Of a DNA stretch of 64,000 nt, positions 1 to 64,000 are shown piece by piece; within the stretch, counting starts at the first letter, position 1, and every line of letters begins with the position of its first letter. This DNA is from Timaviella obliquedivisa GSE-PSE-MK23-08B (GTDB lineage Bacteria; Cyanobacteriota; Cyanobacteriia; Elainellales; Elainellaceae): the NCBI GenBank assembly GCA_019358855.1, contig JAHHII010000008.1, positions 1-64,000 on the forward strand, given 5' to 3'. The position numbers and the translations under genes were made by a program. The notes beneath the pieces were generated by a model. It was not told the origin of the DNA. It did no database searches and saw only the letters and a program-made list of their open reading frames with translations.

Positions 1-152
<152 letters not shown>

Positions 153-181
153 ACATTTAGCTTCGTTAAATTTAGATTTTT

Positions 182-204
182 GCCTCCTTCCATGGGGGCT
201 TTTT
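182..204 (+). terminator. Rho-independent terminator of psbD
   Basis: GCCTCC pairs with GGGGGC across a six-base loop (one T-G pair), followed by a run of five T. It lies 30 bases after the psbD stop and supports psbD ending its transcript here without psbC. Confidence 0.7.
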
Positions 205-271
205 CATGGCGATCGCTAACCTTCTCTAACAACCAATGTAGCTCCTCGGCTTTTAAATTCCTGTGTTATCT

Positions 272-300
272 TGTAATAGGTGTATTACACAGGATGTAAT
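272..300 (+). promoter_or_regulatory. Triple TGTAAT/ATTACA motif, possible operator
   Basis: TGTAAT at 272-277, its inverse ATTACA at 284-289 and TGTAAT again at 295-300 are spaced almost evenly (11-12 bases) upstream of the micro-gene at 365. The first two form an inverted repeat with a six-base centre. The spacing is not the GTA-N8-TAC of NtcA. A TTGACA hexamer follows at about 314. A regulator-binding role is inferred only from the symmetry and position. Confidence 0.35.
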
Positions 301-364
301 ACCCGCTGAGTGCTTGACACTCTTCTGTTCTACAAGCCGTTTAGAAATTCAGGAGGTGATGCTT

Positions 365-436
365 ATGTCAGATAGTAGTAAATGCTTGGGTCTTCAAATT
401 GACGTGAGCTGGCTGTGTGCTGGGGCTGCTCTCTAG
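365..436 (+). CDS. Putative 23-residue peptide (micro-gene)
   Basis: An ATG frame of 23 codons ending in TAG is preceded by AGGAGGTGAT, a ten-base match to the 16S rRNA 3' end, with eight bases between GGAGG and ATG. Such a complete Shine-Dalgarno is rare next to the weaker sites used elsewhere in this window. The peptide has two cysteines (residues 7 and 18) around a short hydrophobic centre and ends AGAAL. No family is recognised. Downstream lie a hairpin (GCTGGG 485-490 with CCCAGC 509-514) and a strong terminator at 543-606, so it looks like a separate transcription unit. The CCTCC in the hairpin arm could pair with the GGAGG. It may be a real small protein, a leader peptide, or the coding part of a dual-function RNA. 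Confidence 0.45.
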   Translation: MSDSSKCLGLQIDVSWLCAGAAL

Positions 437-542
437 CAGTAAGGTCATCTTTTTTGAGAGAGTTTCACTAACTTCCTTAAGAAAGCTGGGTTGGCTTTTA
501 GAGTCCCTCCCAGCAGTCTAGGTCAATTAAAGACCCGCTACA

Positions 543-606
543 CCGCTCCTATCCTTGTGTTTAGGCTTTTGTCTATTCGCGTCTGGTAGGAGCGGATAGT
601 TTTTTA
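543..606 (+). terminator. Strong hairpin terminator after the micro-gene
   Basis: CCGCTCCTATCC (543-554) pairs with GGTAGGAGCGG (585-595) with one bulged base, followed by ATAG and six T. It closes the transcription unit holding the 23-codon frame and separates it from the porin genes. Confidence 0.7.
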
Positions 607-607
607 A

Positions 608-1151
608 ACCTAAATTTTTGTATGATGCCATCTCTTACCCAGAGACAGCATTTTTGTTTGTGGGGTCTATCTACGGATGCATAGCAGAAATGATATTTCG
701 GTATGAGCTAAACCTTTTTCCTAGAAGTTTCACTTTTGCTCTAAGAGGCTTTTGAGTAACATGTAGAGGTCTAAATTTGCAACCTAGTATAGGAATTGAA
801 GGCGTGTATAAAATACCTTCTATTAACCTTAAAAAAACTCACTATCTTGTAAGTCAACTGACTTTTCTAGACTACTTAGTTTATAAGTTCTTAACTTTTA
901 ATTAATTCATTGAGCCTTGTCTAGGTCATGAATACTGTCCTGAATAATGTATTTTCTTTAATCTAGGTTATTTTTAGAAGAATGACTGATGAAGAGTAGT
1001 GCCATACGTTATGTTGACGCTGTTTAATCCGTTTATGCCATCATTTCAGTTGTTGCTTGGACGACATGGTTTCAGAATTCCTTAGTGTTATTCTCTGGGG
1101 TGAAATGCTCTGAGCTTTTGAGCATTTCTTAATTTATTAAGGTGTGAGGAA
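608..1151. other. AT-rich spacer upstream of the first porin
   Basis: I see no convincing reading frame or RNA gene in these 540 bases. The only clear structure is a nine-base-pair hairpin, GAAATGCTC (1102-1110) with GAGCATTTC (1120-1128), immediately before the porin Shine-Dalgarno. It could be a 5' untranslated-region stabiliser or a control element for the porin mRNA. Confidence 0.5.
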
Positions 1152-2963
1152 ATGATGAATAAAGTTTTATGGAGCACACTGCTGGCATCTCCTGCATTTC
1201 TTGTTGCTACGCTGTTTACAGCAGTGCCCGCGATCGCTATTGAAGCTGAAGTCCAACTCAGCGGAGCTTCTACTTCTGATGTACTAGCCTCAGTTTCATT
1301 GCCTAAAGTGGCTGCGGTACAAGTTAGCGAGGCAGCCGCTGTCATCGCTCCAGTGCCTGCCCAAGTGGCTCAGATTTCTGCTCCAGTTGCCCCTGCTCCC
1401 TCCAACGTTGACTCGCTCAATCAGGTTGTTGAATATAGCAACGAAGGCAACAACGGTCTGGCACAAGCCGGTGGGTTGACCATCGATCGCCTCTCCGATG
1501 TCCGTCCTAGCGACTGGGCATATACTGCGTTGCAAAACCTGGTTGAGAAGTATGCGTGTATTGTGGGCTATCCTAACCTGACATACCAAGGGAACCGGGC
1601 GTTGACGCGCTACGAGTTTGCAGCGGGTTTGAGTTCGTGCCTAGACCGGATCAGCGACCTGATTGCAGCGAGCACGGCTGACTTAGCGACCGCGGAAGAC
1701 CTGGCGACGCTCCAACGCTTGCAAGAAGAGTTCGCTGCTGAACTGGCAACCCTACGCGGCAAGGTGGATTCTTTAGAAGCTCGGACTGCTGAGTTAGAAG
1801 CAAACCAGTTCTCTACCACGACAAAGCTGGTGGGTGAGACCGTTTTTTCAGTCAGTGACATTTTTGGCGGTGGTAACGATAGCACCGAGAATGATCTGGG
1901 TGATATCAATGAAACAACTTTCCAATATCGGACTCGTCTAAACTTTGATACCAGCTTCACCGGTCGAGATCAGTTGAGAGCCCGTCTTCAAGCAGGTAAC
2001 TTTAACCGATTTGTCACCACCGATCCTGCAACTTCTTCCTCGCTGTTAGGCAACGAAGGACGGCTGGGTTATGACACGGGCACAAGCAACGCCCTTGAGC
2101 TTGATGACTTATACTATCGCTTCCCAATTGGCGATAAGGTTACTGCTCGAATTGTTGCCAATGCGGGTGCTTTCAACGATATCGTCAACACGGTTAGCCC
2201 CTTTAGTTCAAGCGGTACGGGTGCCCTTTCTCGGTTTGGTCGGTTTAACCCTATCTACCGTGCTCCGAGCGTCAACGCAGGAGCGGCTACAAGTATTCAG
2301 TTCAATGACCAGATTACGCTTCAACTGGGCTACCTAGCTGGCGAAGCAGAACGTTCTGGTAGTGGTGCCGGTTTGTTCAATGGTAACTATGGTGCAATTG
2401 GTCAACTAACCTTGACCCCCTTTAATCGCTTGACTTTAGGTCTTACCTACATCAATGCCTACGTTCAGGGAAGGGACAGCGCCGGCAGCTCTATTGGCAA
2501 CAATACTGGAACAGGCAGTTCTCTGGCTCGTGTATCAATTGGGAGACCTCTGTCGATCAACTCCTATGGCGTTGAGGCTAACTTTAAGGTGTCGAGCGGA
2601 CTCCAAGTTGGTGGCTGGGCAGGTTACTCTCACATCCGCGCCATTGGGGTGGGTGATGCTGATGTTTGGAACTATGCTCTAACGGTTGCACTTCCTGATT
2701 TAGGTGGTAGAGGCAACCAATTAGGTATTGTTGCAGGTATTCAGCCTCGCTTGACGGGTGCCGATGCAGAAGTTGGCGACCTCCTCTCTGGCGATCGCAG
2801 AAGTGATCCAGATGTTGGTCTTCACCTTGAGGGTTTCTATCGTCTTCGGCTTAGTGACAACATCAGTATTACTCCTGGTGTGATTGTTTTGACTGAGCCG
2901 AACCACAACAGCAACAATGATACTGCTGTCATTGGGGTCGTTAGAACCACGTTTAGCTTCTAA
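1152..2963 (+). CDS. SLH-domain OprB-type porin (iron uptake porin family), copy 1
   Basis: This 603-residue protein is a cyanobacterial outer-membrane porin that lets small solutes, possibly inorganic ions, cross the outer membrane. A Sec signal peptide ends near AIA at residue 29. It is followed by an Ala/Pro/Val linker, an SLH domain at about 110-165 that anchors to the cell wall (VRPSDWAYTALQNL, NRALTRYEFAAGL), a coiled coil at about 170-215 and an OprB beta-barrel to the C-terminal RTTFSF, whose final Phe is the usual outer-membrane assembly signal. GTGAGGA stands just before the tandem ATG codons. A paralogue follows at 3162. The SLH segment is almost identical in DNA between the two copies while the barrels differ widely. 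Confidence 0.9.
   Translation: MMNKVLWSTLLASPAFLVATLFTAVPAIAIEAEVQLSGASTSDVLASVSLPKVAAVQVSEAAAVIAPVPAQVAQISAPVAPAPSNVDSLNQVVEYSNEGNNGLAQAGGLTIDRLSDVRPSDWAYTALQNLVEKYACIVGYPNLTYQGNRALTRYEFAAGLSSCLDRISDLIAASTADLATAEDLATLQRLQEEFAAELATLRGKVDSLEARTAELEANQFSTTTKLVGETVFSVSDIFGGGNDSTENDLGDINETTFQYRTRLNFDTSFTGRDQLRARLQAGNFNRFVTTDPATSSSLLGNEGRLGYDTGTSNALELDDLYYRFPIGDKVTARIVANAGAFNDIVNTVSPFSSSGTGALSRFGRFNPIYRAPSVNAGAATSIQFNDQITLQLGYLAGEAERSGSGAGLFNGNYGAIGQLTLTPFNRLTLGLTYINAYVQGRDSAGSSIGNNTGTGSSLARVSIGRPLSINSYGVEANFKVSSGLQVGGWAGYSHIRAIGVGDADVWNYALTVALPDLGGRGNQLGIVAGIQPRLTGADAEVGDLLSGDRRSDPDVGLHLEGFYRLRLSDNISITPGVIVLTEPNHNSNNDTAVIGVVRTTFSF
1360..1665 (+). repeat. Porin shared block, copy 1
   Basis: This stretch matches 3427-3750 with one base change and an 18-base insertion in the other copy. 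It covers the end of the linker, the SLH domain and the start of the coiled coil. Silent differences are frequent right after the block, so identity ends abruptly. Confidence 0.9.
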
Positions 2964-2972
2964 ATTGATCTA

Positions 2973-3009
2973 GCGGAGTTGGCAAATTATGTTCAACTCC
3001 GCCTTTTTT
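2973..3009 (+). terminator. Terminator of porin copy 1
   Basis: GCGGAGTTG pairs perfectly with CAACTCCGC over a 12-base loop, followed by CTTTTTT. It lies ten bases after the stop codon, so the two porins are probably transcribed separately. Confidence 0.85.
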
Positions 3010-3161
3010 GAGAAAAAGATCTTCACTCCTAAGCCTTAATCTGCAAGGCTTTTCGTTAATTAAGTTTAAGTTTTCTTTGAAGCTACCCTTGATCGATCGA
3101 ATTTCTTTAGCGTAGAATGTTACTCAGAGTCATTCTTGATTTAGGTGTGAGGAAAATTTTT

Positions 3162-4913
3162 ATGTTATCTAAAGTTCTTTGGAACTCTCTTCTAGCTACG
3201 CCAGCGCTGCTCGGCGCGGCTTTGATCGTTTCTTCTTCTGCGATCGCGGCAGAAACTCAGCCTTCCACAAAAGCTGATGTATTGCTAGGCGACGTTACAA
3301 GTTTACACATTGATTCTGTGGCTGCTCCTGAAGTTGCTCCAGTCCAAATCAGCGCTGTTCCTACTGCTGAATTAGCTCCTACAGCTTCAACAGATGCACC
3401 TGCAGAGATGGCTCCTATTGCACCTACCCAAGTGGCTCAGATTTCTGCTCCAGTTGCCCCTGCTGCTCCAGTTGCCCCTGCTCCCTCCAACGTTGACTCG
3501 CTCAATCAGGTTGTTGAATATAGCAACGAAGGCAACAACGGTCTGGCACAAGCCGGTGGGTTGACCATCGATCGCCTCTCCGATGTCCGTCCTAGCGACT
3601 GGGCATATACTGCGTTGCAAAACCTGGTTGAGAAGTATGCGTGTATCGTGGGCTATCCTAACCTGACATACCAAGGGAACCGGGCGTTGACGCGCTACGA
3701 GTTTGCAGCGGGTTTGAGTTCGTGCCTAGACCGGATCAGCGACCTGATTGCGGCGAGCACAGCAGACCTAGCGACCGCCGAAGACCTTGCTACTCTACAG
3801 CGGCTTCAAGAAGAGTTCGCTGCTGAACTGGCAACTTTGCGTGGTCGCGTTGATTCTTTAGAAGCTCGCACTGCTGAGTTGGAAGCAAACCAGTTCTCCA
3901 CTACCACCAAGCTGAAGGGTGAAACTATCTTCATCGTTGGTGTACCTATTGATGAAGACGATGCGTTTGATGATCAGCCTCTTGCTGGCTACCGAGTTCG
4001 CTTGAACTTTGATACTAGCTTCACTGGCGACGACCTCTTGAGAGCCCGTCTTCAGGCCCGTGATATCGATAGATTTGATGGATTTGGCGGAACGAACTGG
4101 ACAATTGGTTCAGGTGTAGGCGATAACATCACTCTAGACAAGCTCTACTACACCTTCCCCTTAGGCAACAGCGTTGATGTGACGGTTGCGGCTCAAGGTT
4201 ATGCTGATTCTGACTGGGTTGCCAGCAGTATTACTCCTTTGGATAGCGATGGTGGCGGTTCTATCGGCAGCTTTGGTAGTCCTCCCGCCTATGACTTTAT
4301 TCCAGGAAGTGCAGGCTTAGGTGCGATCGTTCAATTATCAGATAACTTCAGCCTTGATTTTGGCTATTCTGCTGCTGAAGCAGAACGCTCAAGCCCTGGC
4401 GCAGGTCTGTTCAACGGAGACTACGGTATCATCGCTCAGTTAACCTACCTTAGCGATTTCTTGGATGCTGCCCTAGTTTATGGAAATGGTTATAGTGGCA
4501 CTGGCTTCACTAACGGTGGTTCGGGTGGACCTGCTATTGCTAATACCTACGGTGCTTTGGTCAACTTCAAGTTTGGTGACTTTGAAGTTGGTGGTAACGC
4601 TGCCTATATTCCAATTATTGATATTGGCAACAACAGCTACGATGTTTGGAGCTACCAAGCAACCTTGGCAATTCGTGACTTGGGTGGTAGTGGTAACATG
4701 CTCGGTGTGTTGGCAGGTGTTGCTCCTTACGATTCTGACCTAGCTTTGGGTCTAGATGATGACAACTCATTTGTTGGAGAAATCTTCTACAAACTTCAGT
4801 TGAGTGACAATATTTCTGTTACTCCTGGTCTGATCTACATTGACAGTCCTGGTAATGACAGTGCTAATGACTCAACTTTCGTTGGCGCACTAAGAACAAC
4901 CTTCTCGTTCTAA
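3162..4913 (+). CDS. SLH-domain OprB-type porin (iron uptake porin family), copy 2
   Basis: The 583-residue product has the same plan as the upstream porin: signal peptide ending near AIAA, a longer Ala/Pro linker, SLH domain, coiled coil and OprB barrel ending RTTFSF. I start it at the ATG at 3162 because AGGTGTGAGGA precedes it, exactly as for copy 1, and the residues from there (MLSKVLWNSLLATPA) align with the first porin's signal peptide. An in-frame ATG at 3117 would only add residues unlike a signal sequence. The barrel differs strongly from copy 1, with acidic loops (DEDDAFDD), so the two may pass different solutes. The linker contains a tandem 18-base duplication encoding APVAPA. Confidence 0.9.
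   Translation: MLSKVLWNSLLATPALLGAALIVSSSAIAAETQPSTKADVLLGDVTSLHIDSVAAPEVAPVQISAVPTAELAPTASTDAPAEMAPIAPTQVAQISAPVAPAAPVAPAPSNVDSLNQVVEYSNEGNNGLAQAGGLTIDRLSDVRPSDWAYTALQNLVEKYACIVGYPNLTYQGNRALTRYEFAAGLSSCLDRISDLIAASTADLATAEDLATLQRLQEEFAAELATLRGRVDSLEARTAELEANQFSTTTKLKGETIFIVGVPIDEDDAFDDQPLAGYRVRLNFDTSFTGDDLLRARLQARDIDRFDGFGGTNWTIGSGVGDNITLDKLYYTFPLGNSVDVTVAAQGYADSDWVASSITPLDSDGGGSIGSFGSPPAYDFIPGSAGLGAIVQLSDNFSLDFGYSAAEAERSSPGAGLFNGDYGIIAQLTYLSDFLDAALVYGNGYSGTGFTNGGSGGPAIANTYGALVNFKFGDFEVGGNAAYIPIIDIGNNSYDVWSYQATLAIRDLGGSGNMLGVLAGVAPYDSDLALGLDDDNSFVGEIFYKLQLSDNISVTPGLIYIDSPGNDSANDSTFVGALRTTFSF
3427..3750 (+). repeat. Porin shared block, copy 2
   Basis: Counterpart of 1360-1665. It is identical apart from one T/C change and one extra copy of the 18-base unit GCTCCAGTTGCCCCTGCT near its start. 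Confidence 0.9.
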
Positions 4914-4957
4914 GCTACGAGTTAGGGTTTAATCTAGAACTCTTTGGGGTTCCAGGT

Positions 4958-5007
4958 AAACATAAAGAAGCTCAAGCTTTTCCATAAGCTTGAGCTTCTT
5001 TATGTTT
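4958..5007 (+). terminator. Very long hairpin terminator after porin copy 2
   Basis: A perfect 21-base-pair stem joins 4958-4978 and 4987-5007 over an eight-base loop. The left arm begins AAACATAAAG and the right arm ends CTTTATGTTT, so it can work on both strands. It overlaps the longest possible frame of the following Rrf2 gene, which argues for that gene's downstream start. Confidence 0.75.
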
Positions 5008-5046
5008 GAAAAACTTAACCCTACAAACCCCACTGTAGAACCGGGG

Positions 5047-5052
5047 TATACT
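5047..5052 (+). promoter_or_regulatory. Candidate -10 box for the Rrf2-cysK unit
   Basis: TATACT lies about 35 bases before the GTG start of the Rrf2 gene, between the terminator and the coding region. No good -35 hexamer is seen at standard spacing, which fits a regulated promoter. Autoregulation by the Rrf2 protein at this spot is an inference. Confidence 0.35.
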
Positions 5053-5085
5053 AAAAGAGTAGTCTTATCTTCTCTCTTTCTACCT

Positions 5086-5523
5086 GTGGAACTCTCCTGC
5101 AAAAGTGAATATGCGCTGCTAGCTCTTCTAGAACTGACTGCTTGTTACAGCAATGGTGAACCTTTGCAAATCCGACAAATAGCAATAGAACAAAGCATTC
5201 CCGATCGCTATCTCGAACAACTCTTGGCGACCCTTAGGCGGGCAGGGCTTGTTCGGAGCCAACGAGGTGCAAAAGGAGGATACATTTTGGCTAGAGAGCC
5301 TTGGAAAATTACTCTTTTTGAGGTTGTGAAGTGCATAGAAGGGACCGATTCTCAACCGCATGATCCCCATCGAGAGCCTAAATCTGTAGAAGGTACTGTC
5401 ATTCGGGAAGTTTGGCAAGAAGCAGGTCAAGCCTCGGATGTAATTTTGCAAAGGTATACGCTACAAGACATTGCTGAGAAGCGAGAAGCAAGACAGCGAC
5501 TAGATATCATGTATTACATTTAA
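5086..5523 (+). CDS. Rrf2-family transcriptional regulator
   Basis: The 145-residue protein begins (V/M)ELSCKSEYALLALLEL, the standard start of cyanobacterial Rrf2 regulators, followed by a winged helix (IRQIAIEQSIPDRYLEQLL, GLVRSQRGAKGGY). I choose the GTG at 5086 over the ATG at 4990, because the extra 32 residues match nothing and overlap a terminator hairpin. The cysteine triplet that binds Fe-S in IscR is missing from the segment after VVKCIEG, so it resembles cluster-free members such as CymR, the cysteine-metabolism repressor of Bacillus. It is followed after 39 bases by cysK in the same direction, which suggests control of sulfur or cysteine supply. Confidence 0.85.
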   Translation: MELSCKSEYALLALLELTACYSNGEPLQIRQIAIEQSIPDRYLEQLLATLRRAGLVRSQRGAKGGYILAREPWKITLFEVVKCIEGTDSQPHDPHREPKSVEGTVIREVWQEAGQASDVILQRYTLQDIAEKREARQRLDIMYYI

Positions 5524-5562
5524 TCAATTTCATTTTTCGTTCCTCACCTCCTTTTGTGAACT

Positions 5563-6525
5563 ATGCGAATTGCTAACAACATCACTGAATTAATTGGTCG
5601 CACTCCATTAGTACGTCTGAACCGCATTCCTCAAACTGCGGGGTGTGTCGCTCAAATTGTGGTAAAGCTAGAGGGAATGAATCCATCTGCATCGGTGAAA
5701 GATCGGATTGGGATTAGCATGATTGAAGATGCAGAGCAGAAGGGACTGATTTCGCCAGGGAAGACGATTTTGGTTGAACCCACTTCTGGCAACACAGGGA
5801 TTGCGCTAGCAATGACAGCGGCAGCAAAAGGTTATCAATTAATTTTGACGATGCCAGAAACTATGAGTTCTGAGCGACGGGCAATGTTGCGAGCTTATGG
5901 GGCAAAGCTAGAGCTAACTCCCGGCATTGAGGGTATGGGCGGCTGTATTCAACGAGCACAGCAAATTGTCAATTCTTTGCCTGATGCTTATATGCTGCAA
6001 CAGTTTAGCAATCTGGCGAATCCAAAAATTCATCGTGAGACTACTGCCAACGAGATCTGGGAAGACACCGAGGGACAAGTTGATATGTTAGTAGCAGGCG
6101 TGGGTACAGGCGGCACGATTACAGGCGTAGCTGAAGTTTTGAAGCAGCGAAAGCCTAGTTTCAAAGCGATCGCTGTTGAACCTGCCAATAGCTCTATCCT
6201 ATCGGGTGGGCGACCAGGGCCTCATAAAATTCAGGGGATTGGAGCGGGGTTTGTACCTCAAGTTTTAAAGGTAGAGTTGATCGACGAAGTGATTACCATT
6301 AGTGATGATGAGGCGATCGCGTATGGTCGTCGCTTAGCGCGTGAAGAAGGACTGCTGTCTGGGATTTCTACAGGTGCAGCTTTGGCAGCAGCGACTAGAG
6401 TGGCTTGCCGTTCTGAAAACGCAGGCAAGCTAATTGTGATGATTCAGCCTAGTTTTGGTGAGCGTTATTTGAGCACGCCACTGTTTCAAGATCCAGAATT
6501 AGTAGCCTCCACTGTTTTAGGATAG
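5563..6525 (+). CDS. cysK: Cysteine synthase A (O-acetylserine sulfhydrylase)
   Basis: The 320-residue enzyme makes cysteine from O-acetylserine and sulfide using pyridoxal phosphate, in the cytoplasm. PSASVKDR carries the Schiff-base lysine (residue 46), TSGNTGIA is the substrate loop, [10 protein letters not shown] is the phosphate-binding loop, and STGAALAAA closes the site. Length is typical of CysK. It lies directly behind the Rrf2 regulator and probably shares its transcript. In Bacillus, CysK is also a partner of the Rrf2 protein CymR, so a similar pairing is possible here but not shown. Confidence 0.93.
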
Positions 6526-6550
6526 GAGAGAATGCCGATAAAATAGGCAT

Positions 6551-7267
6551 ATGTCAAAATCGAATCACTATACTACTCTAGAGGTTAGCCAGACAGCAAG
6601 TCAGGCAGAGATTAAGCAAGCTTACCGTCGCCTTGCTAAACAGCTACATCCTGATACAAATTCATCGTCTGCCAGTCATGAGCAAATTGCGCAACTGAAC
6701 GTTGCTTATGAGATTTTAGGTGATCCGTTTAAACGACAGTCCTACGATCGCCAAATTAACCACGCATCCAAAGCTGCTGGATTTGACCCTGCTGCCCGCC
6801 GCCCTACCCGTCAAGAACGAACTGCTGAAGCACAAAAACGATATCGACAGCGGCAAAGTAGTCGAGATAGCGATGAGCTTTTCAAGCTTTGGCTAAAGCA
6901 GGTTTATCAACCCATTATCCGATGGCTAAATCTGGTTCTTAAGCCTTTAAAGTCTCAGATTAATGCCCTTGCGGCTGATCCTTTTGATGACGAATTGCTA
7001 GAAGCATTTCAGGCTTACTTAGAGGAATGCAGGGATTATTTGCAAAAAGCACAACAAGCTTTTAGTTCCAGACCCAATCCTCCTAATTTAGCTGGAGTAG
7101 CAGCGCATCTGTACTATTGCCTGAACCAGGTCAGCGATGGAATCGATGAGCTAGAACGGTTTACAACCAGTTATGACGATCATTATCTTCATACTGGGCA
7201 AGAACTATTTCGGATCGCCACTGGGCTGCGTCGAGAGGCACAGGCTGCGGTCAGGGAGATCGCTTAA
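6551..7267 (+). CDS. J-domain (DnaJ-like) co-chaperone
   Basis: The 238-residue protein has an N-terminal J domain at about 6-68 with the HPD tripeptide (residues 33-35) that stimulates Hsp70 ATPase. It lacks the Gly/Phe and zinc-finger regions of DnaJ itself. The rest is a basic Gln/Arg-rich stretch and a helical domain I do not recognise, which may bind a specific client. It starts 25 bases after cysK and its stop overlaps that of the convergent sqdX by three bases. Confidence 0.85.
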   Translation: MSKSNHYTTLEVSQTASQAEIKQAYRRLAKQLHPDTNSSSASHEQIAQLNVAYEILGDPFKRQSYDRQINHASKAAGFDPAARRPTRQERTAEAQKRYRQRQSSRDSDELFKLWLKQVYQPIIRWLNLVLKPLKSQINALAADPFDDELLEAFQAYLEECRDYLQKAQQAFSSRPNPPNLAGVAAHLYYCLNQVSDGIDELERFTTSYDDHYLHTGQELFRIATGLRREAQAAVREIA

Positions 7268-8397
7268 GCAGCCGTTGGCATCGATCGCTCATCTAATACA
7301 GCTTGATAAAATCCTTGTAATTGTCGTGTTGCTGCTGCCCAGCCCCATTGCTCTGCCTCCATCCGAGCATTTTGTCGCAGCGTTTCCCGTTCGTCTGCGT
7401 GGGAGAGGAGGCGCTGGGTCGCGGCGATCGCACCTCCTTCGTCCTGCGGATCGAACAAGTAACCATTGGCTCCATCCGAGATAATATCCGGAATCCCTCC
7501 AGCATTGGCTGCAATGACGGGACAACCTGCTGCCATGGCTTCCAACAGCACCAAGCCCAAAGTTTCTGTGCGAGAAGGAAAGATAAAAGCATCGGCAGAA
7601 GCGAAGGCAGAAGCGAGGGTTTGCCCGGTCATGTAGCCAACAAAATAAGTAGGCGTATCAGCAAAATGTTTCTCAAGTTCTTGGCGGTAGGGTCCGTCGC
7701 CTACCAGTGCTAATCGAGCACCGGGAATCGATTGAAGGACGGGTTTAATGCGATCGATTTCTTTTTCTGCTGAAAGACGACCCACATAAAGCAAGAGTGG
7801 GCTTTCAGGATGCCCTTGGGTAAGATGCGATCGCATTTCTGGGCTGCCCAGATTAGGCTGAAATAGCTCCGTATCAACTCCTTTTTGCCATACCGCAACC
7901 CGCTCAATGCCATGACTCGTCAGCGCCTCTTGCATAGCAGTAGAAGTACAAAGATTGATTTGCGCCTGATTATGAACCGCCTTTAGGAGTTCCCAGAGTA
8001 CACCCTCCAACATTCCTAGACCATAGTGCTCCAGATACTTGGGTAAATGGGTATGGTAAGACGCAACTAGGGGCACATCTAACGACTTGGCATAATACAA
8101 GCCCCCCAAACCCAGCACTGCTGGATTCACTAAATGAATCAAGTCGGGCTGAAACGTTTCTAAAACTTGGCGCATGGATGGACGAGGCAGCGCCAGCTTC
8201 AGTTCAGGATAAAGAGGCAACGGAAACCCAGGAATGCCATAAATCTTGGCTCCCTTATATTCTGTGAGTCCGCCGTCTGGCGAGATTACTAGCACCTGAT
8301 TCCCTAGTCGTTGTAAATGATCAACCGTATGACTCAAGCGAGTCACAATTCCATCGACTTTAGGCAGAAAAGTTTCGGTAAACAGAGCAATTCGCAT
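7264..8397 (-). CDS. sqdX: Sulfoquinovosyl diacylglycerol synthase (GT4 glycosyltransferase)
   Basis: SqdX moves sulfoquinovose from UDP-sulfoquinovose to diacylglycerol, the last step of the thylakoid sulfolipid SQDG. The frame begins MRIALFTETFLPKVDGIVTR and has the GT4 features HLVNPAVLGLGG, SYHTHLPKYLEHYG, a donor site with VGRLSAEKEID and the EX7E-like segment PSRTETLGLVLLEAMAAG. The ATG at 8397 gives 377 residues, the family's usual length; an upstream in-frame ATG at 8466 adds an unrelated leader. sqdB lies upstream on the same strand with about 190 bases between them, so the sulfolipid pair is together. Confidence 0.9.
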   Translation of the reverse strand: MRIALFTETFLPKVDGIVTRLSHTVDHLQRLGNQVLVISPDGGLTEYKGAKIYGIPGFPLPLYPELKLALPRPSMRQVLETFQPDLIHLVNPAVLGLGGLYYAKSLDVPLVASYHTHLPKYLEHYGLGMLEGVLWELLKAVHNQAQINLCTSTAMQEALTSHGIERVAVWQKGVDTELFQPNLGSPEMRSHLTQGHPESPLLLYVGRLSAEKEIDRIKPVLQSIPGARLALVGDGPYRQELEKHFADTPTYFVGYMTGQTLASAFASADAFIFPSRTETLGLVLLEAMAAGCPVIAANAGGIPDIISDGANGYLFDPQDEGGAIAATQRLLSHADERETLRQNARMEAEQWGWAAATRQLQGFYQAVLDERSMPTAA

Positions 8398-8590
8398 AAG
8401 TAAGCTGGCTCTTAAGGGCGCTTTGGGCTGATATTTTAAGACCGTTGAGCAGGCTGAGTCGAGCAAGTGCAGAGGTCATGAATGCCAATGGATAAGAGGG
8501 CAGTAAAAAATAGGTGCTGCTTTCACTATATGCAGCACCGAGTGAAACTACCTGCAATAGCAATATTCAGGGCTTGTCATGATTACCAAT

Positions 8591-9772
<1,182 letters not shown>

Positions 9773-9921
9773 CTAAATCTACCAGGTTTGTGCCCTCGTA
9801 TCTCACTCTAATAAATTGTTCATCGCAAAATATCTATCCAAATGCTTTCAGATAATGGTTTCGCTAAAGTTGCAATCTCCCGGGTCTACTTTGTGCAGAG
9901 ACACGTAGAGATTAAGGTAAT

Positions 9922-9944
9922 AAAAAAGGCACTGACTCAGTGCC
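9922..9944 (-). terminator. Terminator of the 35-residue membrane protein gene
   Basis: Read on the minus strand, GGCACTGA and TCAGTGCC form an eight-base-pair stem with a single-base centre, followed by six T. It lies some 30 bases after the stop of the small gene. Confidence 0.85.
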
Positions 9945-9975
9945 TCCAGGGATTTCTTAAAGTCTTAATCGACGT

Positions 9976-10083
9976 TTATAAAGCGCCTGATTGCACAAAC
10001 ATATAGCCTATAAAGCCGACACAGACGACAACTAAGAGTAAGGTCATCAACACAGATTCACCTAAATGCTTTGACGCTTTCAT
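9976..10083 (-). CDS. Small single-span membrane protein, 35 residues
   Basis: This short gene has an ATG at 10083 preceded by AAGGAAGA at good spacing, a 35-codon frame and its own terminator. The protein has a charged N-terminus (MKASKHLGES) followed by one hydrophobic helix (about residues 11-31, with MTLLLVVVCVGFIGYMFV) and ends QSGAL. Size and plan resemble the small subunits attached to thylakoid complexes such as photosystem II, cytochrome b6f or NDH-1. The sequence does not match one I can name, so that role is inferred. It is monocistronic, in the spacer between sqdB and the sugar transferase. Confidence 0.7.
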   Translation of the reverse strand: MKASKHLGESVLMTLLLVVVCVGFIGYMFVQSGAL

Positions 10084-10513
10084 AAGTTCTTCCTTTGTCT
10101 ATTTGATGAAATCAATTTATTAAGATGTATCGAGAATAACAGTATTTTAAATAAAGCTACAGAGTGTTACGACTTCTTAAACAAAGGTTAACTTTCTTAA
10201 AAAAGATGAGCGATCGCCCTTTAATGAACGCGATTTATGAGAGCCATAAACAAAAATTCTTTATCCTTTTCGGCGGGTTACTTTCGGAGGATATTTTCGT
10301 TAATTCAATCCTTAAAATTCTAAAAAATGTCCGTTTAATTACTAACAAACTGCTTTCTGAAGGAAATTTGTTTTTTAAGGAAAACCTTATCAACTTCAGT
10401 TAATTTATTCATTTATATGAAGTTCTCGTAAAGCTTTGAAGCTCAAATTTGCTTTGATCCAGGGTGAAGTTATATTTTTATGTACAAACACGGATGTTTT
10501 TTGGGTATTAACG
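10084..10513. other. Spacer without a supported gene
   Basis: A very AT-rich stretch. A 79-codon frame from a GTG at 10164 lacks a Shine-Dalgarno and has a composition like random AT-rich DNA, so I do not count it. The promoters of the small membrane protein (minus) and the sugar transferase (plus) should lie here. Confidence 0.5.
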
Positions 10514-11212
10514 ATGACCCATTACGGAGTTTCAGATCCTGCGTCTGCAATTAGTTCTTATCTTATGCTGGGTGAGCTACCTTCCGTGTTTAAGCTTCTG
10601 GCTCCCCATCGGTCTGTGAACAGTGCCTTGAAGCGATTGATTGACATTGTTGGGGCGATCGCTGGAATGATGATCCTGGCGATGCTGTTTCTCCCGATTA
10701 CGATCGCTATTCGGGCTGAAAGCCCTGGCTCAGTACTTTATAAACAAACGCGCTATGGATTACAAGGTCGTCCTTTTACCTTATTAAAATTTCGTTCGAT
10801 GGTAAAGGATGCAGATCGACTGAAGACGCTAGTACATAACGAAGCTGAAGGTCTAATTTTCAAGAACGAGCAAGATCCGCGCATCACTCGTATTGGTAGA
10901 CTATTGCGACGGACCAGCTTGGACGAGGTGCCCCAGTTCTGGAATGTTTTGGTTGGAGAGATGAGTCTGGTCGGCACCCGTCCGCCCACCCACGATGAAG
11001 TGATTCACTACACCGATCGCCACTGGCAGCGGCTGAATGTTAAGCCAGGACTGACAGGACTCTGGCAAGTGAGTGGGCGATCGGAAATTAAAGACTTTGA
11101 AGAAATTGTTAGTTTAGACCTGCAATATCAGGCGCTCTGGACACCCACATACGATTTGCAAATCATTTTGAGAACTTTTGGGGTGTTGCTAACCAAGTCC
11201 GGAGCTTGCTAA
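10514..11212 (+). CDS. Undecaprenyl-phosphate sugar-phosphate transferase (initiating)
   Basis: This family starts glycan synthesis by moving a sugar phosphate from a nucleotide sugar to the lipid carrier at the inner membrane. The 232-residue protein has one N-terminal hydrophobic segment (about 40-65) and the catalytic block of the bacterial sugar transferases: KFRSM, RRTSLDEVPQFWNV, GEMSLVGTRPP and PGLTGLWQVSGRS. It is the short, single-membrane-segment form. I start at ATG 10514; a TTG at 10436 would add 26 residues without support. It stands apart from the main polysaccharide locus at 27334-41673, which has no initiating enzyme of its own, so it could serve that pathway. Confidence 0.85.
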   Translation: MTHYGVSDPASAISSYLMLGELPSVFKLLAPHRSVNSALKRLIDIVGAIAGMMILAMLFLPITIAIRAESPGSVLYKQTRYGLQGRPFTLLKFRSMVKDADRLKTLVHNEAEGLIFKNEQDPRITRIGRLLRRTSLDEVPQFWNVLVGEMSLVGTRPPTHDEVIHYTDRHWQRLNVKPGLTGLWQVSGRSEIKDFEEIVSLDLQYQALWTPTYDLQIILRTFGVLLTKSGAC

Positions 11213-11311
11213 AAGTGAAGCTAGGCTAGCTTTAACTTCTATCAAACAGAGTCATTTAAGAATGGATGAGGGCGCTATTCTTATAGCATCAAGACCTTAA
11301 GGAGATTTACC

Positions 11312-11929
11312 ATGCAGTTCAATCGGCAGTTGGGCAAAGTGGTCAAGTCTAATACTCACTGCGACTACGTGGTCCAGTTGGATGACAAAATTGATGTCGA
11401 TTATCCTCCTCAAGCCGATGATTACGGATTTGGGTGCTTCGTTAAGCTTGAAGAACCAACGGTTAGAAACTGGGCAGTCGGCATTATCTACAACTCTCAG
11501 TTGATGAATCCTCTGTTTATGAGCAATGGCCCTCGTCTTTCTAGCGAACCTGACCCCCTGTTTACCCCCGATTTAATTTCAGAAACGCGCACACTTTTAG
11601 GAATTGTGCTGATTGGGGCAATGGTAGAAGACGACGGCTTGCTCTACGGCGTTCATGGCATTCCGCGCGTGGTTGTTCCGGTCAACACGCCTGCGTTCTT
11701 AATGAACTCTGACGAAATTTACCGCTTTCACTTGAACCGTAACCAAAAGCCCCAGTTTTCTTACTACAGTCATTTGCTCCGCTTTGGAGGAAGCTTTGCC
11801 TCGCAGCTTACTCAACAGGTTTTGAACGAGTTGGCAGAGAGCCAGCTATTTAATGGCGCTGAGCAACGAGCATTGGAAATTTTGTGCAAAGAGTTGGCTT
11901 GGAAAAATACGATGGGCGCAATGCGATAA
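11312..11929 (+). CDS. Conserved cyanobacterial protein, HAS-barrel-like
   Basis: A 205-residue soluble protein with AAGGAGA before the ATG. The N-terminal part (GKVVKSNTHCDYVVQL, then DDYGFGCFVKLE and VGIIYN) looks like the HAS-barrel found at the start of HerA-type ATPases and related proteins, but no ATPase follows. The second half is helical with no motif I know. No signal peptide or membrane segment is seen. Function unknown; the barrel assignment is tentative. Confidence 0.6.
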   Translation: MQFNRQLGKVVKSNTHCDYVVQLDDKIDVDYPPQADDYGFGCFVKLEEPTVRNWAVGIIYNSQLMNPLFMSNGPRLSSEPDPLFTPDLISETRTLLGIVLIGAMVEDDGLLYGVHGIPRVVVPVNTPAFLMNSDEIYRFHLNRNQKPQFSYYSHLLRFGGSFASQLTQQVLNELAESQLFNGAEQRALEILCKELAWKNTMGAMR

Positions 11930-12035
11930 CTGCTTCTCTATGAGAGATTTGGGTGATGAGTATGCTTTCAGAGCAAGGATTTGGTTAGGCGGGCGATCGC
12001 TATGCTAACCTTAAAAAGCTGTCAAAATTTTCCAT

Positions 12036-12118
12036 AACACCTATGGTTTCGGGTGTTTCTGAAGCTTCCAACCGAATTTTCAGAAGTGCGCCTAGGTGGA
12101 GGAATAACCCGAATGGAG
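12036..12118 (+). promoter_or_regulatory. rpsB leader with two short hairpins
   Basis: AACACC (12036-12041) can pair with GGTGTT (12052-12057), and CTGAA (12059-12063) with TTCAG (12079-12083). GGAG at 12115 serves the ATG at 12130. Ribosomal protein leaders often fold to bind the protein they encode, so autoregulation by S2 is plausible. The stems are short and this is a weak call. Confidence 0.3.
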
Positions 12119-12129
12119 TTACAAAAATT

Positions 12130-12903
12130 ATGCCCGTTGTTTCTTTGGCTCAATTACTAGAGTCTGGTGTTCACTTTGGTCACCAAACCCGCCGTTGGAA
12201 TCCTAAGATGTCTCCTTACATCTACACTTCCCGTAACGGTGTTCATATTATTGACTTGGTGCAAACTGCCCAGTTGATGGAAGACGCTTATGTTTATTTA
12301 CGCACTGCCTCTGAGCAAGGTAAGAAAGTTTTGTTTGTTGGCACCAAGCGGCAGGCAGCCGGAATTATTGCCCAAGAAGCGCTGCGCTGTGGCTCGTACT
12401 TTGTTAACCAACGCTGGTTGGGTGGGATGTTAACCAACTGGACAACCATCAAGACCCGGGTCGATCGCCTTAAAGAATTAGAGCGTCGGCAAGATACGGG
12501 CGCACTTGACCTGTTGCCTAAAAAAGAAGCGGCGGTTTTACGTCGTGAGCTAGAAAAGCTTCAGAAATATCTCGGCGGCATCAAAGCAATGCGGAAGATT
12601 CCTGATATTGTTTTGCTGGTGGATCAGCGGCGCGAGTACAATGCCGTGCAAGAGTGCCAAAAACTCAATATCCCGATCGTATCTTTGCTAGATACAAACT
12701 GCGACCCAGACACCGTTGATGTTCCTATTCCGGCTAACGATGATGCAATTCGGTCTATTAAGCTAATTGTGGGTCGTTTGGCAGATGCCATTTACGAAGG
12801 TCGTCATGGTCAACTTGAGGTTGAAGAAGACTACGATGACGAAGAGTACGATTATGACGAAGGCGATTTTCCCGCTGATGAAGAGGAAACTGAGGAAGCG
12901 TAA
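12130..12903 (+). CDS. rpsB: 30S ribosomal protein S2
   Basis: S2 binds the 16S rRNA on the back of the small subunit and is needed to bring S1 to the ribosome. The product is 257 residues from [20 protein letters not shown], with the conserved [23 protein letters not shown] and [10 protein letters not shown]. The ATG at 12130 is the family start; an earlier in-frame ATG at 12043 only extends into the leader. The C-terminal 30 residues are strongly acidic (Glu/Asp/Tyr), a tail common in cyanobacterial S2. tsf follows after 28 bases, the usual rpsB-tsf operon. Confidence 0.97.
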
Positions 12904-12931
12904 ATAAAAGAAGTGACATAGAGGGAAAAAC

Positions 12932-13591
12932 ATGGCTGAGATATCGGCAAAACTTGTCAAGCAACTGCGCGATAAAACAGGTGCAGGCATGATGGACTGC
13001 AAAAAAGCCTTAGGTGAAACCGAAGGCGATGTTGAAAAAGCGATGGAGTGGCTTCGTCAGAAGGGCATTACTTCAGCAGAGAAGAAAGCTGGAAAGATTG
13101 CTTCTGAAGGTTTAGTGGGAAGCTATATTCATACAGGCGGACGGGTTGGCGTGTTGGTAGAAATCAACTGCCAGACCGACTTTGTTGCTCGGAACGAGGC
13201 GTTTCAGGCATTGGTCAAAGATGTGGCAATGCAAATTGCTGCTTGTCCTAATGTGGAATATGTCAAAGCTAGTGACATTCCTGCTGAAGTGGTTGCGAAG
13301 GAAAAAGAGATTGAGATGGGGCGTGATGACTTGGGTAGCAAGCCTGCCGCCATGCGTGAAAAGATCGTTGATGGGCGGATAGAGAAGCGACTGAAGGAAC
13401 TATCGTTGATGGATCAACCCTATATCAAAGATCAGAGCATCACGGTGGAGGATTTGGTTAAGCAAAACGTTGCGGGTCTGGGTGAAAACATTCAGGTGCG
13501 ACGCTTTGTTCGGTTTGTTATGGGCGAAGGCATCGAAAAGCGAGAGGAAGATTTCGCTGCTGAAGTGGCTGCCCAAATGGGAGTGAAGTAA
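12932..13591 (+). CDS. tsf: Elongation factor Ts
   Basis: EF-Ts releases GDP from EF-Tu so it can reload GTP. The 219-residue protein has the N-terminal UBA-like domain ([20 protein letters not shown]) and the core sequence [19 protein letters not shown] that contacts EF-Tu. It is the short cyanobacterial form with a single dimerisation subdomain. It is cotranscribed with rpsB and closed by the terminator at 13625. Confidence 0.97.
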
Positions 13592-13624
13592 TTCCTTCAA
13601 TCTATTGGTTGATGAAATAACGTA

Positions 13625-13650
13625 AGGCAGGTCGCGTGACCTGCCTTTTA
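13625..13650 (+). terminator. Terminator of rpsB-tsf
   Basis: AGGCAGGTC and GACCTGCCT form a nine-base-pair stem with a four-base loop, followed by TTTT. Confidence 0.85.
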
Positions 13651-13671
13651 TGTCCTTGAGGTAAGAGTGTA

Positions 13672-14712
13672 ATGGTGAGCGCAATTGAACAGGTAGAACG
13701 CGAACTTAATATTTTGAATCAGGCGATCGCTTCTTTGGCTGAAGAATACTACAGCGTTTATAGCAGCTATCTATCGGCGCTGGGGGCAGCCGTTCGTCAG
13801 CAGATGATCTTAGCGAGCTATCACGTTTGCACGCGCGGCTATCCTCAGCAGTTTCTTACCCTATCGCTTAACCAGCAGCAGCAACTCCAGCGTGACCTGC
13901 GGCACCTTGCCAAACAAGCCCAGATGGATCTGGCGGCAAAAGTGACTGTGATTAAACCGATCGACTTTTCCAAGGTTCAAACTTCTAACGCTGAAGAAAT
14001 GGCGCGATCGATCGCTGCTCACCTTTTAGAAATGCGCACAGAATTAGACAGGCAAGAAGGCTTTGCCAATGACGATCAATCAGAGTTTGATGAATTGCAA
14101 GCGGAAAGCATGGATTTAATTGACTCAGTTTTTGGCGAACCAGATGAGCCAAATCAGCCAGATAACGAAACAGAGCCAGGTGCGCAACAAGCCAACCAGG
14201 AACTCTTCGCCGCTATTTTTCGCAACGAGTCTTCCGACGAAATGCCTTCTTCAGATCTTCCATTTGACGAAGCTAGAGCCTTAATTCCTAAAGATCTTTT
14301 CCACTGGCAGAAGGACTTAGAGGAAAAAATCTCTGACGAACTGCAAACTCTTTCCCAAGTCACCAATCGCGCGCTGCAACAGGCAGATATTTTGCCCAAG
14401 CGCTTACCCGAGCCTATTTTGGAAGTGGCATCTAGAGCCGATCTCTCTGGCGAATCTGCTGCCCCAAATCTTCTGAGCCTGGTCATTCAAACGCCGTCTA
14501 ATCAGGAAGCCTCGACAACGCAAGTGATGGCAATTCGGCTGCGGTTGTCGGAGATTGAATTTAGTGATCCGATGGTGCTGAACGGACGATCGCAAATCCG
14601 TAAGTTATCGGTTCGTCTTGCCAAACTCAAGCGAGAATATCAGAAAAAGCATCGGCAAAAAGCGATCGCTCAAGCTGAGGCGGCATGGCGATCGAGTTGG
14701 TATGAGGACTAG
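13672..14712 (+). CDS. Conserved cyanobacterial hypothetical protein
   Basis: A 346-residue soluble protein, largely helical. The N-terminus (about 1-90) is a predicted coiled coil with YYSVYSSYLSALGAAVRQQM and a CTRGYPQQF segment. The middle (about 120-200) is acidic and low in complexity. The C-terminus is basic (REYQKKHRQKAIAQAEAAW). No enzyme motif, signal peptide or membrane span is seen. It starts after the tsf terminator and precedes an AT-rich insert. I do not recognise a function. Confidence 0.65.
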   Translation: MVSAIEQVERELNILNQAIASLAEEYYSVYSSYLSALGAAVRQQMILASYHVCTRGYPQQFLTLSLNQQQQLQRDLRHLAKQAQMDLAAKVTVIKPIDFSKVQTSNAEEMARSIAAHLLEMRTELDRQEGFANDDQSEFDELQAESMDLIDSVFGEPDEPNQPDNETEPGAQQANQELFAAIFRNESSDEMPSSDLPFDEARALIPKDLFHWQKDLEEKISDELQTLSQVTNRALQQADILPKRLPEPILEVASRADLSGESAAPNLLSLVIQTPSNQEASTTQVMAIRLRLSEIEFSDPMVLNGRSQIRKLSVRLAKLKREYQKKHRQKAIAQAEAAWRSSWYED

Positions 14713-14892
14713 GGAAGGGGGCGATTGTTGGTATGTTGTGGGGAGCAGAGTATGGAGGGGGCGATCGGGGGAGGTCTAATGTGAAAATTCGGTGCAGCTC
14801 TTCTGCCTCATATAAAGGATGCAGAAAAGCTTTTGGTACAGTGTTCTGGAAAAGCAGTTAACCGTTAGGCTTTGTACCTAAAAAGGGGATGA

Positions 14893-16266
14893 ATGATAAA
14901 TTTTGATAGCAGCGATATTAGAGAAATACTGAAAAAACTTTCACCAACGACAGACTTTGACAGTTCTTTCACTTTTCACTACGACGAGACAAATAATCAT
15001 AGAAAATTTTATGTAAGAGAAAACAATGTAAAGGAAATCGACTTCAATGTCTCTTTTAATTCAAATTTTATTTTGGGAGGTTTAGTTCATGAAGGCTCCA
15101 AGCCTGATATTAGACCTTTGTTCAGTAGCCTTAATCTACAAAATAATATCAGAGACGTAAAATTTAAACACATTGCAAAGGGAGACGACTTTTTTAGCTG
15201 CTTAAAATCCATAAAGTTAAATTGTTTCTTAAAGTATTTCTTGGAAAACAATTTATATGTTCACTATTCAAGTGTAAACATTCTTTACTGGTCTATTGTA
15301 GATATTATTGATTCTGCAATAGTAAGTGCAAAAGAAGAACTACAGATAGATCTAGGTCTTGCCGACTATCTGAAAAATGACTTGTATAAGCTCGCAAAAC
15401 TTGAAAATGAATCCATAACTAAATTATTTTATAACTCTGGCTATCCTAATATAAAAAAGGAATTAGTTCGAGAATTTATTGAAGCATTAATTTCAATGTT
15501 TGATGGATATATAGACACAGAAGAATTTCATTTTGGATTAACTTATCTTAAACAAATACTCAAACTATCAAAGAGAAAAGATTCACTTCCATTCGTAATG
15601 GACGAGAAAGATCATGTGTTAATAGAAAATTACTCACAATTCTATCTAAGACCTGTATATATGTTTAAGAACTCAACTCATATTTTTGATAACGAAATAT
15701 CTATTTCGGAAATTTTCGACGGCTATAGAATTACTGATACAAACCAGGAGGTAAAAAATTATTCTTTTGTTGATTCGCAGTATGAATTATTTATTCAAGC
15801 TTCAGATATTTTCGTTGGCTTGATTGGCAAGTTCAATAACTATATAAATGCCAGTTCAAGAGAAAAAATAATAAACGACTTTGATACTTTGACTGAGATG
15901 CAATTGAGCAACCTTAAATTTATATTCGATTTAATAGATAGGTCTAAAGACAAGAATATTGCCTTCTTTTGCCAAGTAGATAGTCACGAAGAATTGTCAA
16001 AGATGCAATTCTTAAATGAAATTAGTAATTCTAAAAAGGCTTCAAGGAGGGAACCTAAAAAGATTGAAGACCAGTCTCAATGTTCTGTATGCAAGATCAC
16101 AAATGCTGAAATAGATGAAATAAGTGACTTGGATATTCATAAAGTGGTTATAAAGCTAACTTCTTCTGGTATGTGTTTAAATCACATAATAGGATATCTA
16201 GAACTGAGGAAGTTTGGTGGATTGATTGGGAAAGAATTACTGAAGTCGCTGAAAGATTGCAATTAA
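14893..16266 (+). CDS. DUF3800-like protein with C-terminal CxxC/CxxH motif
   Basis: A 457-residue protein, preceded by AAGGGGATGA. Near the start, FHYDET (Asp31, Glu32) followed by FILGGLVHEG, then VKFKHIA (near 90), and later LFIQASDIFVGLIGKF (Gln302, Asp305) follow the order of acidic residues in the DUF3800 family, proteins of RNase H-like fold often found in mobile and defence regions. The tail adds C397-x2-C400 and C428-x2-H431, which could bind zinc. Codon use is strikingly AT-rich (AAA, ATA, TTA everywhere) against the GC-balanced neighbours, with no GCGATCGC in the gene, so recent transfer is likely. The family match is by motif order only. A nuclease or defence role is a guess. Confidence 0.6.
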   Translation: MINFDSSDIREILKKLSPTTDFDSSFTFHYDETNNHRKFYVRENNVKEIDFNVSFNSNFILGGLVHEGSKPDIRPLFSSLNLQNNIRDVKFKHIAKGDDFFSCLKSIKLNCFLKYFLENNLYVHYSSVNILYWSIVDIIDSAIVSAKEELQIDLGLADYLKNDLYKLAKLENESITKLFYNSGYPNIKKELVREFIEALISMFDGYIDTEEFHFGLTYLKQILKLSKRKDSLPFVMDEKDHVLIENYSQFYLRPVYMFKNSTHIFDNEISISEIFDGYRITDTNQEVKNYSFVDSQYELFIQASDIFVGLIGKFNNYINASSREKIINDFDTLTEMQLSNLKFIFDLIDRSKDKNIAFFCQVDSHEELSKMQFLNEISNSKKASRREPKKIEDQSQCSVCKITNAEIDEISDLDIHKVVIKLTSSGMCLNHIIGYLELRKFGGLIGKELLKSLKDCN

Positions 16267-16438
16267 GAAGATTGCTGACACCTTAAGATGGCAAAGCCGA
16301 TCGCCCTCTACCCATTCGCATTCAACCAATAGCTCAAATCATCCATTGAACTAAAGTTTAGGAGCGCGACCCTAACGGTGTCTGTGAAGCAGCGCGCCAG
16401 AGACGAGAGTTTGTCGGGCGAGAGGGAGGAGAGGCGAT

Positions 16439-16462
16439 CTCTTCGAGTTACTCAAGGGGGCG
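16439..16462 (+). repeat. Degenerate copy of the dispersed 32-base repeat
   Basis: CTCTTCGAGTTACTCAAGGG matches the core of the repeat at 58739-58770 with a few changes and a two-base gap. It lies in the 240-base spacer between the DUF3800-like gene and vapB, which otherwise shows no gene. Confidence 0.5.
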
Positions 16463-16506
16463 TTAAGGCTAAAATATAGAGACCATGCTTTGTGTCTGGT
16501 TTCTCT

Positions 16507-16719
16507 ATGCAAATAACTCTCAATCTTGACGAAGCTCTTCTCGACGAAGCCTTCCAGCTTACGAACCTCGCCACTCAAGAAGAACTGCTTAACTTGGCGC
16601 TGAAAGAACTGGTGCGATCGCGCCGCAAGAGGAATCTGCTTGACCTTGCAGGACAAATTCAGTTTACCGAAAACTTCGACCACAAAGACCTCCGCCAAAC
16701 TCGTCATGCTGCTGATTGA
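16507..16719 (+). CDS. vapB: VapB-type antitoxin
   Basis: A 70-residue protein starting MQITLNLDEALLDEAFQLT, a ribbon-helix-helix-like DNA-binding start, followed by ATQEELLNLALKELVRSRRK. Antitoxins of this kind cover the PIN toxin and repress their own operon. The ATG at 16507 is preferred over a GTG at 16492. The end overlaps the vapC start by 14 bases, typical of translational coupling in type II toxin-antitoxin pairs. Confidence 0.82.
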   Translation: MQITLNLDEALLDEAFQLTNLATQEELLNLALKELVRSRRKRNLLDLAGQIQFTENFDHKDLRQTRHAAD

Positions 16720-17104
16720 TACCTCTGTTTGGATCAGTGTTTTTCGAGATCGTACGGGTCAGGTTCGCCAGAAACTCGAAGCCTTGATTGGCGATCAGGA
16801 AGTTGTACTGACACGATTCACTCATCTGGAACTGCTTCAGGGAAGTTTGAATGAAAAAGAGTGGACACTTCTCTCTACCTATCTCGAAACTCAAAATTAC
16901 ATTGAACTGACGAATGATTCCTGGCAAGCGGCTGCACGAATTTATTATGATTTGCGGCGCAAAGGGCTAACGGTTCGCAGTCCGATTGATTGCTGCATTG
17001 CTCAAGCTGCCTTGGAGAATGATTTGCTTTTGATTCACAACGATCGTGACTTTGAAACAATTGCTCAAGTGCGGTTGCTTCAAAACTTCTGCTTTCAACC
17101 TTGA
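16706..17104 (+). CDS. vapC: VapC-type PIN-domain ribonuclease toxin
   Basis: A 132-residue PIN-domain protein from MLLIDTSVW. The acidic metal-binding residues are all present: Asp5, Glu42 (THLELLQG), Asp95 (SPIDCCIA) and Asp113/Asp115 (HNDRDF). VapC toxins cleave tRNA or rRNA when the antitoxin is lost. The start inside vapB fixes the ATG at 16706; a longer frame from 16640 is just the shadow of vapB. All catalytic residues are intact, so it should be active. Confidence 0.87.
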   Translation: MLLIDTSVWISVFRDRTGQVRQKLEALIGDQEVVLTRFTHLELLQGSLNEKEWTLLSTYLETQNYIELTNDSWQAAARIYYDLRRKGLTVRSPIDCCIAQAALENDLLLIHNDRDFETIAQVRLLQNFCFQP

Positions 17105-17211
17105 ATCTTTGCTGTGGTTGCTACCCATTTCCAATTGCCCTAAACCTTTTGAACTTGCGAACGATAATATGACAGGTGGATGGCATTAAAGGGAACTCCC
17201 GAGGAGTAACG

Positions 17212-19719
17212 ATGGATTGGCTGCGCCTCCAAAAAGCACTCGCTGTTGAAGCCGAACGAGGCTTTAATGACCTCATGGGCAACCAGTACCGTTTTAGCGA
17301 ATTCCTCAGCTTTAGCCTCAACGAACCTCCGGCGGAACTATCGATCAGCGATCGCCAACGGTTTCAAGAAATAGCCACCCAGTTTGCTCAATACCCTAAT
17401 CTTGACTTTGCCGATCGCCAGCACCTCGTTGCCGAATCTCGCCGAGTTCTCCACCAAGCCCGAAAAGACCTCGAAAATAAATTCCACGCAGATACTACTT
17501 CAAGTCGTTCACCTTCTGAAACATCTCCCTTCACTGCCTCTGAAAAAACCGCTGCTCCTACTAAAATTAGAGTTCCTAAAACTGCTCCCCTGGTTGAACC
17601 TGGACGCAAAGTTCCTATTACCCTTGATCAAGCCGTTACCTTCCTTCCAGGTATTGGTGCAAAAAACAGCGAAAAACTAGCCAAACTTGGGCTCTATACC
17701 GTCCGCGATATCCTTTACTATTATCCCCGCGACTACATGGACTATGCTCGCCAGGTCAGCATCCGTGACTTGGAGCCAGGAGAAACTGTAACGCTGATCG
17801 CCACTGTTAAACGCTGTAACTGTTTTAGTAGCCCGCGTAACTCTAAGCTCACCATTTTTGAACTGGTTGTGAAAGACCACAGTGGGCAGCTTAAGCTAGG
17901 GCGATTTTTCCCAGGTGCCCGTTTCCAGCACCCGGCTTGGCAGCAGCAGCAAAAACGAATGTATCCACCCGGAGCGGTCATTGCCGCTTCTGGGCTGGTA
18001 AAACGCGACAAGTATGGTGTAACGCTGGAAAATCCCCAAATTGAGGTGCTTGACCATTCCCAAGCCTCAATTGATTCAATGAAGGTGGGACGAGTCGTGC
18101 CTGTTTATCCGCTGACCGATGGTGTGAGCGCAGATGTGGTGCGAAAAGCTGTGGTGGCTGCATTGCCAGCAGTGGTACAACTCCAGGATTCTTTACCCAA
18201 TGCTTTGCGTGACAAACAGGGACTGGTGCTGATTCAAGAAGCGATCGCCCACATTCATTTTCCGCCCAACAGCGAAGCCCTTACCGCCGCCCGCCGCCGC
18301 CTTGTTTTCGACGAGTTTTTCTACCTGCAACTCGGTTTACTCAAGCGCCGTATGGCACAACGTCAGCAGCAAACCAGCGCTACTCTTGCCCCGACTGGAC
18401 ATTTAATTGATCAGTTTCACGAAGTTCTCCCCTTCAAGTTCACAGGCGCACAGCAACGGGTGATTAACGATATTCTCAACGATTTACAGCAGCCTACGCC
18501 CATGAATCGACTCGTGCAAGGAGATGTGGGTTCGGGTAAAACCGTTGTAGGAGTTGTGGCAATTTTGGCGGCAATTCAGTCGGGCTATCAGGCGGCACTG
18601 ATGGCTCCCACTGAGGTTTTGGCAGAGCAGCATTATCGCAAGCTGGTAGAGTGGTTTAATTTAATGCATCTGTCTGTAGAACTTTTGACAGGTTCGACCA
18701 AAGCTTCAAAACGAAAGAAAATTCACGCAGAATTACTCACAGGTGAATTGCCCTTGTTAGTCGGGACGCACGCATTAATTGAAGACCCCGTGAAGTTTCA
18801 AAAGCTGGGTTTAGTCGTGATTGATGAACAGCATCGGTTTGGGGTGCAACAACGGGCGCGGTTACAGCAAAAGGGCGACTTTCCCCATGTTTTAACCATG
18901 ACGGCGACACCCATTCCGCGAACGTTAGCGTTAACGCTGCACGGAGACTTAGATGTCAGCCAAATTGATGAATTACCACCCGGACGACAAGCCATTAAAA
19001 CAACAGTTTTGGGAGGGCGCGATCGCCCTAACACCTACGACTTAATCCGTCGCCAAGTGGCACAAGGTCGCCAAGTGTATATTGTGCTGCCCTTAGTCGA
19101 AGAATCAGAAAAACTCGACCTCAAATCTGCAACAGAAGAATACAAACATCTTCAAGAATCTGTTTTTCCGGACTTCAATGTGGGTTTACTCCATGGGCGA
19201 ATGTCTTCGGCTGATAAAGAAGAAGCTATCAATCAATTTCGCCATAACCAAACCCAAATTATTGTCTCCACGACCGTGATTGAAGTGGGAGTTGATGTGC
19301 CTAACGCTACGGTAATGTTAATTGAACACGCCGAGCGATTTGGATTGTCGCAGCTTCATCAATTGCGGGGACGGGTGGGGCGTGGCGCAGATCAATCTTT
19401 TTGCTTGTTGATAAGCAGTTCTAAAAGCGAAACGGCAAAGCAACGGCTAAAGGTGTTGGAACAATCTCAAGATGGTTTTTTTATTTCGGAAATGGATATG
19501 CGGTTTCGAGGCCCCGGTGAGGTGCTGGGGACGCGGCAATCTGGATTGCCCGATTTTGCACTGGCGAGTTTGGTCGAAGATCAAGATGTGCTGGAGTTAG
19601 CGCGCGAGGCGGCTCAGAAGGTAATTGAGATTGATCCGACGATCGAACGCTGGGCGTTAATGAAGGCGGAGTTAGAGTATCGCTATCAGCGGTTGATGGG
19701 CGGCACCATCTTAATGTGA
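17212..19719 (+). CDS. recG: ATP-dependent DNA helicase RecG
   Basis: RecG remodels stalled replication forks and branched DNA. The 835-residue protein has a cyanobacterial N-terminal extension (1 to about 130), the helix-hairpin and OB-fold wedge (FLPGIGAKNSEKLAKLGLYT, IRDLEPGETVTL), then the helicase core with Walker A GDVGSGKT, DEQHRFG, TATPIPRTLALT, and motifs VIEVGVDVPNA and QLRGRVGRG. The ATG at 17212 has GAGGAG seven bases upstream; a GTG at 17176 precedes it without such a site. Longer than E. coli RecG because of the N-terminal extension. Confidence 0.95.
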   Translation: MDWLRLQKALAVEAERGFNDLMGNQYRFSEFLSFSLNEPPAELSISDRQRFQEIATQFAQYPNLDFADRQHLVAESRRVLHQARKDLENKFHADTTSSRSPSETSPFTASEKTAAPTKIRVPKTAPLVEPGRKVPITLDQAVTFLPGIGAKNSEKLAKLGLYTVRDILYYYPRDYMDYARQVSIRDLEPGETVTLIATVKRCNCFSSPRNSKLTIFELVVKDHSGQLKLGRFFPGARFQHPAWQQQQKRMYPPGAVIAASGLVKRDKYGVTLENPQIEVLDHSQASIDSMKVGRVVPVYPLTDGVSADVVRKAVVAALPAVVQLQDSLPNALRDKQGLVLIQEAIAHIHFPPNSEALTAARRRLVFDEFFYLQLGLLKRRMAQRQQQTSATLAPTGHLIDQFHEVLPFKFTGAQQRVINDILNDLQQPTPMNRLVQGDVGSGKTVVGVVAILAAIQSGYQAALMAPTEVLAEQHYRKLVEWFNLMHLSVELLTGSTKASKRKKIHAELLTGELPLLVGTHALIEDPVKFQKLGLVVIDEQHRFGVQQRARLQQKGDFPHVLTMTATPIPRTLALTLHGDLDVSQIDELPPGRQAIKTTVLGGRDRPNTYDLIRRQVAQGRQVYIVLPLVEESEKLDLKSATEEYKHLQESVFPDFNVGLLHGRMSSADKEEAINQFRHNQTQIIVSTTVIEVGVDVPNATVMLIEHAERFGLSQLHQLRGRVGRGADQSFCLLISSSKSETAKQRLKVLEQSQDGFFISEMDMRFRGPGEVLGTRQSGLPDFALASLVEDQDVLELAREAAQKVIEIDPTIERWALMKAELEYRYQRLMGGTILM

Positions 19720-19855
19720 TCAGGTGTGATTGGGCAAGCCAAATGCGCCAATAGGAAAAGGATTGGAGAGCTAAAAGCTCTAAATTACATCAAAATAGAA
19801 GAGAAATAAAATCGGGCTTCATGATCCTGAACTGTTTTGTGCGCGACTTTCGACC

Positions 19856-21748
19856 ATGACACTAACCCCCAATGCCAAGGGGCTAACTCAATCTGAGCCA
19901 ACTGATTCTAATTCTTCTACCTTTTCTTTAAGCCATTTCCTCATCCGTCTTCAGCCTAGCCCTGAAACCATAGTTTTGCTGTTAGCAGTGCTAGTTGGAG
20001 GCGGTGCAGGTGCGGGAGTAGTGCTGTTTCGATCGCTCATCCACGTCATTAGTACGGTCATGTTCGGTCATGTCTCCGGCTTCCTTTCTACCTGGGGACA
20101 TTGGACATTAGCATTGATTCCACTGTTAGGTGGATTGGTGATAGGCGCGATGCGATGGCGCTTCAAAAATTTTGGGCCAGGGCTAACGACCTTGCTCGAA
20201 GTGGCACAGGGCGATCGCGACATTCAAATCCTCAACCCCATCACTAAAATGACCGCTGCCTCGATATCGCTGGGTAGCGGTGCTTCCCTGGGCCCCGAAG
20301 GCCCTAGCGTGGAGATTGGGGCATACTTTAGTTTGCTGTTGGGGCAATGGCTGAAGGTTTCTCAAGAACGGCAGCGATTGTTGTTGGCAGCGGGCGCTGC
20401 TGCTGGGTTGGCGGCGGGATTTAATGCCCCGATCGCAGGCGTGTTTTTTGCTTTGGAGGTAGTGTTAGGCACCACATTTGCCTCTTCAGCCGCGAGTGTG
20501 GTGCTATTGGCGGCTGTGGTTGCTGCTTGGATTGCGCAAATTGGGCTGAGTTCTCGTCCGGCTTTTGCGCTGCCTGCCTACGAGGTGCGAAGTCTGATGG
20601 AACTGCCTCTGTACGTGGGTTTGGGGCTGTTGGCGAGTGTGGTATCCTTGCTGTATAAGCGATCGCTGCGGTTCTCTCAGCAGTGTTTTCAGGGACAGGT
20701 GGCTGGGTTTCGCTGGTTAGCAAAAGTTCCGCAGGCGCTGCATCCGGTGATTGGGGGAGCTTGTTTAGGGCTGGTGTCGCTGCAACTGCCGCAAATTTTA
20801 GGAGTGGGGTACGAAACGGTTGAGTCGATGCTGCAAGACGTGCAGTTTCCGTTGCAGTTGGTGATCGCGTTGTTAGCGGTAAAACTGGTGATGACTGCCC
20901 TGAGTTTTGGCAGCGGCTTTGTGGGTGGCGTGTTTGCTCCAGCATTGTTTTTGGGCGCTTCCCTCGGATCGATCTATGCCAAGGTTTTGGCGATCGCCCT
21001 TCCTATGCTGCACAACGCCATGGCATCTCCTCCAGCATACGCAATGGTCGGCATGGCGGCTGTTTTGGCGGCGAGTGTACGCGCTCCGTTAACTGCGATT
21101 TTGTTACTGTTTGAATTGACCCACGATTACCGAATTGTTTTACCGCTGATGGCGGCTGTCGGTTTAAGCAATTGGGCGATCGAGATCTTAAGTCCTTCGG
21201 TCGTGATTGATAATACGCCAAAACTGCCGCCGTCCGAGCCGGCGCTTTTGCCTGGAACTTTGGCGTTGACAGTTTCTGAAGCCATGCATCTTTTACCGTT
21301 GCAGCTTCCTGGGACAATGCTTTTGCTAGAAGCGGGAACTCGGTTGGTGGGCGATCGCTGTCGTAGCGCTCTAATTATGGAAGACGAGCAAATTATCGGT
21401 ATTCTGACCTTGCAAGACTTCCATCGGCTGCTGCTAAAAGCTAAGGTCGATCCGGGTGCAGCCGCAGATCTCCATCAGCCAGTCGAGAAATTTTGTACAA
21501 CCAAAATCCTGTACGTTCATGCTGATGAGCTATTAAGTGAAGCGATCGCCCGGATGTCGGCGCGAGGATTGCAGCAGCTTCCTGTTGTCACTCGTGATCA
21601 GCCTTGCCGTTTGTTGGGGTTATTAGATTCAGAAGATATTGCCTTAGCGCAAACTCTGGCTAAAGTTCGAGAAGCGCTACCGAACGATTTAGACCTACCC
21701 TCAAACGCAGATTGCTTAACTACCAGGTCGGATCAACAAAAAGATTGA
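19856..21748 (+). CDS. ClC-family chloride channel/transporter with CBS pair
   Basis: A 630-residue membrane protein with the ClC pore signatures GSGASLGPEGPSVEIG (140-155, gating Glu148) and GSGFVGGVFAPALFLGA. Two C-terminal CBS domains (about 470-605) usually bind adenine nucleotides. Aligning NAPIAGVFFALEVVLG with the E. coli protein puts Val202 where the internal proton glutamate (E203) would be. This is the state of ClC channels, although some exchangers also lack it, so channel versus antiporter remains open. The gene ends 29 bases inside the convergent ferredoxin gene. Confidence 0.9.
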   Translation: MTLTPNAKGLTQSEPTDSNSSTFSLSHFLIRLQPSPETIVLLLAVLVGGGAGAGVVLFRSLIHVISTVMFGHVSGFLSTWGHWTLALIPLLGGLVIGAMRWRFKNFGPGLTTLLEVAQGDRDIQILNPITKMTAASISLGSGASLGPEGPSVEIGAYFSLLLGQWLKVSQERQRLLLAAGAAAGLAAGFNAPIAGVFFALEVVLGTTFASSAASVVLLAAVVAAWIAQIGLSSRPAFALPAYEVRSLMELPLYVGLGLLASVVSLLYKRSLRFSQQCFQGQVAGFRWLAKVPQALHPVIGGACLGLVSLQLPQILGVGYETVESMLQDVQFPLQLVIALLAVKLVMTALSFGSGFVGGVFAPALFLGASLGSIYAKVLAIALPMLHNAMASPPAYAMVGMAAVLAASVRAPLTAILLLFELTHDYRIVLPLMAAVGLSNWAIEILSPSVVIDNTPKLPPSEPALLPGTLALTVSEAMHLLPLQLPGTMLLLEAGTRLVGDRCRSALIMEDEQIIGILTLQDFHRLLLKAKVDPGAAADLHQPVEKFCTTKILYVHADELLSEAIARMSARGLQQLPVVTRDQPCRLLGLLDSEDIALAQTLAKVREALPNDLDLPSNADCLTTRSDQQKD

Positions 21749-21971
21749 TCGTCATCTCATCTAACCCTGGCGGCACCGCGCTAATACAAGCACAAATCGC
21801 TTCCCCCTCTTCCACCTCAACCTCGCAAGCATGACAAGACCCCATCAAGCACCCAGTCGGAATCATCACTCCAGCCCGATCGGCAACCTGAAGTAACCCC
21901 TCTCCCACCGTTGCTACGACAGAAACATCATTGGGTAAAAAGCGAATTTGTACTGTCTTGGCATCTGTCAT
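21720..21971 (-). CDS. Small [2Fe-2S] ferredoxin
   Basis: An 83-residue electron carrier with C41-x4-C46-x2-C49 (GCLMGSCHACEVEV) and a last ligand at C60 or C62 (AICACISAVPPG). The loop before the last cysteine is much shorter than in photosynthetic PetF, so this belongs to the short soluble cyanobacterial ferredoxins with an unclear partner. The start at 21971 (MTDAKTVQIRF) is chosen over 22016 because the added residues are not conserved-looking. It overlaps the 3' end of the ClC gene on the opposite strand. Confidence 0.85.
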   Translation of the reverse strand: MTDAKTVQIRFLPNDVSVVATVGEGLLQVADRAGVMIPTGCLMGSCHACEVEVEEGEAICACISAVPPGLDEMTINLFVDPTW

Positions 21972-22090
21972 AGAAAATTTTAGAAAGTTTTGACTAGGAG
22001 ATTTACGGCTAAGCAAGAGTCTTTTAGAATGAACAATTTACATAAAAACCCGCAATTGTATTTTACAAACTTTGGCTATGCGTGTTATAA

Positions 22091-22100
22091 AACAATTGTT
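22091..22100. promoter_or_regulatory. Palindrome upstream of tetR-dev, candidate operator
   Basis: AACAATTGTT is a perfect ten-base palindrome in the spacer between the ferredoxin and the TetR-type regulator. A shorter CAATTG occurs again at 22052. TetR proteins bind palindromes near their own start, so this is a candidate site, without other support. Confidence 0.35.
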
Positions 22101-22192
22101 CGATTAAAATATCTTGTCCAACTTTTAGACTAACTTGAAAATCTTTCTTCTCTACACTGCCTTTCTCCCTACCTGTGAGCCAGCGCCAACTT

Positions 22193-22753
22193 ATGCCCAA
22201 GATCGTTGACCATGATCTTTATCGTAAAGAGCTGCTCAGTCAGTGCTTTGATATGTTTGCTGAAAAAGGATATGCCGCTATTACCATGCGAGAAATTGCC
22301 CAGGGTTTAGGCGTTTCAACTGGCACGCTCTATCATTACTTTTCCAGTAAAGAAATGCTGTTTGAGCAATTGGTTGAAGAATGGACTCGCCAAGATTTGC
22401 TGAGAGCCGAAGCCGAACTAGAAGCGGCTCAAACCCTGGCAGAACGGATTGAAGCAGCATTTCATTTCATTGCTAAGAACGAAGATTATTTCCTTAAACA
22501 AACCCTTCTCCTAATTGACTTTCATCAACAGCAAGAGCATACCGCCAGCCACAACGAAATCCTGAAACAAGTCTGCGATCGCGCTCGCGATCGGGTAGCT
22601 GATCTATTGGGAGTGCAAGATCCCAAAATTGTTGTATTTGTACTGAGTTTGATAGATGGATTGATTCTGGGAAGGCTCTACAACGAAGAAGTTACTTCTT
22701 TTGAAGAACAAGGTGCCTTGCTTGGAAAAATGCTCACAGTCTATTTGGAATAG
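22193..22753 (+). CDS. TetR/AcrR-family transcriptional regulator
   Basis: A 186-residue repressor-type protein. The N-terminal helix-turn-helix (ITMREIAQGLGVSTGTLYHYFSSKEML, about 29-55) is the TetR signature, and the rest is a helical ligand domain. I start at ATG 22193 (MPKIVDHDLYRKELLSQC); the GTG at 22175 would add six residues. The exporter genes start 33 bases downstream in the same direction, so it most likely controls them and may sense their substrate. Confidence 0.88.
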   Translation: MPKIVDHDLYRKELLSQCFDMFAEKGYAAITMREIAQGLGVSTGTLYHYFSSKEMLFEQLVEEWTRQDLLRAEAELEAAQTLAERIEAAFHFIAKNEDYFLKQTLLLIDFHQQQEHTASHNEILKQVCDRARDRVADLLGVQDPKIVVFVLSLIDGLILGRLYNEEVTSFEEQGALLGKMLTVYLE

Positions 22754-22786
22754 CATTAATCACTAACTCTCAAAGGGGCATAGGCT

Positions 22787-23950
22787 ATGAACTTGAGTCA
22801 AAAATTTCCGTTCAGAAAGGGCTGGGTTGTGGGCATAACAGGAGGGGCGATCGCTCTGGGTCTGCTAGGTTTAGGCGTTTCTCGACTGATTGCACCAACG
22901 CCAGTAGCCGAATCTGAATCCGTCGCAACGCCGCTTCAACGAGTAGAAGTTGCGGCGTTAGGGCGATTGGAACCTCGTGGCGAAGTGATTCGAGTTAGCG
23001 GTCCCAACACAGAATTACTCAAACGTTTGAACGTTAAACAAGGCGATGCCGTTCGTGCTGGAGACGTTTTAGGCTATCTTGACAGCTACGAAGAACGCCT
23101 TGCCGAACGCGACTTTGCAGCCAGCCAGCTTGTTGAAGCCAGGCAAAGACTGGAGGCAACTACCCAGCTAGGCGAGGCACAAATTCAAGAAGCTCAAACC
23201 CGAATCCAGCAGATCCAGGCTCCCGGCGGCGCTGAAACCGAGGCACTCCGAGCCAACGTTAGACAGCTAGAGTCAGAACTTACTCTGGCAACTCAGGATT
23301 TAGCGCGGCAACAGAGCCTCCGCCAAGCCGGAGCAATTTCCCAGCAAGCGCTTGATCAACAGGTTAGTACAACTCGTCAAGCCCAAGAGAGGCTCAAGAA
23401 TGCTCAAGCGCTACTTGCACAGAACGAATCAGAGCAAGCTGCTAATCTTCGGAATGCCCAAGCTCAAGCCCAGTCCCAGCAGGCAAATTTGCCTGTCGCT
23501 CAAGTAGAAACGGCTGTGCAATCGTCTCAAGAAAATCTAAATTTGGCTGAGGCTCGGTTAGAACGCACCATCATTCGTGCCCCTAGTTCTGGGCGGGTGC
23601 TGCGGGTTGTGACTCGAGCGGGAGAGGCGATCGGCACTGACGGCATTTTAGACTTAGGTGATACCAGCCAAATGTTTGTGGTTGCCGAGGTTTATGAAAC
23701 CGATGTGGGTTTAGTTCGTCCCGGACAACCTGCCGTTATTTCTAGCCGCAATGGTGCATTTAACGAACCTTTAACAGGGAAAGTATCTTCGATTGGCTGG
23801 CAAATCTTTAAAAACGACGTTCTTGATGATGATCCTGCTGCTAACGCCGATTCTCGTGTGGTTGAAGTCAAAATTCAGCTTGACAACGGCAAGGCTGTAG
23901 AGGCACTGACTAACCTGCAAGTAGATGTAAAAATTGATGTTCAGCCCTAA
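22787..23950 (+). CDS. devB: DevB-family membrane fusion protein of an ABC exporter
   Basis: A 387-residue HlyD/DevB-type periplasmic adaptor. It has an N-terminal membrane anchor (about 15-37), a biotinyl-lipoyl-like domain (LGRLEPRGEVIRVSG and later IIRAPSSGRVLRVVTRAGEAI), a long Gln/Ala-rich coiled-coil hairpin (about 105-245) and a C-terminal beta-barrel. DevB links the inner-membrane permease to a TolC-type channel. In heterocyst formers DevBCA exports glycolipids, while other cyanobacteria use homologues for unknown compounds. SD AAAGGGG precedes the ATG; two devC genes and devA follow. Confidence 0.88.
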   Translation: MNLSQKFPFRKGWVVGITGGAIALGLLGLGVSRLIAPTPVAESESVATPLQRVEVAALGRLEPRGEVIRVSGPNTELLKRLNVKQGDAVRAGDVLGYLDSYEERLAERDFAASQLVEARQRLEATTQLGEAQIQEAQTRIQQIQAPGGAETEALRANVRQLESELTLATQDLARQQSLRQAGAISQQALDQQVSTTRQAQERLKNAQALLAQNESEQAANLRNAQAQAQSQQANLPVAQVETAVQSSQENLNLAEARLERTIIRAPSSGRVLRVVTRAGEAIGTDGILDLGDTSQMFVVAEVYETDVGLVRPGQPAVISSRNGAFNEPLTGKVSSIGWQIFKNDVLDDDPAANADSRVVEVKIQLDNGKAVEALTNLQVDVKIDVQP

Positions 23951-23977
23951 ATTACCGAGCAGATTAGGAGACGCAGC

Positions 23978-25117
23978 ATGAGAGTTCCCCTCGCTTGGCT
24001 GAATTTGGTGCATGAGAAAAGCCGCTTGGTGGTGGCATTGGCTGGAGTGGCATTCGCCGTCTTACTAGTATTTATGAACTTAGGATTCTTAGGCGCACTG
24101 GCACAAAGCGCCTCTATGTTTTATCAGTACATGGATGCTGACGTGTTTTTAGTTTCGCCCCAAACGTTGGAAATTAGCAGCGCTAAAGCATTTCCTCGCG
24201 ATCGCCTCTATCAAGCCGCTGGAATTAAAGACGTAGAGCGCGTCATGCCGTTGTATTTAGGATATTTGCAGTGGCGCAACCCCCAAACCCGCGACAGCCG
24301 AGCGGTATTTATGTTTGCCTACAATCCTCAAGATCGGGTGTTTTCGTTGCCCGAGTTGAATAGCCCCGCTACTTTGACAGCCCTCGATCGCCCCGACACT
24401 GTGCTGTTCGATCGCCTCTCTCGCCCAGAGTATGGCTCTAAAGAAATTGGCACAAAAACCGAGGTCGATCGCCGTACCGTCACCATTGGCGGACAGTATG
24501 AGCTAGGGGGAGGATTTGCCGCCGATGCCACTGTCATTAGCAGTGACCAAAACTTCCTGCGCCTTCTAAAAATTCCGTTGAACCTGGTTAACATGGGTCT
24601 GGTAAAGTTAGCGCCTGGAGCGGATGTTCAGGCGGTAGCTACTCGATTGCGCCAAGTTTTACCCAAAGATGTACTGGTTAAAACGAAGGCAGAAATCATT
24701 GAGAACGATCGCTCCTACTGGATTACTTCTACTTCCACTGGATTTATCTTTGGCATGGGTGTTGCCGTATCCTGTGTCGTTGGAGTCGTGATTGTCTATC
24801 AGATTCTTTATACCGATATTTCAGATCATATGAAGCAATACGCCACGTTAAAGGCGATGGGGTATCGCAGTGGTTATTTATTTAATGTCGTGATTCAAGA
24901 AGCCATCATTCTCTCAGTTCTAGGATACATTCCTGGTTTTTTAATCGCCGTTGGTCTTTATGCTTTCGCTGCCGATGCGACTAATAACGCTTTGCCTGTG
25001 GCAATGGATTGGCAGCGAGCGGTCATGGTTTTTATACTAACGATTACAATGTGCGTTATTTCTGCGCTTATTTCTGTTCGTAAAGTTGTAACAGCCGAGC
25101 CTGTGGAGTTGTTCTAA
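23978..25117 (+). CDS. devC: DevC-family ABC exporter permease, first copy
   Basis: A 379-residue MacB/FtsX-type permease with an N-terminal membrane helix (LVVALAGVAFAVLLVFMNLG), a periplasmic domain and three C-terminal helices (about 250-375) ending RKVVTAEPVELF. It begins MRVPLAWLNLVHEKSRL, the DevC start. Its TAA overlaps the ATG of the next gene by one base (TAATG), so translation is coupled. Confidence 0.88.
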   Translation: MRVPLAWLNLVHEKSRLVVALAGVAFAVLLVFMNLGFLGALAQSASMFYQYMDADVFLVSPQTLEISSAKAFPRDRLYQAAGIKDVERVMPLYLGYLQWRNPQTRDSRAVFMFAYNPQDRVFSLPELNSPATLTALDRPDTVLFDRLSRPEYGSKEIGTKTEVDRRTVTIGGQYELGGGFAADATVISSDQNFLRLLKIPLNLVNMGLVKLAPGADVQAVATRLRQVLPKDVLVKTKAEIIENDRSYWITSTSTGFIFGMGVAVSCVVGVVIVYQILYTDISDHMKQYATLKAMGYRSGYLFNVVIQEAIILSVLGYIPGFLIAVGLYAFAADATNNALPVAMDWQRAVMVFILTITMCVISALISVRKVVTAEPVELF

Positions 25118-26283
25118 TGAAAATGCGCACACCGTTAGCCTGGTTTAATCTCACTCATAAACGTCAGCGGTTATTGACTGCGCTGGCAGGCGTTTCTTTC
25201 GCGGTAGTGTTAATGTTCATTTTTAAGGGGTTTGAGAACGCGCTATACGATAGTCAAGTCCAGCTTCTCAAGGCGCTAAATGGCGATATTATCGTGGTAA
25301 ACCGCATCAAAACCAGTATGTTTATTCCCGAAAAATTTGCTCGCCGTCGTCTTTATCAGGCTGAGGCTTTTGAGGGCGTTGACGCTGCTTATCCGCTTTA
25401 CACCACCACTGCCGACTGGAAAAACCCAGATACCAAAAGTATTCGCCCATTGAGAGTCTTAGCGTTTAACTTGAGCGATCCTGTGCTGCCCCTCCCTGAA
25501 ATTTTGGCAAAGCGATCGGCGTTACAAATGCCTCGCACTGCGATGGTTGATTCAAAGTCGCGCTCCGAAGTCGGTTCTTTGGCGATCGGAACAGTGACAG
25601 AAGTAGCGAAGCAAGAGGTGCGGCTAGTGGGAACTTTTCCTTTGGGCACTGACTTTACATCGGGTAACGGCAACGTTTTGATGAGCGATCAAAACTTTGT
25701 CCGCTACTTTTCAAATCTCGGTCCCGATGCGGATGAGCGAAACTTGAATACGGTTGATATTGGACTGTTGAAAGTGGCTCCTGGGGCAGATGTAGCTGTA
25801 TTGGTTCAAACCTTAACGCAACGGTTGCCCATTGATATTTTGATTTATAGCAAAGAGGATTTTGTCAACAAGGAACTCACTTATTGGAAGGAAAATACGA
25901 ATATTGGGTTTGTCTTTTCGCTGTTGACCGTTATGAGCTTTTTAGTCGGGGTGATTATCGTTTACCAAATTCTTTATACAGATGTTGCTGAACACTGGGC
26001 AGAATATGCAACGCTGAAGGCGATGGGTTACTCTAACTTCTTCTTACTAAAAGTTGTGATTCAGCAAGCTGTTTTTATGGGTTTATTAGGATTTTTACCC
26101 GGTTTTTTAATTAGCTTTGGACTGTACCGGGTAACGGCAGATGCAACGGGACTGTTAATGCAAATGACTCCTCCCCGTGCCTTCAACACGTTAGTTGCAA
26201 CAGTAATTATGTGCCTAATTTCAGGGGCGATCGCCGTTCGTAAAGTTCAATCTACTGATCCTGCTGAGGTTTTCGGCACATGA
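25117..26283 (+). CDS. devC: DevC-family ABC exporter permease, second copy
   Basis: A 388-residue paralogue of the preceding gene with the same plan (TPLAWFNLTHKRQRLLTALAG, three C-terminal helices, end RKVQSTDPAEVF). The periplasmic domains differ enough to show an old duplication. MacB-type exporters use a permease dimer, so two genes could give a heterodimer or alternative homodimers. ATG 25117 is coupled to the upstream stop; ATG 25123 is an alternative. Its TGA overlaps the devA ATG (ATGA). Confidence 0.87.
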   Translation: MKMRTPLAWFNLTHKRQRLLTALAGVSFAVVLMFIFKGFENALYDSQVQLLKALNGDIIVVNRIKTSMFIPEKFARRRLYQAEAFEGVDAAYPLYTTTADWKNPDTKSIRPLRVLAFNLSDPVLPLPEILAKRSALQMPRTAMVDSKSRSEVGSLAIGTVTEVAKQEVRLVGTFPLGTDFTSGNGNVLMSDQNFVRYFSNLGPDADERNLNTVDIGLLKVAPGADVAVLVQTLTQRLPIDILIYSKEDFVNKELTYWKENTNIGFVFSLLTVMSFLVGVIIVYQILYTDVAEHWAEYATLKAMGYSNFFLLKVVIQQAVFMGLLGFLPGFLISFGLYRVTADATGLLMQMTPPRAFNTLVATVIMCLISGAIAVRKVQSTDPAEVFGT

Positions 26284-27074
26284 ACCATTCACTTAACGAT
26301 TCATCCAATAATTTATCCAGTGATTCTCCCAACTCTTCTTTAGAAAATTCTTTAGAAAATATTGCCGTTAGCGTTCGCCATTTAGACTATTACTATGGTC
26401 AAGGCGACCTGCGCAAACAAGTTCTTTATGACATTAATTTAGAGTTACCCAAAGGGCAGATCGTCATTATGACAGGACCTTCCGGTTCGGGTAAAACGAC
26501 CTTGCTGACCTTGATTGGCGCACTGCGGTTTTTGCAAGAGGGCAGCTTAAATGTGCTGGGGCAAGAGCTAGTGGGGTTGAGCAAATCGGAATTAGTAGAG
26601 GTTCGCCGCAATATTGGCTTTATCTTTCAGGGACATAATTTATTTGATTCTTTGACTGCTTCCCAAAATGTAGAAATGGCAGTCGAAGTTCTTAAAGATT
26701 GGGGGAACAAGCGTCAACGCGCCACAGAAATGCTCTCTCAGGTTGGGTTGGCTGAACGGGTAGACTACAAGCCCAAAGCGCTGTCGGGGGGGCAGAAACA
26801 ACGGGTAGCGATCGCCCGTGCCTTGGTCAACCAGCCTTCGCTAATTCTGGCAGACGAACCGACCGCTGCTCTTGATAAACAATCTGGGCGCGATGTCGTG
26901 ACGCTGATGCAAACCCTGGCAAAAGATCAGGGCTGCACGATTCTCATGGTGACTCACGATAACCGGATTTTAGATGTTGCCGATCGCATTGTGAACCTGG
27001 TGGATGGACATTTAGAATCTGACCAAAACTTTACAACCTTTAACCAAACCCACGATCCTAAAGCACTGGTTTAA
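26280..27074 (+). CDS. devA: DevA-family ABC exporter ATPase
   Basis: The 264-residue ATPase powers the DevBC exporter. It has Walker A GPSGSGKTTLL, the signature LSGGQKQRVAIARAL, Walker B LILADEPTAALD and the His switch VTHDNRI. The first 30 residues are a Ser/Asn-rich extension. It is the last gene of the tetR-devB-devC-devC-devA set; no terminator is obvious in the next 250 bases. Confidence 0.92.
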   Translation: MNHSLNDSSNNLSSDSPNSSLENSLENIAVSVRHLDYYYGQGDLRKQVLYDINLELPKGQIVIMTGPSGSGKTTLLTLIGALRFLQEGSLNVLGQELVGLSKSELVEVRRNIGFIFQGHNLFDSLTASQNVEMAVEVLKDWGNKRQRATEMLSQVGLAERVDYKPKALSGGQKQRVAIARALVNQPSLILADEPTAALDKQSGRDVVTLMQTLAKDQGCTILMVTHDNRILDVADRIVNLVDGHLESDQNFTTFNQTHDPKALV

Positions 27075-27132
27075 GTAAAGTAAATTTTCTTAATCCTCCT
27101 AGCTCACTCCTACACACTAGACAAAGAGATGT

Positions 27133-27164
27133 GAGGTAGCCATATTTAGAGGTAGCCATATTTA
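27133..27164 (+). repeat. Tandem 16-base repeat upstream of the export gene
   Basis: GAGGTAGCCATATTTA occurs twice without a gap, in the 259-base spacer between devA and the polysaccharide export gene. No other feature is seen in this spacer. Confidence 0.85.
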
Positions 27165-27333
27165 TACGAAAGAGTTACTGACGCGAAATTCACTAATTCT
27201 TCCCACGAACTTTATAGGAAATATTTATTTTTGTACTGATAAGATGCCTACACCCTTGAAGAGGTATTCACAAACAAAGGGCAATAATGAGCTCTTCTAG
27301 TTGCAAAGATTACCAGGGAGCACGCCGCAGCTT

Positions 27334-28797
27334 ATGATTTTTCAGCGCTTTTGGATATCCCCACGGGCACCGTTTTCCTCAGTACACTTCGCTCTACAGC
27401 CTGCTTTGTTAGTGACCTTGCTAACCTGGGCTCACCCCGCGATCGCCACTGCTCTACCCCCAGACCAGCCTCTCCTAATTGCTGCTGTGACTCAGGGCGA
27501 GCCCTACACCCTAGGAGCAGGCGATCGCGTTCGGATTGATATTTTCCGCGCCCCTCAGTACAGCGGCGAAACCCAAGTTTTGGCAGATGGTACTCTCAAC
27601 TTGCCCTTGGCTGGCAACATTTCTGTCGATGGCATGACCGTTGATCAAGCCACAGCGGCGATCGCGGCAGGGTACAGCCAATTTTTGCGCCGTCCCCTCA
27701 TTACTCTCAGCTTGCTGAGTCGTCGTCCCCTCGAAATTGGTGTGGCGGGCGAAGTCAGCCGACCCGGAGCCTACAGCGTTAACGTCGAAGGCGGAGAATT
27801 CCCTACCATTAATCAACTTCTCCAAACAGCCGGCGGCACCACCCTAAGCGCCAACGTGCGCCAAGTCGAAATCCGTCGTCCGCGGCGCGATGGGACAGAA
27901 CAGATCATTAATGTTGACTTGATGCAGCTTTTGCAAACAGGAGATTTAAAATACGACCTTGCCCTAAAAGATGGCGACACTATTTTTGTCCCCGCCACCG
28001 AAACTCTCAATGTTGCTGAATCGGGGTTGCTATCCGATGCCAGCTTTGCTGCTAATAATTCTGAGCCTATTAATATCTCCGTTGCTGGCGAGGTCTTTCG
28101 TCCGGGGCCTTACACCGTGACGGGTTCTGCCCGGACTGGAGAAGCGGGAGTTCCGGGGAGTGGTGGCGGCGGCGGTTTGCCTACCGTGACCCGTGCCATT
28201 CAAGTGGCAGGCGGCATTAAGCCAACGGCAAATATTCGGGAAATTCTGATTCGTAGACCCACGCGATCGGGCACTCCTCAAGAGTTTAAGGTTAATCTTT
28301 GGGATCTTTTGAAATCGGGTGATGCAAATCAAGACCCAATTTTGCAAGAAGGCGATTCTATTGTTGTGACCCAGGTCGCCGCCCTTGATCCGGCTGAGGC
28401 ATCGGCATTGGCAAGCACCAGTTTCTCTCCCGACTCCATCAAAATCAACGTGGTAGGCGAAGTGTCGCAGCCTGGCACCTTCGAGCTACCGCCCAATACA
28501 CCGCTTAACCAGGCAATTTTGGCGGCGGGTGGATTTAACAATCGAGCACGACGCGCATCTGTCAATTTGGTGCGGCTGAATGAAGATGGTTCGGTGTCCC
28601 GAGAAGAAATTCCGGTTGATTTTACCCAAGGCATTGCCGATGGTAAAAATCCGTCGCTGCGTAATAACGATGTTGTTGTTGTCGGGCGATCGGGCTTAGC
28701 CGCTACTTCCGATACGTTGGGACAAGTCTTAGCCCCCTTAGGAAGCGTCTTTTCAATTTTTCAATTTCCGTTTAACTTCTTCCGCATTTTCCAGTGA
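27334..28797 (+). CDS. Outer-membrane polysaccharide export protein (OPX, Wza-like)
   Basis: The 487-residue protein forms the outer-membrane exit for an exported glycan. A hydrophobic signal segment ends near AIAT. It is followed by the PES domain (YTLGAGDRVRIDIFRAPQYSG, ADGTLNLPLAG) and three SLBB-like beta-grasp domains starting near IGVAGEVSRPG, ISVAGEVFRPG and INVVGEVSQPG. No lipobox cysteine is visible. I use the ATG at 27334; a TTG at 27301 would add 11 residues. It begins the polysaccharide locus and is followed at 98 bases by the co-polymerase/kinase gene. Confidence 0.9.
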   Translation: MIFQRFWISPRAPFSSVHFALQPALLVTLLTWAHPAIATALPPDQPLLIAAVTQGEPYTLGAGDRVRIDIFRAPQYSGETQVLADGTLNLPLAGNISVDGMTVDQATAAIAAGYSQFLRRPLITLSLLSRRPLEIGVAGEVSRPGAYSVNVEGGEFPTINQLLQTAGGTTLSANVRQVEIRRPRRDGTEQIINVDLMQLLQTGDLKYDLALKDGDTIFVPATETLNVAESGLLSDASFAANNSEPINISVAGEVFRPGPYTVTGSARTGEAGVPGSGGGGGLPTVTRAIQVAGGIKPTANIREILIRRPTRSGTPQEFKVNLWDLLKSGDANQDPILQEGDSIVVTQVAALDPAEASALASTSFSPDSIKINVVGEVSQPGTFELPPNTPLNQAILAAGGFNNRARRASVNLVRLNEDGSVSREEIPVDFTQGIADGKNPSLRNNDVVVVGRSGLAATSDTLGQVLAPLGSVFSIFQFPFNFFRIFQ

Positions 28798-28826
28798 GCC
28801 GCTGGACTAGCCTTTCAAAGATAGAT

Positions 28827-28871
28827 CTGTTTGAAAAACAGGACTGTTGTAAGAGACAGCGCTGTTTGAAA
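28827..28871 (+). repeat. CTGTTTGAAA direct repeat ahead of the kinase gene
   Basis: CTGTTTGAAA occurs at 28827-28836 and 28862-28871, 35 bases apart. Its core TTTGAAA is also inverted at 28813 (TTTCAAA). The element fills the short gap before the PCP/kinase gene and could be an operator or part of the ribosome-binding region. Confidence 0.5.
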
Positions 28872-28894
28872 GATAAAAGTAAGCAGGGTTAAAG

Positions 28895-31084
28895 ATGAAA
28901 ACAACATCCTATAGTCAACCAATGGGTTTGATGAATGGCGGCATCCCACCGCAAGCCGACGAGAGCGGATTAGACCTGGGTCAGGTTCTGGGCGCACTGC
29001 GACGACGGGCAATTTTAGTAATAGGCATTACAGCAGCGGTCATGGTAGCGGCAGGATTAAAGGGGTCTTTAGATGTCCCTAGCTATCAGGCACAGTTTGA
29101 GCTATTAATTCAACCCAATACCGCAGAATCGGATGTGATTTCTTCGTTGCCGGAAGCATTGACAGGGCGCCAATCTCAGGCTCAAGGGGTAACTCCAGAT
29201 TTACTAAAAATCTTAGGTAGCCCGAAGATATTGCTGCCCGTGGTCAAACGATTTAAGATGCAATATCCTGACGCTTGTGAACAGTTTGGGGCTTCCACTT
29301 CATCAATACCCCTCGGTGAAAGCCCAAACGATAGTTGCTATAAATTTATTACTAGCAACCTTCGCGTGGAGGTAGTCGGGAAGGATTCCAACATTATTCA
29401 GGTCACGTATCAAGGATTAAAACCACAGCAGGTTAAATCTTTACTCGATCTCACTGCCAAAGCCTATCTAGACTACAGCCTTCAGTCGCGGCAGCTAGCG
29501 ATTCGCAAGGGCATTGAGTTTGTGGAGGGCAAGCTGCCTGATTTACAGCAGCAGGTGCAATCGTTGCAAGGAGAACTCCAAGCGCTTCGGCAGGGTAACG
29601 ATATTATTGATCCTGAAGCCAAAGGGTCGCAGCTTTCGGGGCAGGTCGGAGATTTTAAGCAGCAACAGCTTGAAACGCAGGTACAGCTTGAACAAGCGGC
29701 GGCGTTATCAGGTGATTTGCAGGGACAATTGGCGGGGCGATCGCCTGAAGTTGCAGCGTCTTCGGCATTAAGCGAGAATCCCCGCTATCAATCGTTACTC
29801 AACCGCATGATTGAATTAGATGGCAAGATTGCTGAAGCTACTACGGTTTACACCGAAGAAACCCCTGACCTGCAAGTGCTACGGGAAGAACGTAACAATT
29901 TAGTATCGTTGCTAGAGCGGGAAAGCCAGCAGGTACAACGCGAAGTGGCAGGAAAAATTCGAGAGTTACAGGTGCGCGATCGCTCTTTAACCGCCAAGCT
30001 AGGGTCTCTAAACTCTGAAGTTAGGCAATTGGCAGGCGTTTCCCGTTCTTTCACCGATGTCCAACGAGAGTTGCAAATTGCGACTGAGGCATTGAACCAG
30101 CTTTTAGCTAAACGCCAAGCCCAAGAAATTGATATTGCCCAACGCGAAATCCCTTGGGAATTAATTACCCCTACCACTTCGCCCCAACCTTTCGACAGCA
30201 GCATGGCTCGGAATCTTGCCCTGGGCGCTATCTTAGGATTGTTGCTGGGGACTGGAGCCGCGCTTGCTATGAACCGATTAGCAGATGTGATTTACACCCC
30301 TGAAGAACTCAAGCGCTTAATTAAACTGCCGTTGCTAGGCATCATTCCTTACAATGATACGTTGAGTCATGCTGCGCCGATTATCAACTTAGCGCCCGTG
30401 CTCCAGACTGTAGGAGCAAGCACTTTGCGTGAGTTTAATGGGGGTAAACATAACGGTAAAGTTCGCCGTCACTACTACGAAGCCGATCCCTTTGCCGAAT
30501 CTTTCCGATCGCTCTATGCCAATATTCGGCTACTCAATACTGACGTACCTGTTCAGTCCTTAGTCATTAGTTCTGCCATGCCGGGAGAGGGTAAATCGAC
30601 GATTTCGGTCTATCTGGCACAGGCGGCAGCGGCAATGGGTCAGCGAGTATTGCTAGTGGATACGGATTTACGCTGCCCCAGGGTGCATGAATATGTCGGA
30701 TTACCTAACAAGGGCGGATTAATTGATGTGTTGGCAGGACAGATGGACTTAAAAGGAGCCATTCAGCGATCGCTTGTGGAACCTAATCTGTTTGTCTTGA
30801 CGGCTGGAGCAGTCCCCCCTGACCCCACCCGACTTCTGTCCTCCCAGCGAATGCACCATCTTATGATGCAGGTTAACAATAACTTTGACCTGGTGATTTA
30901 TGATGCGCCGCCGCTCTTAGGTTTTGCCGATGCTCACCTCATGGCTACCCATACCCATGGCGTGATGTTGGTATCACAATTGGGAAGGCTGAAGCGATCG
31001 CTAGCAGAACAAGCCTTAGAACAGCTTCGGGTATCGAGTATCCCTGTTTTGGGTATGGTCATTCAAAGCCATGAGGTCAGCTAA
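28895..31084 (+). CDS. Polysaccharide co-polymerase with BY-kinase domain (Wzc-like)
   Basis: A 729-residue inner-membrane protein that sets chain length and couples synthesis to the OPX channel. It has a first membrane span (about 36-58), a Wzz periplasmic domain with long coiled coils (about 190-420), a second span (about 440-465) and a cytoplasmic tyrosine-kinase domain. The kinase has Walker A SAMPGEGKST, Walker A' VLLVDTDLRCP and Walker B LVIYDAPPLLG. The protein stops at VIQSHEVS, with no C-terminal tyrosine cluster, the usual autophosphorylation tail. It may signal differently or phosphorylate other proteins. Confidence 0.9.
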   Translation: MKTTSYSQPMGLMNGGIPPQADESGLDLGQVLGALRRRAILVIGITAAVMVAAGLKGSLDVPSYQAQFELLIQPNTAESDVISSLPEALTGRQSQAQGVTPDLLKILGSPKILLPVVKRFKMQYPDACEQFGASTSSIPLGESPNDSCYKFITSNLRVEVVGKDSNIIQVTYQGLKPQQVKSLLDLTAKAYLDYSLQSRQLAIRKGIEFVEGKLPDLQQQVQSLQGELQALRQGNDIIDPEAKGSQLSGQVGDFKQQQLETQVQLEQAAALSGDLQGQLAGRSPEVAASSALSENPRYQSLLNRMIELDGKIAEATTVYTEETPDLQVLREERNNLVSLLERESQQVQREVAGKIRELQVRDRSLTAKLGSLNSEVRQLAGVSRSFTDVQRELQIATEALNQLLAKRQAQEIDIAQREIPWELITPTTSPQPFDSSMARNLALGAILGLLLGTGAALAMNRLADVIYTPEELKRLIKLPLLGIIPYNDTLSHAAPIINLAPVLQTVGASTLREFNGGKHNGKVRRHYYEADPFAESFRSLYANIRLLNTDVPVQSLVISSAMPGEGKSTISVYLAQAAAAMGQRVLLVDTDLRCPRVHEYVGLPNKGGLIDVLAGQMDLKGAIQRSLVEPNLFVLTAGAVPPDPTRLLSSQRMHHLMMQVNNNFDLVIYDAPPLLGFADAHLMATHTHGVMLVSQLGRLKRSLAEQALEQLRVSSIPVLGMVIQSHEVS

Positions 31085-31272
31085 AAAGAACGAAGAATTT
31101 ATTTCCATGCTAACTGCTCATAAAGTTAGACTCATTAACACGTCTTGCGTATACATACTTAGTTTTTCCGTAGAAAAACGTCCTGACTCAGTATCACCTC
31201 TTGCATCCTTTACATTTCTGTGTCAGGGTAGAGCTTAAGAGCATTTACACGCAATGACGTACTAACTCGCTC

Positions 31273-31351
31273 GCATCTATCCGTCAGCATCTATCAGCAT
31301 CTATCAGCGCAAAGCTACAGACCAGAACGATTTACAGCATCTCTCGCATCT
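31273..31351 (+). repeat. GCATCT repeat cluster
   Basis: GCATCTATC occurs at 31273, 31287 and 31297, and shorter GCATCT units at 31337 and 31346. The spacings (14, 10, 40, 9) are irregular, but the density in under 80 bases is well above chance. Confidence 0.6.
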
Positions 31352-31505
31352 ACTGGAAAGATTGATTTTATCTAGCTAAACCCGTTCATTCTGATTTGGA
31401 ATCTTCTAGATAATCTTAAGTCTTTTCTTCCACCGTATTTTTTGTCTCATTGAATTTACTGATAGGGCGATCGGGAAGACGTATCAGGCGCTTCATCCCT
31501 ACGAT

Positions 31506-31535
31506 CGCACTTCGGTCTGTCGCATTTCGGTTTGT
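31506..31535 (+). repeat. 15-base tandem repeat
   Basis: CGCACTTCGGTCTGT is followed directly by CGCATTTCGGTTTGT, 13 of 15 bases equal, both differences being C/T. Confidence 0.65.
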
Positions 31536-31686
31536 GGTTGCGCTTTAAAAGTGCTTTTAGCACAGAGTCATCAGGTCAGTGCAATACCAAAGGGCAATCA
31601 CCCAGCCAGGGTCGCGTAATGTTCGTTGAACCCGGTTAGGTACTTCCCCCTTTGTCAACCAGAAGTACAAGTGTAAGAGAAGCATC

Positions 31687-32547
31687 ATGACTCTAGAGCT
31701 ATTGCCCCCCAAACAGAGTGTGATTGGATTTCCAGTGACTGCCGTGCCCTTCGATTATCAAATTGAATTGATATTAAAATGGGCTAAGCGCCGACTCAGT
31801 AAAGTCGTCTGTGTTGCTAATGTGCATATGTTGATGGAAGCCCATCGCAATCCTCAATTTGCAGCAGTGTTATCCAACGCCGATTTAGTTACCCCCGATG
31901 GAATGCCCCTGGTCTGGCTAATGAATCTATTAGGCGTTTGGCGACAAAATCGGGTAGCAGGGATGGATATCTTGCTAGCCCTATGCCACCAAGTTTCAGT
32001 CAAAAAAATTAGTGTGTTCTTTGTGGGTTCTGAACGAGAAACGTTAGATCGAATGAGAGTTCGATTGCAGCAAGAATTCCCTCAGCTACAAATTGCAGGG
32101 ATGGAACCCTTACCCTTTCGTCCTTTGAACTCTGAGGAAGATGCCGATATTATTGAGAAAATTAATAGCAGTGAGGCAGGTATTGTTTTTGTTTCATTAG
32201 GATGCCCCAAACAAGAAATTTGGATGAGCGAGCATCAAGGCAAGATTAATACGGTAATGCTAGGCTTAGGAGGCGTGTTTCCAGTCTATGCAGGACTTCA
32301 TAAGTGGGCACCCCTTTGGGTGCGCAAGCTGGGGCTAGAGTGGCTCTATCGTTTAGTGCAAGAACCTCGCCGGCTATGGAAACGCTATTATCAAACCATT
32401 CCCCCCTTTCTTTACCTGGCGCTGAAGCAACTAGTAACCGTGCGCCCTTGCAGTCTGGGTAAAGATCCCTTTAAAGAGACTACCAAAACCTCAAAAATAA
32501 AGTCCTCTGTGCCCCAAAATCCAGCGATTAGCAATCATCAAAGCTAG
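31687..32547 (+). CDS. WecG/TagA/CpsF-family glycosyltransferase (GT26)
   Basis: The 286-residue enzyme adds a sugar (typically ManNAc or a uronic relative) to a lipid-linked acceptor at the membrane surface. Family marks are VVCVANVHMLMEA, NADLVTPDGMPLVW, the VFFVGSERETLDRM nucleotide-binding part, VSLGCPKQEIWM and the tail KLGLEWLYRLVQEPRRLWKRY. It starts MTLELLPPKQS with AGAGAAGC upstream. The exporter permease follows after 75 bases. Confidence 0.9.
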   Translation: MTLELLPPKQSVIGFPVTAVPFDYQIELILKWAKRRLSKVVCVANVHMLMEAHRNPQFAAVLSNADLVTPDGMPLVWLMNLLGVWRQNRVAGMDILLALCHQVSVKKISVFFVGSERETLDRMRVRLQQEFPQLQIAGMEPLPFRPLNSEEDADIIEKINSSEAGIVFVSLGCPKQEIWMSEHQGKINTVMLGLGGVFPVYAGLHKWAPLWVRKLGLEWLYRLVQEPRRLWKRYYQTIPPFLYLALKQLVTVRPCSLGKDPFKETTKTSKIKSSVPQNPAISNHQS

Positions 32548-32622
32548 CAGAACTTCCTGATGAGCCGTTCAGGAAACCGCAAAAGATAGAGTAACCCAAT
32601 GCAAAATTTCTAACCGAGACCT

Positions 32623-33453
32623 ATGGGAACAACTGACGAACTGATTATTGAAGCGGGGCGCACTGAATCCCAGTATTGGAGAGATCTTTGGAAGTATCGA
32701 GAGTTATTCTATTTCTTGGCATGGCGCGATATTTTGGTGCGCTATAAGCAAACAGTCATTGGCATTGCTTGGGCATTAATTCGCCCATTTTTGACAATGG
32801 TGGTGTTTACAGTAGTGTTTGGCAATTTGGCAAAACTCCCTTCTCCTCCAGGTGTGCCCTATCAGATTCTGGTGTTCGCAGGAATGTTGCCCTGGCAGTT
32901 CTTTTCGGGTGCGCTTTCAGAGTGTAGTAATAGTTTAATTAGCAATGCTAACCTGTTGTCTAAAGTATATTTTCCTCGGTTAATTGTGCCTACGAGTGCC
33001 GTGATCGTTAGCTTTGTTGATTTTATGATCTCGGGCATTATTTTGCTGGGCTTGATGGCTTGGTGTAATTTTGTGCCAGACTGGCGAATTTTAACGCTGC
33101 CTATTTTTGTGGCGATCGCTTTTGCTGCCTCTATGGGCGTAGGGTTGTGGTTAGCAGCCCTCAACGTTCAATACCGCGATTTTCGCTACGTCGTTCCCTT
33201 TCTCGTCCAGTTTGGTCTGTACATTTCCCCAGTAGGCTTTAGTACCAACGTGGTGCCTCAGCAGTGGCAATTGCTTTATTCACTTAACCCAATGGTCGGT
33301 GTCATCGACGGCTTCCGCTGGGCAATTCTGCGCGGGCAATCAGAGATTTATCTACCCGGATTTGCCCTTTCGATTGGGCTGGTGTTCTTTTTACTGGCAA
33401 CGGGTATTTGGTATTTCCGCAAGGTTGAGCGCACGTTTGCTGATGTGATTTGA
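32623..33453 (+). CDS. ABC-2 type polysaccharide export permease (Wzm-like)
   Basis: The 276-residue membrane protein has six predicted helices and the start YWRDLWKYRELFYFLAWRD with VRYKQTVIGIAWALIRP, typical of permeases that carry lipid-linked glycans or teichoic-type polymers across the inner membrane. The ATPase partner lies 570 bases downstream, separated by a nucleotidyltransferase-domain gene. Confidence 0.92.
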   Translation: MGTTDELIIEAGRTESQYWRDLWKYRELFYFLAWRDILVRYKQTVIGIAWALIRPFLTMVVFTVVFGNLAKLPSPPGVPYQILVFAGMLPWQFFSGALSECSNSLISNANLLSKVYFPRLIVPTSAVIVSFVDFMISGIILLGLMAWCNFVPDWRILTLPIFVAIAFAASMGVGLWLAALNVQYRDFRYVVPFLVQFGLYISPVGFSTNVVPQQWQLLYSLNPMVGVIDGFRWAILRGQSEIYLPGFALSIGLVFFLLATGIWYFRKVERTFADVI

Positions 33454-33618
33454 CTGGTATTCAGGTCTCTTGGAGATATCCTTTGTTCTATGTTTTTCCT
33501 GACTAAGCTAACTGGTACGTGTATAGGTTAATTAAGAACCGAATACCCTGTTGTTGAGAGTCAGACTTCAGACGAGAACAAAACTAATTGTTGTCATTTA
33601 AGTGATGAACTAGGGATT

Positions 33619-33939
33619 ATGCAGCTACTGTCGTCTGAAGTATTGAATGAAATTGTATCGCGGTTAGTCAAACGGCTACAGCCAGAGAAAATTATTCCCT
33701 TTGGTTCACACGCCTATGGGGGGCCAACAGTGGACAGTGATATCGATCTGCTGATCATTCTTTCAGACTCGGATCAGCCCCATCATCGCCGCGCAAGTCA
33801 TGCCTATGAGTTTTTGTGGGGGTTGACTGCTCCAACAGAGTTACTGGTACTCACTCATCAAGAGGTAGAGAAAAGAGTAACGGTGAAGAACTCCCTTGTG
33901 AACGAAGCCGTGAACCGGGGAAGGGTTCTCTATGAATGA
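33619..33939 (+). CDS. MNT-type nucleotidyltransferase-domain protein
   Basis: A 106-residue protein of the minimal nucleotidyltransferase family. IIPFGSHAYGGPTVDSDIDL matches the GSxxxGxxxxxSDIDL motif that binds nucleotide and two metals. Such proteins usually pair with a HEPN protein as a toxin-antitoxin module in which the MNT partner adds AMP to the toxin. Here no HEPN gene follows, only a 28-codon frame, and the gene sits between two exporter genes, so it looks like an insertion or a remnant. The catalytic motif is intact. Confidence 0.82.
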   Translation: MQLLSSEVLNEIVSRLVKRLQPEKIIPFGSHAYGGPTVDSDIDLLIILSDSDQPHHRRASHAYEFLWGLTAPTELLVLTHQEVEKRVTVKNSLVNEAVNRGRVLYE

Positions 33940-34018
33940 GACAGAGTTTGCTCTTAAATTAGCAGAATCATTTACCAGTTTTGTATTGTCCGTTTTGCCC
34001 GATGAGTTAGGAATGTAG
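33932..34018 (+). pseudogene. 28-codon frame, possible remnant of a HEPN partner
   Basis: A frame starting MNETEFALKLAES overlaps the end of the nucleotidyltransferase gene by eight bases and stops just before the wzt start. The overlap is the arrangement expected for a HEPN partner, but the product is too short to hold the HEPN fold and has no Rx4-6H motif. It could be a deleted remnant or simply chance. Confidence 0.25.
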
Positions 34019-34023
34019 GACTT

Positions 34024-35328
34024 ATGTCTAACCCGATTATTCGCGTTGAAAATCTCAGCAAGAAGTACACTGTTAGCCATCAGCAGGAGGGCTACACTAC
34101 CTTTCGGGATGCCATGACCAATGGAGCGCGATCGCTGGGTCAAGCGCTATTTAATCGCAAGAATGTCAAACCCCGCAGCTCTAGCAACGAAGATTTTTGG
34201 GCGCTGAAAGATGTCAACTTTGAGATTCAGCAGGGCGATCGCGTGGGCATTATTGGGCGCAATGGAGCAGGAAAATCAACGCTGCTAAAAATCTTGAGCC
34301 GGATTACAGAACCGACCCATGGCTCAATTCGCATCAAAGGAAGAGTCGCAAGTTTACTGGAAGTGGGAACGGGTTTTCACCCAGAATTAACTGGGCGGGA
34401 GAACGTTTTTCTCAACGGTGCAATTCTAGGAATGGAAAAAACAGAGATCAAACGAAAATTTGATGAAATTGTTGCTTTTGCTGAGATTGAAAGGTTTTTA
34501 GATACACCTGTAAAACGATACTCCTCTGGGATGTATGTCCGCTTAGCCTTTGCAGTAGCTGCTCACCTAGAACCAGAAGTCTTAATCGTGGATGAAGTTC
34601 TAGCAGTTGGGGATAGCGCTTTTCAAAAGAAATGCTTAGGAAAAATGGAGACGGTTGCGAACGAGGGGCGTACCGTAATATTTGTCAGTCATAGTATGGA
34701 AACGGTAACTCGGCTGTGCAACACTGCAATTCTGTTAGAGAATGGTTCAGTGAAGTCTAGTGGAAGAACAGAACAAGTCGTTCACGCTTATCTTAAATCT
34801 GACTTTGGTACCACTGCCCGACGAAGCTGGAGACATTTAGACAAAGCTCCTGGAAACAATATCGCTCGTCTTGTAGAAGTGAATGTCCACAATGAGGATG
34901 GAAAGATTATGGATAATTTTGATATCACAAAGCCTGTTGGAATCACAATGGTATATGAAGTACTCAAGAGTGATGCAGTCTTTACACACTCGATTAATTT
35001 ATTTAATGAGAATGGTGTTCATATTTTGAGTTCCCATGACATCACGTCAGAGATGCGAAAGAAGCCTCGTGCTAAGGGTTACTATAGCTCAACGATGTGG
35101 GTTCCTGGCAACTTTCTGTCAGAAGGAATGGTAGCCGTAAGTGTTGCAATTATTGAGCAAGATCCTTTCGTCATCTACTTTCATGAACTAGATGCTGTTG
35201 CATTTAATGTCACTGATTCAATTAATGGACTTTCTGCAAGAGGGAACTATGTCCAGCATTTTCCAGGTGTGGTCAGACCTATTTTGAACTGGGAAACAAG
35301 CAGAATCGCTCAAAATGTAATGGGATAG
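34024..35328 (+). CDS. Polysaccharide export ATPase with carbohydrate-binding domain (Wzt-like)
   Basis: The 434-residue protein drives the Wzm-like permease. The ATPase part (1 to about 260) has Walker A GRNGAGKST, signature YSSGMYVRLAFAVAAH, Walker B LIVDEVLAVGD and switch VSHSME. The C-terminal part (about 285-430) is a Wzt-type beta-sandwich that in O-antigen systems reads the end cap of the finished chain. That architecture suggests export of a chain completed in the cytoplasm. The last third is visibly more AT-rich than the ATPase part. Confidence 0.92.
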   Translation: MSNPIIRVENLSKKYTVSHQQEGYTTFRDAMTNGARSLGQALFNRKNVKPRSSSNEDFWALKDVNFEIQQGDRVGIIGRNGAGKSTLLKILSRITEPTHGSIRIKGRVASLLEVGTGFHPELTGRENVFLNGAILGMEKTEIKRKFDEIVAFAEIERFLDTPVKRYSSGMYVRLAFAVAAHLEPEVLIVDEVLAVGDSAFQKKCLGKMETVANEGRTVIFVSHSMETVTRLCNTAILLENGSVKSSGRTEQVVHAYLKSDFGTTARRSWRHLDKAPGNNIARLVEVNVHNEDGKIMDNFDITKPVGITMVYEVLKSDAVFTHSINLFNENGVHILSSHDITSEMRKKPRAKGYYSSTMWVPGNFLSEGMVAVSVAIIEQDPFVIYFHELDAVAFNVTDSINGLSARGNYVQHFPGVVRPILNWETSRIAQNVMG

Positions 35329-35454
35329 TTATTCTAATCCTAAGTGGTTAAGATCTTCCGACGGATTATTTAAGCTCTTATTCATAGGATGGAAGACGTA
35401 CAACATTTAGATCGTTTCTAAACCTAAAAAAACATAGTCAGGATTAGAGAATCT

Positions 35455-36264
35455 ATGAAACTCTTTCATATTTGCACGATCGCCAATAAACTTGACCAGT
35501 ACAAACAGATGAAAGCGTCTTTTATCGAGAGTGGATTCGATGAAAAACGATGTCGATATTCATTGTTTGATAATTCCAACGGCAATATTTATGATTCCTA
35601 TGAAACCCTGAGACACATTCATCTCACTACTCCTGAGCCTTACATAATTTTTTGCCATCAAGACCTGCTACTTGACCAAGGGCATGGGTTCGATCAACTG
35701 AGCAGGGTTTTGAATGATTTAGAAAATCAAGATCCTCAATGAGCAATTGCTGGGAACGCGGGTTTCAACACACACCACCAGCTTGTCGCTAAGATCAGCG
35801 ATCCAAGTACGCAAAATTGGACAGGGGATTTCCAACAGAAGATTTATTCATTAGACGAGAACTTTTTTATCATTAAATCATCTGCAAAAAACATTTGTTC
35901 TCAAGATCTTAAGGGGTTTCATTTTTATGCAACTAATCTGTGCCTAAATGCGATTCTTCGAGGATATTCATGTTACGTCATCGATTTTCATTTAACTCAT
36001 TTGAGTTCAGGAAACTTTGACCAGGCTTTTTATCAAGCAAAGGAAAGGTTCTACCAAGTCTGGTGTCAAAAATTCTACTTCTGCTATTTTCAAACAACTT
36101 GTACCGAAATTATGATCTTGAGCCGATATAGAGTTTTACGTTATTTAGGAAGCCGCAATCGCGTAAAAAAGCTATTGCTAACCTATGAATTTTTGAATTG
36201 GCTGACCACACCCTATCAATGGAAGTTGAATAAGTCAGTTAATACTCTTTTTATGGAGAACTGA
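35455..36264 (+). pseudogene. Glycosyltransferase-like gene interrupted by one in-frame TGA
   Basis: One frame of 270 codons runs from MKLFHICTIANKLDQY to a TAA-less end at TGA 36264, broken only by TGA at 35740-35742. Before the break is YIIFCHQDLLLDQGHGF, a GT-A style HQD site; after it, AIAGNAGFN, then FHFYATNLCLNAILRGYSCYV and HLTHLSSGNF continue in the same frame. Proteins of this type as I remember them have Trp at the position just before A-(I/V)-AGNAG, so the TGA is one base from TGG. The frame after the stop is otherwise open for 173 codons. This is either a very recent nonsense mutation, a sequencing error, or less likely readthrough. Flanking genes belong to the same locus. Confidence 0.75.
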
Positions 36265-36272
36265 ATACAGAC

Positions 36273-37268
36273 ATGGAAAGCTCAACGCTGCCTTATTGTC
36301 CTTTAATAGATCCTGTTCCTGACGATCGGGTTCGCCCGTTCTGGTCAGTGATGGTACCGACCTACAACGGGACTGCCTATCTAGAACAAACTCTCCGCAG
36401 CGTTCTCGAACAAGATCCGGGCGCAGCAGTCATGCATATTGAAGTCATTGATGATTGCTCGACTGAAGATGATCCAGAGCCTTTAGTTCAACTCCTGGGG
36501 AACGGTAGAATTACCTTTCATCGTCAGCTTCAAAACCAAGGACAAATCAAGACTTGGAATAACTGTATTCAACGTGCTACAGGCAAATGGATTCATATCT
36601 TGCACCAAGATGATTTTGTTTTACCTGGTTTTTATCAATCCTTACAAGTCGGGTTAAGCCAAGACTCCACAGTCGGGGCTGCCTTCTGTCGGCATCGTTA
36701 CATCAACGAACAGGATCAAACCTTATTCACATCGCTTTTAGAGCGAGAATCATCCGGAATCCTGGCAGACTGGCTCAAGCAAATTGCTACCATGCAGCGC
36801 ATCCAGTTTCCCTCTATTGTGGTCAAACGTGAAATCTATGAACAAATCGGTGGATTCTGCCCCCAAGCTCGCTCCGCCGCTGATTGGGAAATGTGGACGC
36901 GAATCGCTGCTTATTTCTCAATCTGGTACGAGCCTCAGACTCTAGCCTGTTTCCGACTTCATTCCTCATCCGAATCATCTCGTTTAATCAAAACGGGCAG
37001 AAACATTGCAGATACTCGTTGTGCAATCGAAATTGCTCACTCATATTTGCCCAGAGAAACTGCCTACATGCTAACCTCCAAGGCAAAAGAATATTACGCC
37101 ATTGATGCGTTCAATCGAGCCAACAAACTGAGAGCTATAGGGGATTTGAGGGCGGCGATCGCTCAACTTCAAGAAGGTCTAAAATGCCAAATCTCACCCA
37201 AAACCCTGAAGCACTTGGCGCACTTAACTAAGCAAAACGTGAGCCGTTTCTTAAGCAGTCAGACTTAA
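36273..37268 (+). CDS. Family 2 glycosyltransferase
   Basis: A 331-residue GT-A enzyme that adds a sugar from a nucleotide donor. WSVMVPTYNGTAYLEQTL is the N-terminal donor site, IEVIDDCSTED the first acidic motif, and ILHQDDFVLPGFY the metal-binding DxD-like site. No membrane helix is seen. It starts eight bases after the broken glycosyltransferase and 20 bases before the next one ends the gap, so they form one transcript. Confidence 0.9.
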   Translation: MESSTLPYCPLIDPVPDDRVRPFWSVMVPTYNGTAYLEQTLRSVLEQDPGAAVMHIEVIDDCSTEDDPEPLVQLLGNGRITFHRQLQNQGQIKTWNNCIQRATGKWIHILHQDDFVLPGFYQSLQVGLSQDSTVGAAFCRHRYINEQDQTLFTSLLERESSGILADWLKQIATMQRIQFPSIVVKREIYEQIGGFCPQARSAADWEMWTRIAAYFSIWYEPQTLACFRLHSSSESSRLIKTGRNIADTRCAIEIAHSYLPRETAYMLTSKAKEYYAIDAFNRANKLRAIGDLRAAIAQLQEGLKCQISPKTLKHLAHLTKQNVSRFLSSQT

Positions 37269-37288
37269 TCTCTTCAGCCTCTCTACCC

Positions 37289-38560
37289 ATGCCCCAAAAA
37301 GTCCTATTCTTCTTTCCTCACAATCCCTGCCCACCCCGATCAGGGGCTCATAAGCGCTGCTTAGAAATTTTAAGTGGTTTGAAAGACCTAGGCTGTGCGA
37401 TTACGCTAGTCAGTTCTACGCTGTGTTCTGAGACTCCTTGGGAAGCAGACAGCATCCAGGCGCTTAAAGCCAGGGGAGTCAAGGATGTTCTTGTCTATCA
37501 AGCGACTCGCTGGGATTATCGGTTTGCCCGAATATACCGAAAGTTTTATCAAGTGTGTCGGTGGCAACCCCCCATCGACTCCCTTGCCCAAACCCCCCCA
37601 GGGATGCGTCGATGGTTTCAATCAGTCCTTCGACGCAACCCGCCTGACCTAATTTTTATGAATTATGCCTTCTGGGATGGATTGCTCAACCATCGCCAGT
37701 TGCAATCTATTCCGCGCATTAGTGACACCCATGATCTATTTACGCTCAATCATCAAATGAGAGAGGCATTACAGCCTTATTTTCGGCACCTACCCCTCAG
37801 TTCTGCTCAAGTTGACGACACTGTTTTGAAAGAAGACTTTTTTGAGCGACAGCAGCTTTCTCCCAAAGCAGAAGAGTTCTATATCTACGATCGCTACACT
37901 CACATCATTACCATTTCTAAAAGCGAAACCGAAGTCCTCCAGCAGCAGACTCATAACCCGCAGGTACATTGGGTACCCATGACGCAGACGGTTCCTCACT
38001 TAGACAATCAATACAGCGGTACAGTCGTATTTCCAACAGGCCCTAACCCTTTCAACTTACAGGGCTATTTCTACTTTGTTAAAAAAGTTTTGCCTCAAAT
38101 ATTAGCGCACGTTCCCGACTTTACGCTGCAAGTAACAGGTGCCTGCTGTCAAGACATTTGTGCAGAATCAGGGGTTCTCTTATCTGGGTTTGTGCCTAGC
38201 CTTAAGCCAATTTATCAACAGGCTCGGTTCATGATTTGTCCGGTATTTGGTGGCACAGGTCAGCCCGTTAAAATTATCGAGGCAATGGCACACGGAGTTC
38301 CGGTGCTTGCCCTAAACTGTGCGACAAAAGCATTCCCTATCCATCATCAATTCAACGGACTCATTGCTGAAAATGCAGAAGAGTTTTCTGATTATGCCAT
38401 TCAGCTTTGGAACAATCCTGCCTGGTGTCGGCAGTTGGGGGCAGAGGCTAAGAAAACCATTCAAACAGAGTTCTCTAGAGATTTATTATTAGAAAAATTG
38501 GCTCCTATTGTTGGCTTGAAGCGAGAACCGCTAGCTGCTCACAGTGGAGCAAAACCATGA
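37289..38560 (+). CDS. Family 4-like glycosyltransferase
   Basis: A 423-residue GT-B enzyme. The N-terminus FFFPHNPCPPRSGAHKRCLEIL holds the glycine/arginine loop, and the C-terminal half has VLLSGFVPSL, CPVFGGTGQPVKIIEAMAHG and VPVLALNC, the donor-binding EX7E-like region. Its stop overlaps the next start by four bases (ATGA), so translation is coupled. Confidence 0.87.
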   Translation: MPQKVLFFFPHNPCPPRSGAHKRCLEILSGLKDLGCAITLVSSTLCSETPWEADSIQALKARGVKDVLVYQATRWDYRFARIYRKFYQVCRWQPPIDSLAQTPPGMRRWFQSVLRRNPPDLIFMNYAFWDGLLNHRQLQSIPRISDTHDLFTLNHQMREALQPYFRHLPLSSAQVDDTVLKEDFFERQQLSPKAEEFYIYDRYTHIITISKSETEVLQQQTHNPQVHWVPMTQTVPHLDNQYSGTVVFPTGPNPFNLQGYFYFVKKVLPQILAHVPDFTLQVTGACCQDICAESGVLLSGFVPSLKPIYQQARFMICPVFGGTGQPVKIIEAMAHGVPVLALNCATKAFPIHHQFNGLIAENAEEFSDYAIQLWNNPAWCRQLGAEAKKTIQTEFSRDLLLEKLAPIVGLKREPLAAHSGAKP

Positions 38561-39603
38561 GATCTGTAATTGTTGCTTGGTGCAAGTCGAATGCACAGAA
38601 ATTTGAGCAAGCTGTTCCTCTCCACTTTGTGGGCAAAAGAAATCAGCGTCTCAACTTTAGTTCAAAACTAGATGTTCTCTTCCTTGAAGGGTTCGAGCGG
38701 CTGGATGAGCGCTACAAGGATAATTTAATTGAATCGGGCTATATCCTGCACAATGCAAATTCAATTTATGTCGAGTTGGAGCGATCGTTCCAAGCGCTTG
38801 ACCAATTTGGAGATTATGAGAAGAAATGCTTTTTAAGATGGCTGGTCATTGCTCGATACTTTGCTAAGGAAAAAATAATTCATTACGACGGTGATATTGT
38901 CTTTAATGAGTCACCCGATCAACTAGCAAAAAAATTCAGTGGCAAGACTTTTATTTTGCAGGGTTGTCCGGCACTTACCGTCGTGAATCAGCCGGATTGG
39001 TTTGACCAATATTACCATCATCTAACGCTGTTTGCTAACAATGTTGCGACGTACTCCGCTCAGGCTTGGGACAGACGAATTAACGCGGCAGATGCCCATA
39101 CTCGCTGGCTAGGCTACCGCGATCGCCCACTAATTTCTAGTGATCAAGACTTGTTTCGGCACCTGCTTTATACCCAAGAAATTTATCAAGATGATCTCTC
39201 GCAAATTTTGCAAGGTTTAGAAAATTACATTCTGTTTGAGAACCCACTTTATCTCGATGCCTATCATCCGCAAAGCCTCCCGTTTCAGTATGAGCGACGA
39301 CAAGGAATTGATTTTTTGGGGAGTCAGCAAGTCATGCTGTGGCATATGCAAAGTACATTTAGTGCCTACCTCTGTGATTTTATCTTTAGAAAACAATACC
39401 TTCCCTGGAAATTCGGTCAACTTCCACAAAAAGGAGTCGAAGCAAAATTAAGAGAATCGGGGCAAAAGTATTTGCGCCTCAAGCCCCTATCCCGCCTAGA
39501 CGTTTACCAATATTTCTTTGACCAGTCTGACTTTCAAGAATTGTTCACTGAACACTGCTGGTGGAGACGCAGCGTCTTTAAAGAACCAGTTCAACAACCT
39601 TAG
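38557..39603 (+). CDS. Putative glycosyltransferase with YDGD motif
   Basis: A 348-residue protein with no close family that I recognise. IIHYDGDIVF is a plausible DxD metal site of a GT-A fold, and LISSDQDLFRHLLYT and VMLWHMQSTFSAYLCDF look like acceptor-side segments. It is coupled to the preceding glycosyltransferase by a four-base overlap and followed after 11 bases by another, which supports a role in glycan assembly. Confidence 0.65.
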   Translation: MRSVIVAWCKSNAQKFEQAVPLHFVGKRNQRLNFSSKLDVLFLEGFERLDERYKDNLIESGYILHNANSIYVELERSFQALDQFGDYEKKCFLRWLVIARYFAKEKIIHYDGDIVFNESPDQLAKKFSGKTFILQGCPALTVVNQPDWFDQYYHHLTLFANNVATYSAQAWDRRINAADAHTRWLGYRDRPLISSDQDLFRHLLYTQEIYQDDLSQILQGLENYILFENPLYLDAYHPQSLPFQYERRQGIDFLGSQQVMLWHMQSTFSAYLCDFIFRKQYLPWKFGQLPQKGVEAKLRESGQKYLRLKPLSRLDVYQYFFDQSDFQELFTEHCWWRRSVFKEPVQQP

Positions 39604-39614
39604 GGGAAAGAATC

Positions 39615-40733
39615 ATGAAAATTCTCTATGACGGCAACATCTATGCAATCCAATCTGCCGGAGGCATTAACCGTTACTTTGCCAACTTAATTAGCCGCCT
39701 TCCCCACCACGATACTCCAGTCCTAACGACTTGCCGTCGGCAGCACCTTAACTACCCGGCTCACCCCAACCTTGACCTACGGTTTTTTCCCAGACCTGAG
39801 ATCTCTGGGATGCGACGAATTTCTTATTGGGTGGGTCAGCAATATTTTCAAACATTCACCCAGCGGCAATCTTTCGATTTACTGCACCCTACTTACTACT
39901 CACTCCTTAACTATCAGCCTATTGATGCTTATCCATTTCCTATTGTCCTGACTGTTCATGATTTCATTCATGAGCGCGTTGATCCTGATCATCAGGATGT
40001 CAAAAACAAACATAAAGCGATATTGCGCGCTCAAGCAATTATTTGTATTTCTGAGAACACAAAGCAGGATCTATTAAGTTACTATCCCTTTCTAGAAGAT
40101 AAGATTACCGTTACCCATCTAGCGTCAGAAATTGATGTGAGCTTAGCATATGGGGTTGAACCTGTGCCTTCTCAGCCTTATTTTTTGTATGTGGGAAGCC
40201 GTACCTCTTACAAAAACTTTGATGGCTTACTGACAGCCTTGCTCAAGGTTGCCTCTGTTAATTCTGAGTTGCGGCTTTGTGTAGTGGGTGCTCCATTCAC
40301 ACGTCAAGAGCAAACGAAGATCGCAGAGATGGGACTGAGCGATCGCATTCAAAACTATGGTCAGGTTGCCGATCGCCATCTCGCCAAACTGTATCGCTGT
40401 AGCCTTGCTCTGGTCTATCCATCTTTTTATGAAGGCTTTGGTATTCCGCCACTAGAAGCCATGGCTTGCGAGACTGCGGTCATTGCCTCTAATACTTCTA
40501 GCCTGCCTGAGGTAATTGGAGATGCAGGCATTCTCTTTAACCCTGAGTCAAGTTCTGATTTGGCAGAGGCATTGTTATTACTGATGAACAGTTCGTTAGA
40601 GCGCGATCGCCTCATCTCTAAAGGATCTCAGCGCATCAAACAATATGATTGGGACAAAACAGCCGCCCAAACCTTTAACGTCTACCAATCAGTTCAGGCA
40701 GTTCAGGCAGTTCAGGCAGTTCAAGCAGTTTAG
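39615..40733 (+). CDS. Family 4 glycosyltransferase with repeat-encoded tail
   Basis: A 372-residue GT4 enzyme. ILYDGNIYAIQSAGGINRYFANL is shortened here to its key GGI-R loop at about residues 15-20. The donor site has FLYVGSRTSYKNFDGLL and PSFYEGFGIPPLEAMACE, with DPD-region acidic residues. The last 13 residues (VQAVQAVQAVQAV) come from a 9-base tandem repeat and are unlikely to be part of the fold. GGGGAAAGAATC precedes the ATG. Confidence 0.9.
   Translation: MKILYDGNIYAIQSAGGINRYFANLISRLPHHDTPVLTTCRRQHLNYPAHPNLDLRFFPRPEISGMRRISYWVGQQYFQTFTQRQSFDLLHPTYYSLLNYQPIDAYPFPIVLTVHDFIHERVDPDHQDVKNKHKAILRAQAIICISENTKQDLLSYYPFLEDKITVTHLASEIDVSLAYGVEPVPSQPYFLYVGSRTSYKNFDGLLTALLKVASVNSELRLCVVGAPFTRQEQTKIAEMGLSDRIQNYGQVADRHLAKLYRCSLALVYPSFYEGFGIPPLEAMACETAVIASNTSSLPEVIGDAGILFNPESSSDLAEALLLLMNSSLERDRLISKGSQRIKQYDWDKTAAQTFNVYQSVQAVQAVQAVQAV
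40690..40733 (+). repeat. 9-base tandem repeat at the end of a glycosyltransferase gene
   Basis: CAGTTCAGG occurs three times, then CAGTTCAAG and CAGTTTAG, the last carrying the stop codon. The array keeps the frame, so copy-number change would alter only tail length. Confidence 0.9.
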
Positions 40734-40797
40734 ATAAGTCAGGGCGGCTAAAGGTCAGTTCGCGCATCACTCATTTAATACAATTTCGCCCAAAATT

Positions 40798-41673
40798 ATG
40801 ATCGTTATCTCCAGCAAATTTGGACAATTAGCCAACCGACTATTTCTCTTTGCCCATTTCATTGCCTTTGCAATTGAGCATAACTTAACTATCATCAATC
40901 CTGCCTTTGAAGAATACGCTCAGTTTTTCGAGCCAACCTGCACCGATCTACTGTGTCGTTACCCCATTAATCCATCGGGGTTTCCTATTCATCAGCAGAT
41001 GCGAAGAGTGGTCTATGAACTTATCCGTATCCTGGGTTTTGGAGTGAATAAAGCTAAGATTGCAAACCCCCTTCTTGCTGTGCTCCGCCTGCCAGAGAAC
41101 CAAGAATATGATTTAAGCAGCCCTGAGTTTTTAGACTTTGTTACTCAAAAAAAAGTCGTTTTCGTCAGAGGCTGGCTATTTCGTGACAATTCTAACTTTG
41201 TCAAACATGCAGATAAAATTCGAGATTATTTCGCTCCGATTTCAGTGCACCGATCGCGTGTAAAATCCTTGATCTCTACCGTTCGCCAATCTTGTCAGGT
41301 TCTGATAGGTGTGCATATTCGTCAAGGCGATTACGCTGAGTTTATGGACGGTAAATATTTTTATGAAGTTGATCAATACCTTCACATTATGGAGAAGGTG
41401 GAAGCTTTATTTCCAAGTCAAAAAGTAGGGTTTTTAATTTGCTCAAACGTTCAGCAAAATAAAGAAGATTTCGCATCCTTTAATGCGACTTTTGCTACTC
41501 ATCATCTGGTTGAAGACTTATATTCGCTGGCACAATGTGATTACATAGTGGGCACTGTCAGCACTTATACGCTATGGGCTTCTTTTTACGGAGAAGTGCC
41601 ACTTTACACCATTCAAGACCCCGATCGCTCGCCCACCATCACAGACTTCTTGGCTTACGGATCTGAGCCTTAA
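40798..41673 (+). CDS. Alpha-1,2-fucosyltransferase-like enzyme (GT11-like)
   Basis: A 291-residue protein starting MIVISSKFGQLANRLFLFAHF and carrying GVHIRQGDY, the HxRxxD-like motif of fucosyltransferases that binds GDP-fucose. It could add a terminal fucose or related sugar to the exported glycan. It is the last plus-strand gene of the locus and its stop overlaps that of the convergent tilS by four bases. Confidence 0.82.
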   Translation: MIVISSKFGQLANRLFLFAHFIAFAIEHNLTIINPAFEEYAQFFEPTCTDLLCRYPINPSGFPIHQQMRRVVYELIRILGFGVNKAKIANPLLAVLRLPENQEYDLSSPEFLDFVTQKKVVFVRGWLFRDNSNFVKHADKIRDYFAPISVHRSRVKSLISTVRQSCQVLIGVHIRQGDYAEFMDGKYFYEVDQYLHIMEKVEALFPSQKVGFLICSNVQQNKEDFASFNATFATHHLVEDLYSLAQCDYIVGTVSTYTLWASFYGEVPLYTIQDPDRSPTITDFLAYGSEP

Positions 41674-42680
41674 TCCTTAGAGTTCTGCGGTTTGACCTGG
41701 ATCCAGTCACCCTCAACCTGGGCGATCGCTTCTCCTGGCAACGGGTCACACTGGCTGCGATTTGGCGCACCAATCAACCCTACTAGCTTTTCAACCTGAT
41801 CAAAACTAGGCGCGATCGGCAGAATTTTTTGTAAAAATTGTCGAATGACTCGCCGCTGCAACGCTAATGGAATTGATTGCAGCATGACTCGATTTAGCCC
41901 TAACTCTGAATGGGCTTTTTGCAGCAGTTCAAGAGCAGTCTGGTTCAAGTAATCCACATCGGCAGTTAGCAGATCCGCTGTTTGTGCCAAAGCTTGCTCG
42001 ACCTGCGGATTGAAGTAGGTTTGCAGATAAGGAATGAGTTCTTGACGAATGCGATTGCGGGCATAATGCAAATCTTGATTAGTAGAATCTTCCCAGACTT
42101 TAAGATGAAAGAGTTGGCAGCATTCAGCCGTTTCAGTGCGGGTCATTTCTAACAGAGGACGCACTAACCTGATGCCTGAACCCAACTCGCGTTGCCAACT
42201 CAATGCCTGTAGCCCATCCGCTCCACTGCCCCGCAGCAGATTGTAGAGCGTGGTTTCAGCGCGATCGCTCTGAGTATGACCTGTCACTACAACCCCATAG
42301 CCCTCAGCGATCGCTATCTCAGCTAAAGCCTCATAACGCCATGCTCTAGCCGTTGCCTCGCTCGTCGGAATCTCAACCGCCGTTTTGCAGAAGTAGGGAA
42401 CCTGCCATGCCCGAGCAATTTCTTCCACATAAAGCGCGTTGTCAGCCGCATCAGCCCGCCAACGATGATTGCAATGGGCGATCGCCAGTTCCCAACTCCA
42501 CTTAGGCTGTAAGTCCAGCAGCAATTGCATCAAGCAAAGCGAGTCCTGTCCACCCGACACTGCCACTAGCAACCGCTCATTTTTAAGCAAAAGCTGCCGC
42601 GACCCCTTGCGGGTATCTCGAAGAGCGCGCAATACCCTGTGCAGTCGAGCATGATGCAACGTCCAACCAGCATCTGCCAT
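41670..42680 (-). CDS. tilS: tRNA(Ile)-lysidine synthetase
   Basis: TilS changes C34 of the AUA-reading isoleucine tRNA to lysidine and is essential. The 336-residue protein has the PP-loop SGGQDS (residues 42-47), HCNHRWR and the GHTQSDRAET segment. Residues 17-28 (LRALRDTRKGSR) are encoded by a 32-base dispersed repeat found elsewhere in the window, so the N-terminus before the PP-loop appears to carry a small in-frame insertion. The reading frame stays open, and the catalytic part is intact. Confidence 0.93.
   Translation of the reverse strand: MADAGWTLHHARLHRVLRALRDTRKGSRQLLLKNERLLVAVSGGQDSLCLMQLLLDLQPKWSWELAIAHCNHRWRADAADNALYVEEIARAWQVPYFCKTAVEIPTSEATARAWRYEALAEIAIAEGYGVVVTGHTQSDRAETTLYNLLRGSGADGLQALSWQRELGSGIRLVRPLLEMTRTETAECCQLFHLKVWEDSTNQDLHYARNRIRQELIPYLQTYFNPQVEQALAQTADLLTADVDYLNQTALELLQKAHSELGLNRVMLQSIPLALQRRVIRQFLQKILPIAPSFDQVEKLVGLIGAPNRSQCDPLPGEAIAQVEGDWIQVKPQNSKD
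42599..42630 (-). repeat. Dispersed 32-base repeat, copy inside tilS
   Basis: This copy matches the reverse complement of 58739-58770 at 30 of 32 positions; the core is GGGTATCTCGAAGAGC. It lies in frame within the N-terminal coding part of tilS. Confidence 0.85.
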
Positions 42681-42681
42681 T

Positions 42682-42713
42682 GTTAATATTCATCTAGGTT
42701 AATATTCATCTAG
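42682..42713 (+). repeat. 16-base tandem repeat at the KGK/tilS junction
   Basis: GTTAATATTCATCTAG occurs twice in direct contact. It duplicates the last codons and stop region of the KGK gene, so a second copy of that end separates the stop from the tilS start. Confidence 0.9.
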
Positions 42714-43157
42714 ATCGGGGTAGATTTCGGGGTAATCATCTTTTCCTCTGCGGTTAGGGCGATCGCTCTGGGAATAGCTATCCCTGGGTTGGTCTCTTTG
42801 CTGGTAGCTGTCCCTCGGCTTAAAAATATCATCTTCATAGGGCGGTCTTTCCCGCTGAGTAGGTGCCCCTTCCTTCAGCAACTTTGGTCCATCAGGAATA
42901 AACTCCATGCGAATTCTCACTCGCCCCTTTTGCCATCCTTGATTGCCAAACCGCAGCACCTCACATCCCAAACCCCGTTCATTAAACCATCCTTCTTGCT
43001 CATCCGACCACTCATCTTCCCGCTCGCTTACTAACTGCGCTAATGCATCCAAAAACTCACTCGCCTTGAACGTCGCGTTGGACATTAAAACGCTACCCGC
43101 CCGCACATACAAAACCTCATCGTTGCTCAGCAACCCAAAATCATGATCCATGCTCAC
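42699..43157 (-). CDS. KGK-domain protein
   Basis: A 152-residue protein of the cyanobacterial KGK family (named for a short conserved motif; function unknown). The N-terminal 100 residues form the domain, with GNQGWQKGRVRIRMEF near 72-87. The tail is charged and low in complexity (Arg, Asp, Gln, Ser, Tyr), ending DLDEY. ATG 43157 or 43151 could be used. It stands between ccsA and tilS, 18 bases before the latter. Confidence 0.8.
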   Translation of the reverse strand: MSMDHDFGLLSNDEVLYVRAGSVLMSNATFKASEFLDALAQLVSEREDEWSDEQEGWFNERGLGCEVLRFGNQGWQKGRVRIRMEFIPDGPKLLKEGAPTQRERPPYEDDIFKPRDSYQQRDQPRDSYSQSDRPNRRGKDDYPEIYPDLDEY

Positions 43158-43188
43158 GCCTCCCTAATTTCTCAACCATTCTATTTAA

Positions 43189-44193
43189 CTAAAAAAACCA
43201 CCCATAGCTATGCAGTCCATTCCCCAGCAGGTTAACGCCCAAGTAACAAACCCAGACCACTACAAACCCCGAAGCTGCTAACAGCGCTGGTTTGCGTCCT
43301 TGCCATCCTCGCGTAATCCGCGCATGAAGATAAGCCGCAAATACTAGCCAGGTAATCATTGCCCAAGTTTCCTTGGGATCCCAACTCCAGTAAGACCCCC
43401 ACGCCTCATTTGCCCAAACTGCTCCTGCAATAATTCCAATAGTCAGCAGCGGAAACCCCAACCCAATCATGCGATAGCTAATATTGTCCAGCGTGTCTGC
43501 CAAGGTTAGACGTTGAGGGGTTAACGTTGCTGTTCCTAGCAGGGAGGCTGAAGCCATCATCACAGCCGTTCCACCCCTAGTATGATCAGAATCAATCTGT
43601 TCTTCAACTGCTTTCCGTAGCCGATAGCGAGAATCTCGGAAGCCGCCTGTTCCCACCGAACTGCCCTTTAGCTCAATTTCTTGTCCGCGAGTAATAACGA
43701 GGAAAGCGATCGCCAACACAGCCCCCACCATTAACGCGGCATAGCTGAGCAGCATCACGCTCACGTGCATCATCAGCCAGTTCGACTTAAGGGCAGGCAC
43801 CAACGGCTCCGATATTTGCATTTGGTCGGGCAAAGACAACGCCGCAAAGGCACAAATTCCCATTGCTACCGGAGCCGTCACCACGCCTACCAAATTGCTG
43901 CGGCTCATGTTCTCTGCCAAAAAATGGACAGCAGTGATGCCCCACGCGATGAAAAACAGCGATTCATATAGGTTGCTTAAGGGAAAGTAGCCGCCTTCAA
44001 TCCAACGCGCCCCCAGCAATGCCGCTATGCAGAGATTGGCGATCGCCATTCCCGTCGTTCCTGCCACCGTCAGGTAAGCAAGCCTGGGAAATGCTGCGCC
44101 CGCCCAGTAAGCTAGCATCGTGATGAATAAGACCGCGAAGGACGCATTATCCAGCCAGCCCTGAAGTGCAACTAAATTCATGCCCAAATTCAT
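43189..44193 (-). CDS. ccsA: Cytochrome c biogenesis protein CcsA (Ycf5, System II)
   Basis: The 334-residue membrane protein has about eight helices and the heme-handling WWD-type motif [19 protein letters not shown]. With Ccs1/CcsB it carries heme across the thylakoid or cytoplasmic membrane and attaches it to c-type cytochromes. Some databases call it CcsB. GGAGAT precedes the first ATG at 44193. It lies between mltA and the KGK gene on the same strand. Confidence 0.93.
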
Positions 44194-44301
44194 GCCCCGT
44201 ATCTCCAGTCGTACAAATAGGAATTGAGTCTCAAAAACTTAAACCTGATCCTTATGGTAACGCTTGGTGTCTCTATGAATGATGGGTTTATGGAGAAAGG
44301 C

Positions 44302-45507
44302 TCAGCGCGCTGGCAATGGCGCTTTGTGAATCAACACGTAAGCTTGAGCATATTCAGGCAGATTTTGGGTTGCCGCATAGAACGCATCGCGATCGCCAAA
44401 CACGCCTGCCAGAAAATCTAGTTGATGCAAATTTGGCAAAAAAGCTCCGCCCGTATCCGCGACAACGCCTAACTGTAGTTGCGATCGCCCCCCTGTGCTG
44501 TGCGCTAACGCTACAATCTTGCCCAACCCCAGATTCAACACATCTCCTGCAAAGGTCACCCCTGGTTTAATCGAGATTTTAGACTCAAATTGGTGCCCAT
44601 ACCCTTTAATGCCATCCACCGCTCTAAAGTACCAGTAGCGTCCTTGCCGATTAGCCGAAACACCGGGAATATAAGCAATACCGTTGTTGCGATCGACATT
44701 GAAAAAGTCTGTAGTTCCATCGGTGAAGTTAATCGAGATGGTTCCTTGCAGCAAAGCATCTTCAAAACCCTCCCGCGTTAGGTAAGCCAACGGCTCCACC
44801 CGCCCAAACTCAGTCCCGCCTGGCTCATAAATCCCCGATAAAACCTCTTGCTTGGTGTACTTCAGGTAAAACTGATCCGACTCCGCCTCTTCTTTTAGTT
44901 GGTAGAGTGGTACATTAAACTCCGCCGTCTGCCTCCGAGAGCCAGGATGCTCAAACACCGCATATTTAGTCAGCCGCAACAGCCGTTCACTAGGAGTTTC
45001 TGGGTCGTAAGCATCCCACTGAATGACCCGAAAGTTGGCGTTGAGAAACTTCGGATCTTTTAACCGAATTGGCTGTCCACCTGCAATATCCTCCTGGAGA
45101 GTCGCGATCATAAATTCCAGCGTATTGAGCACATCCGCAACAGTAACTCCTTGGGTGCCTAAAATACCTTCCCGCGAAACCTCTGGGTTGTCTTGGGAAT
45201 ATGCTTGAAAATAGGCTTGAGTGTTTTGCAGAACGGTAAATAAATCCGTCTCATTAAACCGCACGTCCCCATTCGGCAGCGTTCCAGGTAACATGACTTG
45301 CCGACTGTCAATGCTGAAGCGATCGCGGTGCTGCTCGTCAATGGCTTGATAAAGGGTTGAAACAGCAGCTTGCGCGATCGGAAGAACGGGTTGAGATACG
45401 GGTTGAGAAGCCATAGGCTGCATTCGAGAGTTGAATACCCAAATGCTCAGGAGAATGACTGTGAAGCAAAGGATTAGACTAATTTTTCGGTTCAGCTTGG
45501 TTCTCAT
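44302..45507 (-). CDS. mltA: MltA-family lytic murein transglycosylase
   Basis: A 401-residue exported enzyme that cleaves peptidoglycan strands with formation of anhydromuramic ends. A membrane anchor or signal (ISLILCFTVILLSIWVF) is followed by the MltA barrel and the C-terminal 3D domain, whose acidic motif is seen in LGVVADTGGAFLPNLHQLDF. No lipobox cysteine follows the anchor, unlike E. coli MltA. It begins the minus-strand set mltA-ccsA-KGK-tilS. Confidence 0.88.
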   Translation of the reverse strand: MRTKLNRKISLILCFTVILLSIWVFNSRMQPMASQPVSQPVLPIAQAAVSTLYQAIDEQHRDRFSIDSRQVMLPGTLPNGDVRFNETDLFTVLQNTQAYFQAYSQDNPEVSREGILGTQGVTVADVLNTLEFMIATLQEDIAGGQPIRLKDPKFLNANFRVIQWDAYDPETPSERLLRLTKYAVFEHPGSRRQTAEFNVPLYQLKEEAESDQFYLKYTKQEVLSGIYEPGGTEFGRVEPLAYLTREGFEDALLQGTISINFTDGTTDFFNVDRNNGIAYIPGVSANRQGRYWYFRAVDGIKGYGHQFESKISIKPGVTFAGDVLNLGLGKIVALAHSTGGRSQLQLGVVADTGGAFLPNLHQLDFLAGVFGDRDAFYAATQNLPEYAQAYVLIHKAPLPAR

Positions 45508-45615
45508 TTTACTGATGCTCTCGTTAGGCTCAAAGGCGGCTCAACTTTGTTCAAATATTGTCGCATTATTGCGCTGATTGGGGATTGCTAGAAAAGTCAT
45601 CAGCCATAATTTCCA

Positions 45616-47052
45616 GTGCGTTTTCTCTCTTCCCTCTGGTTTCGCTTTGCCGTTTTGTTTGTTCTAGGGCTGTTGATTTGCCTGAATATATCTTGGCGCA
45701 CTGCTTTGCAGATACTGCAAGGGTCGCCCTCCTCTTCACTCTCTCTATTGCCACCTCTCCCTCAAGATCCATTCATTCAAGCGTACTTTAATCATTCTCA
45801 ATCCTCCCTTTATACAGAGCCCTATCGTCAACAAAAACGCTTAGGAGACAACTTAGAGCAAGTGGCGATAGATGCGATCGCTACCGCTCAATCCACGATC
45901 GACATCGCAGTTCACGAAATTAACCTGCCCCATATTGCCCTAGCACTGAGAGAACGGCATCAGGCGGGAGTTCAAGTTCGGGTCATTATCGAAAACTCGT
46001 ACAGCCGCCCACTAAGTCGCATGACTGCTCAGCAAGTCAACGCATTAAATGAGCACGATCGCAAAAAATATGATGAGTTTTTGCAACTCGCCGACCTTAA
46101 TCATGATGGACAAGTCGATGCAGTAGAAGCCGAGCAGAGAGACGCGATCGCCATTTTACAAATTGCTCAAATTCCCCTCATTGACGACACTGCCGACGGT
46201 TCTAAAGGCAGCGGTTTAATGCATCACAAATTTATAGTTATCGACGGTAAAACTCTCATCGTCAGTTCCGCCAACCTCACGCTGTCAGACATTCACGGTG
46301 ATTTTATCGCCCCTGCCAGCCTAGGTAACGCCAATCATCTTCTTAAAATCAGTAGCCCCCAACTGGCGGAAAACTTCACCCAAGAGTTTAATTTAATGTG
46401 GGGCACTCGTAGTTCCTATCCTCTTTTTGGAGTTAAAAAAGCTTACCGTGCGCCCCAAACTGTGACGCTTACCCCCCGTTCTACTGTGACTGCGCAGTTC
46501 TCTCCTACCTCTAAGCGCCTAGATTGGGAGGAGAGCGTCAATGGGCTAATTAGTCGAGCAATCAGTACTGCTCAGCGATCGGTAGATTTAATGCTGTTTG
46601 TGTTTTCCGAGCAGCCGTTGAGCGATCGTTTAGAGCAGGTGAAAAGCCGAGATGTGCAGGTACGCGCCTTGATCGAACCGCAGTTCTTCAGCCGTGATTA
46701 CAGTGAGGCGTTAGACATGATGGGCGTAGCATTAAAGAATCAGCGTTGTCGGTATGAGAAAGGTAACCGAGTTTGGCGATCGCCCATTACCACAGTCGGC
46801 ACACCAGATTTGCCCCAAGGCGATTTGTTGCATCACAAAGTCGGCATTGTGGATCAGCATCTTGTAATCACAGGTTCGCAAAATTGGAGTGAAGCGGCTA
46901 ATGATAATAACGACGAAAATCTTCTGGTCATTGACAACGCAACTGTTGCTGCCCATTTCCAACGAGAGTTTGAGCGATTGTATCAAGGTGCGTCGTTAGG
47001 GATTCCGAGCAGCGTTCAACGAAAAGTTAAAGAGGAGAAAACTCGATGTTAG
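45616..47052 (+). CDS. Phospholipase D-family protein with inserted EF-hand loop
   Basis: The 478-residue protein has an N-terminal membrane anchor (about 10-28) and two PLD halves. Each half carries an HxKxxxxD motif: H203-x-K205 to D210 (HHKFIVID) and a second in HHKVGIVDQHLVITGSQNW. Between the first beta-strands and the first motif, DLNHDGQVDAVE (160-171) is an exact 12-residue EF-hand calcium loop (D, N, D, G, E at the consensus sites). PLD proteins of this size may act on phospholipids or nucleic acids outside the membrane. The start is GTG at 45616. It is divergent from mltA. Confidence 0.85.
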   Translation: MRFLSSLWFRFAVLFVLGLLICLNISWRTALQILQGSPSSSLSLLPPLPQDPFIQAYFNHSQSSLYTEPYRQQKRLGDNLEQVAIDAIATAQSTIDIAVHEINLPHIALALRERHQAGVQVRVIIENSYSRPLSRMTAQQVNALNEHDRKKYDEFLQLADLNHDGQVDAVEAEQRDAIAILQIAQIPLIDDTADGSKGSGLMHHKFIVIDGKTLIVSSANLTLSDIHGDFIAPASLGNANHLLKISSPQLAENFTQEFNLMWGTRSSYPLFGVKKAYRAPQTVTLTPRSTVTAQFSPTSKRLDWEESVNGLISRAISTAQRSVDLMLFVFSEQPLSDRLEQVKSRDVQVRALIEPQFFSRDYSEALDMMGVALKNQRCRYEKGNRVWRSPITTVGTPDLPQGDLLHHKVGIVDQHLVITGSQNWSEAANDNNDENLLVIDNATVAAHFQREFERLYQGASLGIPSSVQRKVKEEKTRC

Positions 47053-47084
47053 GAATTAAACAGCTTAGCTTTTGAATGAGAAGA

Positions 47085-48179
47085 TTAGGCGGGATGGTAA
47101 TAAAAGGCAACACCTAAAACTACATAGGTCGCCAACAATAGAGTTCCATCCAACCAATTCGATCGCCCGCCGAAGCTGATCAAATTATTGACTGTTACCG
47201 CGATCGCTAACGCCACTACTTCAAAGGCGTTAAAGTTCAGATCGATCGGATGCCCCGAAAATTGCCCTACAAAAACCAGCACTGGAGCTACGAATAAAGC
47301 GATCAATAAACTATCGCCTGTTGTTGTAGAAACCGTCAGATCCATCTGATTCTTCATGGCTAATCGCACTACGGTTACGAATCCTGCGACATCGCTAATT
47401 AATGGAATCAGAATGACTCCTGTGAACAGCGGCGTTAAACCCAACCTTTGAGTTTCTGGCTCAATCACATCAATAAATAACTCAGATTCAAACGCAACCG
47501 CGATCGTCGCCGCCAATAGGATGCCAATCCAAATAATAAGGCTTAAGCTTTTCTCTTTCGGTTCCTCGGGTTCTGACACACTTTTGTCAGCTAAACCAAT
47601 CTGGTAAAGATAGCTGTGTGTTTTAAGTGAGAATAGCAGGGTTAGTCCATAAACAATAATCAGAATAGTGGCAACCACCATAGAGAGATTATGAATGGCG
47701 ATCGCATCGCCAATATTAGAGGTATAAATCACCATCGTTGGCAGCGCGATCGCGGTGACGGCAAGCGTCATCGAAGAACCGTTTACTCTGGCAAGCACAG
47801 GCTTAAATTCTTGCTCTTTATAGCGCAACCCACCCGCCAACATCGCTAACCCCAACAGCAATAACAGCGCACTTAAAATGCTGCCCGTAATGCTGGCTTG
47901 CACAATATCAATCAATCCTCTTTTTAAAGCTGCCAACGCAATGATTAAAGCAGTGGCATTTCCAAAAATGGCATTGACCAGTCCGCCCACAGAAGGCCCT
48001 GTTACCACTGCAACTTTTTCGGTTGCAGTAGAGAGCCAAATCGACAGCGGTACGATCGCCAATGCCGAAGTAACAAAGATGGTCGAGTCTCCCCAATCGA
48101 GCAGCTTGGCGGCGATCGAAATTGGAACAAAGATGAGAAGGACGAGCGGAATAATATTTCTAATGCTCACTGGACTCAA
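47085..48179 (-). CDS. Ca2+/H+ antiporter (CAX family)
   Basis: The 364-residue membrane protein has about eleven helices and the two alpha repeats of cation exchangers, GNATALIIALAALKRG in the first half and LIPLISDVAGFVTVV in the second. It exports calcium in exchange for protons. A TTG at 48179 is used if the start follows AGAGGAT; a GTG at 48170 is the alternative. The start overlaps the stop of the K+/H+ antiporter gene, so both are made from one transcript. Confidence 0.9.
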   Translation of the reverse strand: MSPVSIRNIIPLVLLIFVPISIAAKLLDWGDSTIFVTSALAIVPLSIWLSTATEKVAVVTGPSVGGLVNAIFGNATALIIALAALKRGLIDIVQASITGSILSALLLLLGLAMLAGGLRYKEQEFKPVLARVNGSSMTLAVTAIALPTMVIYTSNIGDAIAIHNLSMVVATILIIVYGLTLLFSLKTHSYLYQIGLADKSVSEPEEPKEKSLSLIIWIGILLAATIAVAFESELFIDVIEPETQRLGLTPLFTGVILIPLISDVAGFVTVVRLAMKNQMDLTVSTTTGDSLLIALFVAPVLVFVGQFSGHPIDLNFNAFEVVALAIAVTVNNLISFGGRSNWLDGTLLLATYVVLGVAFYYHPA

Positions 48180-50533
48180 TTTATCCTCTGTTGATCAATG
48201 GGCAACCGATCGCTAGGCAAATGATCTTCAACGGGTACAAGATTGGGCATGATGCCAGAAGCCAGGGGGAATTGCACTACTTTAGAGGATTCTGGTGCGA
48301 TCCAACTGCTCGCTTGAGTGAGTGAATGAAAGTTACCACATAATAAAAGGCGATCGCCTGCCTGCAAATCACTTGCACCGTTGGGGAACCGAATATATTT
48401 GCTTTCCCGCCGAATCGCCTGAATCAAAATGCCAAACTGCTGTCGAATGTGCAGTTCTGCTAAAGTTTTCCCGATTACATGGCTATCGTCAGGCACCAGC
48501 AACCATTGGCAAGAGGCTTGCTCTGGCACCACGGTTTCCCCTTTAGCCAATTCACTAAATGCTGCCATTTCGTCAGCATCGCCCACGATGAGGAGGCGAT
48601 CGCCCTCCTGCAAAGGCGTTTGTGGATCGGGGTAGTCAATTTCTTCGCCCTGATCTCGGCGAATTGCCATCAGGCTTACCCCCGTTAAGCGGCGCAAATC
48701 GGTTTCTTCCAAAGTCATCCCAGCCAGTGGTGAACCTTCCGGCAATGGATACCAACGACTGTTCATGTCTTGTGCGGCAACGACCAAATCTCGCGAAATT
48801 TGCTCAGGCTGCCGCTTTGAAATAAGATCTTCATAATGAGAATTACGAATTTGCTGCACTTCTCGCTGAATAATGGGTAGCGGAATGCCAATGCTGGTTA
48901 ATAGGTGGGCAGAAAGCTCAAGGCTCGCTTCTAGCTCAGGCTGTACCACTTCTTTTGCGCCTAGTTGATATAGCAAATCAATGTCTTTTTCATGCTCTGC
49001 ACGGACGACTACATCTAAATCTGGAGCAAGCTCCAGTGCCCGCTTGAGGCTAAGGCGCGTACTCATCGGATCTGGCAGCGCGATCGCCATTCCCTTAGCT
49101 TGGCTCACCCCCGCAGCTTGCATCACGTGCAAACTTGCTGCATTTCCGTACACGTAAGGAATTTCTGCCTCGCGCAACTGTTGAATGGCTTGCTCAGATT
49201 GATCAATCACCACCACCGGATAGTTATGGGACTGGAGCAATTGAACAATATTGTGTCCAATATGACCGTAGCCACAGACCACAATATGATCCCGCTTTGG
49301 TAGATTTTCCGGCACTTCCCATGCCTCTTCTGAACCCTCTAGCAAAGTTTTCATCCAGGGCACCTGCTCAGCCCATTCAAAAAGCTGAGGAATTAATCGC
49401 AATACAAATGGGGTCAGCACCAACGTTACTGCTGTTGTACCTAAAATCAGCAGATAAACCCGCCGCGACACCAAGCCCAAAACCTGTCCTTTGCTTGCCA
49501 AAACGAAAGAAAATTCTCCAATTTGCGCCAGCCCCAAACCCACAATCAACGAAGTTTTGAGCGGATAACCAAATGACTTGACCAGCGGCGTAATAATCAA
49601 AAACTTGCCGATAAAGACTAGCGTCACCAGTCCTAAAATCAGTTCTAAATGGTTCCAAATAAAGAATGGATCGATCAACATGCCGATCGCCGCAAAAAAT
49701 AGCGTGGCGAAAATATCCCGAATCGGTTCCACATAGGTCAAAGTTTGATCGGCGTACTCTACCTCTGAAATCATTAATCCGGCGATGAACGCGCCCATCT
49801 CGATAGAAAGCCCCATGTATTCCGTTAATAGCGCAATGCCTAAACAGAGGGCAACCACGCCAAGGAGGAATAACTCTTTGCTTTCAGTGCGAGCCAAGAA
49901 CCGCAGCAGTGGCGGAATGACCCAGATACCTGCCACGATCGCCCCACCTGCCAACAGTGCCGTCTTCAGTAGCGCAATCGCGATCGCCACCCCAATTTCT
50001 TCAGAAGGCTGGTTCAGGGCTGGTAACACTGCCAACATGACCCCCAACGCCAAATCCTGTACCACCAAAATCCCTAACATGACTCGCCCGTGCGCCGTCT
50101 CCGTCTCATTCTTCTCCATCAAGCACTTCAGCACCACCGCCGTTGAAGAAAGAGAGAGAATTGCACCCAAAAATACGCCCTGTGTTGCCGAAGACACCCA
50201 GCCCACGCCCGTCGAAACCAGCGCTGTTACTAGGATGGTTAGGAAAATCTGCAAGCCTCCGCCACCCAAACTAATTCCCTGGACTTTTTTCAATTCTGAG
50301 AACGAAAACTCTACCCCCAAGGCAAATAGCAAAAACGCTGCACCAAACTGCGCCAACGTCTCTACTTGAATAAGCTCCTTAACCAGCCCCAGCCCAGCCG
50401 GGCCCACGATCGCCCCACCCATTAGGTAACCCAACAGCACGGGCTGTTTCAGCAATGCTGCCAGCAGTCCACCACCCGCCGCCGCCGCTAGAACAATAAC
50501 GAGATCAACAATTAATCGAAAGTCTTCTTGCAC
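48176..50533 (-). CDS. CPA2 cation/proton antiporter with RCK domains
   Basis: A 785-residue KefB-type protein. The first 390 residues are the membrane part with about 12 helices (LLKQPVLLGYLMGGAIVGPAG). This is followed by a TrkA-N nucleotide-binding domain (HIVVCGYGHIGHNIVQLL, near 415) and two TrkA-C domains (about 580-750) that usually sense ligands such as cyclic di-AMP or nucleotides. It probably exchanges K+ or Na+ for H+. Start is GTG at 50533. It is cotranscribed with the CAX gene. Confidence 0.92.
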   Translation of the reverse strand: MQEDFRLIVDLVIVLAAAAGGGLLAALLKQPVLLGYLMGGAIVGPAGLGLVKELIQVETLAQFGAAFLLFALGVEFSFSELKKVQGISLGGGGLQIFLTILVTALVSTGVGWVSSATQGVFLGAILSLSSTAVVLKCLMEKNETETAHGRVMLGILVVQDLALGVMLAVLPALNQPSEEIGVAIAIALLKTALLAGGAIVAGIWVIPPLLRFLARTESKELFLLGVVALCLGIALLTEYMGLSIEMGAFIAGLMISEVEYADQTLTYVEPIRDIFATLFFAAIGMLIDPFFIWNHLELILGLVTLVFIGKFLIITPLVKSFGYPLKTSLIVGLGLAQIGEFSFVLASKGQVLGLVSRRVYLLILGTTAVTLVLTPFVLRLIPQLFEWAEQVPWMKTLLEGSEEAWEVPENLPKRDHIVVCGYGHIGHNIVQLLQSHNYPVVVIDQSEQAIQQLREAEIPYVYGNAASLHVMQAAGVSQAKGMAIALPDPMSTRLSLKRALELAPDLDVVVRAEHEKDIDLLYQLGAKEVVQPELEASLELSAHLLTSIGIPLPIIQREVQQIRNSHYEDLISKRQPEQISRDLVVAAQDMNSRWYPLPEGSPLAGMTLEETDLRRLTGVSLMAIRRDQGEEIDYPDPQTPLQEGDRLLIVGDADEMAAFSELAKGETVVPEQASCQWLLVPDDSHVIGKTLAELHIRQQFGILIQAIRRESKYIRFPNGASDLQAGDRLLLCGNFHSLTQASSWIAPESSKVVQFPLASGIMPNLVPVEDHLPSDRLPIDQQRIN

Positions 50534-50660
50534 GAGTTTGTAATCTTGGAGAAATGCTAAGAAATTTGAAGCTTAATGATTTCAGCATACCGAGTTTTCA
50601 GATTCTGCGGAGAGCAAACTCGAATTCAAAATTCAAAAATTTGAAAAGAATTCAGGATCA

Positions 50661-51659
50661 ATGCAGAGTTCCCTAGAATATGGATTAGATCCTTCAGCAA
50701 ACTCCCGATCGCCTCTTCCCATGACCCATCCTTCTCCTTCCCTTCCCAACTCGGCACTCAAAGCCCTCAAGTCATTTCGCCGTTTTCTGTGGCAATATCG
50801 CTTGTCCGTTAGCCTCGTACTAGGCGCGATCGCGCTCCTGTCCGTCCTCGTTACCCCTATCCTGAGTGCCCCTGCTGTAACTCCGACTGTCCAGGTGCAA
50901 CCTTCTAACCCCCAACTTGGCGATACTTTATCGGTAGTGATTCAGGGCAACAGCAGCGCTAACCCAACGATCGATTTTAATCAAAAGACCTACACCGCTT
51001 TTCCCATTGGCGCTAACCGCTACCGTGCTTTGCTACCCACAACCCCACAATTTTCAGCAGGGCGTAAGCCCATTCAGGTGATGATCGATGGCACTGTGAA
51101 AGATTTGGTGGTGCAATTGCGCGATCGCACCTTTCCAACGCAAAGTATTTGGCTAGGCAATGGCGGCGGACCTGAAGGAACTGACCATGAGTTCGATCGC
51201 GTTGATGCCTTCAAAGCCTTGATCACCCCAGATAAACTTTGGAATGGAGCTTTCCGCCGTCCCGCAACCGGTGAAGTGACCAGTATCTACGGCGTTCGTC
51301 GGTACTATAACGGTGAATTTGCCGAAGACTACTATCATCGTGGCGTAGACTATGCCGGAGAAGTTGGCTCTGCTGTGGTTGCCCCTGCTGGCGGCAAAGT
51401 CGTATTAGTCGGGCGAGTTGCCGATGGTTTTGAAATTCATGGTAATACCGTTGGCGTTGACCATGGGCAAGGCGTTATCAGCATTTTTATTCACCTGAGC
51501 CGCATCGATGTCAAAGAAGGCGATCGAGTGCAAGCCGGACAAACTTTAGGCGGAATTGGCTCTACAGGCGCAGCGACAGGGCCACATCTGCACTGGGGAC
51601 TGTATGTTAATGGGCTATCGGTTGATCCGGTGCCTTGGCGAGAAACTGGCTTTGAGTAG
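50661..51659 (+). CDS. M23-family peptidase (LytM-like)
   Basis: A 332-residue exported endopeptidase likely to cut peptidoglycan cross-bridges. A membrane anchor (about 45-70) is followed by a beta-sandwich and the LytM domain with zinc ligands in YYHRGVDYA and GPHLHWGLYVNG. The full active-site set appears present. AGGA precedes the ATG at 50661. It is divergent from the antiporter operon. Confidence 0.9.
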   Translation: MQSSLEYGLDPSANSRSPLPMTHPSPSLPNSALKALKSFRRFLWQYRLSVSLVLGAIALLSVLVTPILSAPAVTPTVQVQPSNPQLGDTLSVVIQGNSSANPTIDFNQKTYTAFPIGANRYRALLPTTPQFSAGRKPIQVMIDGTVKDLVVQLRDRTFPTQSIWLGNGGGPEGTDHEFDRVDAFKALITPDKLWNGAFRRPATGEVTSIYGVRRYYNGEFAEDYYHRGVDYAGEVGSAVVAPAGGKVVLVGRVADGFEIHGNTVGVDHGQGVISIFIHLSRIDVKEGDRVQAGQTLGGIGSTGAATGPHLHWGLYVNGLSVDPVPWRETGFE

Positions 51660-51775
51660 CCTAACTTGCTAAGTCTCTCTGCTTGTTTCCAAAGTTTTCT
51701 GGGCATTATAAGCAGGATTGAGCGTGAGTGAGCGATCGCCCTAACGCAGGGTGTTTTGGAGCTTAGGAAGAAATT

Positions 51776-52318
51776 ATGAGTATTGAAAGAATTGTTGAAC
51801 AGGCTCTGCAAGATGGATATTTAACGCCAGCAATGGAGGCAGAAGTTGGGCGAATTTGTGATACTGCCTCTGAGTTGTCTATTGAAGAATACATGGCATT
51901 AGACCGGCTCATGGGCGCTCTGCTTACGGGCGAAGTGGTGGCAGTGCCTCGCAAGCAGTTTATTAATGTTATGGAAGAATTGGTGCTCACTGAGTCGATC
52001 GCTCGTGTTGCGGAGATTGAAGCCACCAGCGATTGTACCCTCGACTTAGGCGACATTGCAGCTTATGCCCTCAATCGTCTGCCGCCTTTGTATGCGACGA
52101 CTGAAGAAGGTGCAGACTATCAGCGAGGCAGAGCTAAAGACGAATTACAAGATCTGATTGCCCAACAGGTCAATGAGGCGATCGCTCGTAACCTGGATCA
52201 ACCTGAGTTTTTTCCAGAGCGCCAAGTATTGAAAAAGAATACAGGAAGCGAAATGTTGACCCAGGTAAGCTCGCTACTTAAGACCCATGCCTATCAATAT
52301 GAAGTGCAAACGCATTAA
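51776..52318 (+). CDS. ComFB-family protein
   Basis: A 180-residue soluble protein with the ComFB domain at about 65-120 (CTLDLGDIAAYALNRLPPLYATT). The family is named from Bacillus competence. In cyanobacteria related proteins have been reported to bind cyclic dinucleotides (for example CdgR), with effects on cell size or motility. The N-terminal 65 residues are an acidic helical region. It stands alone, ended by a terminator. Confidence 0.85.
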   Translation: MSIERIVEQALQDGYLTPAMEAEVGRICDTASELSIEEYMALDRLMGALLTGEVVAVPRKQFINVMEELVLTESIARVAEIEATSDCTLDLGDIAAYALNRLPPLYATTEEGADYQRGRAKDELQDLIAQQVNEAIARNLDQPEFFPERQVLKKNTGSEMLTQVSSLLKTHAYQYEVQTH

Positions 52319-52339
52319 AGGATGCATTCAGTCAAAAGG

Positions 52340-52370
52340 GCGAGGTTCTAAAAGAGAGCCTCGCTTTTTT
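52340..52370 (+). terminator. Bidirectional terminator after comFB
   Basis: GCGAGG (52340-52345) pairs with CCTCGC (52359-52364), followed by six T; on the minus strand CCTTTT follows the stem, so it can also close the L,D-transpeptidase gene. Confidence 0.75.
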
Positions 52371-52400
52371 GTAGCTCTATCACAAACTTAAGATCGCAAA

Positions 52401-52937
52401 TTAAGGTTGTACCACTACTACTGTTCCGATCGCCACCTGCTCATACAGTGCTTGAATATCTTTATCCCGCATCCGAATACAGCCATGGGAAACGGCTTGT
52501 CCAATGAGGTCGGTTTGATTAGTGCCATGAAAGCCAATTTGGTGAGTACCATCTGTCCAAAAGCCAATCCAGCGGCTGCCTAGGGGGTTGCCTGTTCCGG
52601 TTGGAATAACATCGCCTGTAAAAGGATGTTGCCACGTCGGATTGAGTTGCATATTGAGAATACTGAATTTGCCTGGCGGCGTTTCCCAACCAGCCTTGCC
52701 AACAGCAATGTCATAGCCCACTTGGGTATTTCCATCAGCATAGAGATAAACTTTGCGATCGCCCAAATCCACCACAAGTTGTGATTGCTTCACTTCTGCC
52801 TGGTTGGAGGATGATAAAGCATTCAAAGCGTTGGCAGTTAGAGCCGAAAAAGCCCCCATCTGGCTTGCCACCATCAAGCTTACTGTGGCAAAGCTCATCC
52901 ACATAAAACTTTGGGCAAAGGAGTAATCTCGACTCAT
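52401..52937 (-). CDS. L,D-transpeptidase (YkuD family)
   Basis: A 178-residue exported enzyme that forms 3-3 peptidoglycan cross-links or attaches proteins to the wall. A signal segment (about 10-35) precedes the YkuD domain, with catalytic Cys153 in VSHGCIRMRD, His137 and the flanking TPPGKFSI. Length is small but complete. The upstream gene on the same strand is a beta-helix/SPOR protein, 34 bases away. Confidence 0.92.
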   Translation of the reverse strand: MSRDYSFAQSFMWMSFATVSLMVASQMGAFSALTANALNALSSSNQAEVKQSQLVVDLGDRKVYLYADGNTQVGYDIAVGKAGWETPPGKFSILNMQLNPTWQHPFTGDVIPTGTGNPLGSRWIGFWTDGTHQIGFHGTNQTDLIGQAVSHGCIRMRDKDIQALYEQVAIGTVVVVQP

Positions 52938-52971
52938 GATGTGATGCAGAAACTTTTTCAGAGAGGCTGAT

Positions 52972-54450
52972 CTAATTATCTAGTGTTTCAATTGTTCCGT
53001 TCAACCCATTGCTATCTAAAATTTGTGCAGCTTCCTCAGCATTGGTGCGATCGCCAAACGCGCCCACCTGCAAAACAGCTTTTCCGTCAGAGTAAGTTGT
53101 AAATGCACCTGGAAACAGCGATCGTACTTGCTCGGCTCGTCTGCCAGCCGCCACCACCACCCGATACCGCAACCCTCTCACAGCAGCACTTTGTCTACTG
53201 CCAGACTCTCGATTTTGCAACGGGTTCCGAGAAACATTGACAACAGGCAAATCTCCTACATTGCCAATAGGCGGTTCGGCAGGGACACGCAGAAGGTTAG
53301 ATGAAGCGCTAGAGGTTGGGGGCGCTGTAAAAGTAGATCGAGAAGTCGCTTGGGTTTCTGGGGGAGGAACAGGAATAGGTGTAGAGCGACTAATGGGCAG
53401 CCGCCGCTGTTCAGATTGGGGGGCAGGGACGGGAATATTGACGATCGATGGGCGAGCAGTTGAGCGATCGGGACGCGACCTTTGGGGAGTTGCTGAAGCT
53501 GAGAGAGGCGGTTCAGAAGAATTTTGCGATCGGGGCATAACACCTGCACGAGGTGTTATCTGGGCTTGAGATGCTGCCAGGAGCCGAGGAGGATTAACGG
53601 GTGAGGTTGTTGACTGAGCGGGGGGCGTTTGAATCAGGGTGGCTGGAGTTTGAGGACGAATGGACATTGAAGTGGCTTGAGCGGTCGCAGCAGGACGGGA
53701 GTCGCGCTGTCTCGTAGATGCGGCAGGAGCAGCGGCTTCCACTTGATCCAAGCCATCCTTAATAGCAGGCTGCGCTGTCGCCGCCACCACAACGCCTGTC
53801 CGGTTTTGGCTAAAAGCATTGCCCCACAAGGTCGGTGTACTGTCTCCCATAATGGCAACGCCCGCCAAATTACTGCCCGTAAAAGTATTGTTGGCGATCG
53901 TGGGGCTGCCTGCCTCTATCCAGACCCCATACCCGTTAGGGTGAGGATTGCTGACCGTAACTCCCATAATTTGTCCGGTTCCAACGATCGCTACATTCTG
54001 CTGACCTGCTGTCGCTGTTGTAAATGCTCCTCCACCCTGAATGACAATATTTTTCCCTTTTGTGCTGGGGTCACCTTGAATGATCACGCCAGGCGGCAAG
54101 ATCAGGGGAAAAACTTCACCCGTATCTGGCGTATAGGTTCCGGCTGCCACCATGACAATGGTGTTGAACGAGGCGTTTTGAGACTGAACAGCCTGGAGCG
54201 CGCGGGTTAAAGTCCGAAAGGGCGATCGCTGGGTTACGCCCTGCCCTGCATCATTGCCGCTGCTAGAATTGACGAACAAGAATTGCTGCGCTGCATCAGA
54301 ACCAGAAGACTGGACAGCAGGCGGAACCTGAATTGGCTGAGCGATCGCTCCAGAGGCATAGCCCAAAACTGTCAATAGCCCTAAACTAGACAACGCTTTA
54401 ACCCAAGGTCGGAACCGATTGTGAAGATTGGGGGAAACGGTCAAACTCAT
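52972..54450 (-). CDS. DUF1565 beta-helix protein with C-terminal SPOR domain
   Basis: The 492-residue exported protein has a signal peptide ending near AIAQ, a DUF1565-type right-handed beta-helix (about 45-230: FLFVNSSSGNDAGQG, PFRTLTRALQAV), a long Pro/Ser/Thr/Arg-rich linker (about 235-420) and a SPOR domain at the end (YRVVVAAGRR to GLNGTIETLDN), which binds denuded glycan at division sites. ATG 54450 has AGGAGA eight bases upstream; a start at 54471 is less likely. It precedes the L,D-transpeptidase, suggesting a wall function. Confidence 0.85.
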   Translation of the reverse strand: MSLTVSPNLHNRFRPWVKALSSLGLLTVLGYASGAIAQPIQVPPAVQSSGSDAAQQFLFVNSSSGNDAGQGVTQRSPFRTLTRALQAVQSQNASFNTIVMVAAGTYTPDTGEVFPLILPPGVIIQGDPSTKGKNIVIQGGGAFTTATAGQQNVAIVGTGQIMGVTVSNPHPNGYGVWIEAGSPTIANNTFTGSNLAGVAIMGDSTPTLWGNAFSQNRTGVVVAATAQPAIKDGLDQVEAAAPAASTRQRDSRPAATAQATSMSIRPQTPATLIQTPPAQSTTSPVNPPRLLAASQAQITPRAGVMPRSQNSSEPPLSASATPQRSRPDRSTARPSIVNIPVPAPQSEQRRLPISRSTPIPVPPPETQATSRSTFTAPPTSSASSNLLRVPAEPPIGNVGDLPVVNVSRNPLQNRESGSRQSAAVRGLRYRVVVAAGRRAEQVRSLFPGAFTTYSDGKAVLQVGAFGDRTNAEEAAQILDSNGLNGTIETLDN

Positions 54451-54667
54451 GGGATTTTCTCCTATTGCCAAAGCACGTCAACCTTTCAGGAACCGATTCA
54501 ATTTTGCCCCATTATCTTGAAAACGCATCAAGCTTCGATAAAGTTCACGAACTTAAGAAGGCAGCTTGAGAGATTAGGGCTTATGCAGATTGGGGCGGAT
54601 AACAGACTGAGAACGCCCGATTAGGCTGACTCACTGCTACGATCAGAAAATTAAATGTCAGACTCTC

Positions 54668-55732
54668 ATGGGCGAAACATTGAGCCAAAATAGCCTTTCC
54701 AAATCAACTCTTTATCGCATTCTCGACGCGAATCTAGACCGCGCCCGCGAAGGATTGCGGGTTATTGAAGAATGGTGCCGTTTTGGGCTAAACCAAGCAT
54801 TGCTCACCTCGGAGTGTAAGCAACTGCGGCAGGCGCTGGCACGCTGGCATACGCCCGAAATTTGGGCATCGCGGGACACAAGCAATGATCCGGGTACTGG
54901 CTTGACCCATCCTCAAGAAGAAAGTCGCGCAGACATCACCCAAGTGCTCCGGGTGAACTTTTGCCGAGTGGAGGAGGCTCTGCGCGTTTTAGAAGAGTAT
55001 GGCAAGCTTCATATTCCTCAAATGGCGGCTGATTGCAAGCAGATGCGCTATCAGGTCTATATGCTAGAGACGAGTTTAATTGGGCAACAGCGGCACCAGA
55101 AATTGCAGCGATCGCTCCTTTATTTAGTCACCTCACCAGTCGAAAACCTCTTTGCCACGGTTGAAGCAGCCCTTCAAGGCGGGGTTCCTCTGGTGCAATA
55201 TCGTGATAAAGATGCCGATGACTCAACTCGTCTACACAATGCCAAGCGACTTAAACAGCTTTGCCACCAATATGATGCACTGTTTATTATGAATGACCGC
55301 GTAGACTTGGCGATCGCTGTGGATGCCGATGGCGTTCACCTGGGGCAGCAAGATATGCCTATTGCCGTTGCCCGTCAGCTACTGGGCAATCAACGCATTA
55401 TTGGTCGTTCTACAACTAATCCAGACGAAATGCAGCAGGCGATCGCTGAAGAAGCCGACTATATTGGTGTGGGCCCTGTCCACGAAACTCCGACCAAAGC
55501 CGGAAAAGCTGCCGCTGGATTAGAGTATGTCAGCTATGCTGCTGCCCATGCCCCCATGCCTTGGTTTGCCATTGGAGGCGTTGATACTGAAAATCTTCAG
55601 CCTATTCTTACTGCCGGAGCAACGCGCGTGGCAGTCGTACGGTCAATTATGGCGGCTTCAGACCCAACGCTGACCACCCAGTTTTTTATCTCGCAACTGC
55701 ATCGAACTTTTCCTCTCTCTTCCGATAGGTGA
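54668..55732 (+). CDS. thiE: Thiamine phosphate synthase with N-terminal ThiD2-like domain
   Basis: ThiE joins the pyrimidine and thiazole halves of vitamin B1. This 354-residue protein is larger than bacterial ThiE because of an N-terminal helical domain (about 10-130, LYRILDANLDRAREGLRVIE) known as ThiD2, frequent in cyanobacteria. The C-terminal TIM barrel has VQYRDKDADD, MNDRVDLA, GVHLGQQDMP and GVGPVHETPTK. thiS follows after 50 bases, so both act in thiamine synthesis. Confidence 0.93.
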   Translation: MGETLSQNSLSKSTLYRILDANLDRAREGLRVIEEWCRFGLNQALLTSECKQLRQALARWHTPEIWASRDTSNDPGTGLTHPQEESRADITQVLRVNFCRVEEALRVLEEYGKLHIPQMAADCKQMRYQVYMLETSLIGQQRHQKLQRSLLYLVTSPVENLFATVEAALQGGVPLVQYRDKDADDSTRLHNAKRLKQLCHQYDALFIMNDRVDLAIAVDADGVHLGQQDMPIAVARQLLGNQRIIGRSTTNPDEMQQAIAEEADYIGVGPVHETPTKAGKAAAGLEYVSYAAAHAPMPWFAIGGVDTENLQPILTAGATRVAVVRSIMAASDPTLTTQFFISQLHRTFPLSSDR

Positions 55733-55782
55733 CGAAAAGGAAGAAATCTATCTAAGTTGCCGTTTGCCCCTCAGCAATATCT

Positions 55783-55995
55783 ATGAATTCTGTCATTACC
55801 GTACAAATCAATGGCGATCGCTGCCAATGTCCACCCCAGACTTGTCTACCAGAACTGTTAACCCAATTGGGCATGAATCTTCGTTTGGTGGCTGTAGAGT
55901 ATAACGGTGAGATTTTACATCGGCAATTTTGGGATGAAACCGAAGTGCAGGAGGGCGATCGACTGGAGATTGTAACTATTGTGGGAGGTGGATAA
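55783..55995 (+). CDS. thiS: Sulfur carrier protein ThiS
   Basis: ThiS carries the sulfur for the thiazole ring as a C-terminal thiocarboxylate. The 70-residue protein is of ubiquitin fold and ends IVTIVGGG; ThiS normally ends in two glycines, and the pair at the end is present. It is next to thiE. Confidence 0.93.
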   Translation: MNSVITVQINGDRCQCPPQTCLPELLTQLGMNLRLVAVEYNGEILHRQFWDETEVQEGDRLEIVTIVGGG

Positions 55996-56182
55996 TCAAC
56001 AGCTAGAAAGAGGTTCGGTAATCCACTCCTAAGTCTCTCTTAAGACCCTTCTGTCGATGACCTAGAGAAGATAGACTAGATGAAACGAATAGTTTGTAAC
56101 GTTTGGTTAAGCCGAAAGGTTAATTAAGAATCTACAGCCTCAGCCAACGTCAACCTTCATCAGTTTGAATCGGCATGGCACT

Positions 56183-57175
56183 ATGAACAACAACTTGAAC
56201 AAAAAACTCTCTAAACTCATCAAATCCTGGGTCAAGCCTCTCTTTGCAATCTGTCTGGTCTTTACGCTAGTTCTAAGCCAAGCAGATGGAGCCTTAGCAG
56301 CACGAAGTGGCGGTCGAGTGGGTGGGGGAAGCTTCCGTGCCCCCAGTAGCGCCCCTCGTAGTGCTCCTGGGGGTGGCTATGGTGGCGGCTACGGCGGCGG
56401 CTATGGTGGTGGTTACTATCCCGGTGGGGGTGGCTTTGGCTTTCCGTTCCTTCTACCCTTGTTTGGGTTTGGTGGTGGTGGATTATTCTCAATTCTGATC
56501 TTCTTTGCGATCGCTAGTTTCCTGGTTCGCAGTTTCCGTTCTACTCAAGGTGGCGGAACTACAGATAGCTATGGTTATTCCACTGGGTCGCCCACTGTTT
56601 CTGTGGCAAAAGTCCAGGTTGGTCTTTTGTCCGAGGCACGAACTCTACAAGCAGATCTCGATCGCATTGCAAAAACTGCTGATACCAGCAACTCTGAAGG
56701 TTTGACTCTGCTGCTGCAAGAGACAACGCTTTCCTTACTCCGGCACCCAGAGTACTGGAGTTATGCAGGTAGTGACACTCAGCAAACTCGTTTAGAAGCT
56801 GCCGAAGATCAATTCAATCGCTTTTCTTTGACAGAACGCAGCAAGTTTACCGAAGAAACTCTCTCCAATGTCAATAACCAGTTGCGCCAAGCAACTCCCA
56901 AGGGATTGCTGCCTGATGCCAGCGGACAGCTTGTTGAGTCTGACCAAGACCCCGGTGCTTATATCGTTGTGACCTTACTGGTGGCAACTCAAGGCAACCT
57001 GAAGCTGCCTGTCATTCGCACTTCCCAAGATTTGCGTCAAGCATTAGGGCAGCTTGGAGCAGTTTCTAGCGATAACTTGTTAGCAGTCGAGGTCATGTGG
57101 ACTCCTCAGGCTGAAGGAGACACTCTTTCCTCTGACGATATGGTGCTAGGCTACGCTGATCTGAAAATGATCTAA
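56183..57175 (+). CDS. DUF1517-family membrane protein
   Basis: A 330-residue protein of a family shared by cyanobacteria and plant plastids, function unknown. A signal or anchor (about 20-40, ending GALAAR) is followed by a Gly/Tyr-rich low-complexity region (GGGYGGGYGGGYGGGYY), a hydrophobic span (about 100-115) and the conserved domain. The ATG at 56183 (MNNNLNKKLSK) is preferred to a TTG at 56165. A strong terminator follows. Confidence 0.85.
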   Translation: MNNNLNKKLSKLIKSWVKPLFAICLVFTLVLSQADGALAARSGGRVGGGSFRAPSSAPRSAPGGGYGGGYGGGYGGGYYPGGGGFGFPFLLPLFGFGGGGLFSILIFFAIASFLVRSFRSTQGGGTTDSYGYSTGSPTVSVAKVQVGLLSEARTLQADLDRIAKTADTSNSEGLTLLLQETTLSLLRHPEYWSYAGSDTQQTRLEAAEDQFNRFSLTERSKFTEETLSNVNNQLRQATPKGLLPDASGQLVESDQDPGAYIVVTLLVATQGNLKLPVIRTSQDLRQALGQLGAVSSDNLLAVEVMWTPQAEGDTLSSDDMVLGYADLKMI

Positions 57176-57205
57176 TGTTTCTTGAGCGCTGCAATTAACC
57201 CTTGC

Positions 57206-57254
57206 AACCTTCAAGGGGGATCTGAATGTTCAGATCCCCTTTGAAGGTTTATTT
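57206..57254 (+). terminator. Long hairpin terminator after the DUF1517 gene
   Basis: Twenty paired bases (57206-57225 with 57230-57249, one G-T pair) around a four-base loop, followed by a T-rich stretch. It separates convergent genes and probably serves both. Confidence 0.85.
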
Positions 57255-57257
57255 TAT

Positions 57258-57905
57258 TCAAGCCTCTCGTACCTTGGGACAAGGCTCTAAAGATTTCATC
57301 ACACCACATTGATTAATTAAACAAGGCTGTTGATAAGCTGCTTCCTCTTCTAAAGGTGGTGGTATCTGCCCAAACACCATCTCACAACTCATATCTTCAA
57401 AGTTAGGAGTCATGGTTAGGGGAATTCCTAGTCTCTGGGTTAGAAAGTTTTGCGTTGGCATTTTGCACATGTTGATGCACATCCCCACGCACCCACTCTG
57501 CTCCAAATAGCGGCATTTCTTCATGTACACACCGCTTCTCTGAGTGCGGATCTGTTGATCTAACCCTTTCACTTCAACTTCTCGCACTTCACAGGGCCCT
57601 ACCAGCCATTCAAACAGCAGAGCCGCAAACCAAGCATTTGATTCACAAACCCACTGAGTCGGCGAAAGCAAGGTGCGGATTAGGGTTGAAACTGCCGACG
57701 GCACCAAAGAATTTAGCACTTTCGCTACAACTGCCTGCTGCTCTTTAGCGGTTCGCCCTTGCATGATTTTTTTAGACAGATCTACAAATCCGTCGTAACC
57801 GTGCAATTTTGTCTTCTTGTCAATGGCTTTTGCCATGTTTCGCGAAAGAATCCAGATAAAGAAGCGATCGAGGCGATCGTCGTGATAAATTTCTTTTTCT
57901 ATCAT
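57258..57905 (-). CDS. D27-like (DUF4033) protein
   Basis: A 215-residue protein related to the beta-carotene isomerase D27 of plants, which makes 9-cis-beta-carotene for strigolactones. The conserved C-terminal region is rich in cysteine: KKCRYLEQSGCVGMCINMCK, with further Cys near FEDMSCEMVFGQ. In plants the domain holds an iron cofactor. What cyanobacterial forms do is not settled; a carotenoid or redox role is inferred. Confidence 0.85.
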   Translation of the reverse strand: MIEKEIYHDDRLDRFFIWILSRNMAKAIDKKTKLHGYDGFVDLSKKIMQGRTAKEQQAVVAKVLNSLVPSAVSTLIRTLLSPTQWVCESNAWFAALLFEWLVGPCEVREVEVKGLDQQIRTQRSGVYMKKCRYLEQSGCVGMCINMCKMPTQNFLTQRLGIPLTMTPNFEDMSCEMVFGQIPPPLEEEAAYQQPCLINQCGVMKSLEPCPKVREA

Positions 57906-58051
57906 AGTCAGATGCGGTGAGGATGGGCTGGGTCTATTAAATGGTTAAAAATCTTAAGCTCTCGAAAATGGTAAAGCCCAGAAATCCTTCCCGAAAGATA
58001 AGAATTTCAGCAGGGTTTGATTTACCTTAGAAGTTCATTATAAATACCCCC

Positions 58052-58723
58052 ATGAAAACTCCTTATTGGCTCATTGCTATTTTTGCGGCGATCGCTGCTG
58101 TTGTGGGAGCCAGCCTCGCTTCTTATCAACCGATAGTATCCCCTAACCCGATCGCCTCAGTCTCTCCTGCCCCATCCTCCATTGCATCCCCCAGTCCCTC
58201 TCCTTCAGCAATAGTAGCTTCTTCCCCAAAACCATCCCTTTCTCCTTCAGCCCCCAGTCTTACCGAGCAATCTAAACTGGTGATCAATGGCATTCATCCG
58301 ATTCAAATTGGCATGACCGTTATAGAAGCCACCAAAGCTGTAGGGCTCCCTGCAAGAACGGATGGTGACGTGGCAAGTCAAAGCTGTTTCTATTACAAAT
58401 TTCAAGGCGGAGTGCCTGGTCTTGCAATGATGGTGGTGGGCGATCGCATTATTGGAATTGAGATTGAGCAAGGCAGCAAAATCACGACCCGTAGTGGTGC
58501 AGGCATTGGTTCTACTGAAGAGCAAATCAAAGCGCTCTATCCAAAGCAAATTGAAGTTACGCCTCATCCCTTTGTTAAAGGTGGGAACTATTTAACTTTT
58601 GTGCCCAAAAGCACTGCTGATAGCAAATACCGCATTATTTTTGAGACAGATTCAAGGGGAAAAGTCACTGAATTTCGCGCTGGACAAATTCCCGAAGTAG
58701 GATCTATGGAAGGATGCGCATAA
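58052..58723 (+). CDS. Exported protein of unknown function, Pro/Ser-rich linker
   Basis: A 223-residue protein with an N-terminal membrane anchor (about 5-23), a Pro/Ser/Ala linker (about 30-70) and a globular domain. The domain starts VINGIHPIQIGMTVIEATKAVG, which resembles the start of small outer-membrane lipoprotein folds (GMTxxEA), and has two cysteines, one in SQSCFYYKF. No catalytic motif is seen. Function unknown. Confidence 0.65.
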   Translation: MKTPYWLIAIFAAIAAVVGASLASYQPIVSPNPIASVSPAPSSIASPSPSPSAIVASSPKPSLSPSAPSLTEQSKLVINGIHPIQIGMTVIEATKAVGLPARTDGDVASQSCFYYKFQGGVPGLAMMVVGDRIIGIEIEQGSKITTRSGAGIGSTEEQIKALYPKQIEVTPHPFVKGGNYLTFVPKSTADSKYRIIFETDSRGKVTEFRAGQIPEVGSMEGCA

Positions 58724-58738
58724 GATTAAACTCAGGCA

Positions 58739-58770
58739 GCGTGCTCTTCGAGATACCCACAAGGGGTCGC
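58739..58770 (+). repeat. Dispersed 32-base repeat, intergenic copy
   Basis: Reverse complement of 42599-42630 with two differences (30 of 32). It stands between two genes about 36 bases before the next start codon. Confidence 0.85.
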
Positions 58771-58806
58771 TGTTCTCATAACTTTTCTGCCCTCTGAGCT
58801 TGCCTC

Positions 58807-59853
58807 ATGAATGCCTCCCTAGACATCTTTGCTTCTCGCCACTTTGTTGAATGGTTGAGCGAACACCGCCTGAGCCTTGCTCTGACTACTTACCAAACCT
58901 CTCGCCTGATCCTTTTAGGAGCCACGCCTGAAGGACGAATTTCAGGATTTGAGCGGCTTTTTGATCGGGCAATGGGGCTGTGTGCAACCTCAGAGCGACT
59001 TTATCTTAGTTCTAAGTACCAAATTTGGCAGTTTGATAATGTTTTGGAAGTAGGGCAGTTCTATAAGGATTATGACAAGCTTTATATTCCCCGAATTGGC
59101 TACACCACCGGAGATTTGGATATTCATGATGTGGTGATCGATCGCACGGGCAAGTTAATTTTTGTTAGTACTTTATTAAACTGTTTAGCGACGGTCAGCG
59201 ATCGCCATAGCTGCACTCCCCTTTGGCAACCTTCTTTCATTTCTAAGTTGGTCAACGAAGATCGGTGTCACCTGAATGGGCTGGCAATGATCGATGGCGA
59301 ACCGCGCTATGTGACTGCCTGTAGTCAATCCGATATTGTGGATGGCTGGCGCGACAAACGGCGTAACGGTGGGTGTGTCATTGATTTGCATTCTCATCAA
59401 ATCGTTGCCACAGGCTTATCTATGCCCCACTCGCCTCGCTACTACCATGACAGGCTATGGCTACATAACTCTGGAACAGGCGAATTCGGATACTTAAATT
59501 TGCAAGCTGGAACCTTTGAAGCGATCGCCTTTTGTCCAGGCTACTTGAGAGGCTTAGCCTTTTGGCAGGACTTCGCCATTGTGAGTCTGTCCAAACCTCG
59601 GCGGGAAGACCATACATTTTCAGGACTAGCACTCGATGACCAATTAGCCGCTAAAGATGCCGAAGCCCGCTGCGGTTTGATGGTTATTGACTTGCATACG
59701 GGCAGCATTGTCCATTGGTTACGGTTAGAAGGCGTGATTACTGAACTCTACGATGTGCAAGTTCTACCCAAGGTACAGCGTCCGATGGCGTTAGGTTTCC
59801 AGACTGATGAAGTCGCGCAGCTACTGACGCTAGACAAGATGGGCAGCCTTTAA
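58807..59853 (+). CDS. TIGR03032/DUF4915-family protein
   Basis: A 348-residue soluble protein of the TIGR03032 family, probably a beta-propeller. Typical parts are FERLFDRAMGLCAT, YIPRIGYTTGDLDIHDV, CHLNGLAMIDGEPRYVTACS, MPHSPRYYHDRLWLHNSGTGE and FCPGYLRGLAF. Relatives occur near glycosylation or sulfotransfer genes, but the function is not known. Its start follows the intergenic repeat. Confidence 0.85.
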   Translation: MNASLDIFASRHFVEWLSEHRLSLALTTYQTSRLILLGATPEGRISGFERLFDRAMGLCATSERLYLSSKYQIWQFDNVLEVGQFYKDYDKLYIPRIGYTTGDLDIHDVVIDRTGKLIFVSTLLNCLATVSDRHSCTPLWQPSFISKLVNEDRCHLNGLAMIDGEPRYVTACSQSDIVDGWRDKRRNGGCVIDLHSHQIVATGLSMPHSPRYYHDRLWLHNSGTGEFGYLNLQAGTFEAIAFCPGYLRGLAFWQDFAIVSLSKPRREDHTFSGLALDDQLAAKDAEARCGLMVIDLHTGSIVHWLRLEGVITELYDVQVLPKVQRPMALGFQTDEVAQLLTLDKMGSL

Positions 59854-59881
59854 AAAACAAATGGAGTGCGATCGGCACTCC
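59852..59881 (-). terminator. Terminator of mraY
   Basis: On the minus strand GGAGTGC and GCACTCC form a seven-base-pair stem with a five-base loop, followed by ATTTG and six T. It overlaps the stop of the convergent TIGR03032 gene. Confidence 0.7.
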
Positions 59882-59917
59882 AGAAGACTTGCAGATATGA
59901 ATGGTAGATGAATTGAT

Positions 59918-61015
59918 TTAGTGAACTGTAAAACCCAAGATTGCCAACAAGCCACCGATTAAGTAGAAACGAGAAACCACCGTAGTTTCAGACCAACCCG
60001 TTAATTCAAAGTGATGATGCAAGGGAGCCATTTTGAAAAGTCTTTTGCCCACGCCATCACTATTCTTTGTTGCCTTGTAGTAGCCGACCTGAGCAATCAC
60101 AGACAGCGACTCAACCAGGAAGATGCCGCTCAAAATGAGTAACGCAAACAGCGAGTGACTCAGCAAACCCACGGCTGCTAAGGCACCGCCTAGCGCCAAG
60201 GAGCCCGTATCACCCATGAAAACTTTTGCCGGGTTATGGTTGTGCGCTAAAAACCCTAAACAGCCGCCGCTGAGACCAGCACAAAAAACCATGAGTTCTG
60301 GAGAAGTTGGCGCAATCAGTGCCCCCAAACCCATCAGCGCGATCGCTCCTGTTCCACCCGCCAAGCCATCTAATCCATCGGTTAGATTGGTTGCATTGCT
60401 TTCAGCTACCAAGACAAACCCCGCTAATAGCCAGAATGCTGCCCCCAAGGGAAGAGTCATCCCTAACGGTAAAAGAATAGTCGTAATGTCCCAAGGTTGG
60501 CTCCACGCCATCCAGATACAGAAGAATGCGGCAAAGCCAATTTGCAACGCCAGTTTCATCCGGGCGGAAATGCCTTTGTTCGACTTCTTCAAGAGGATTT
60601 GCCAATCATCTAAGAAGCCGATCGCCCCATAAGCCAGTGTTAGCACCGATACTGCTAGAACATTAGAATTAAACCCAGTCCAAACCAAAGCCAACATTAC
60701 TGCAACAGGAACAAAGAAGATGCCTCCCATCGTGGGAGTCCCTGCTTTCTTCAAGTGTGCCTGGGGCCCATCTTGGCGAATTACTTGTCCTGCCTTGAGA
60801 GCTCTCAGCATCGGTACAGCCCAAAAGCCCACCCCAGCCGTTGCTAAAGCACAGACGATTAGAGGCAACGTTAGCCCAATGCCTGAAAAAAGCGATCGTC
60901 CAGCAAACCAATCTAGAACCAAAGCGACAATGCTTAGCCCTGCTCCTAACGTTAGAAATAGATGGTATCCCACAAGACCACTGAGGGGTCTATCGGGGTG
61001 CAATTTTGCATCCAC
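59918..61015 (-). CDS. mraY: Phospho-N-acetylmuramoyl-pentapeptide transferase
   Basis: MraY makes lipid I, the first membrane step of peptidoglycan synthesis. It has about ten helices with GTPTMGGIFF, FLDDWQIL, NATNLTDGLDGLAGG, MGDTGSLALGG and APLHHHFELTG, carrying the catalytic aspartates. The GTG at 61015 gives 365 residues beginning VDAKLHPDRPLSG, the usual cyanobacterial start; a GTG at 61042 would add nine residues. Confidence 0.95.
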   Translation of the reverse strand: MDAKLHPDRPLSGLVGYHLFLTLGAGLSIVALVLDWFAGRSLFSGIGLTLPLIVCALATAGVGFWAVPMLRALKAGQVIRQDGPQAHLKKAGTPTMGGIFFVPVAVMLALVWTGFNSNVLAVSVLTLAYGAIGFLDDWQILLKKSNKGISARMKLALQIGFAAFFCIWMAWSQPWDITTILLPLGMTLPLGAAFWLLAGFVLVAESNATNLTDGLDGLAGGTGAIALMGLGALIAPTSPELMVFCAGLSGGCLGFLAHNHNPAKVFMGDTGSLALGGALAAVGLLSHSLFALLILSGIFLVESLSVIAQVGYYKATKNSDGVGKRLFKMAPLHHHFELTGWSETTVVSRFYLIGGLLAILGFTVH

Positions 61016-61201
61016 AAGTTTTACTCTCACGTTCCACACCACTCACTACACCAGCACCCTAACCCTTTACGGAAAACTCATCTACTGAATTTCAAGAGCA
61101 TTAAAGCCTACAGAAATGGCTGTAGTCAAGCTTCTCTGCTACCAAAGGTCTAAAGTTCCCCTAAAAATATCTCAACTTTGAAATTTTGGATCAAGTTCTT
61201 T

Positions 61202-61234
61202 AAAAAAAATCTCCTGTAAGTATTCCTACAGGAG
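61202..61234 (-). terminator. Terminator of the DUF3134 gene
   Basis: CTCCTGTA (61211-61218) pairs with TACAGGAG (61227-61234); on the minus strand eight T follow at once. It lies 12 bases after the stop codon. Confidence 0.85.
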
Positions 61235-61245
61235 AACGGTTAAGG

Positions 61246-61488
61246 CTAGTCGTCTAAATCGAGCGCATCATCATCGTCATCATCTGCCTCAAACGAGTTA
61301 TCTTCGCCCGCCATCAAATCAGTGATTTCTTCACCGTCTTCACGGTAATCAAAATCTTGAACGTCTCGGGCAAGCATCCGCCCAGTTCCTTCTAACCAGC
61401 CTAAGATAGAAGCATCTCGTTGCAGGGGAATGACGGCAGCAGGTTGACTTCGGGGGACTTGATGGAGCGCAGGGTTTTTCCTATCCAT
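61246..61488 (-). CDS. DUF3134-family small acidic protein
   Basis: An 80-residue cyanobacterial protein of unknown function. The conserved part is IPLQRDASILGWLEGTGRML, and the C-terminal third is almost wholly acidic with a run of Asp. It lies head-to-head with the PAP/fibrillin gene and has its own terminator. Confidence 0.85.
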   Translation of the reverse strand: MDRKNPALHQVPRSQPAAVIPLQRDASILGWLEGTGRMLARDVQDFDYREDGEEITDLMAGEDNSFEADDDDDDALDLDD

Positions 61489-61561
61489 GGAGCTTCTGTA
61501 CCTGTAGTGAGATCTGTTTGTAGTTTATACATTGTATGGCGTATGGCGAAGGTAGGCAAAA

Positions 61562-62146
61562 ATGCTTGGTAAATCAGCTTTACTGGAGGCGATCGCCGGG
61601 AAAAATCGCGGATTACTAGCGACTGATTCTGAGCGACGAGCTATTTTGGCAACGGTGGCGCAACTGGAAGAACGTAACCCCACTCCTCGCCCCTTAGAAG
61701 CGATCGATAAACTCAACGGCAACTGGCGGTTGCTGTTCACAACTAGTCAGGGACTATTGAAAATTGATCAATTTCCACTGGTCAAACTCGGACAAATTTA
61801 TCAGTATATTCAAGCCAGTTCTTCTAGCATTTATAACGTCGCTGAAACTTCTGGTTTACCCTTTCTTGAGGGGATGGTGAGCGTCGCGGCAAAGTTTGTG
61901 CCTTTGTCCGATCGCCGGGTAAAAGTAAACTTTGAGCGATCGATTATTGGCTTACAGCGCCTGGTCGATTATCGATCGGTCGATCACTTTATTCAGCAGA
62001 TTGAGGCAGGAGAAAAGTTTAAGGCGATCGATTTCAGCATTACCAGCCGCGAACAAAAAGGTTGGCTGGACGTGACTTACTTAGACGACGATCTGCGAAT
62101 TGGACGAGGCAATGAAGGCAGCGTATTTGTCCTAACTAAAACTTAA
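61562..62146 (+). CDS. PAP/fibrillin-family (plastid lipid-associated) protein
   Basis: A 194-residue lipocalin-like protein found in thylakoid lipid bodies (plastoglobules in plants). It has the family start (LLEAIAGKNRGLLAT), LNGNWRLLFTTSQGLL and a C-terminal DLRIGRGNEGSVFVL. It may bind or move isoprenoids or lipids. No membrane span is seen. Confidence 0.9.
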   Translation: MLGKSALLEAIAGKNRGLLATDSERRAILATVAQLEERNPTPRPLEAIDKLNGNWRLLFTTSQGLLKIDQFPLVKLGQIYQYIQASSSSIYNVAETSGLPFLEGMVSVAAKFVPLSDRRVKVNFERSIIGLQRLVDYRSVDHFIQQIEAGEKFKAIDFSITSREQKGWLDVTYLDDDLRIGRGNEGSVFVLTKT

Positions 62147-62299
62147 GTCGATCGCGTTGGAGCACTCTCGAAACCAATAGAAAAGTAAAAGACCCAACAG
62201 CCCCCTGCCAGGTCTTTATGAACGTCACTTATCTTTCTTTACTTTAGGCGGGAGGCTTGATGGGAGGCTTCACCATTCTGGTTCGCCCGATCGGGTGAA

Positions 62300-64000
62300 C
62301 TATTCTACGCCTTCAATTCGGTCTTCCACCTGCTGATAAAGTTCTCGTAGAAGCTGCAAATTGCTTTCACTGGTTTCCCAATAGCCACGACCATTAACTT
62401 CTAACAATGTCCCTACCATCTTGCGGAAAGAGTTGGGGTTGAGGTTCATGAGGCGATCGCGCATTTCCTGATCGGCAATAAACGTGGTGTTCGTGTCTTC
62501 GTAGATCCAGTTATCAACGGCTCCGGCGGTGGCTGACCAGCCCATTGTGTTGACCAGGCGCTTAGAGAGTTCGCGCACACCTTCGTAGCCGTGGGATAAC
62601 ATCCCTTCGTACCATTTGGGGTTGAGCATCTTGGTACGAGCATCGAGGCGAACGGTTTCAGAGAGCGATCGCACCTGTGCATTTGCCGTCGTCGTATCGG
62701 CAATGTAAGAAGCAGGTGTTTTACCATCGCCTCGCAGCGTCGAGACGACCTTGGTTGGGTCAGAGTCAAAGTAGTGGGATACATCGGTTAAAGAAATCTC
62801 AGCAGAATCGAGGTTCTGGAACGTCACTTCCACCGTCTTCAACGAAGCCTCAAAAATATCCCGCGATTGATCCATCATGCCAGGATTATCGGAGTTGAAG
62901 GAAAAAGACTTCCGCGCTAAATACATATCCTGAAGTTCTGACTCGGTTTCCCAGGTGCTATTTTCCACTGCCAGGTTGACGTTAGAAGAGTAGGAGCCAG
63001 AAGCATTAGAGAATACGCGAGTCGCAGCTTGCCGCAGGTTAACGCCCATGTCTTCGGCTTGCTTGAGGGCGTGTTTACGCACAAAGTTCATTTCCAAAGG
63101 CTCATCGGCTTCGGCTGCCATTTTGATAGCGCGATCGAGCAGGTTCATCTGGTTAATAAACAGATCGCGGAAAACACCGGAGCAGTTAACCACTACGTCT
63201 ACGCGAGGACGACCCAATGTTTCTAGAGGAATTAGCTCTAACTTGTTAACCCGACCCAACGCATCAGGAACCGGAAGCACGCCTACCAACAGCATGACTT
63301 GCGCCAGAGATTCGCCATAGGTTTTGATGTTATCAGTGCCCCAAAGGACAAAGGCGATCGTTTCAGGATAAGTCCCGTTCTCAGCCTTTTGTCTTGCTAA
63401 CAGACGGTCTACCACAATCTGCGCTGACTGCACAGCGGCAGTAGTTGGAATGGACTGGGGATCGAGGGCGTGAATGTTTTTGCCAGTCGGCAATACATCC
63501 GGGTTGCGGATTGGATCGCCACCGGGCCCTGGCAAAATATATTCACCTTCCAGCGCCTTCAGCAGTGCGCCTAACTCATTGTCGGCAGTGACTTGCTTAA
63601 GGCAGAACTCTAGATATTCAAATAGGGGCTTGATGGCATCGGCATCAACTTTGGGATAGCCAGATGTATGTAACGACTCGATCCAGGGCGTTTTCTTACC
63701 CATGTTGAAGAAGTTAAGCTTAGTGACTTTAGAAACCCGACCTTCTGCATCGGTCTGTTCTTTCACCATTGCCGCCACTGCATCTCGACACGCTTGATTG
63801 ATATCGAATAGCAATTGCACATCTTCGAGAACGCCGCGATCGCTTCTCTTAAAGATGTCATCCATATCTCGCCCCAAACTATTGGCAATAATGCGGGGAA
63901 GACTGAGAAGATTATCTTCAGGGCGATCGAGTCCGGCAATATTGACTAATGTTGCTACTGCTTCCTCAGCAGTCGGCGGCTTACCAATAATATGCAACCC
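62300..64000 (-). CDS. chlH: Magnesium chelatase subunit H, C-terminal part (partial)
   Basis: ChlH binds protoporphyrin IX and is the catalytic subunit that inserts Mg2+ in chlorophyll synthesis. The visible 566 residues are the C-terminal part of a protein that is about 1,330 residues in cyanobacteria; the frame runs off the window edge. Typical parts are [54 protein letters not shown] and the end near [16 protein letters not shown]. No frameshift is seen in the part present. Confidence 0.95.

Follow-up and report, generated by a model that had tools for sequence, protein, structure and literature searches.

Close to the beginning of the window, which is the whole stretch of 64,000 nucleotides that was analysed, a small transcription unit is located behind the 3' end of psbD and in front of two porin genes. 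The features which define this locus are as follows:

3-152, + strand: 3' end of psbD (D2 protein), an ORF and the upstream neighbour; the contig starts inside the gene
264-272, + strand: extended -10 promoter-like element TGTTATCTT
272-300, no strand assigned: TGTAAT/ATTACA/TGTAAT array around the inferred transcription start, genus-specific
351-360, + strand: Shine-Dalgarno sequence (SD) AGGAGGTGAT; its GGAGG starts 13 nt before the start codon in 145/153 homologs
365-436, + strand: ORF of 23 codons, MSDSSKCLGLQIDVSWLCAGAAL, ATG at 365-367 and TAG stop at 434-436
374-382, + strand: codons 4 to 6, AGT AGT AAA, with codons 4 and 5 nearly frozen including their third positions
538-605, + strand: intrinsic terminator, stem and T-run, which ends the unit
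1152-2963, + strand: OprB/SLH porin (Pfam PF04966 and PF00395), first gene downstream

The upstream gene was named from its sequence and is presumably psbD. A second copy, 97% identical over 152 bases, is found on another contig (G000 C1:677202-677353); the contig of the window starts inside psbD and the other contig ends inside the second copy (window 1-152), and the assembly seems to be broken at this repeat. The translations of the tandem porin genes (1152-2963 and 3117-4913) have a divergent N-terminal part which is followed by a nearly identical stretch. Behind them, a regulator of the Rrf2 family (4990-5523) and a PALP-family, cysteine-synthase-like gene (5563-6525) were assigned by Pfam, an arrangement that recalls the CymR-CysK pair of Firmicutes. 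Directly 5' of the ATG of the first porin gene, the bases GGTGTGAGGA (1141-1150) are the complement of ten bases in the Yfr1 motif CACUCCUCACACC (PMC4734099). The first porin downstream may, by this complementarity, be a target of Yfr1, as reported for the OprB porin gene alr4550 of Nostoc (PMC6974561).

The unit carries transcription and translation signals of its own. The pattern TGTG[TC]TANNNT, to which the promoter-like element belongs, was found in 61 of 153 distinct homologs at a median distance of 91 nt before the start codon, against 0.65 occurrences expected from shuffles. Transcription probably starts near position 279, which would give an RNA of about 330 nt (279-605) in the window. 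The array which had attracted attention in an earlier, sequence-only reading is present (TGTAAT 272-277, ATTACA 284-289, TGTAAT 295-300), but two or more copies occur in just 2/153 homologs, the window itself and L033 from the same genus; as a conserved operator it was therefore discarded. The ten-base SD is likewise present and is the single exact copy of AGGAGGTGAT within the 64 kb, where 0.06 copies are expected; its GGAGG ends 8 nt before the ATG. Its claimed match to the anti-SD presumes the usual 16S 3' end, and two patterns tried for this end gave no match in the present assembly. Folding of 49 sequences predicted the SD to be unpaired with a probability of 0.33. The strong terminator that had been proposed was confirmed: a stem (538-553/585-599) and the run T600-605 are present, and in 33 aligned sequences 98.7% of the cells of its 14 pairs are paired, 7 of the 14 pairs showing double changes.

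Genomic context was available for 129 loci, where porin-, Rrf2- and cysK-type genes were labeled by the Pfam matches of the window and PCD and psbD are putative assignments. Up to four genes downstream, a porin-type gene was present at 82/129 loci and PCD at 41/129, and Rrf2-type and cysK-type genes recur in this range at 33/129 and 32/129 loci, respectively. A psbD-type gene lies within three genes upstream at 33/129 loci, a count lowered by contig ends, as 19 loci have no upstream gene at all. The nearest downstream gene is PCD at 40/129 and porin-type at 42/129 loci, and in the window itself the porin follows the unit in the same direction. Such an order would suit a cis-acting leader or attenuator of a PCD-porin operon. 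However, the nearest downstream gene is encoded on the opposite strand at 25/129 loci, and at 10/14 loci of the alpha-cyanobacterial form described below, and the terminator stem holds throughout the 33 aligned sequences, which makes this explanation very improbable. The promoter-like element, the terminator and the opposite-strand genes downstream argue for an autonomous gene. The candidates named earlier, a dual-function RNA, a small protein and a sensor leader peptide, were reasonable and in part remain so, whereas a leader of the downstream genes is disfavoured by the opposite-strand neighbours.

When 98 genomes were searched with positions 225-640 of the window, strong matches concentrated in two blocks, one that begins 5' of the SD and ends with the stop codon, the other at about 498-608, and this concentration argues against a chance assembly of signals. 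A model of the ORF block (R1) was applied to 386 genomes of the phylum, among them other classes and many alpha-cyanobacterial genomes; 119 matched at E<=2.6e-11, and all of these belong to the window's class. Fourteen further genomes gave weak matches only, one of which (G258) led to the alpha-cyanobacterial form. A model of the 3' block (R2) detected 80/98 relatives and 71/85 of those with good quality; it also reached G048 and G080, which we take to be Gloeobacter-like, at weak E-values of 3.6e-4 and 5.9e-5. An exact-pattern scan of named genomes returned at least 117 stretches, and among the 80 matches listed all but one (L254) were cyanobacterial. L254 is a contig under an uncultured Anaerolineales MAG which bears the cyanobacterial motif; it may be cyanobacterial and have been misbinned. 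Over most of the class a genome usually gave one strong match, and the gene is, as far as these matches indicate, widespread in oxygenic cyanobacteria. Rfam 15 gave no match in window 1-640 (1-3200 were searched with E up to 5, both matches lying beyond 1900). The proposal of a deliberate transcription unit is thus strongly supported by the conserved frame, SD, terminator and promoter-like element.

Behind an SD with at least four of the five bases of GGAGG, an open frame was present at 171/171 fetched loci, some of which were fetched twice, and hence in 153/153 distinct homologs, which include one alpha-cyanobacterial sequence (G258). The frame comprises 23 codons in 122 homologs, 24 codons in 18, 17 codons in eight and other lengths between 16 and 27 codons in five; 141/153 (122, 18 and 1) fall within 23 to 25 codons, and in nine the frame is cut to 16-17 codons. 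Translation would start with ATG in 146 and GTG in seven homologs, and the stop codons are TAA in 80, TAG in 68 and TGA in five. Read in its two alternative frames, the stretch contains stops in 120/153 and 153/153 homologs. Where divergent lineages have indels in the ORF, the frame is preserved. At nine loci which had been placed through the 3' block the frame was present in 9/9, and five of them (G048, G065, G080, G093, G096) had given no match to the ORF block at E<0.01 in the DNA search of 98 genomes.

Since the homologs are related, the counts of frames and of substitutions are not independent trials. On a tree of 142 sequences not chosen by frame length, six substitutions to an in-frame stop were counted in codons 2-23 against 20.9 expected, and 0/2000 random placements were as low. 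Two other estimates were set aside as biased: a count of one against 17.8 from 117 sequences chosen for 23 codons, and an independent-column estimate (10.5% of sampled frames with a stop) that shares the 23-codon bias. Synonymous changes in the 142-sequence tree amounted to 225 against 201.3 expected (sd 11.3), about 2 sd above random placement. Selection on the open frame is clear from these substitution patterns, and the amino acids appear to be selected less evenly than the frame. As stop avoidance is clear and synonymous changes are only slightly raised, translation rather than the peptide would be the selected property. A structured RNA which codes for nothing and whose frame is open by accident would agree with the strong structure described below and with synonymous sites that are frozen in places, but the avoided stops, the frame open in 153/153 and the in-frame indels leave it hardly any probability.

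The constraint is distributed unevenly along the frame. In the 117-sequence tree, all positions of codons 4, 5, 9 and 17 are nearly unchanged, whereas amino acid changes are frequent at codons 2, 7, 8, 10, 14 and 15. Changes at the three codon positions numbered 4, 2 and 0 for codon 4, 1, 2 and 0 for codon 5 and 1, 14 and 6 for codon 6; AGT is kept at codon 4 in 135/153 and at codon 5 in 141/153 homologs. No conserved pairing partner was found for this AGT AGT (374-379), which is nearly invariant down to the third base. Three tandem stops (TAG TAG TAA) in another frame over codons 4-6 were discarded as the reason for the frozen AGTAGTAAA, as they are not kept in alpha-cyanobacterial sequences. 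A codon-specific attenuation (two serine codons and a nearby cysK-type gene) was also discarded, since only the frozen AGU codons fit. The second serine codon is TGT in most alpha-cyanobacterial sequences.

The same data bear on the possibility that a micropeptide is the product, acting on a partner in envelope, photosystem or metabolism, and that the RNA simply serves as its mRNA, whose translation or stability the stem would tune. Over 153 sequences the peptide follows the pattern M-x-[DE]-S-S-K-x-M-G-[HRL]-[QL]-[VI]-x-x-S-R-L-C-A-G-A-V-L. Codon 3, which is unpaired, keeps D or E in 133/153 despite a variable third base, codons 18-21 change mostly at third positions, and the slight excess of synonymous changes points in the same direction. 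Against a micropeptide stand the nearly frozen third positions of codons 4, 5, 9 and 17, where RNA-level constraint dominates, the frequent replacements at the six variable codons and the loss of the AGAVL end in the 17-codon forms. The peptide with two cysteines is present as it had been described, but its cysteines are not invariant among homologs. Searches with one peptide in Pfam and two in NCBIfam gave no match, which says little at such a short length. Taken together, we regard a micropeptide as the product as possible though rather unlikely.

The sequence-only reading had left it to a homolog search whether codons or structure are conserved; frame and ORF-3' UTR structure both proved to be. 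For the analysis of covariation 142 of the 153 sequences were used, the remaining 11, mostly divergent, being left out for want of an alignable 3' block. The terminator and a long stem between the ORF and the 3' UTR ranked highest by mutual information (with average-product correction), a measure for which no fold is assumed. This stem consists of four parts, named P1 to P4, for which paired cells and double-change cells are given from the 142 sequences:

388-403, + strand: P1, 5' strand, codons 8-13; 95.3% of cells paired, 212 double-change cells
409-415, + strand: P2, 5' strand, codons 15-17; 98.4% paired, 46 double-change cells
420-425, + strand: P3, 5' strand, codons 19-21; 99.1% paired, 17 double-change cells
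431-433, + strand: P4, 5' strand, codon 23 next to the stop; 93.8% paired, 6 double-change cells
437-500, + strand: variable linker and apical loop region, poorly conserved and of varying length
501-503, + strand: P4, 3' strand, from covariation
508-513, + strand: P3, 3' strand, from covariation, overlapping CCTCC
514-521, + strand: P2, 3' strand CAGTCTAG with one bulged base, from covariation
522-536, + strand: P1, 3' strand in the 3' UTR, from mutual information and pair counts
409-423, + strand: alternative local hairpin in the ORF (409-413 with 419-423), drawn by RNAalifold; 95.8% paired, 8 double-change cells

With the strands shifted against each other by one or two columns, at most 52% of cells were paired in P1 and P2, up to 81% in P3 and up to 66% in P4, the weakest of the four. 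Slid controls, here and in the alignment that follows, flatter the stem, which was named after viewing the sequences, and mutual information is free of that bias. In an alignment of 33 sequences the whole structure including the terminator is paired in 95.4% of cells, with double changes in 20 pairs; there, 0/500 shuffles reached the observed covariation and slid versions paired in 27-49%. In 131/153 homologs, nucleotide +24 of the ORF is the first of the GGGU strand of P1, and in minimum-energy folds at least half of nucleotides 24-42 pairs with the 3' UTR in 123/153, compared with 3/153 for shuffled tails. Among nine folds shown, the fraction of ORF-3' UTR pairing is 0.0 for L115 and for L124 and L125, the latter two being Gloeobacter-like sequences folded with incomplete 3' ends. 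Codons 8 to 23 are, by covariation, the 5' arm of a long hairpin in which the linker forms the loop and behind which the terminator follows. The local ORF hairpin and P2/P3 are mutually exclusive; as the main fold the hairpin was rejected for its few double changes, and it was kept only as what could be an alternative state.

The CCTCC at 506-510 belongs to this long stem. It had been thought to form a hairpin over the GGAGG, but covariation pairs the CCTCC region with the end of the ORF instead, and nothing found here speaks for a masked SD, with the qualification that an invariant SD cannot show covariation.

The alpha-cyanobacterial form has diverged, with an SD of the GGAGG type and 17 codons such as VSHSCKKQGLLIAENAG. 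It was found by BLAST from G258 in 51/81 genomes of the family and by a model (R3) in 93/151 genomes, 72/95 of those with good quality. Among near-complete genomes of 1.7-1.9 Mb, seven of those listed had no R3 match and eight others matched. Of 36 places, some of which were fetched twice, 34 were called as intact frames, L357 was intact on inspection and one is without SD and start codon. This last place (L350) is a second, degenerate copy in genome G087, about 5.3 kb from the intact one, in which both stem arms are partly retained and the end resembles a terminator. A frame broken while its flanks are kept, the finding that would have counted against a coding unit in the sequence-only reading, was thus encountered as one degenerate extra copy without start codon and, in part, as the shortened frames mentioned above; no other broken frame was seen among the fetched loci.

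RNAalifold, applied to 26 alpha-cyanobacterial sequences alone, drew the same ORF-3' UTR stem (GGGUCUGCU with AGCGGACCC). Double changes were present in 0/24 of its pairs, so this stem rests on complementarity. GGGU is located at +24 in 27/27 distinct sequences, and at least half of nucleotides 24-42 pairs with the 3' UTR in the minimum-energy folds of 22/27. At two of the 14 alpha-cyanobacterial loci with context, psbD is the second gene upstream and a porin the first one downstream, and at two more a porin is the second gene downstream; the psbD and porin neighbours shared at the first two loci support the orthology of this form.

Taken together, the alignments make it very probable that the locus is an autonomous gene for a structured RNA, in which a frame of 16-27 codons is kept open and the codons from about the eighth onward are paired with a conserved arm of the 3' UTR. 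Since codons make up the 5' strand of the stem, any ribosome that translates the frame has to open the stem. Our main reading, to which we assign a probability of roughly 45% on the basis of sequence comparison, is that of a ribosome-gated structured micro-mRNA, perhaps with a dual function, whose stem is opened by translation, so that translation itself may work as a switch. Ribosomes would load at the very strong SD and would meet the stem at +24. An initiating ribosome has a footprint which reaches to about +16 to +19, and the stem would therefore begin just beyond it. Ribosomes that go on would open the 5' strand of the stem. The closed duplex would probably be a substrate of RNase III or an inert store, while in the open state the 3' arm could refold, be processed or bind further RNAs. 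The main signal would be that translation takes place, and the peptide may matter as well. Three features speak for a gate as the function: the frame is selected to stay open, the stem keeps a nearly constant distance to the start codon, and the SD is strong.

When the ORF was blocked in silico in 49 sequences, the mean unpaired probability went from 0.32 to 0.34 for the anti-SD-like 3' part, which was thus not freed, and from 0.14 to 0.39 for the P1 arm, which was freed only partly; this folding test supports gating only weakly, and the low predicted accessibility of the SD (0.33) likewise counts against it. An alternative is an RNA which pairs in trans, in the sense of RNAIII or SgrS, and carries a frame in addition, using UUCCUYCCGGCAGUC as a seed for SD regions. 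The conserved pyrimidine-rich, anti-SD-like stretch in the 3' arm would suit such a role, and the porin-type genes downstream at 82/129 loci recall porin-regulating sRNAs. But the stretch is explained by P3 pairing inside the RNA, and the 3' arm showed no clear excess of pairing over shuffles with the start regions of neighbouring genes, the mean z being -0.33 for porin (n=66), -0.40 for PCD (n=30), -0.72 for Rrf2 (n=31), -0.23 for cysK (n=29) and -0.14 for psbD (n=19). An RNA of this kind appears to us possible though rather unlikely, as does the micropeptide.

A short ORF in a structured RNA with an interaction between ORF and tail would also be expected for the toxin mRNA of a type I toxin-antitoxin system, shut by long-range pairing. 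Against this, inspection of the peptides by eye showed charged residues and no extended apolar stretch, most genomes across the class usually contain one strong match, and one exact pattern gave 0 matches in viral contigs; a toxin is accordingly a far-fetched explanation.

A bolder version of the ribosome-gated reading, which we put forward tentatively and hold to be rather less than probable, is that of a switch dating from the root of oxygenic cyanobacteria, with the frame as its movable arm and the gate at the conserved +24, where translation per se, and not the peptide, would set the fate of the RNA; if true, the RNA would be a sensor of ribosome availability or of early elongation. A sequence that must act as code and as stem arm at once shows how both functions can come under joint selection, and a directly testable hypothesis on translation-controlled RNA follows from the +24 position. 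The gene is found near psbD and porins in many lineages, yet it is without a match in Rfam, Pfam or NCBIfam as searched.

By analogy, the RNA could be a dual-function RNA or an mRNA controlled by its 3' arm, working like RNAIII or icaR; this is a likeness and not a membership. RNAIII/hld of Staphylococcus aureus contains a short ORF in a long structured regulatory RNA with a pyrimidine-rich, anti-SD-like 3' element. The present RNA is alike in its short ORF within a structured RNA and in its anti-SD-like, pyrimidine-rich 3' part; unlike RNAIII/hld, its ORF is one arm of the stem, pairing in trans is only a candidate and the lineage is unrelated. RNAIII is mentioned in PMC2518516 and PMC3868564, the former text describing Yfr6 of Prochlorococcus, a structured RNA that contains a conserved ORF for 33 aa and was likened to RNAIII by its authors. 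Compared by this description, Yfr6 is also a cyanobacterial structured RNA with a small ORF, but its peptide is longer and it belongs to Prochlorococcus.

For icaR, the text of PMC3868564 describes a 3' UTR arm of the mRNA which pairs with its own SD region, hinders ribosome loading and makes a substrate for RNase III. RNase III would for this reason be a natural candidate partner here as well. In both RNAs an arm of the 3' UTR folds back to pair with the mRNA it belongs to; the partner in icaR is the SD region, whereas the covarying partner here is the second half of the frame, the invariant SD being unable to show covariation. Yfr1 is described as pan-cyanobacterial with known trans targets that include the porin gene alr4550 (PMC4734099, PMC6974561); it shares the wide distribution and the porin connections of the present RNA, but is short and non-coding.

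The closest counterpart is ncl0160, a transcript of Synechocystis 6803 whose homologs are treated by Brenes-Álvarez et al. (2016; PMC4734099). According to that text, 83 homologs encode a conserved, probably translated peptide of 23-25 aa with an RBS, starts are mostly ATG and in a few cases GTG, the stops are TAA in 47, TAG in 34 and TGA in two of the 83, and the marine Prochlorococcus/Synechococcus lineage was excluded from the survey. Its text on ncl0160 contains no ORF-3' UTR stem, covariation or +24 position, a predicted structure, which may already include the stem, being placed in its Figure S2, and no other description of ncl0160 was found among further texts, which include PMC5126843, PMC2518516 and PMC8557916 (subscription papers and supplements aside). 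Like ncl0160, the present unit has 23-25 codons behind an RBS, mostly ATG and few GTG starts and the stop order TAA > TAG > TGA. As start and stop usage, size and spread agree, the unit is taken as a member of the ncl0160 family, matched by description and not by sequence, and gating would suggest a function for a transcript which the texts consulted only catalogue.
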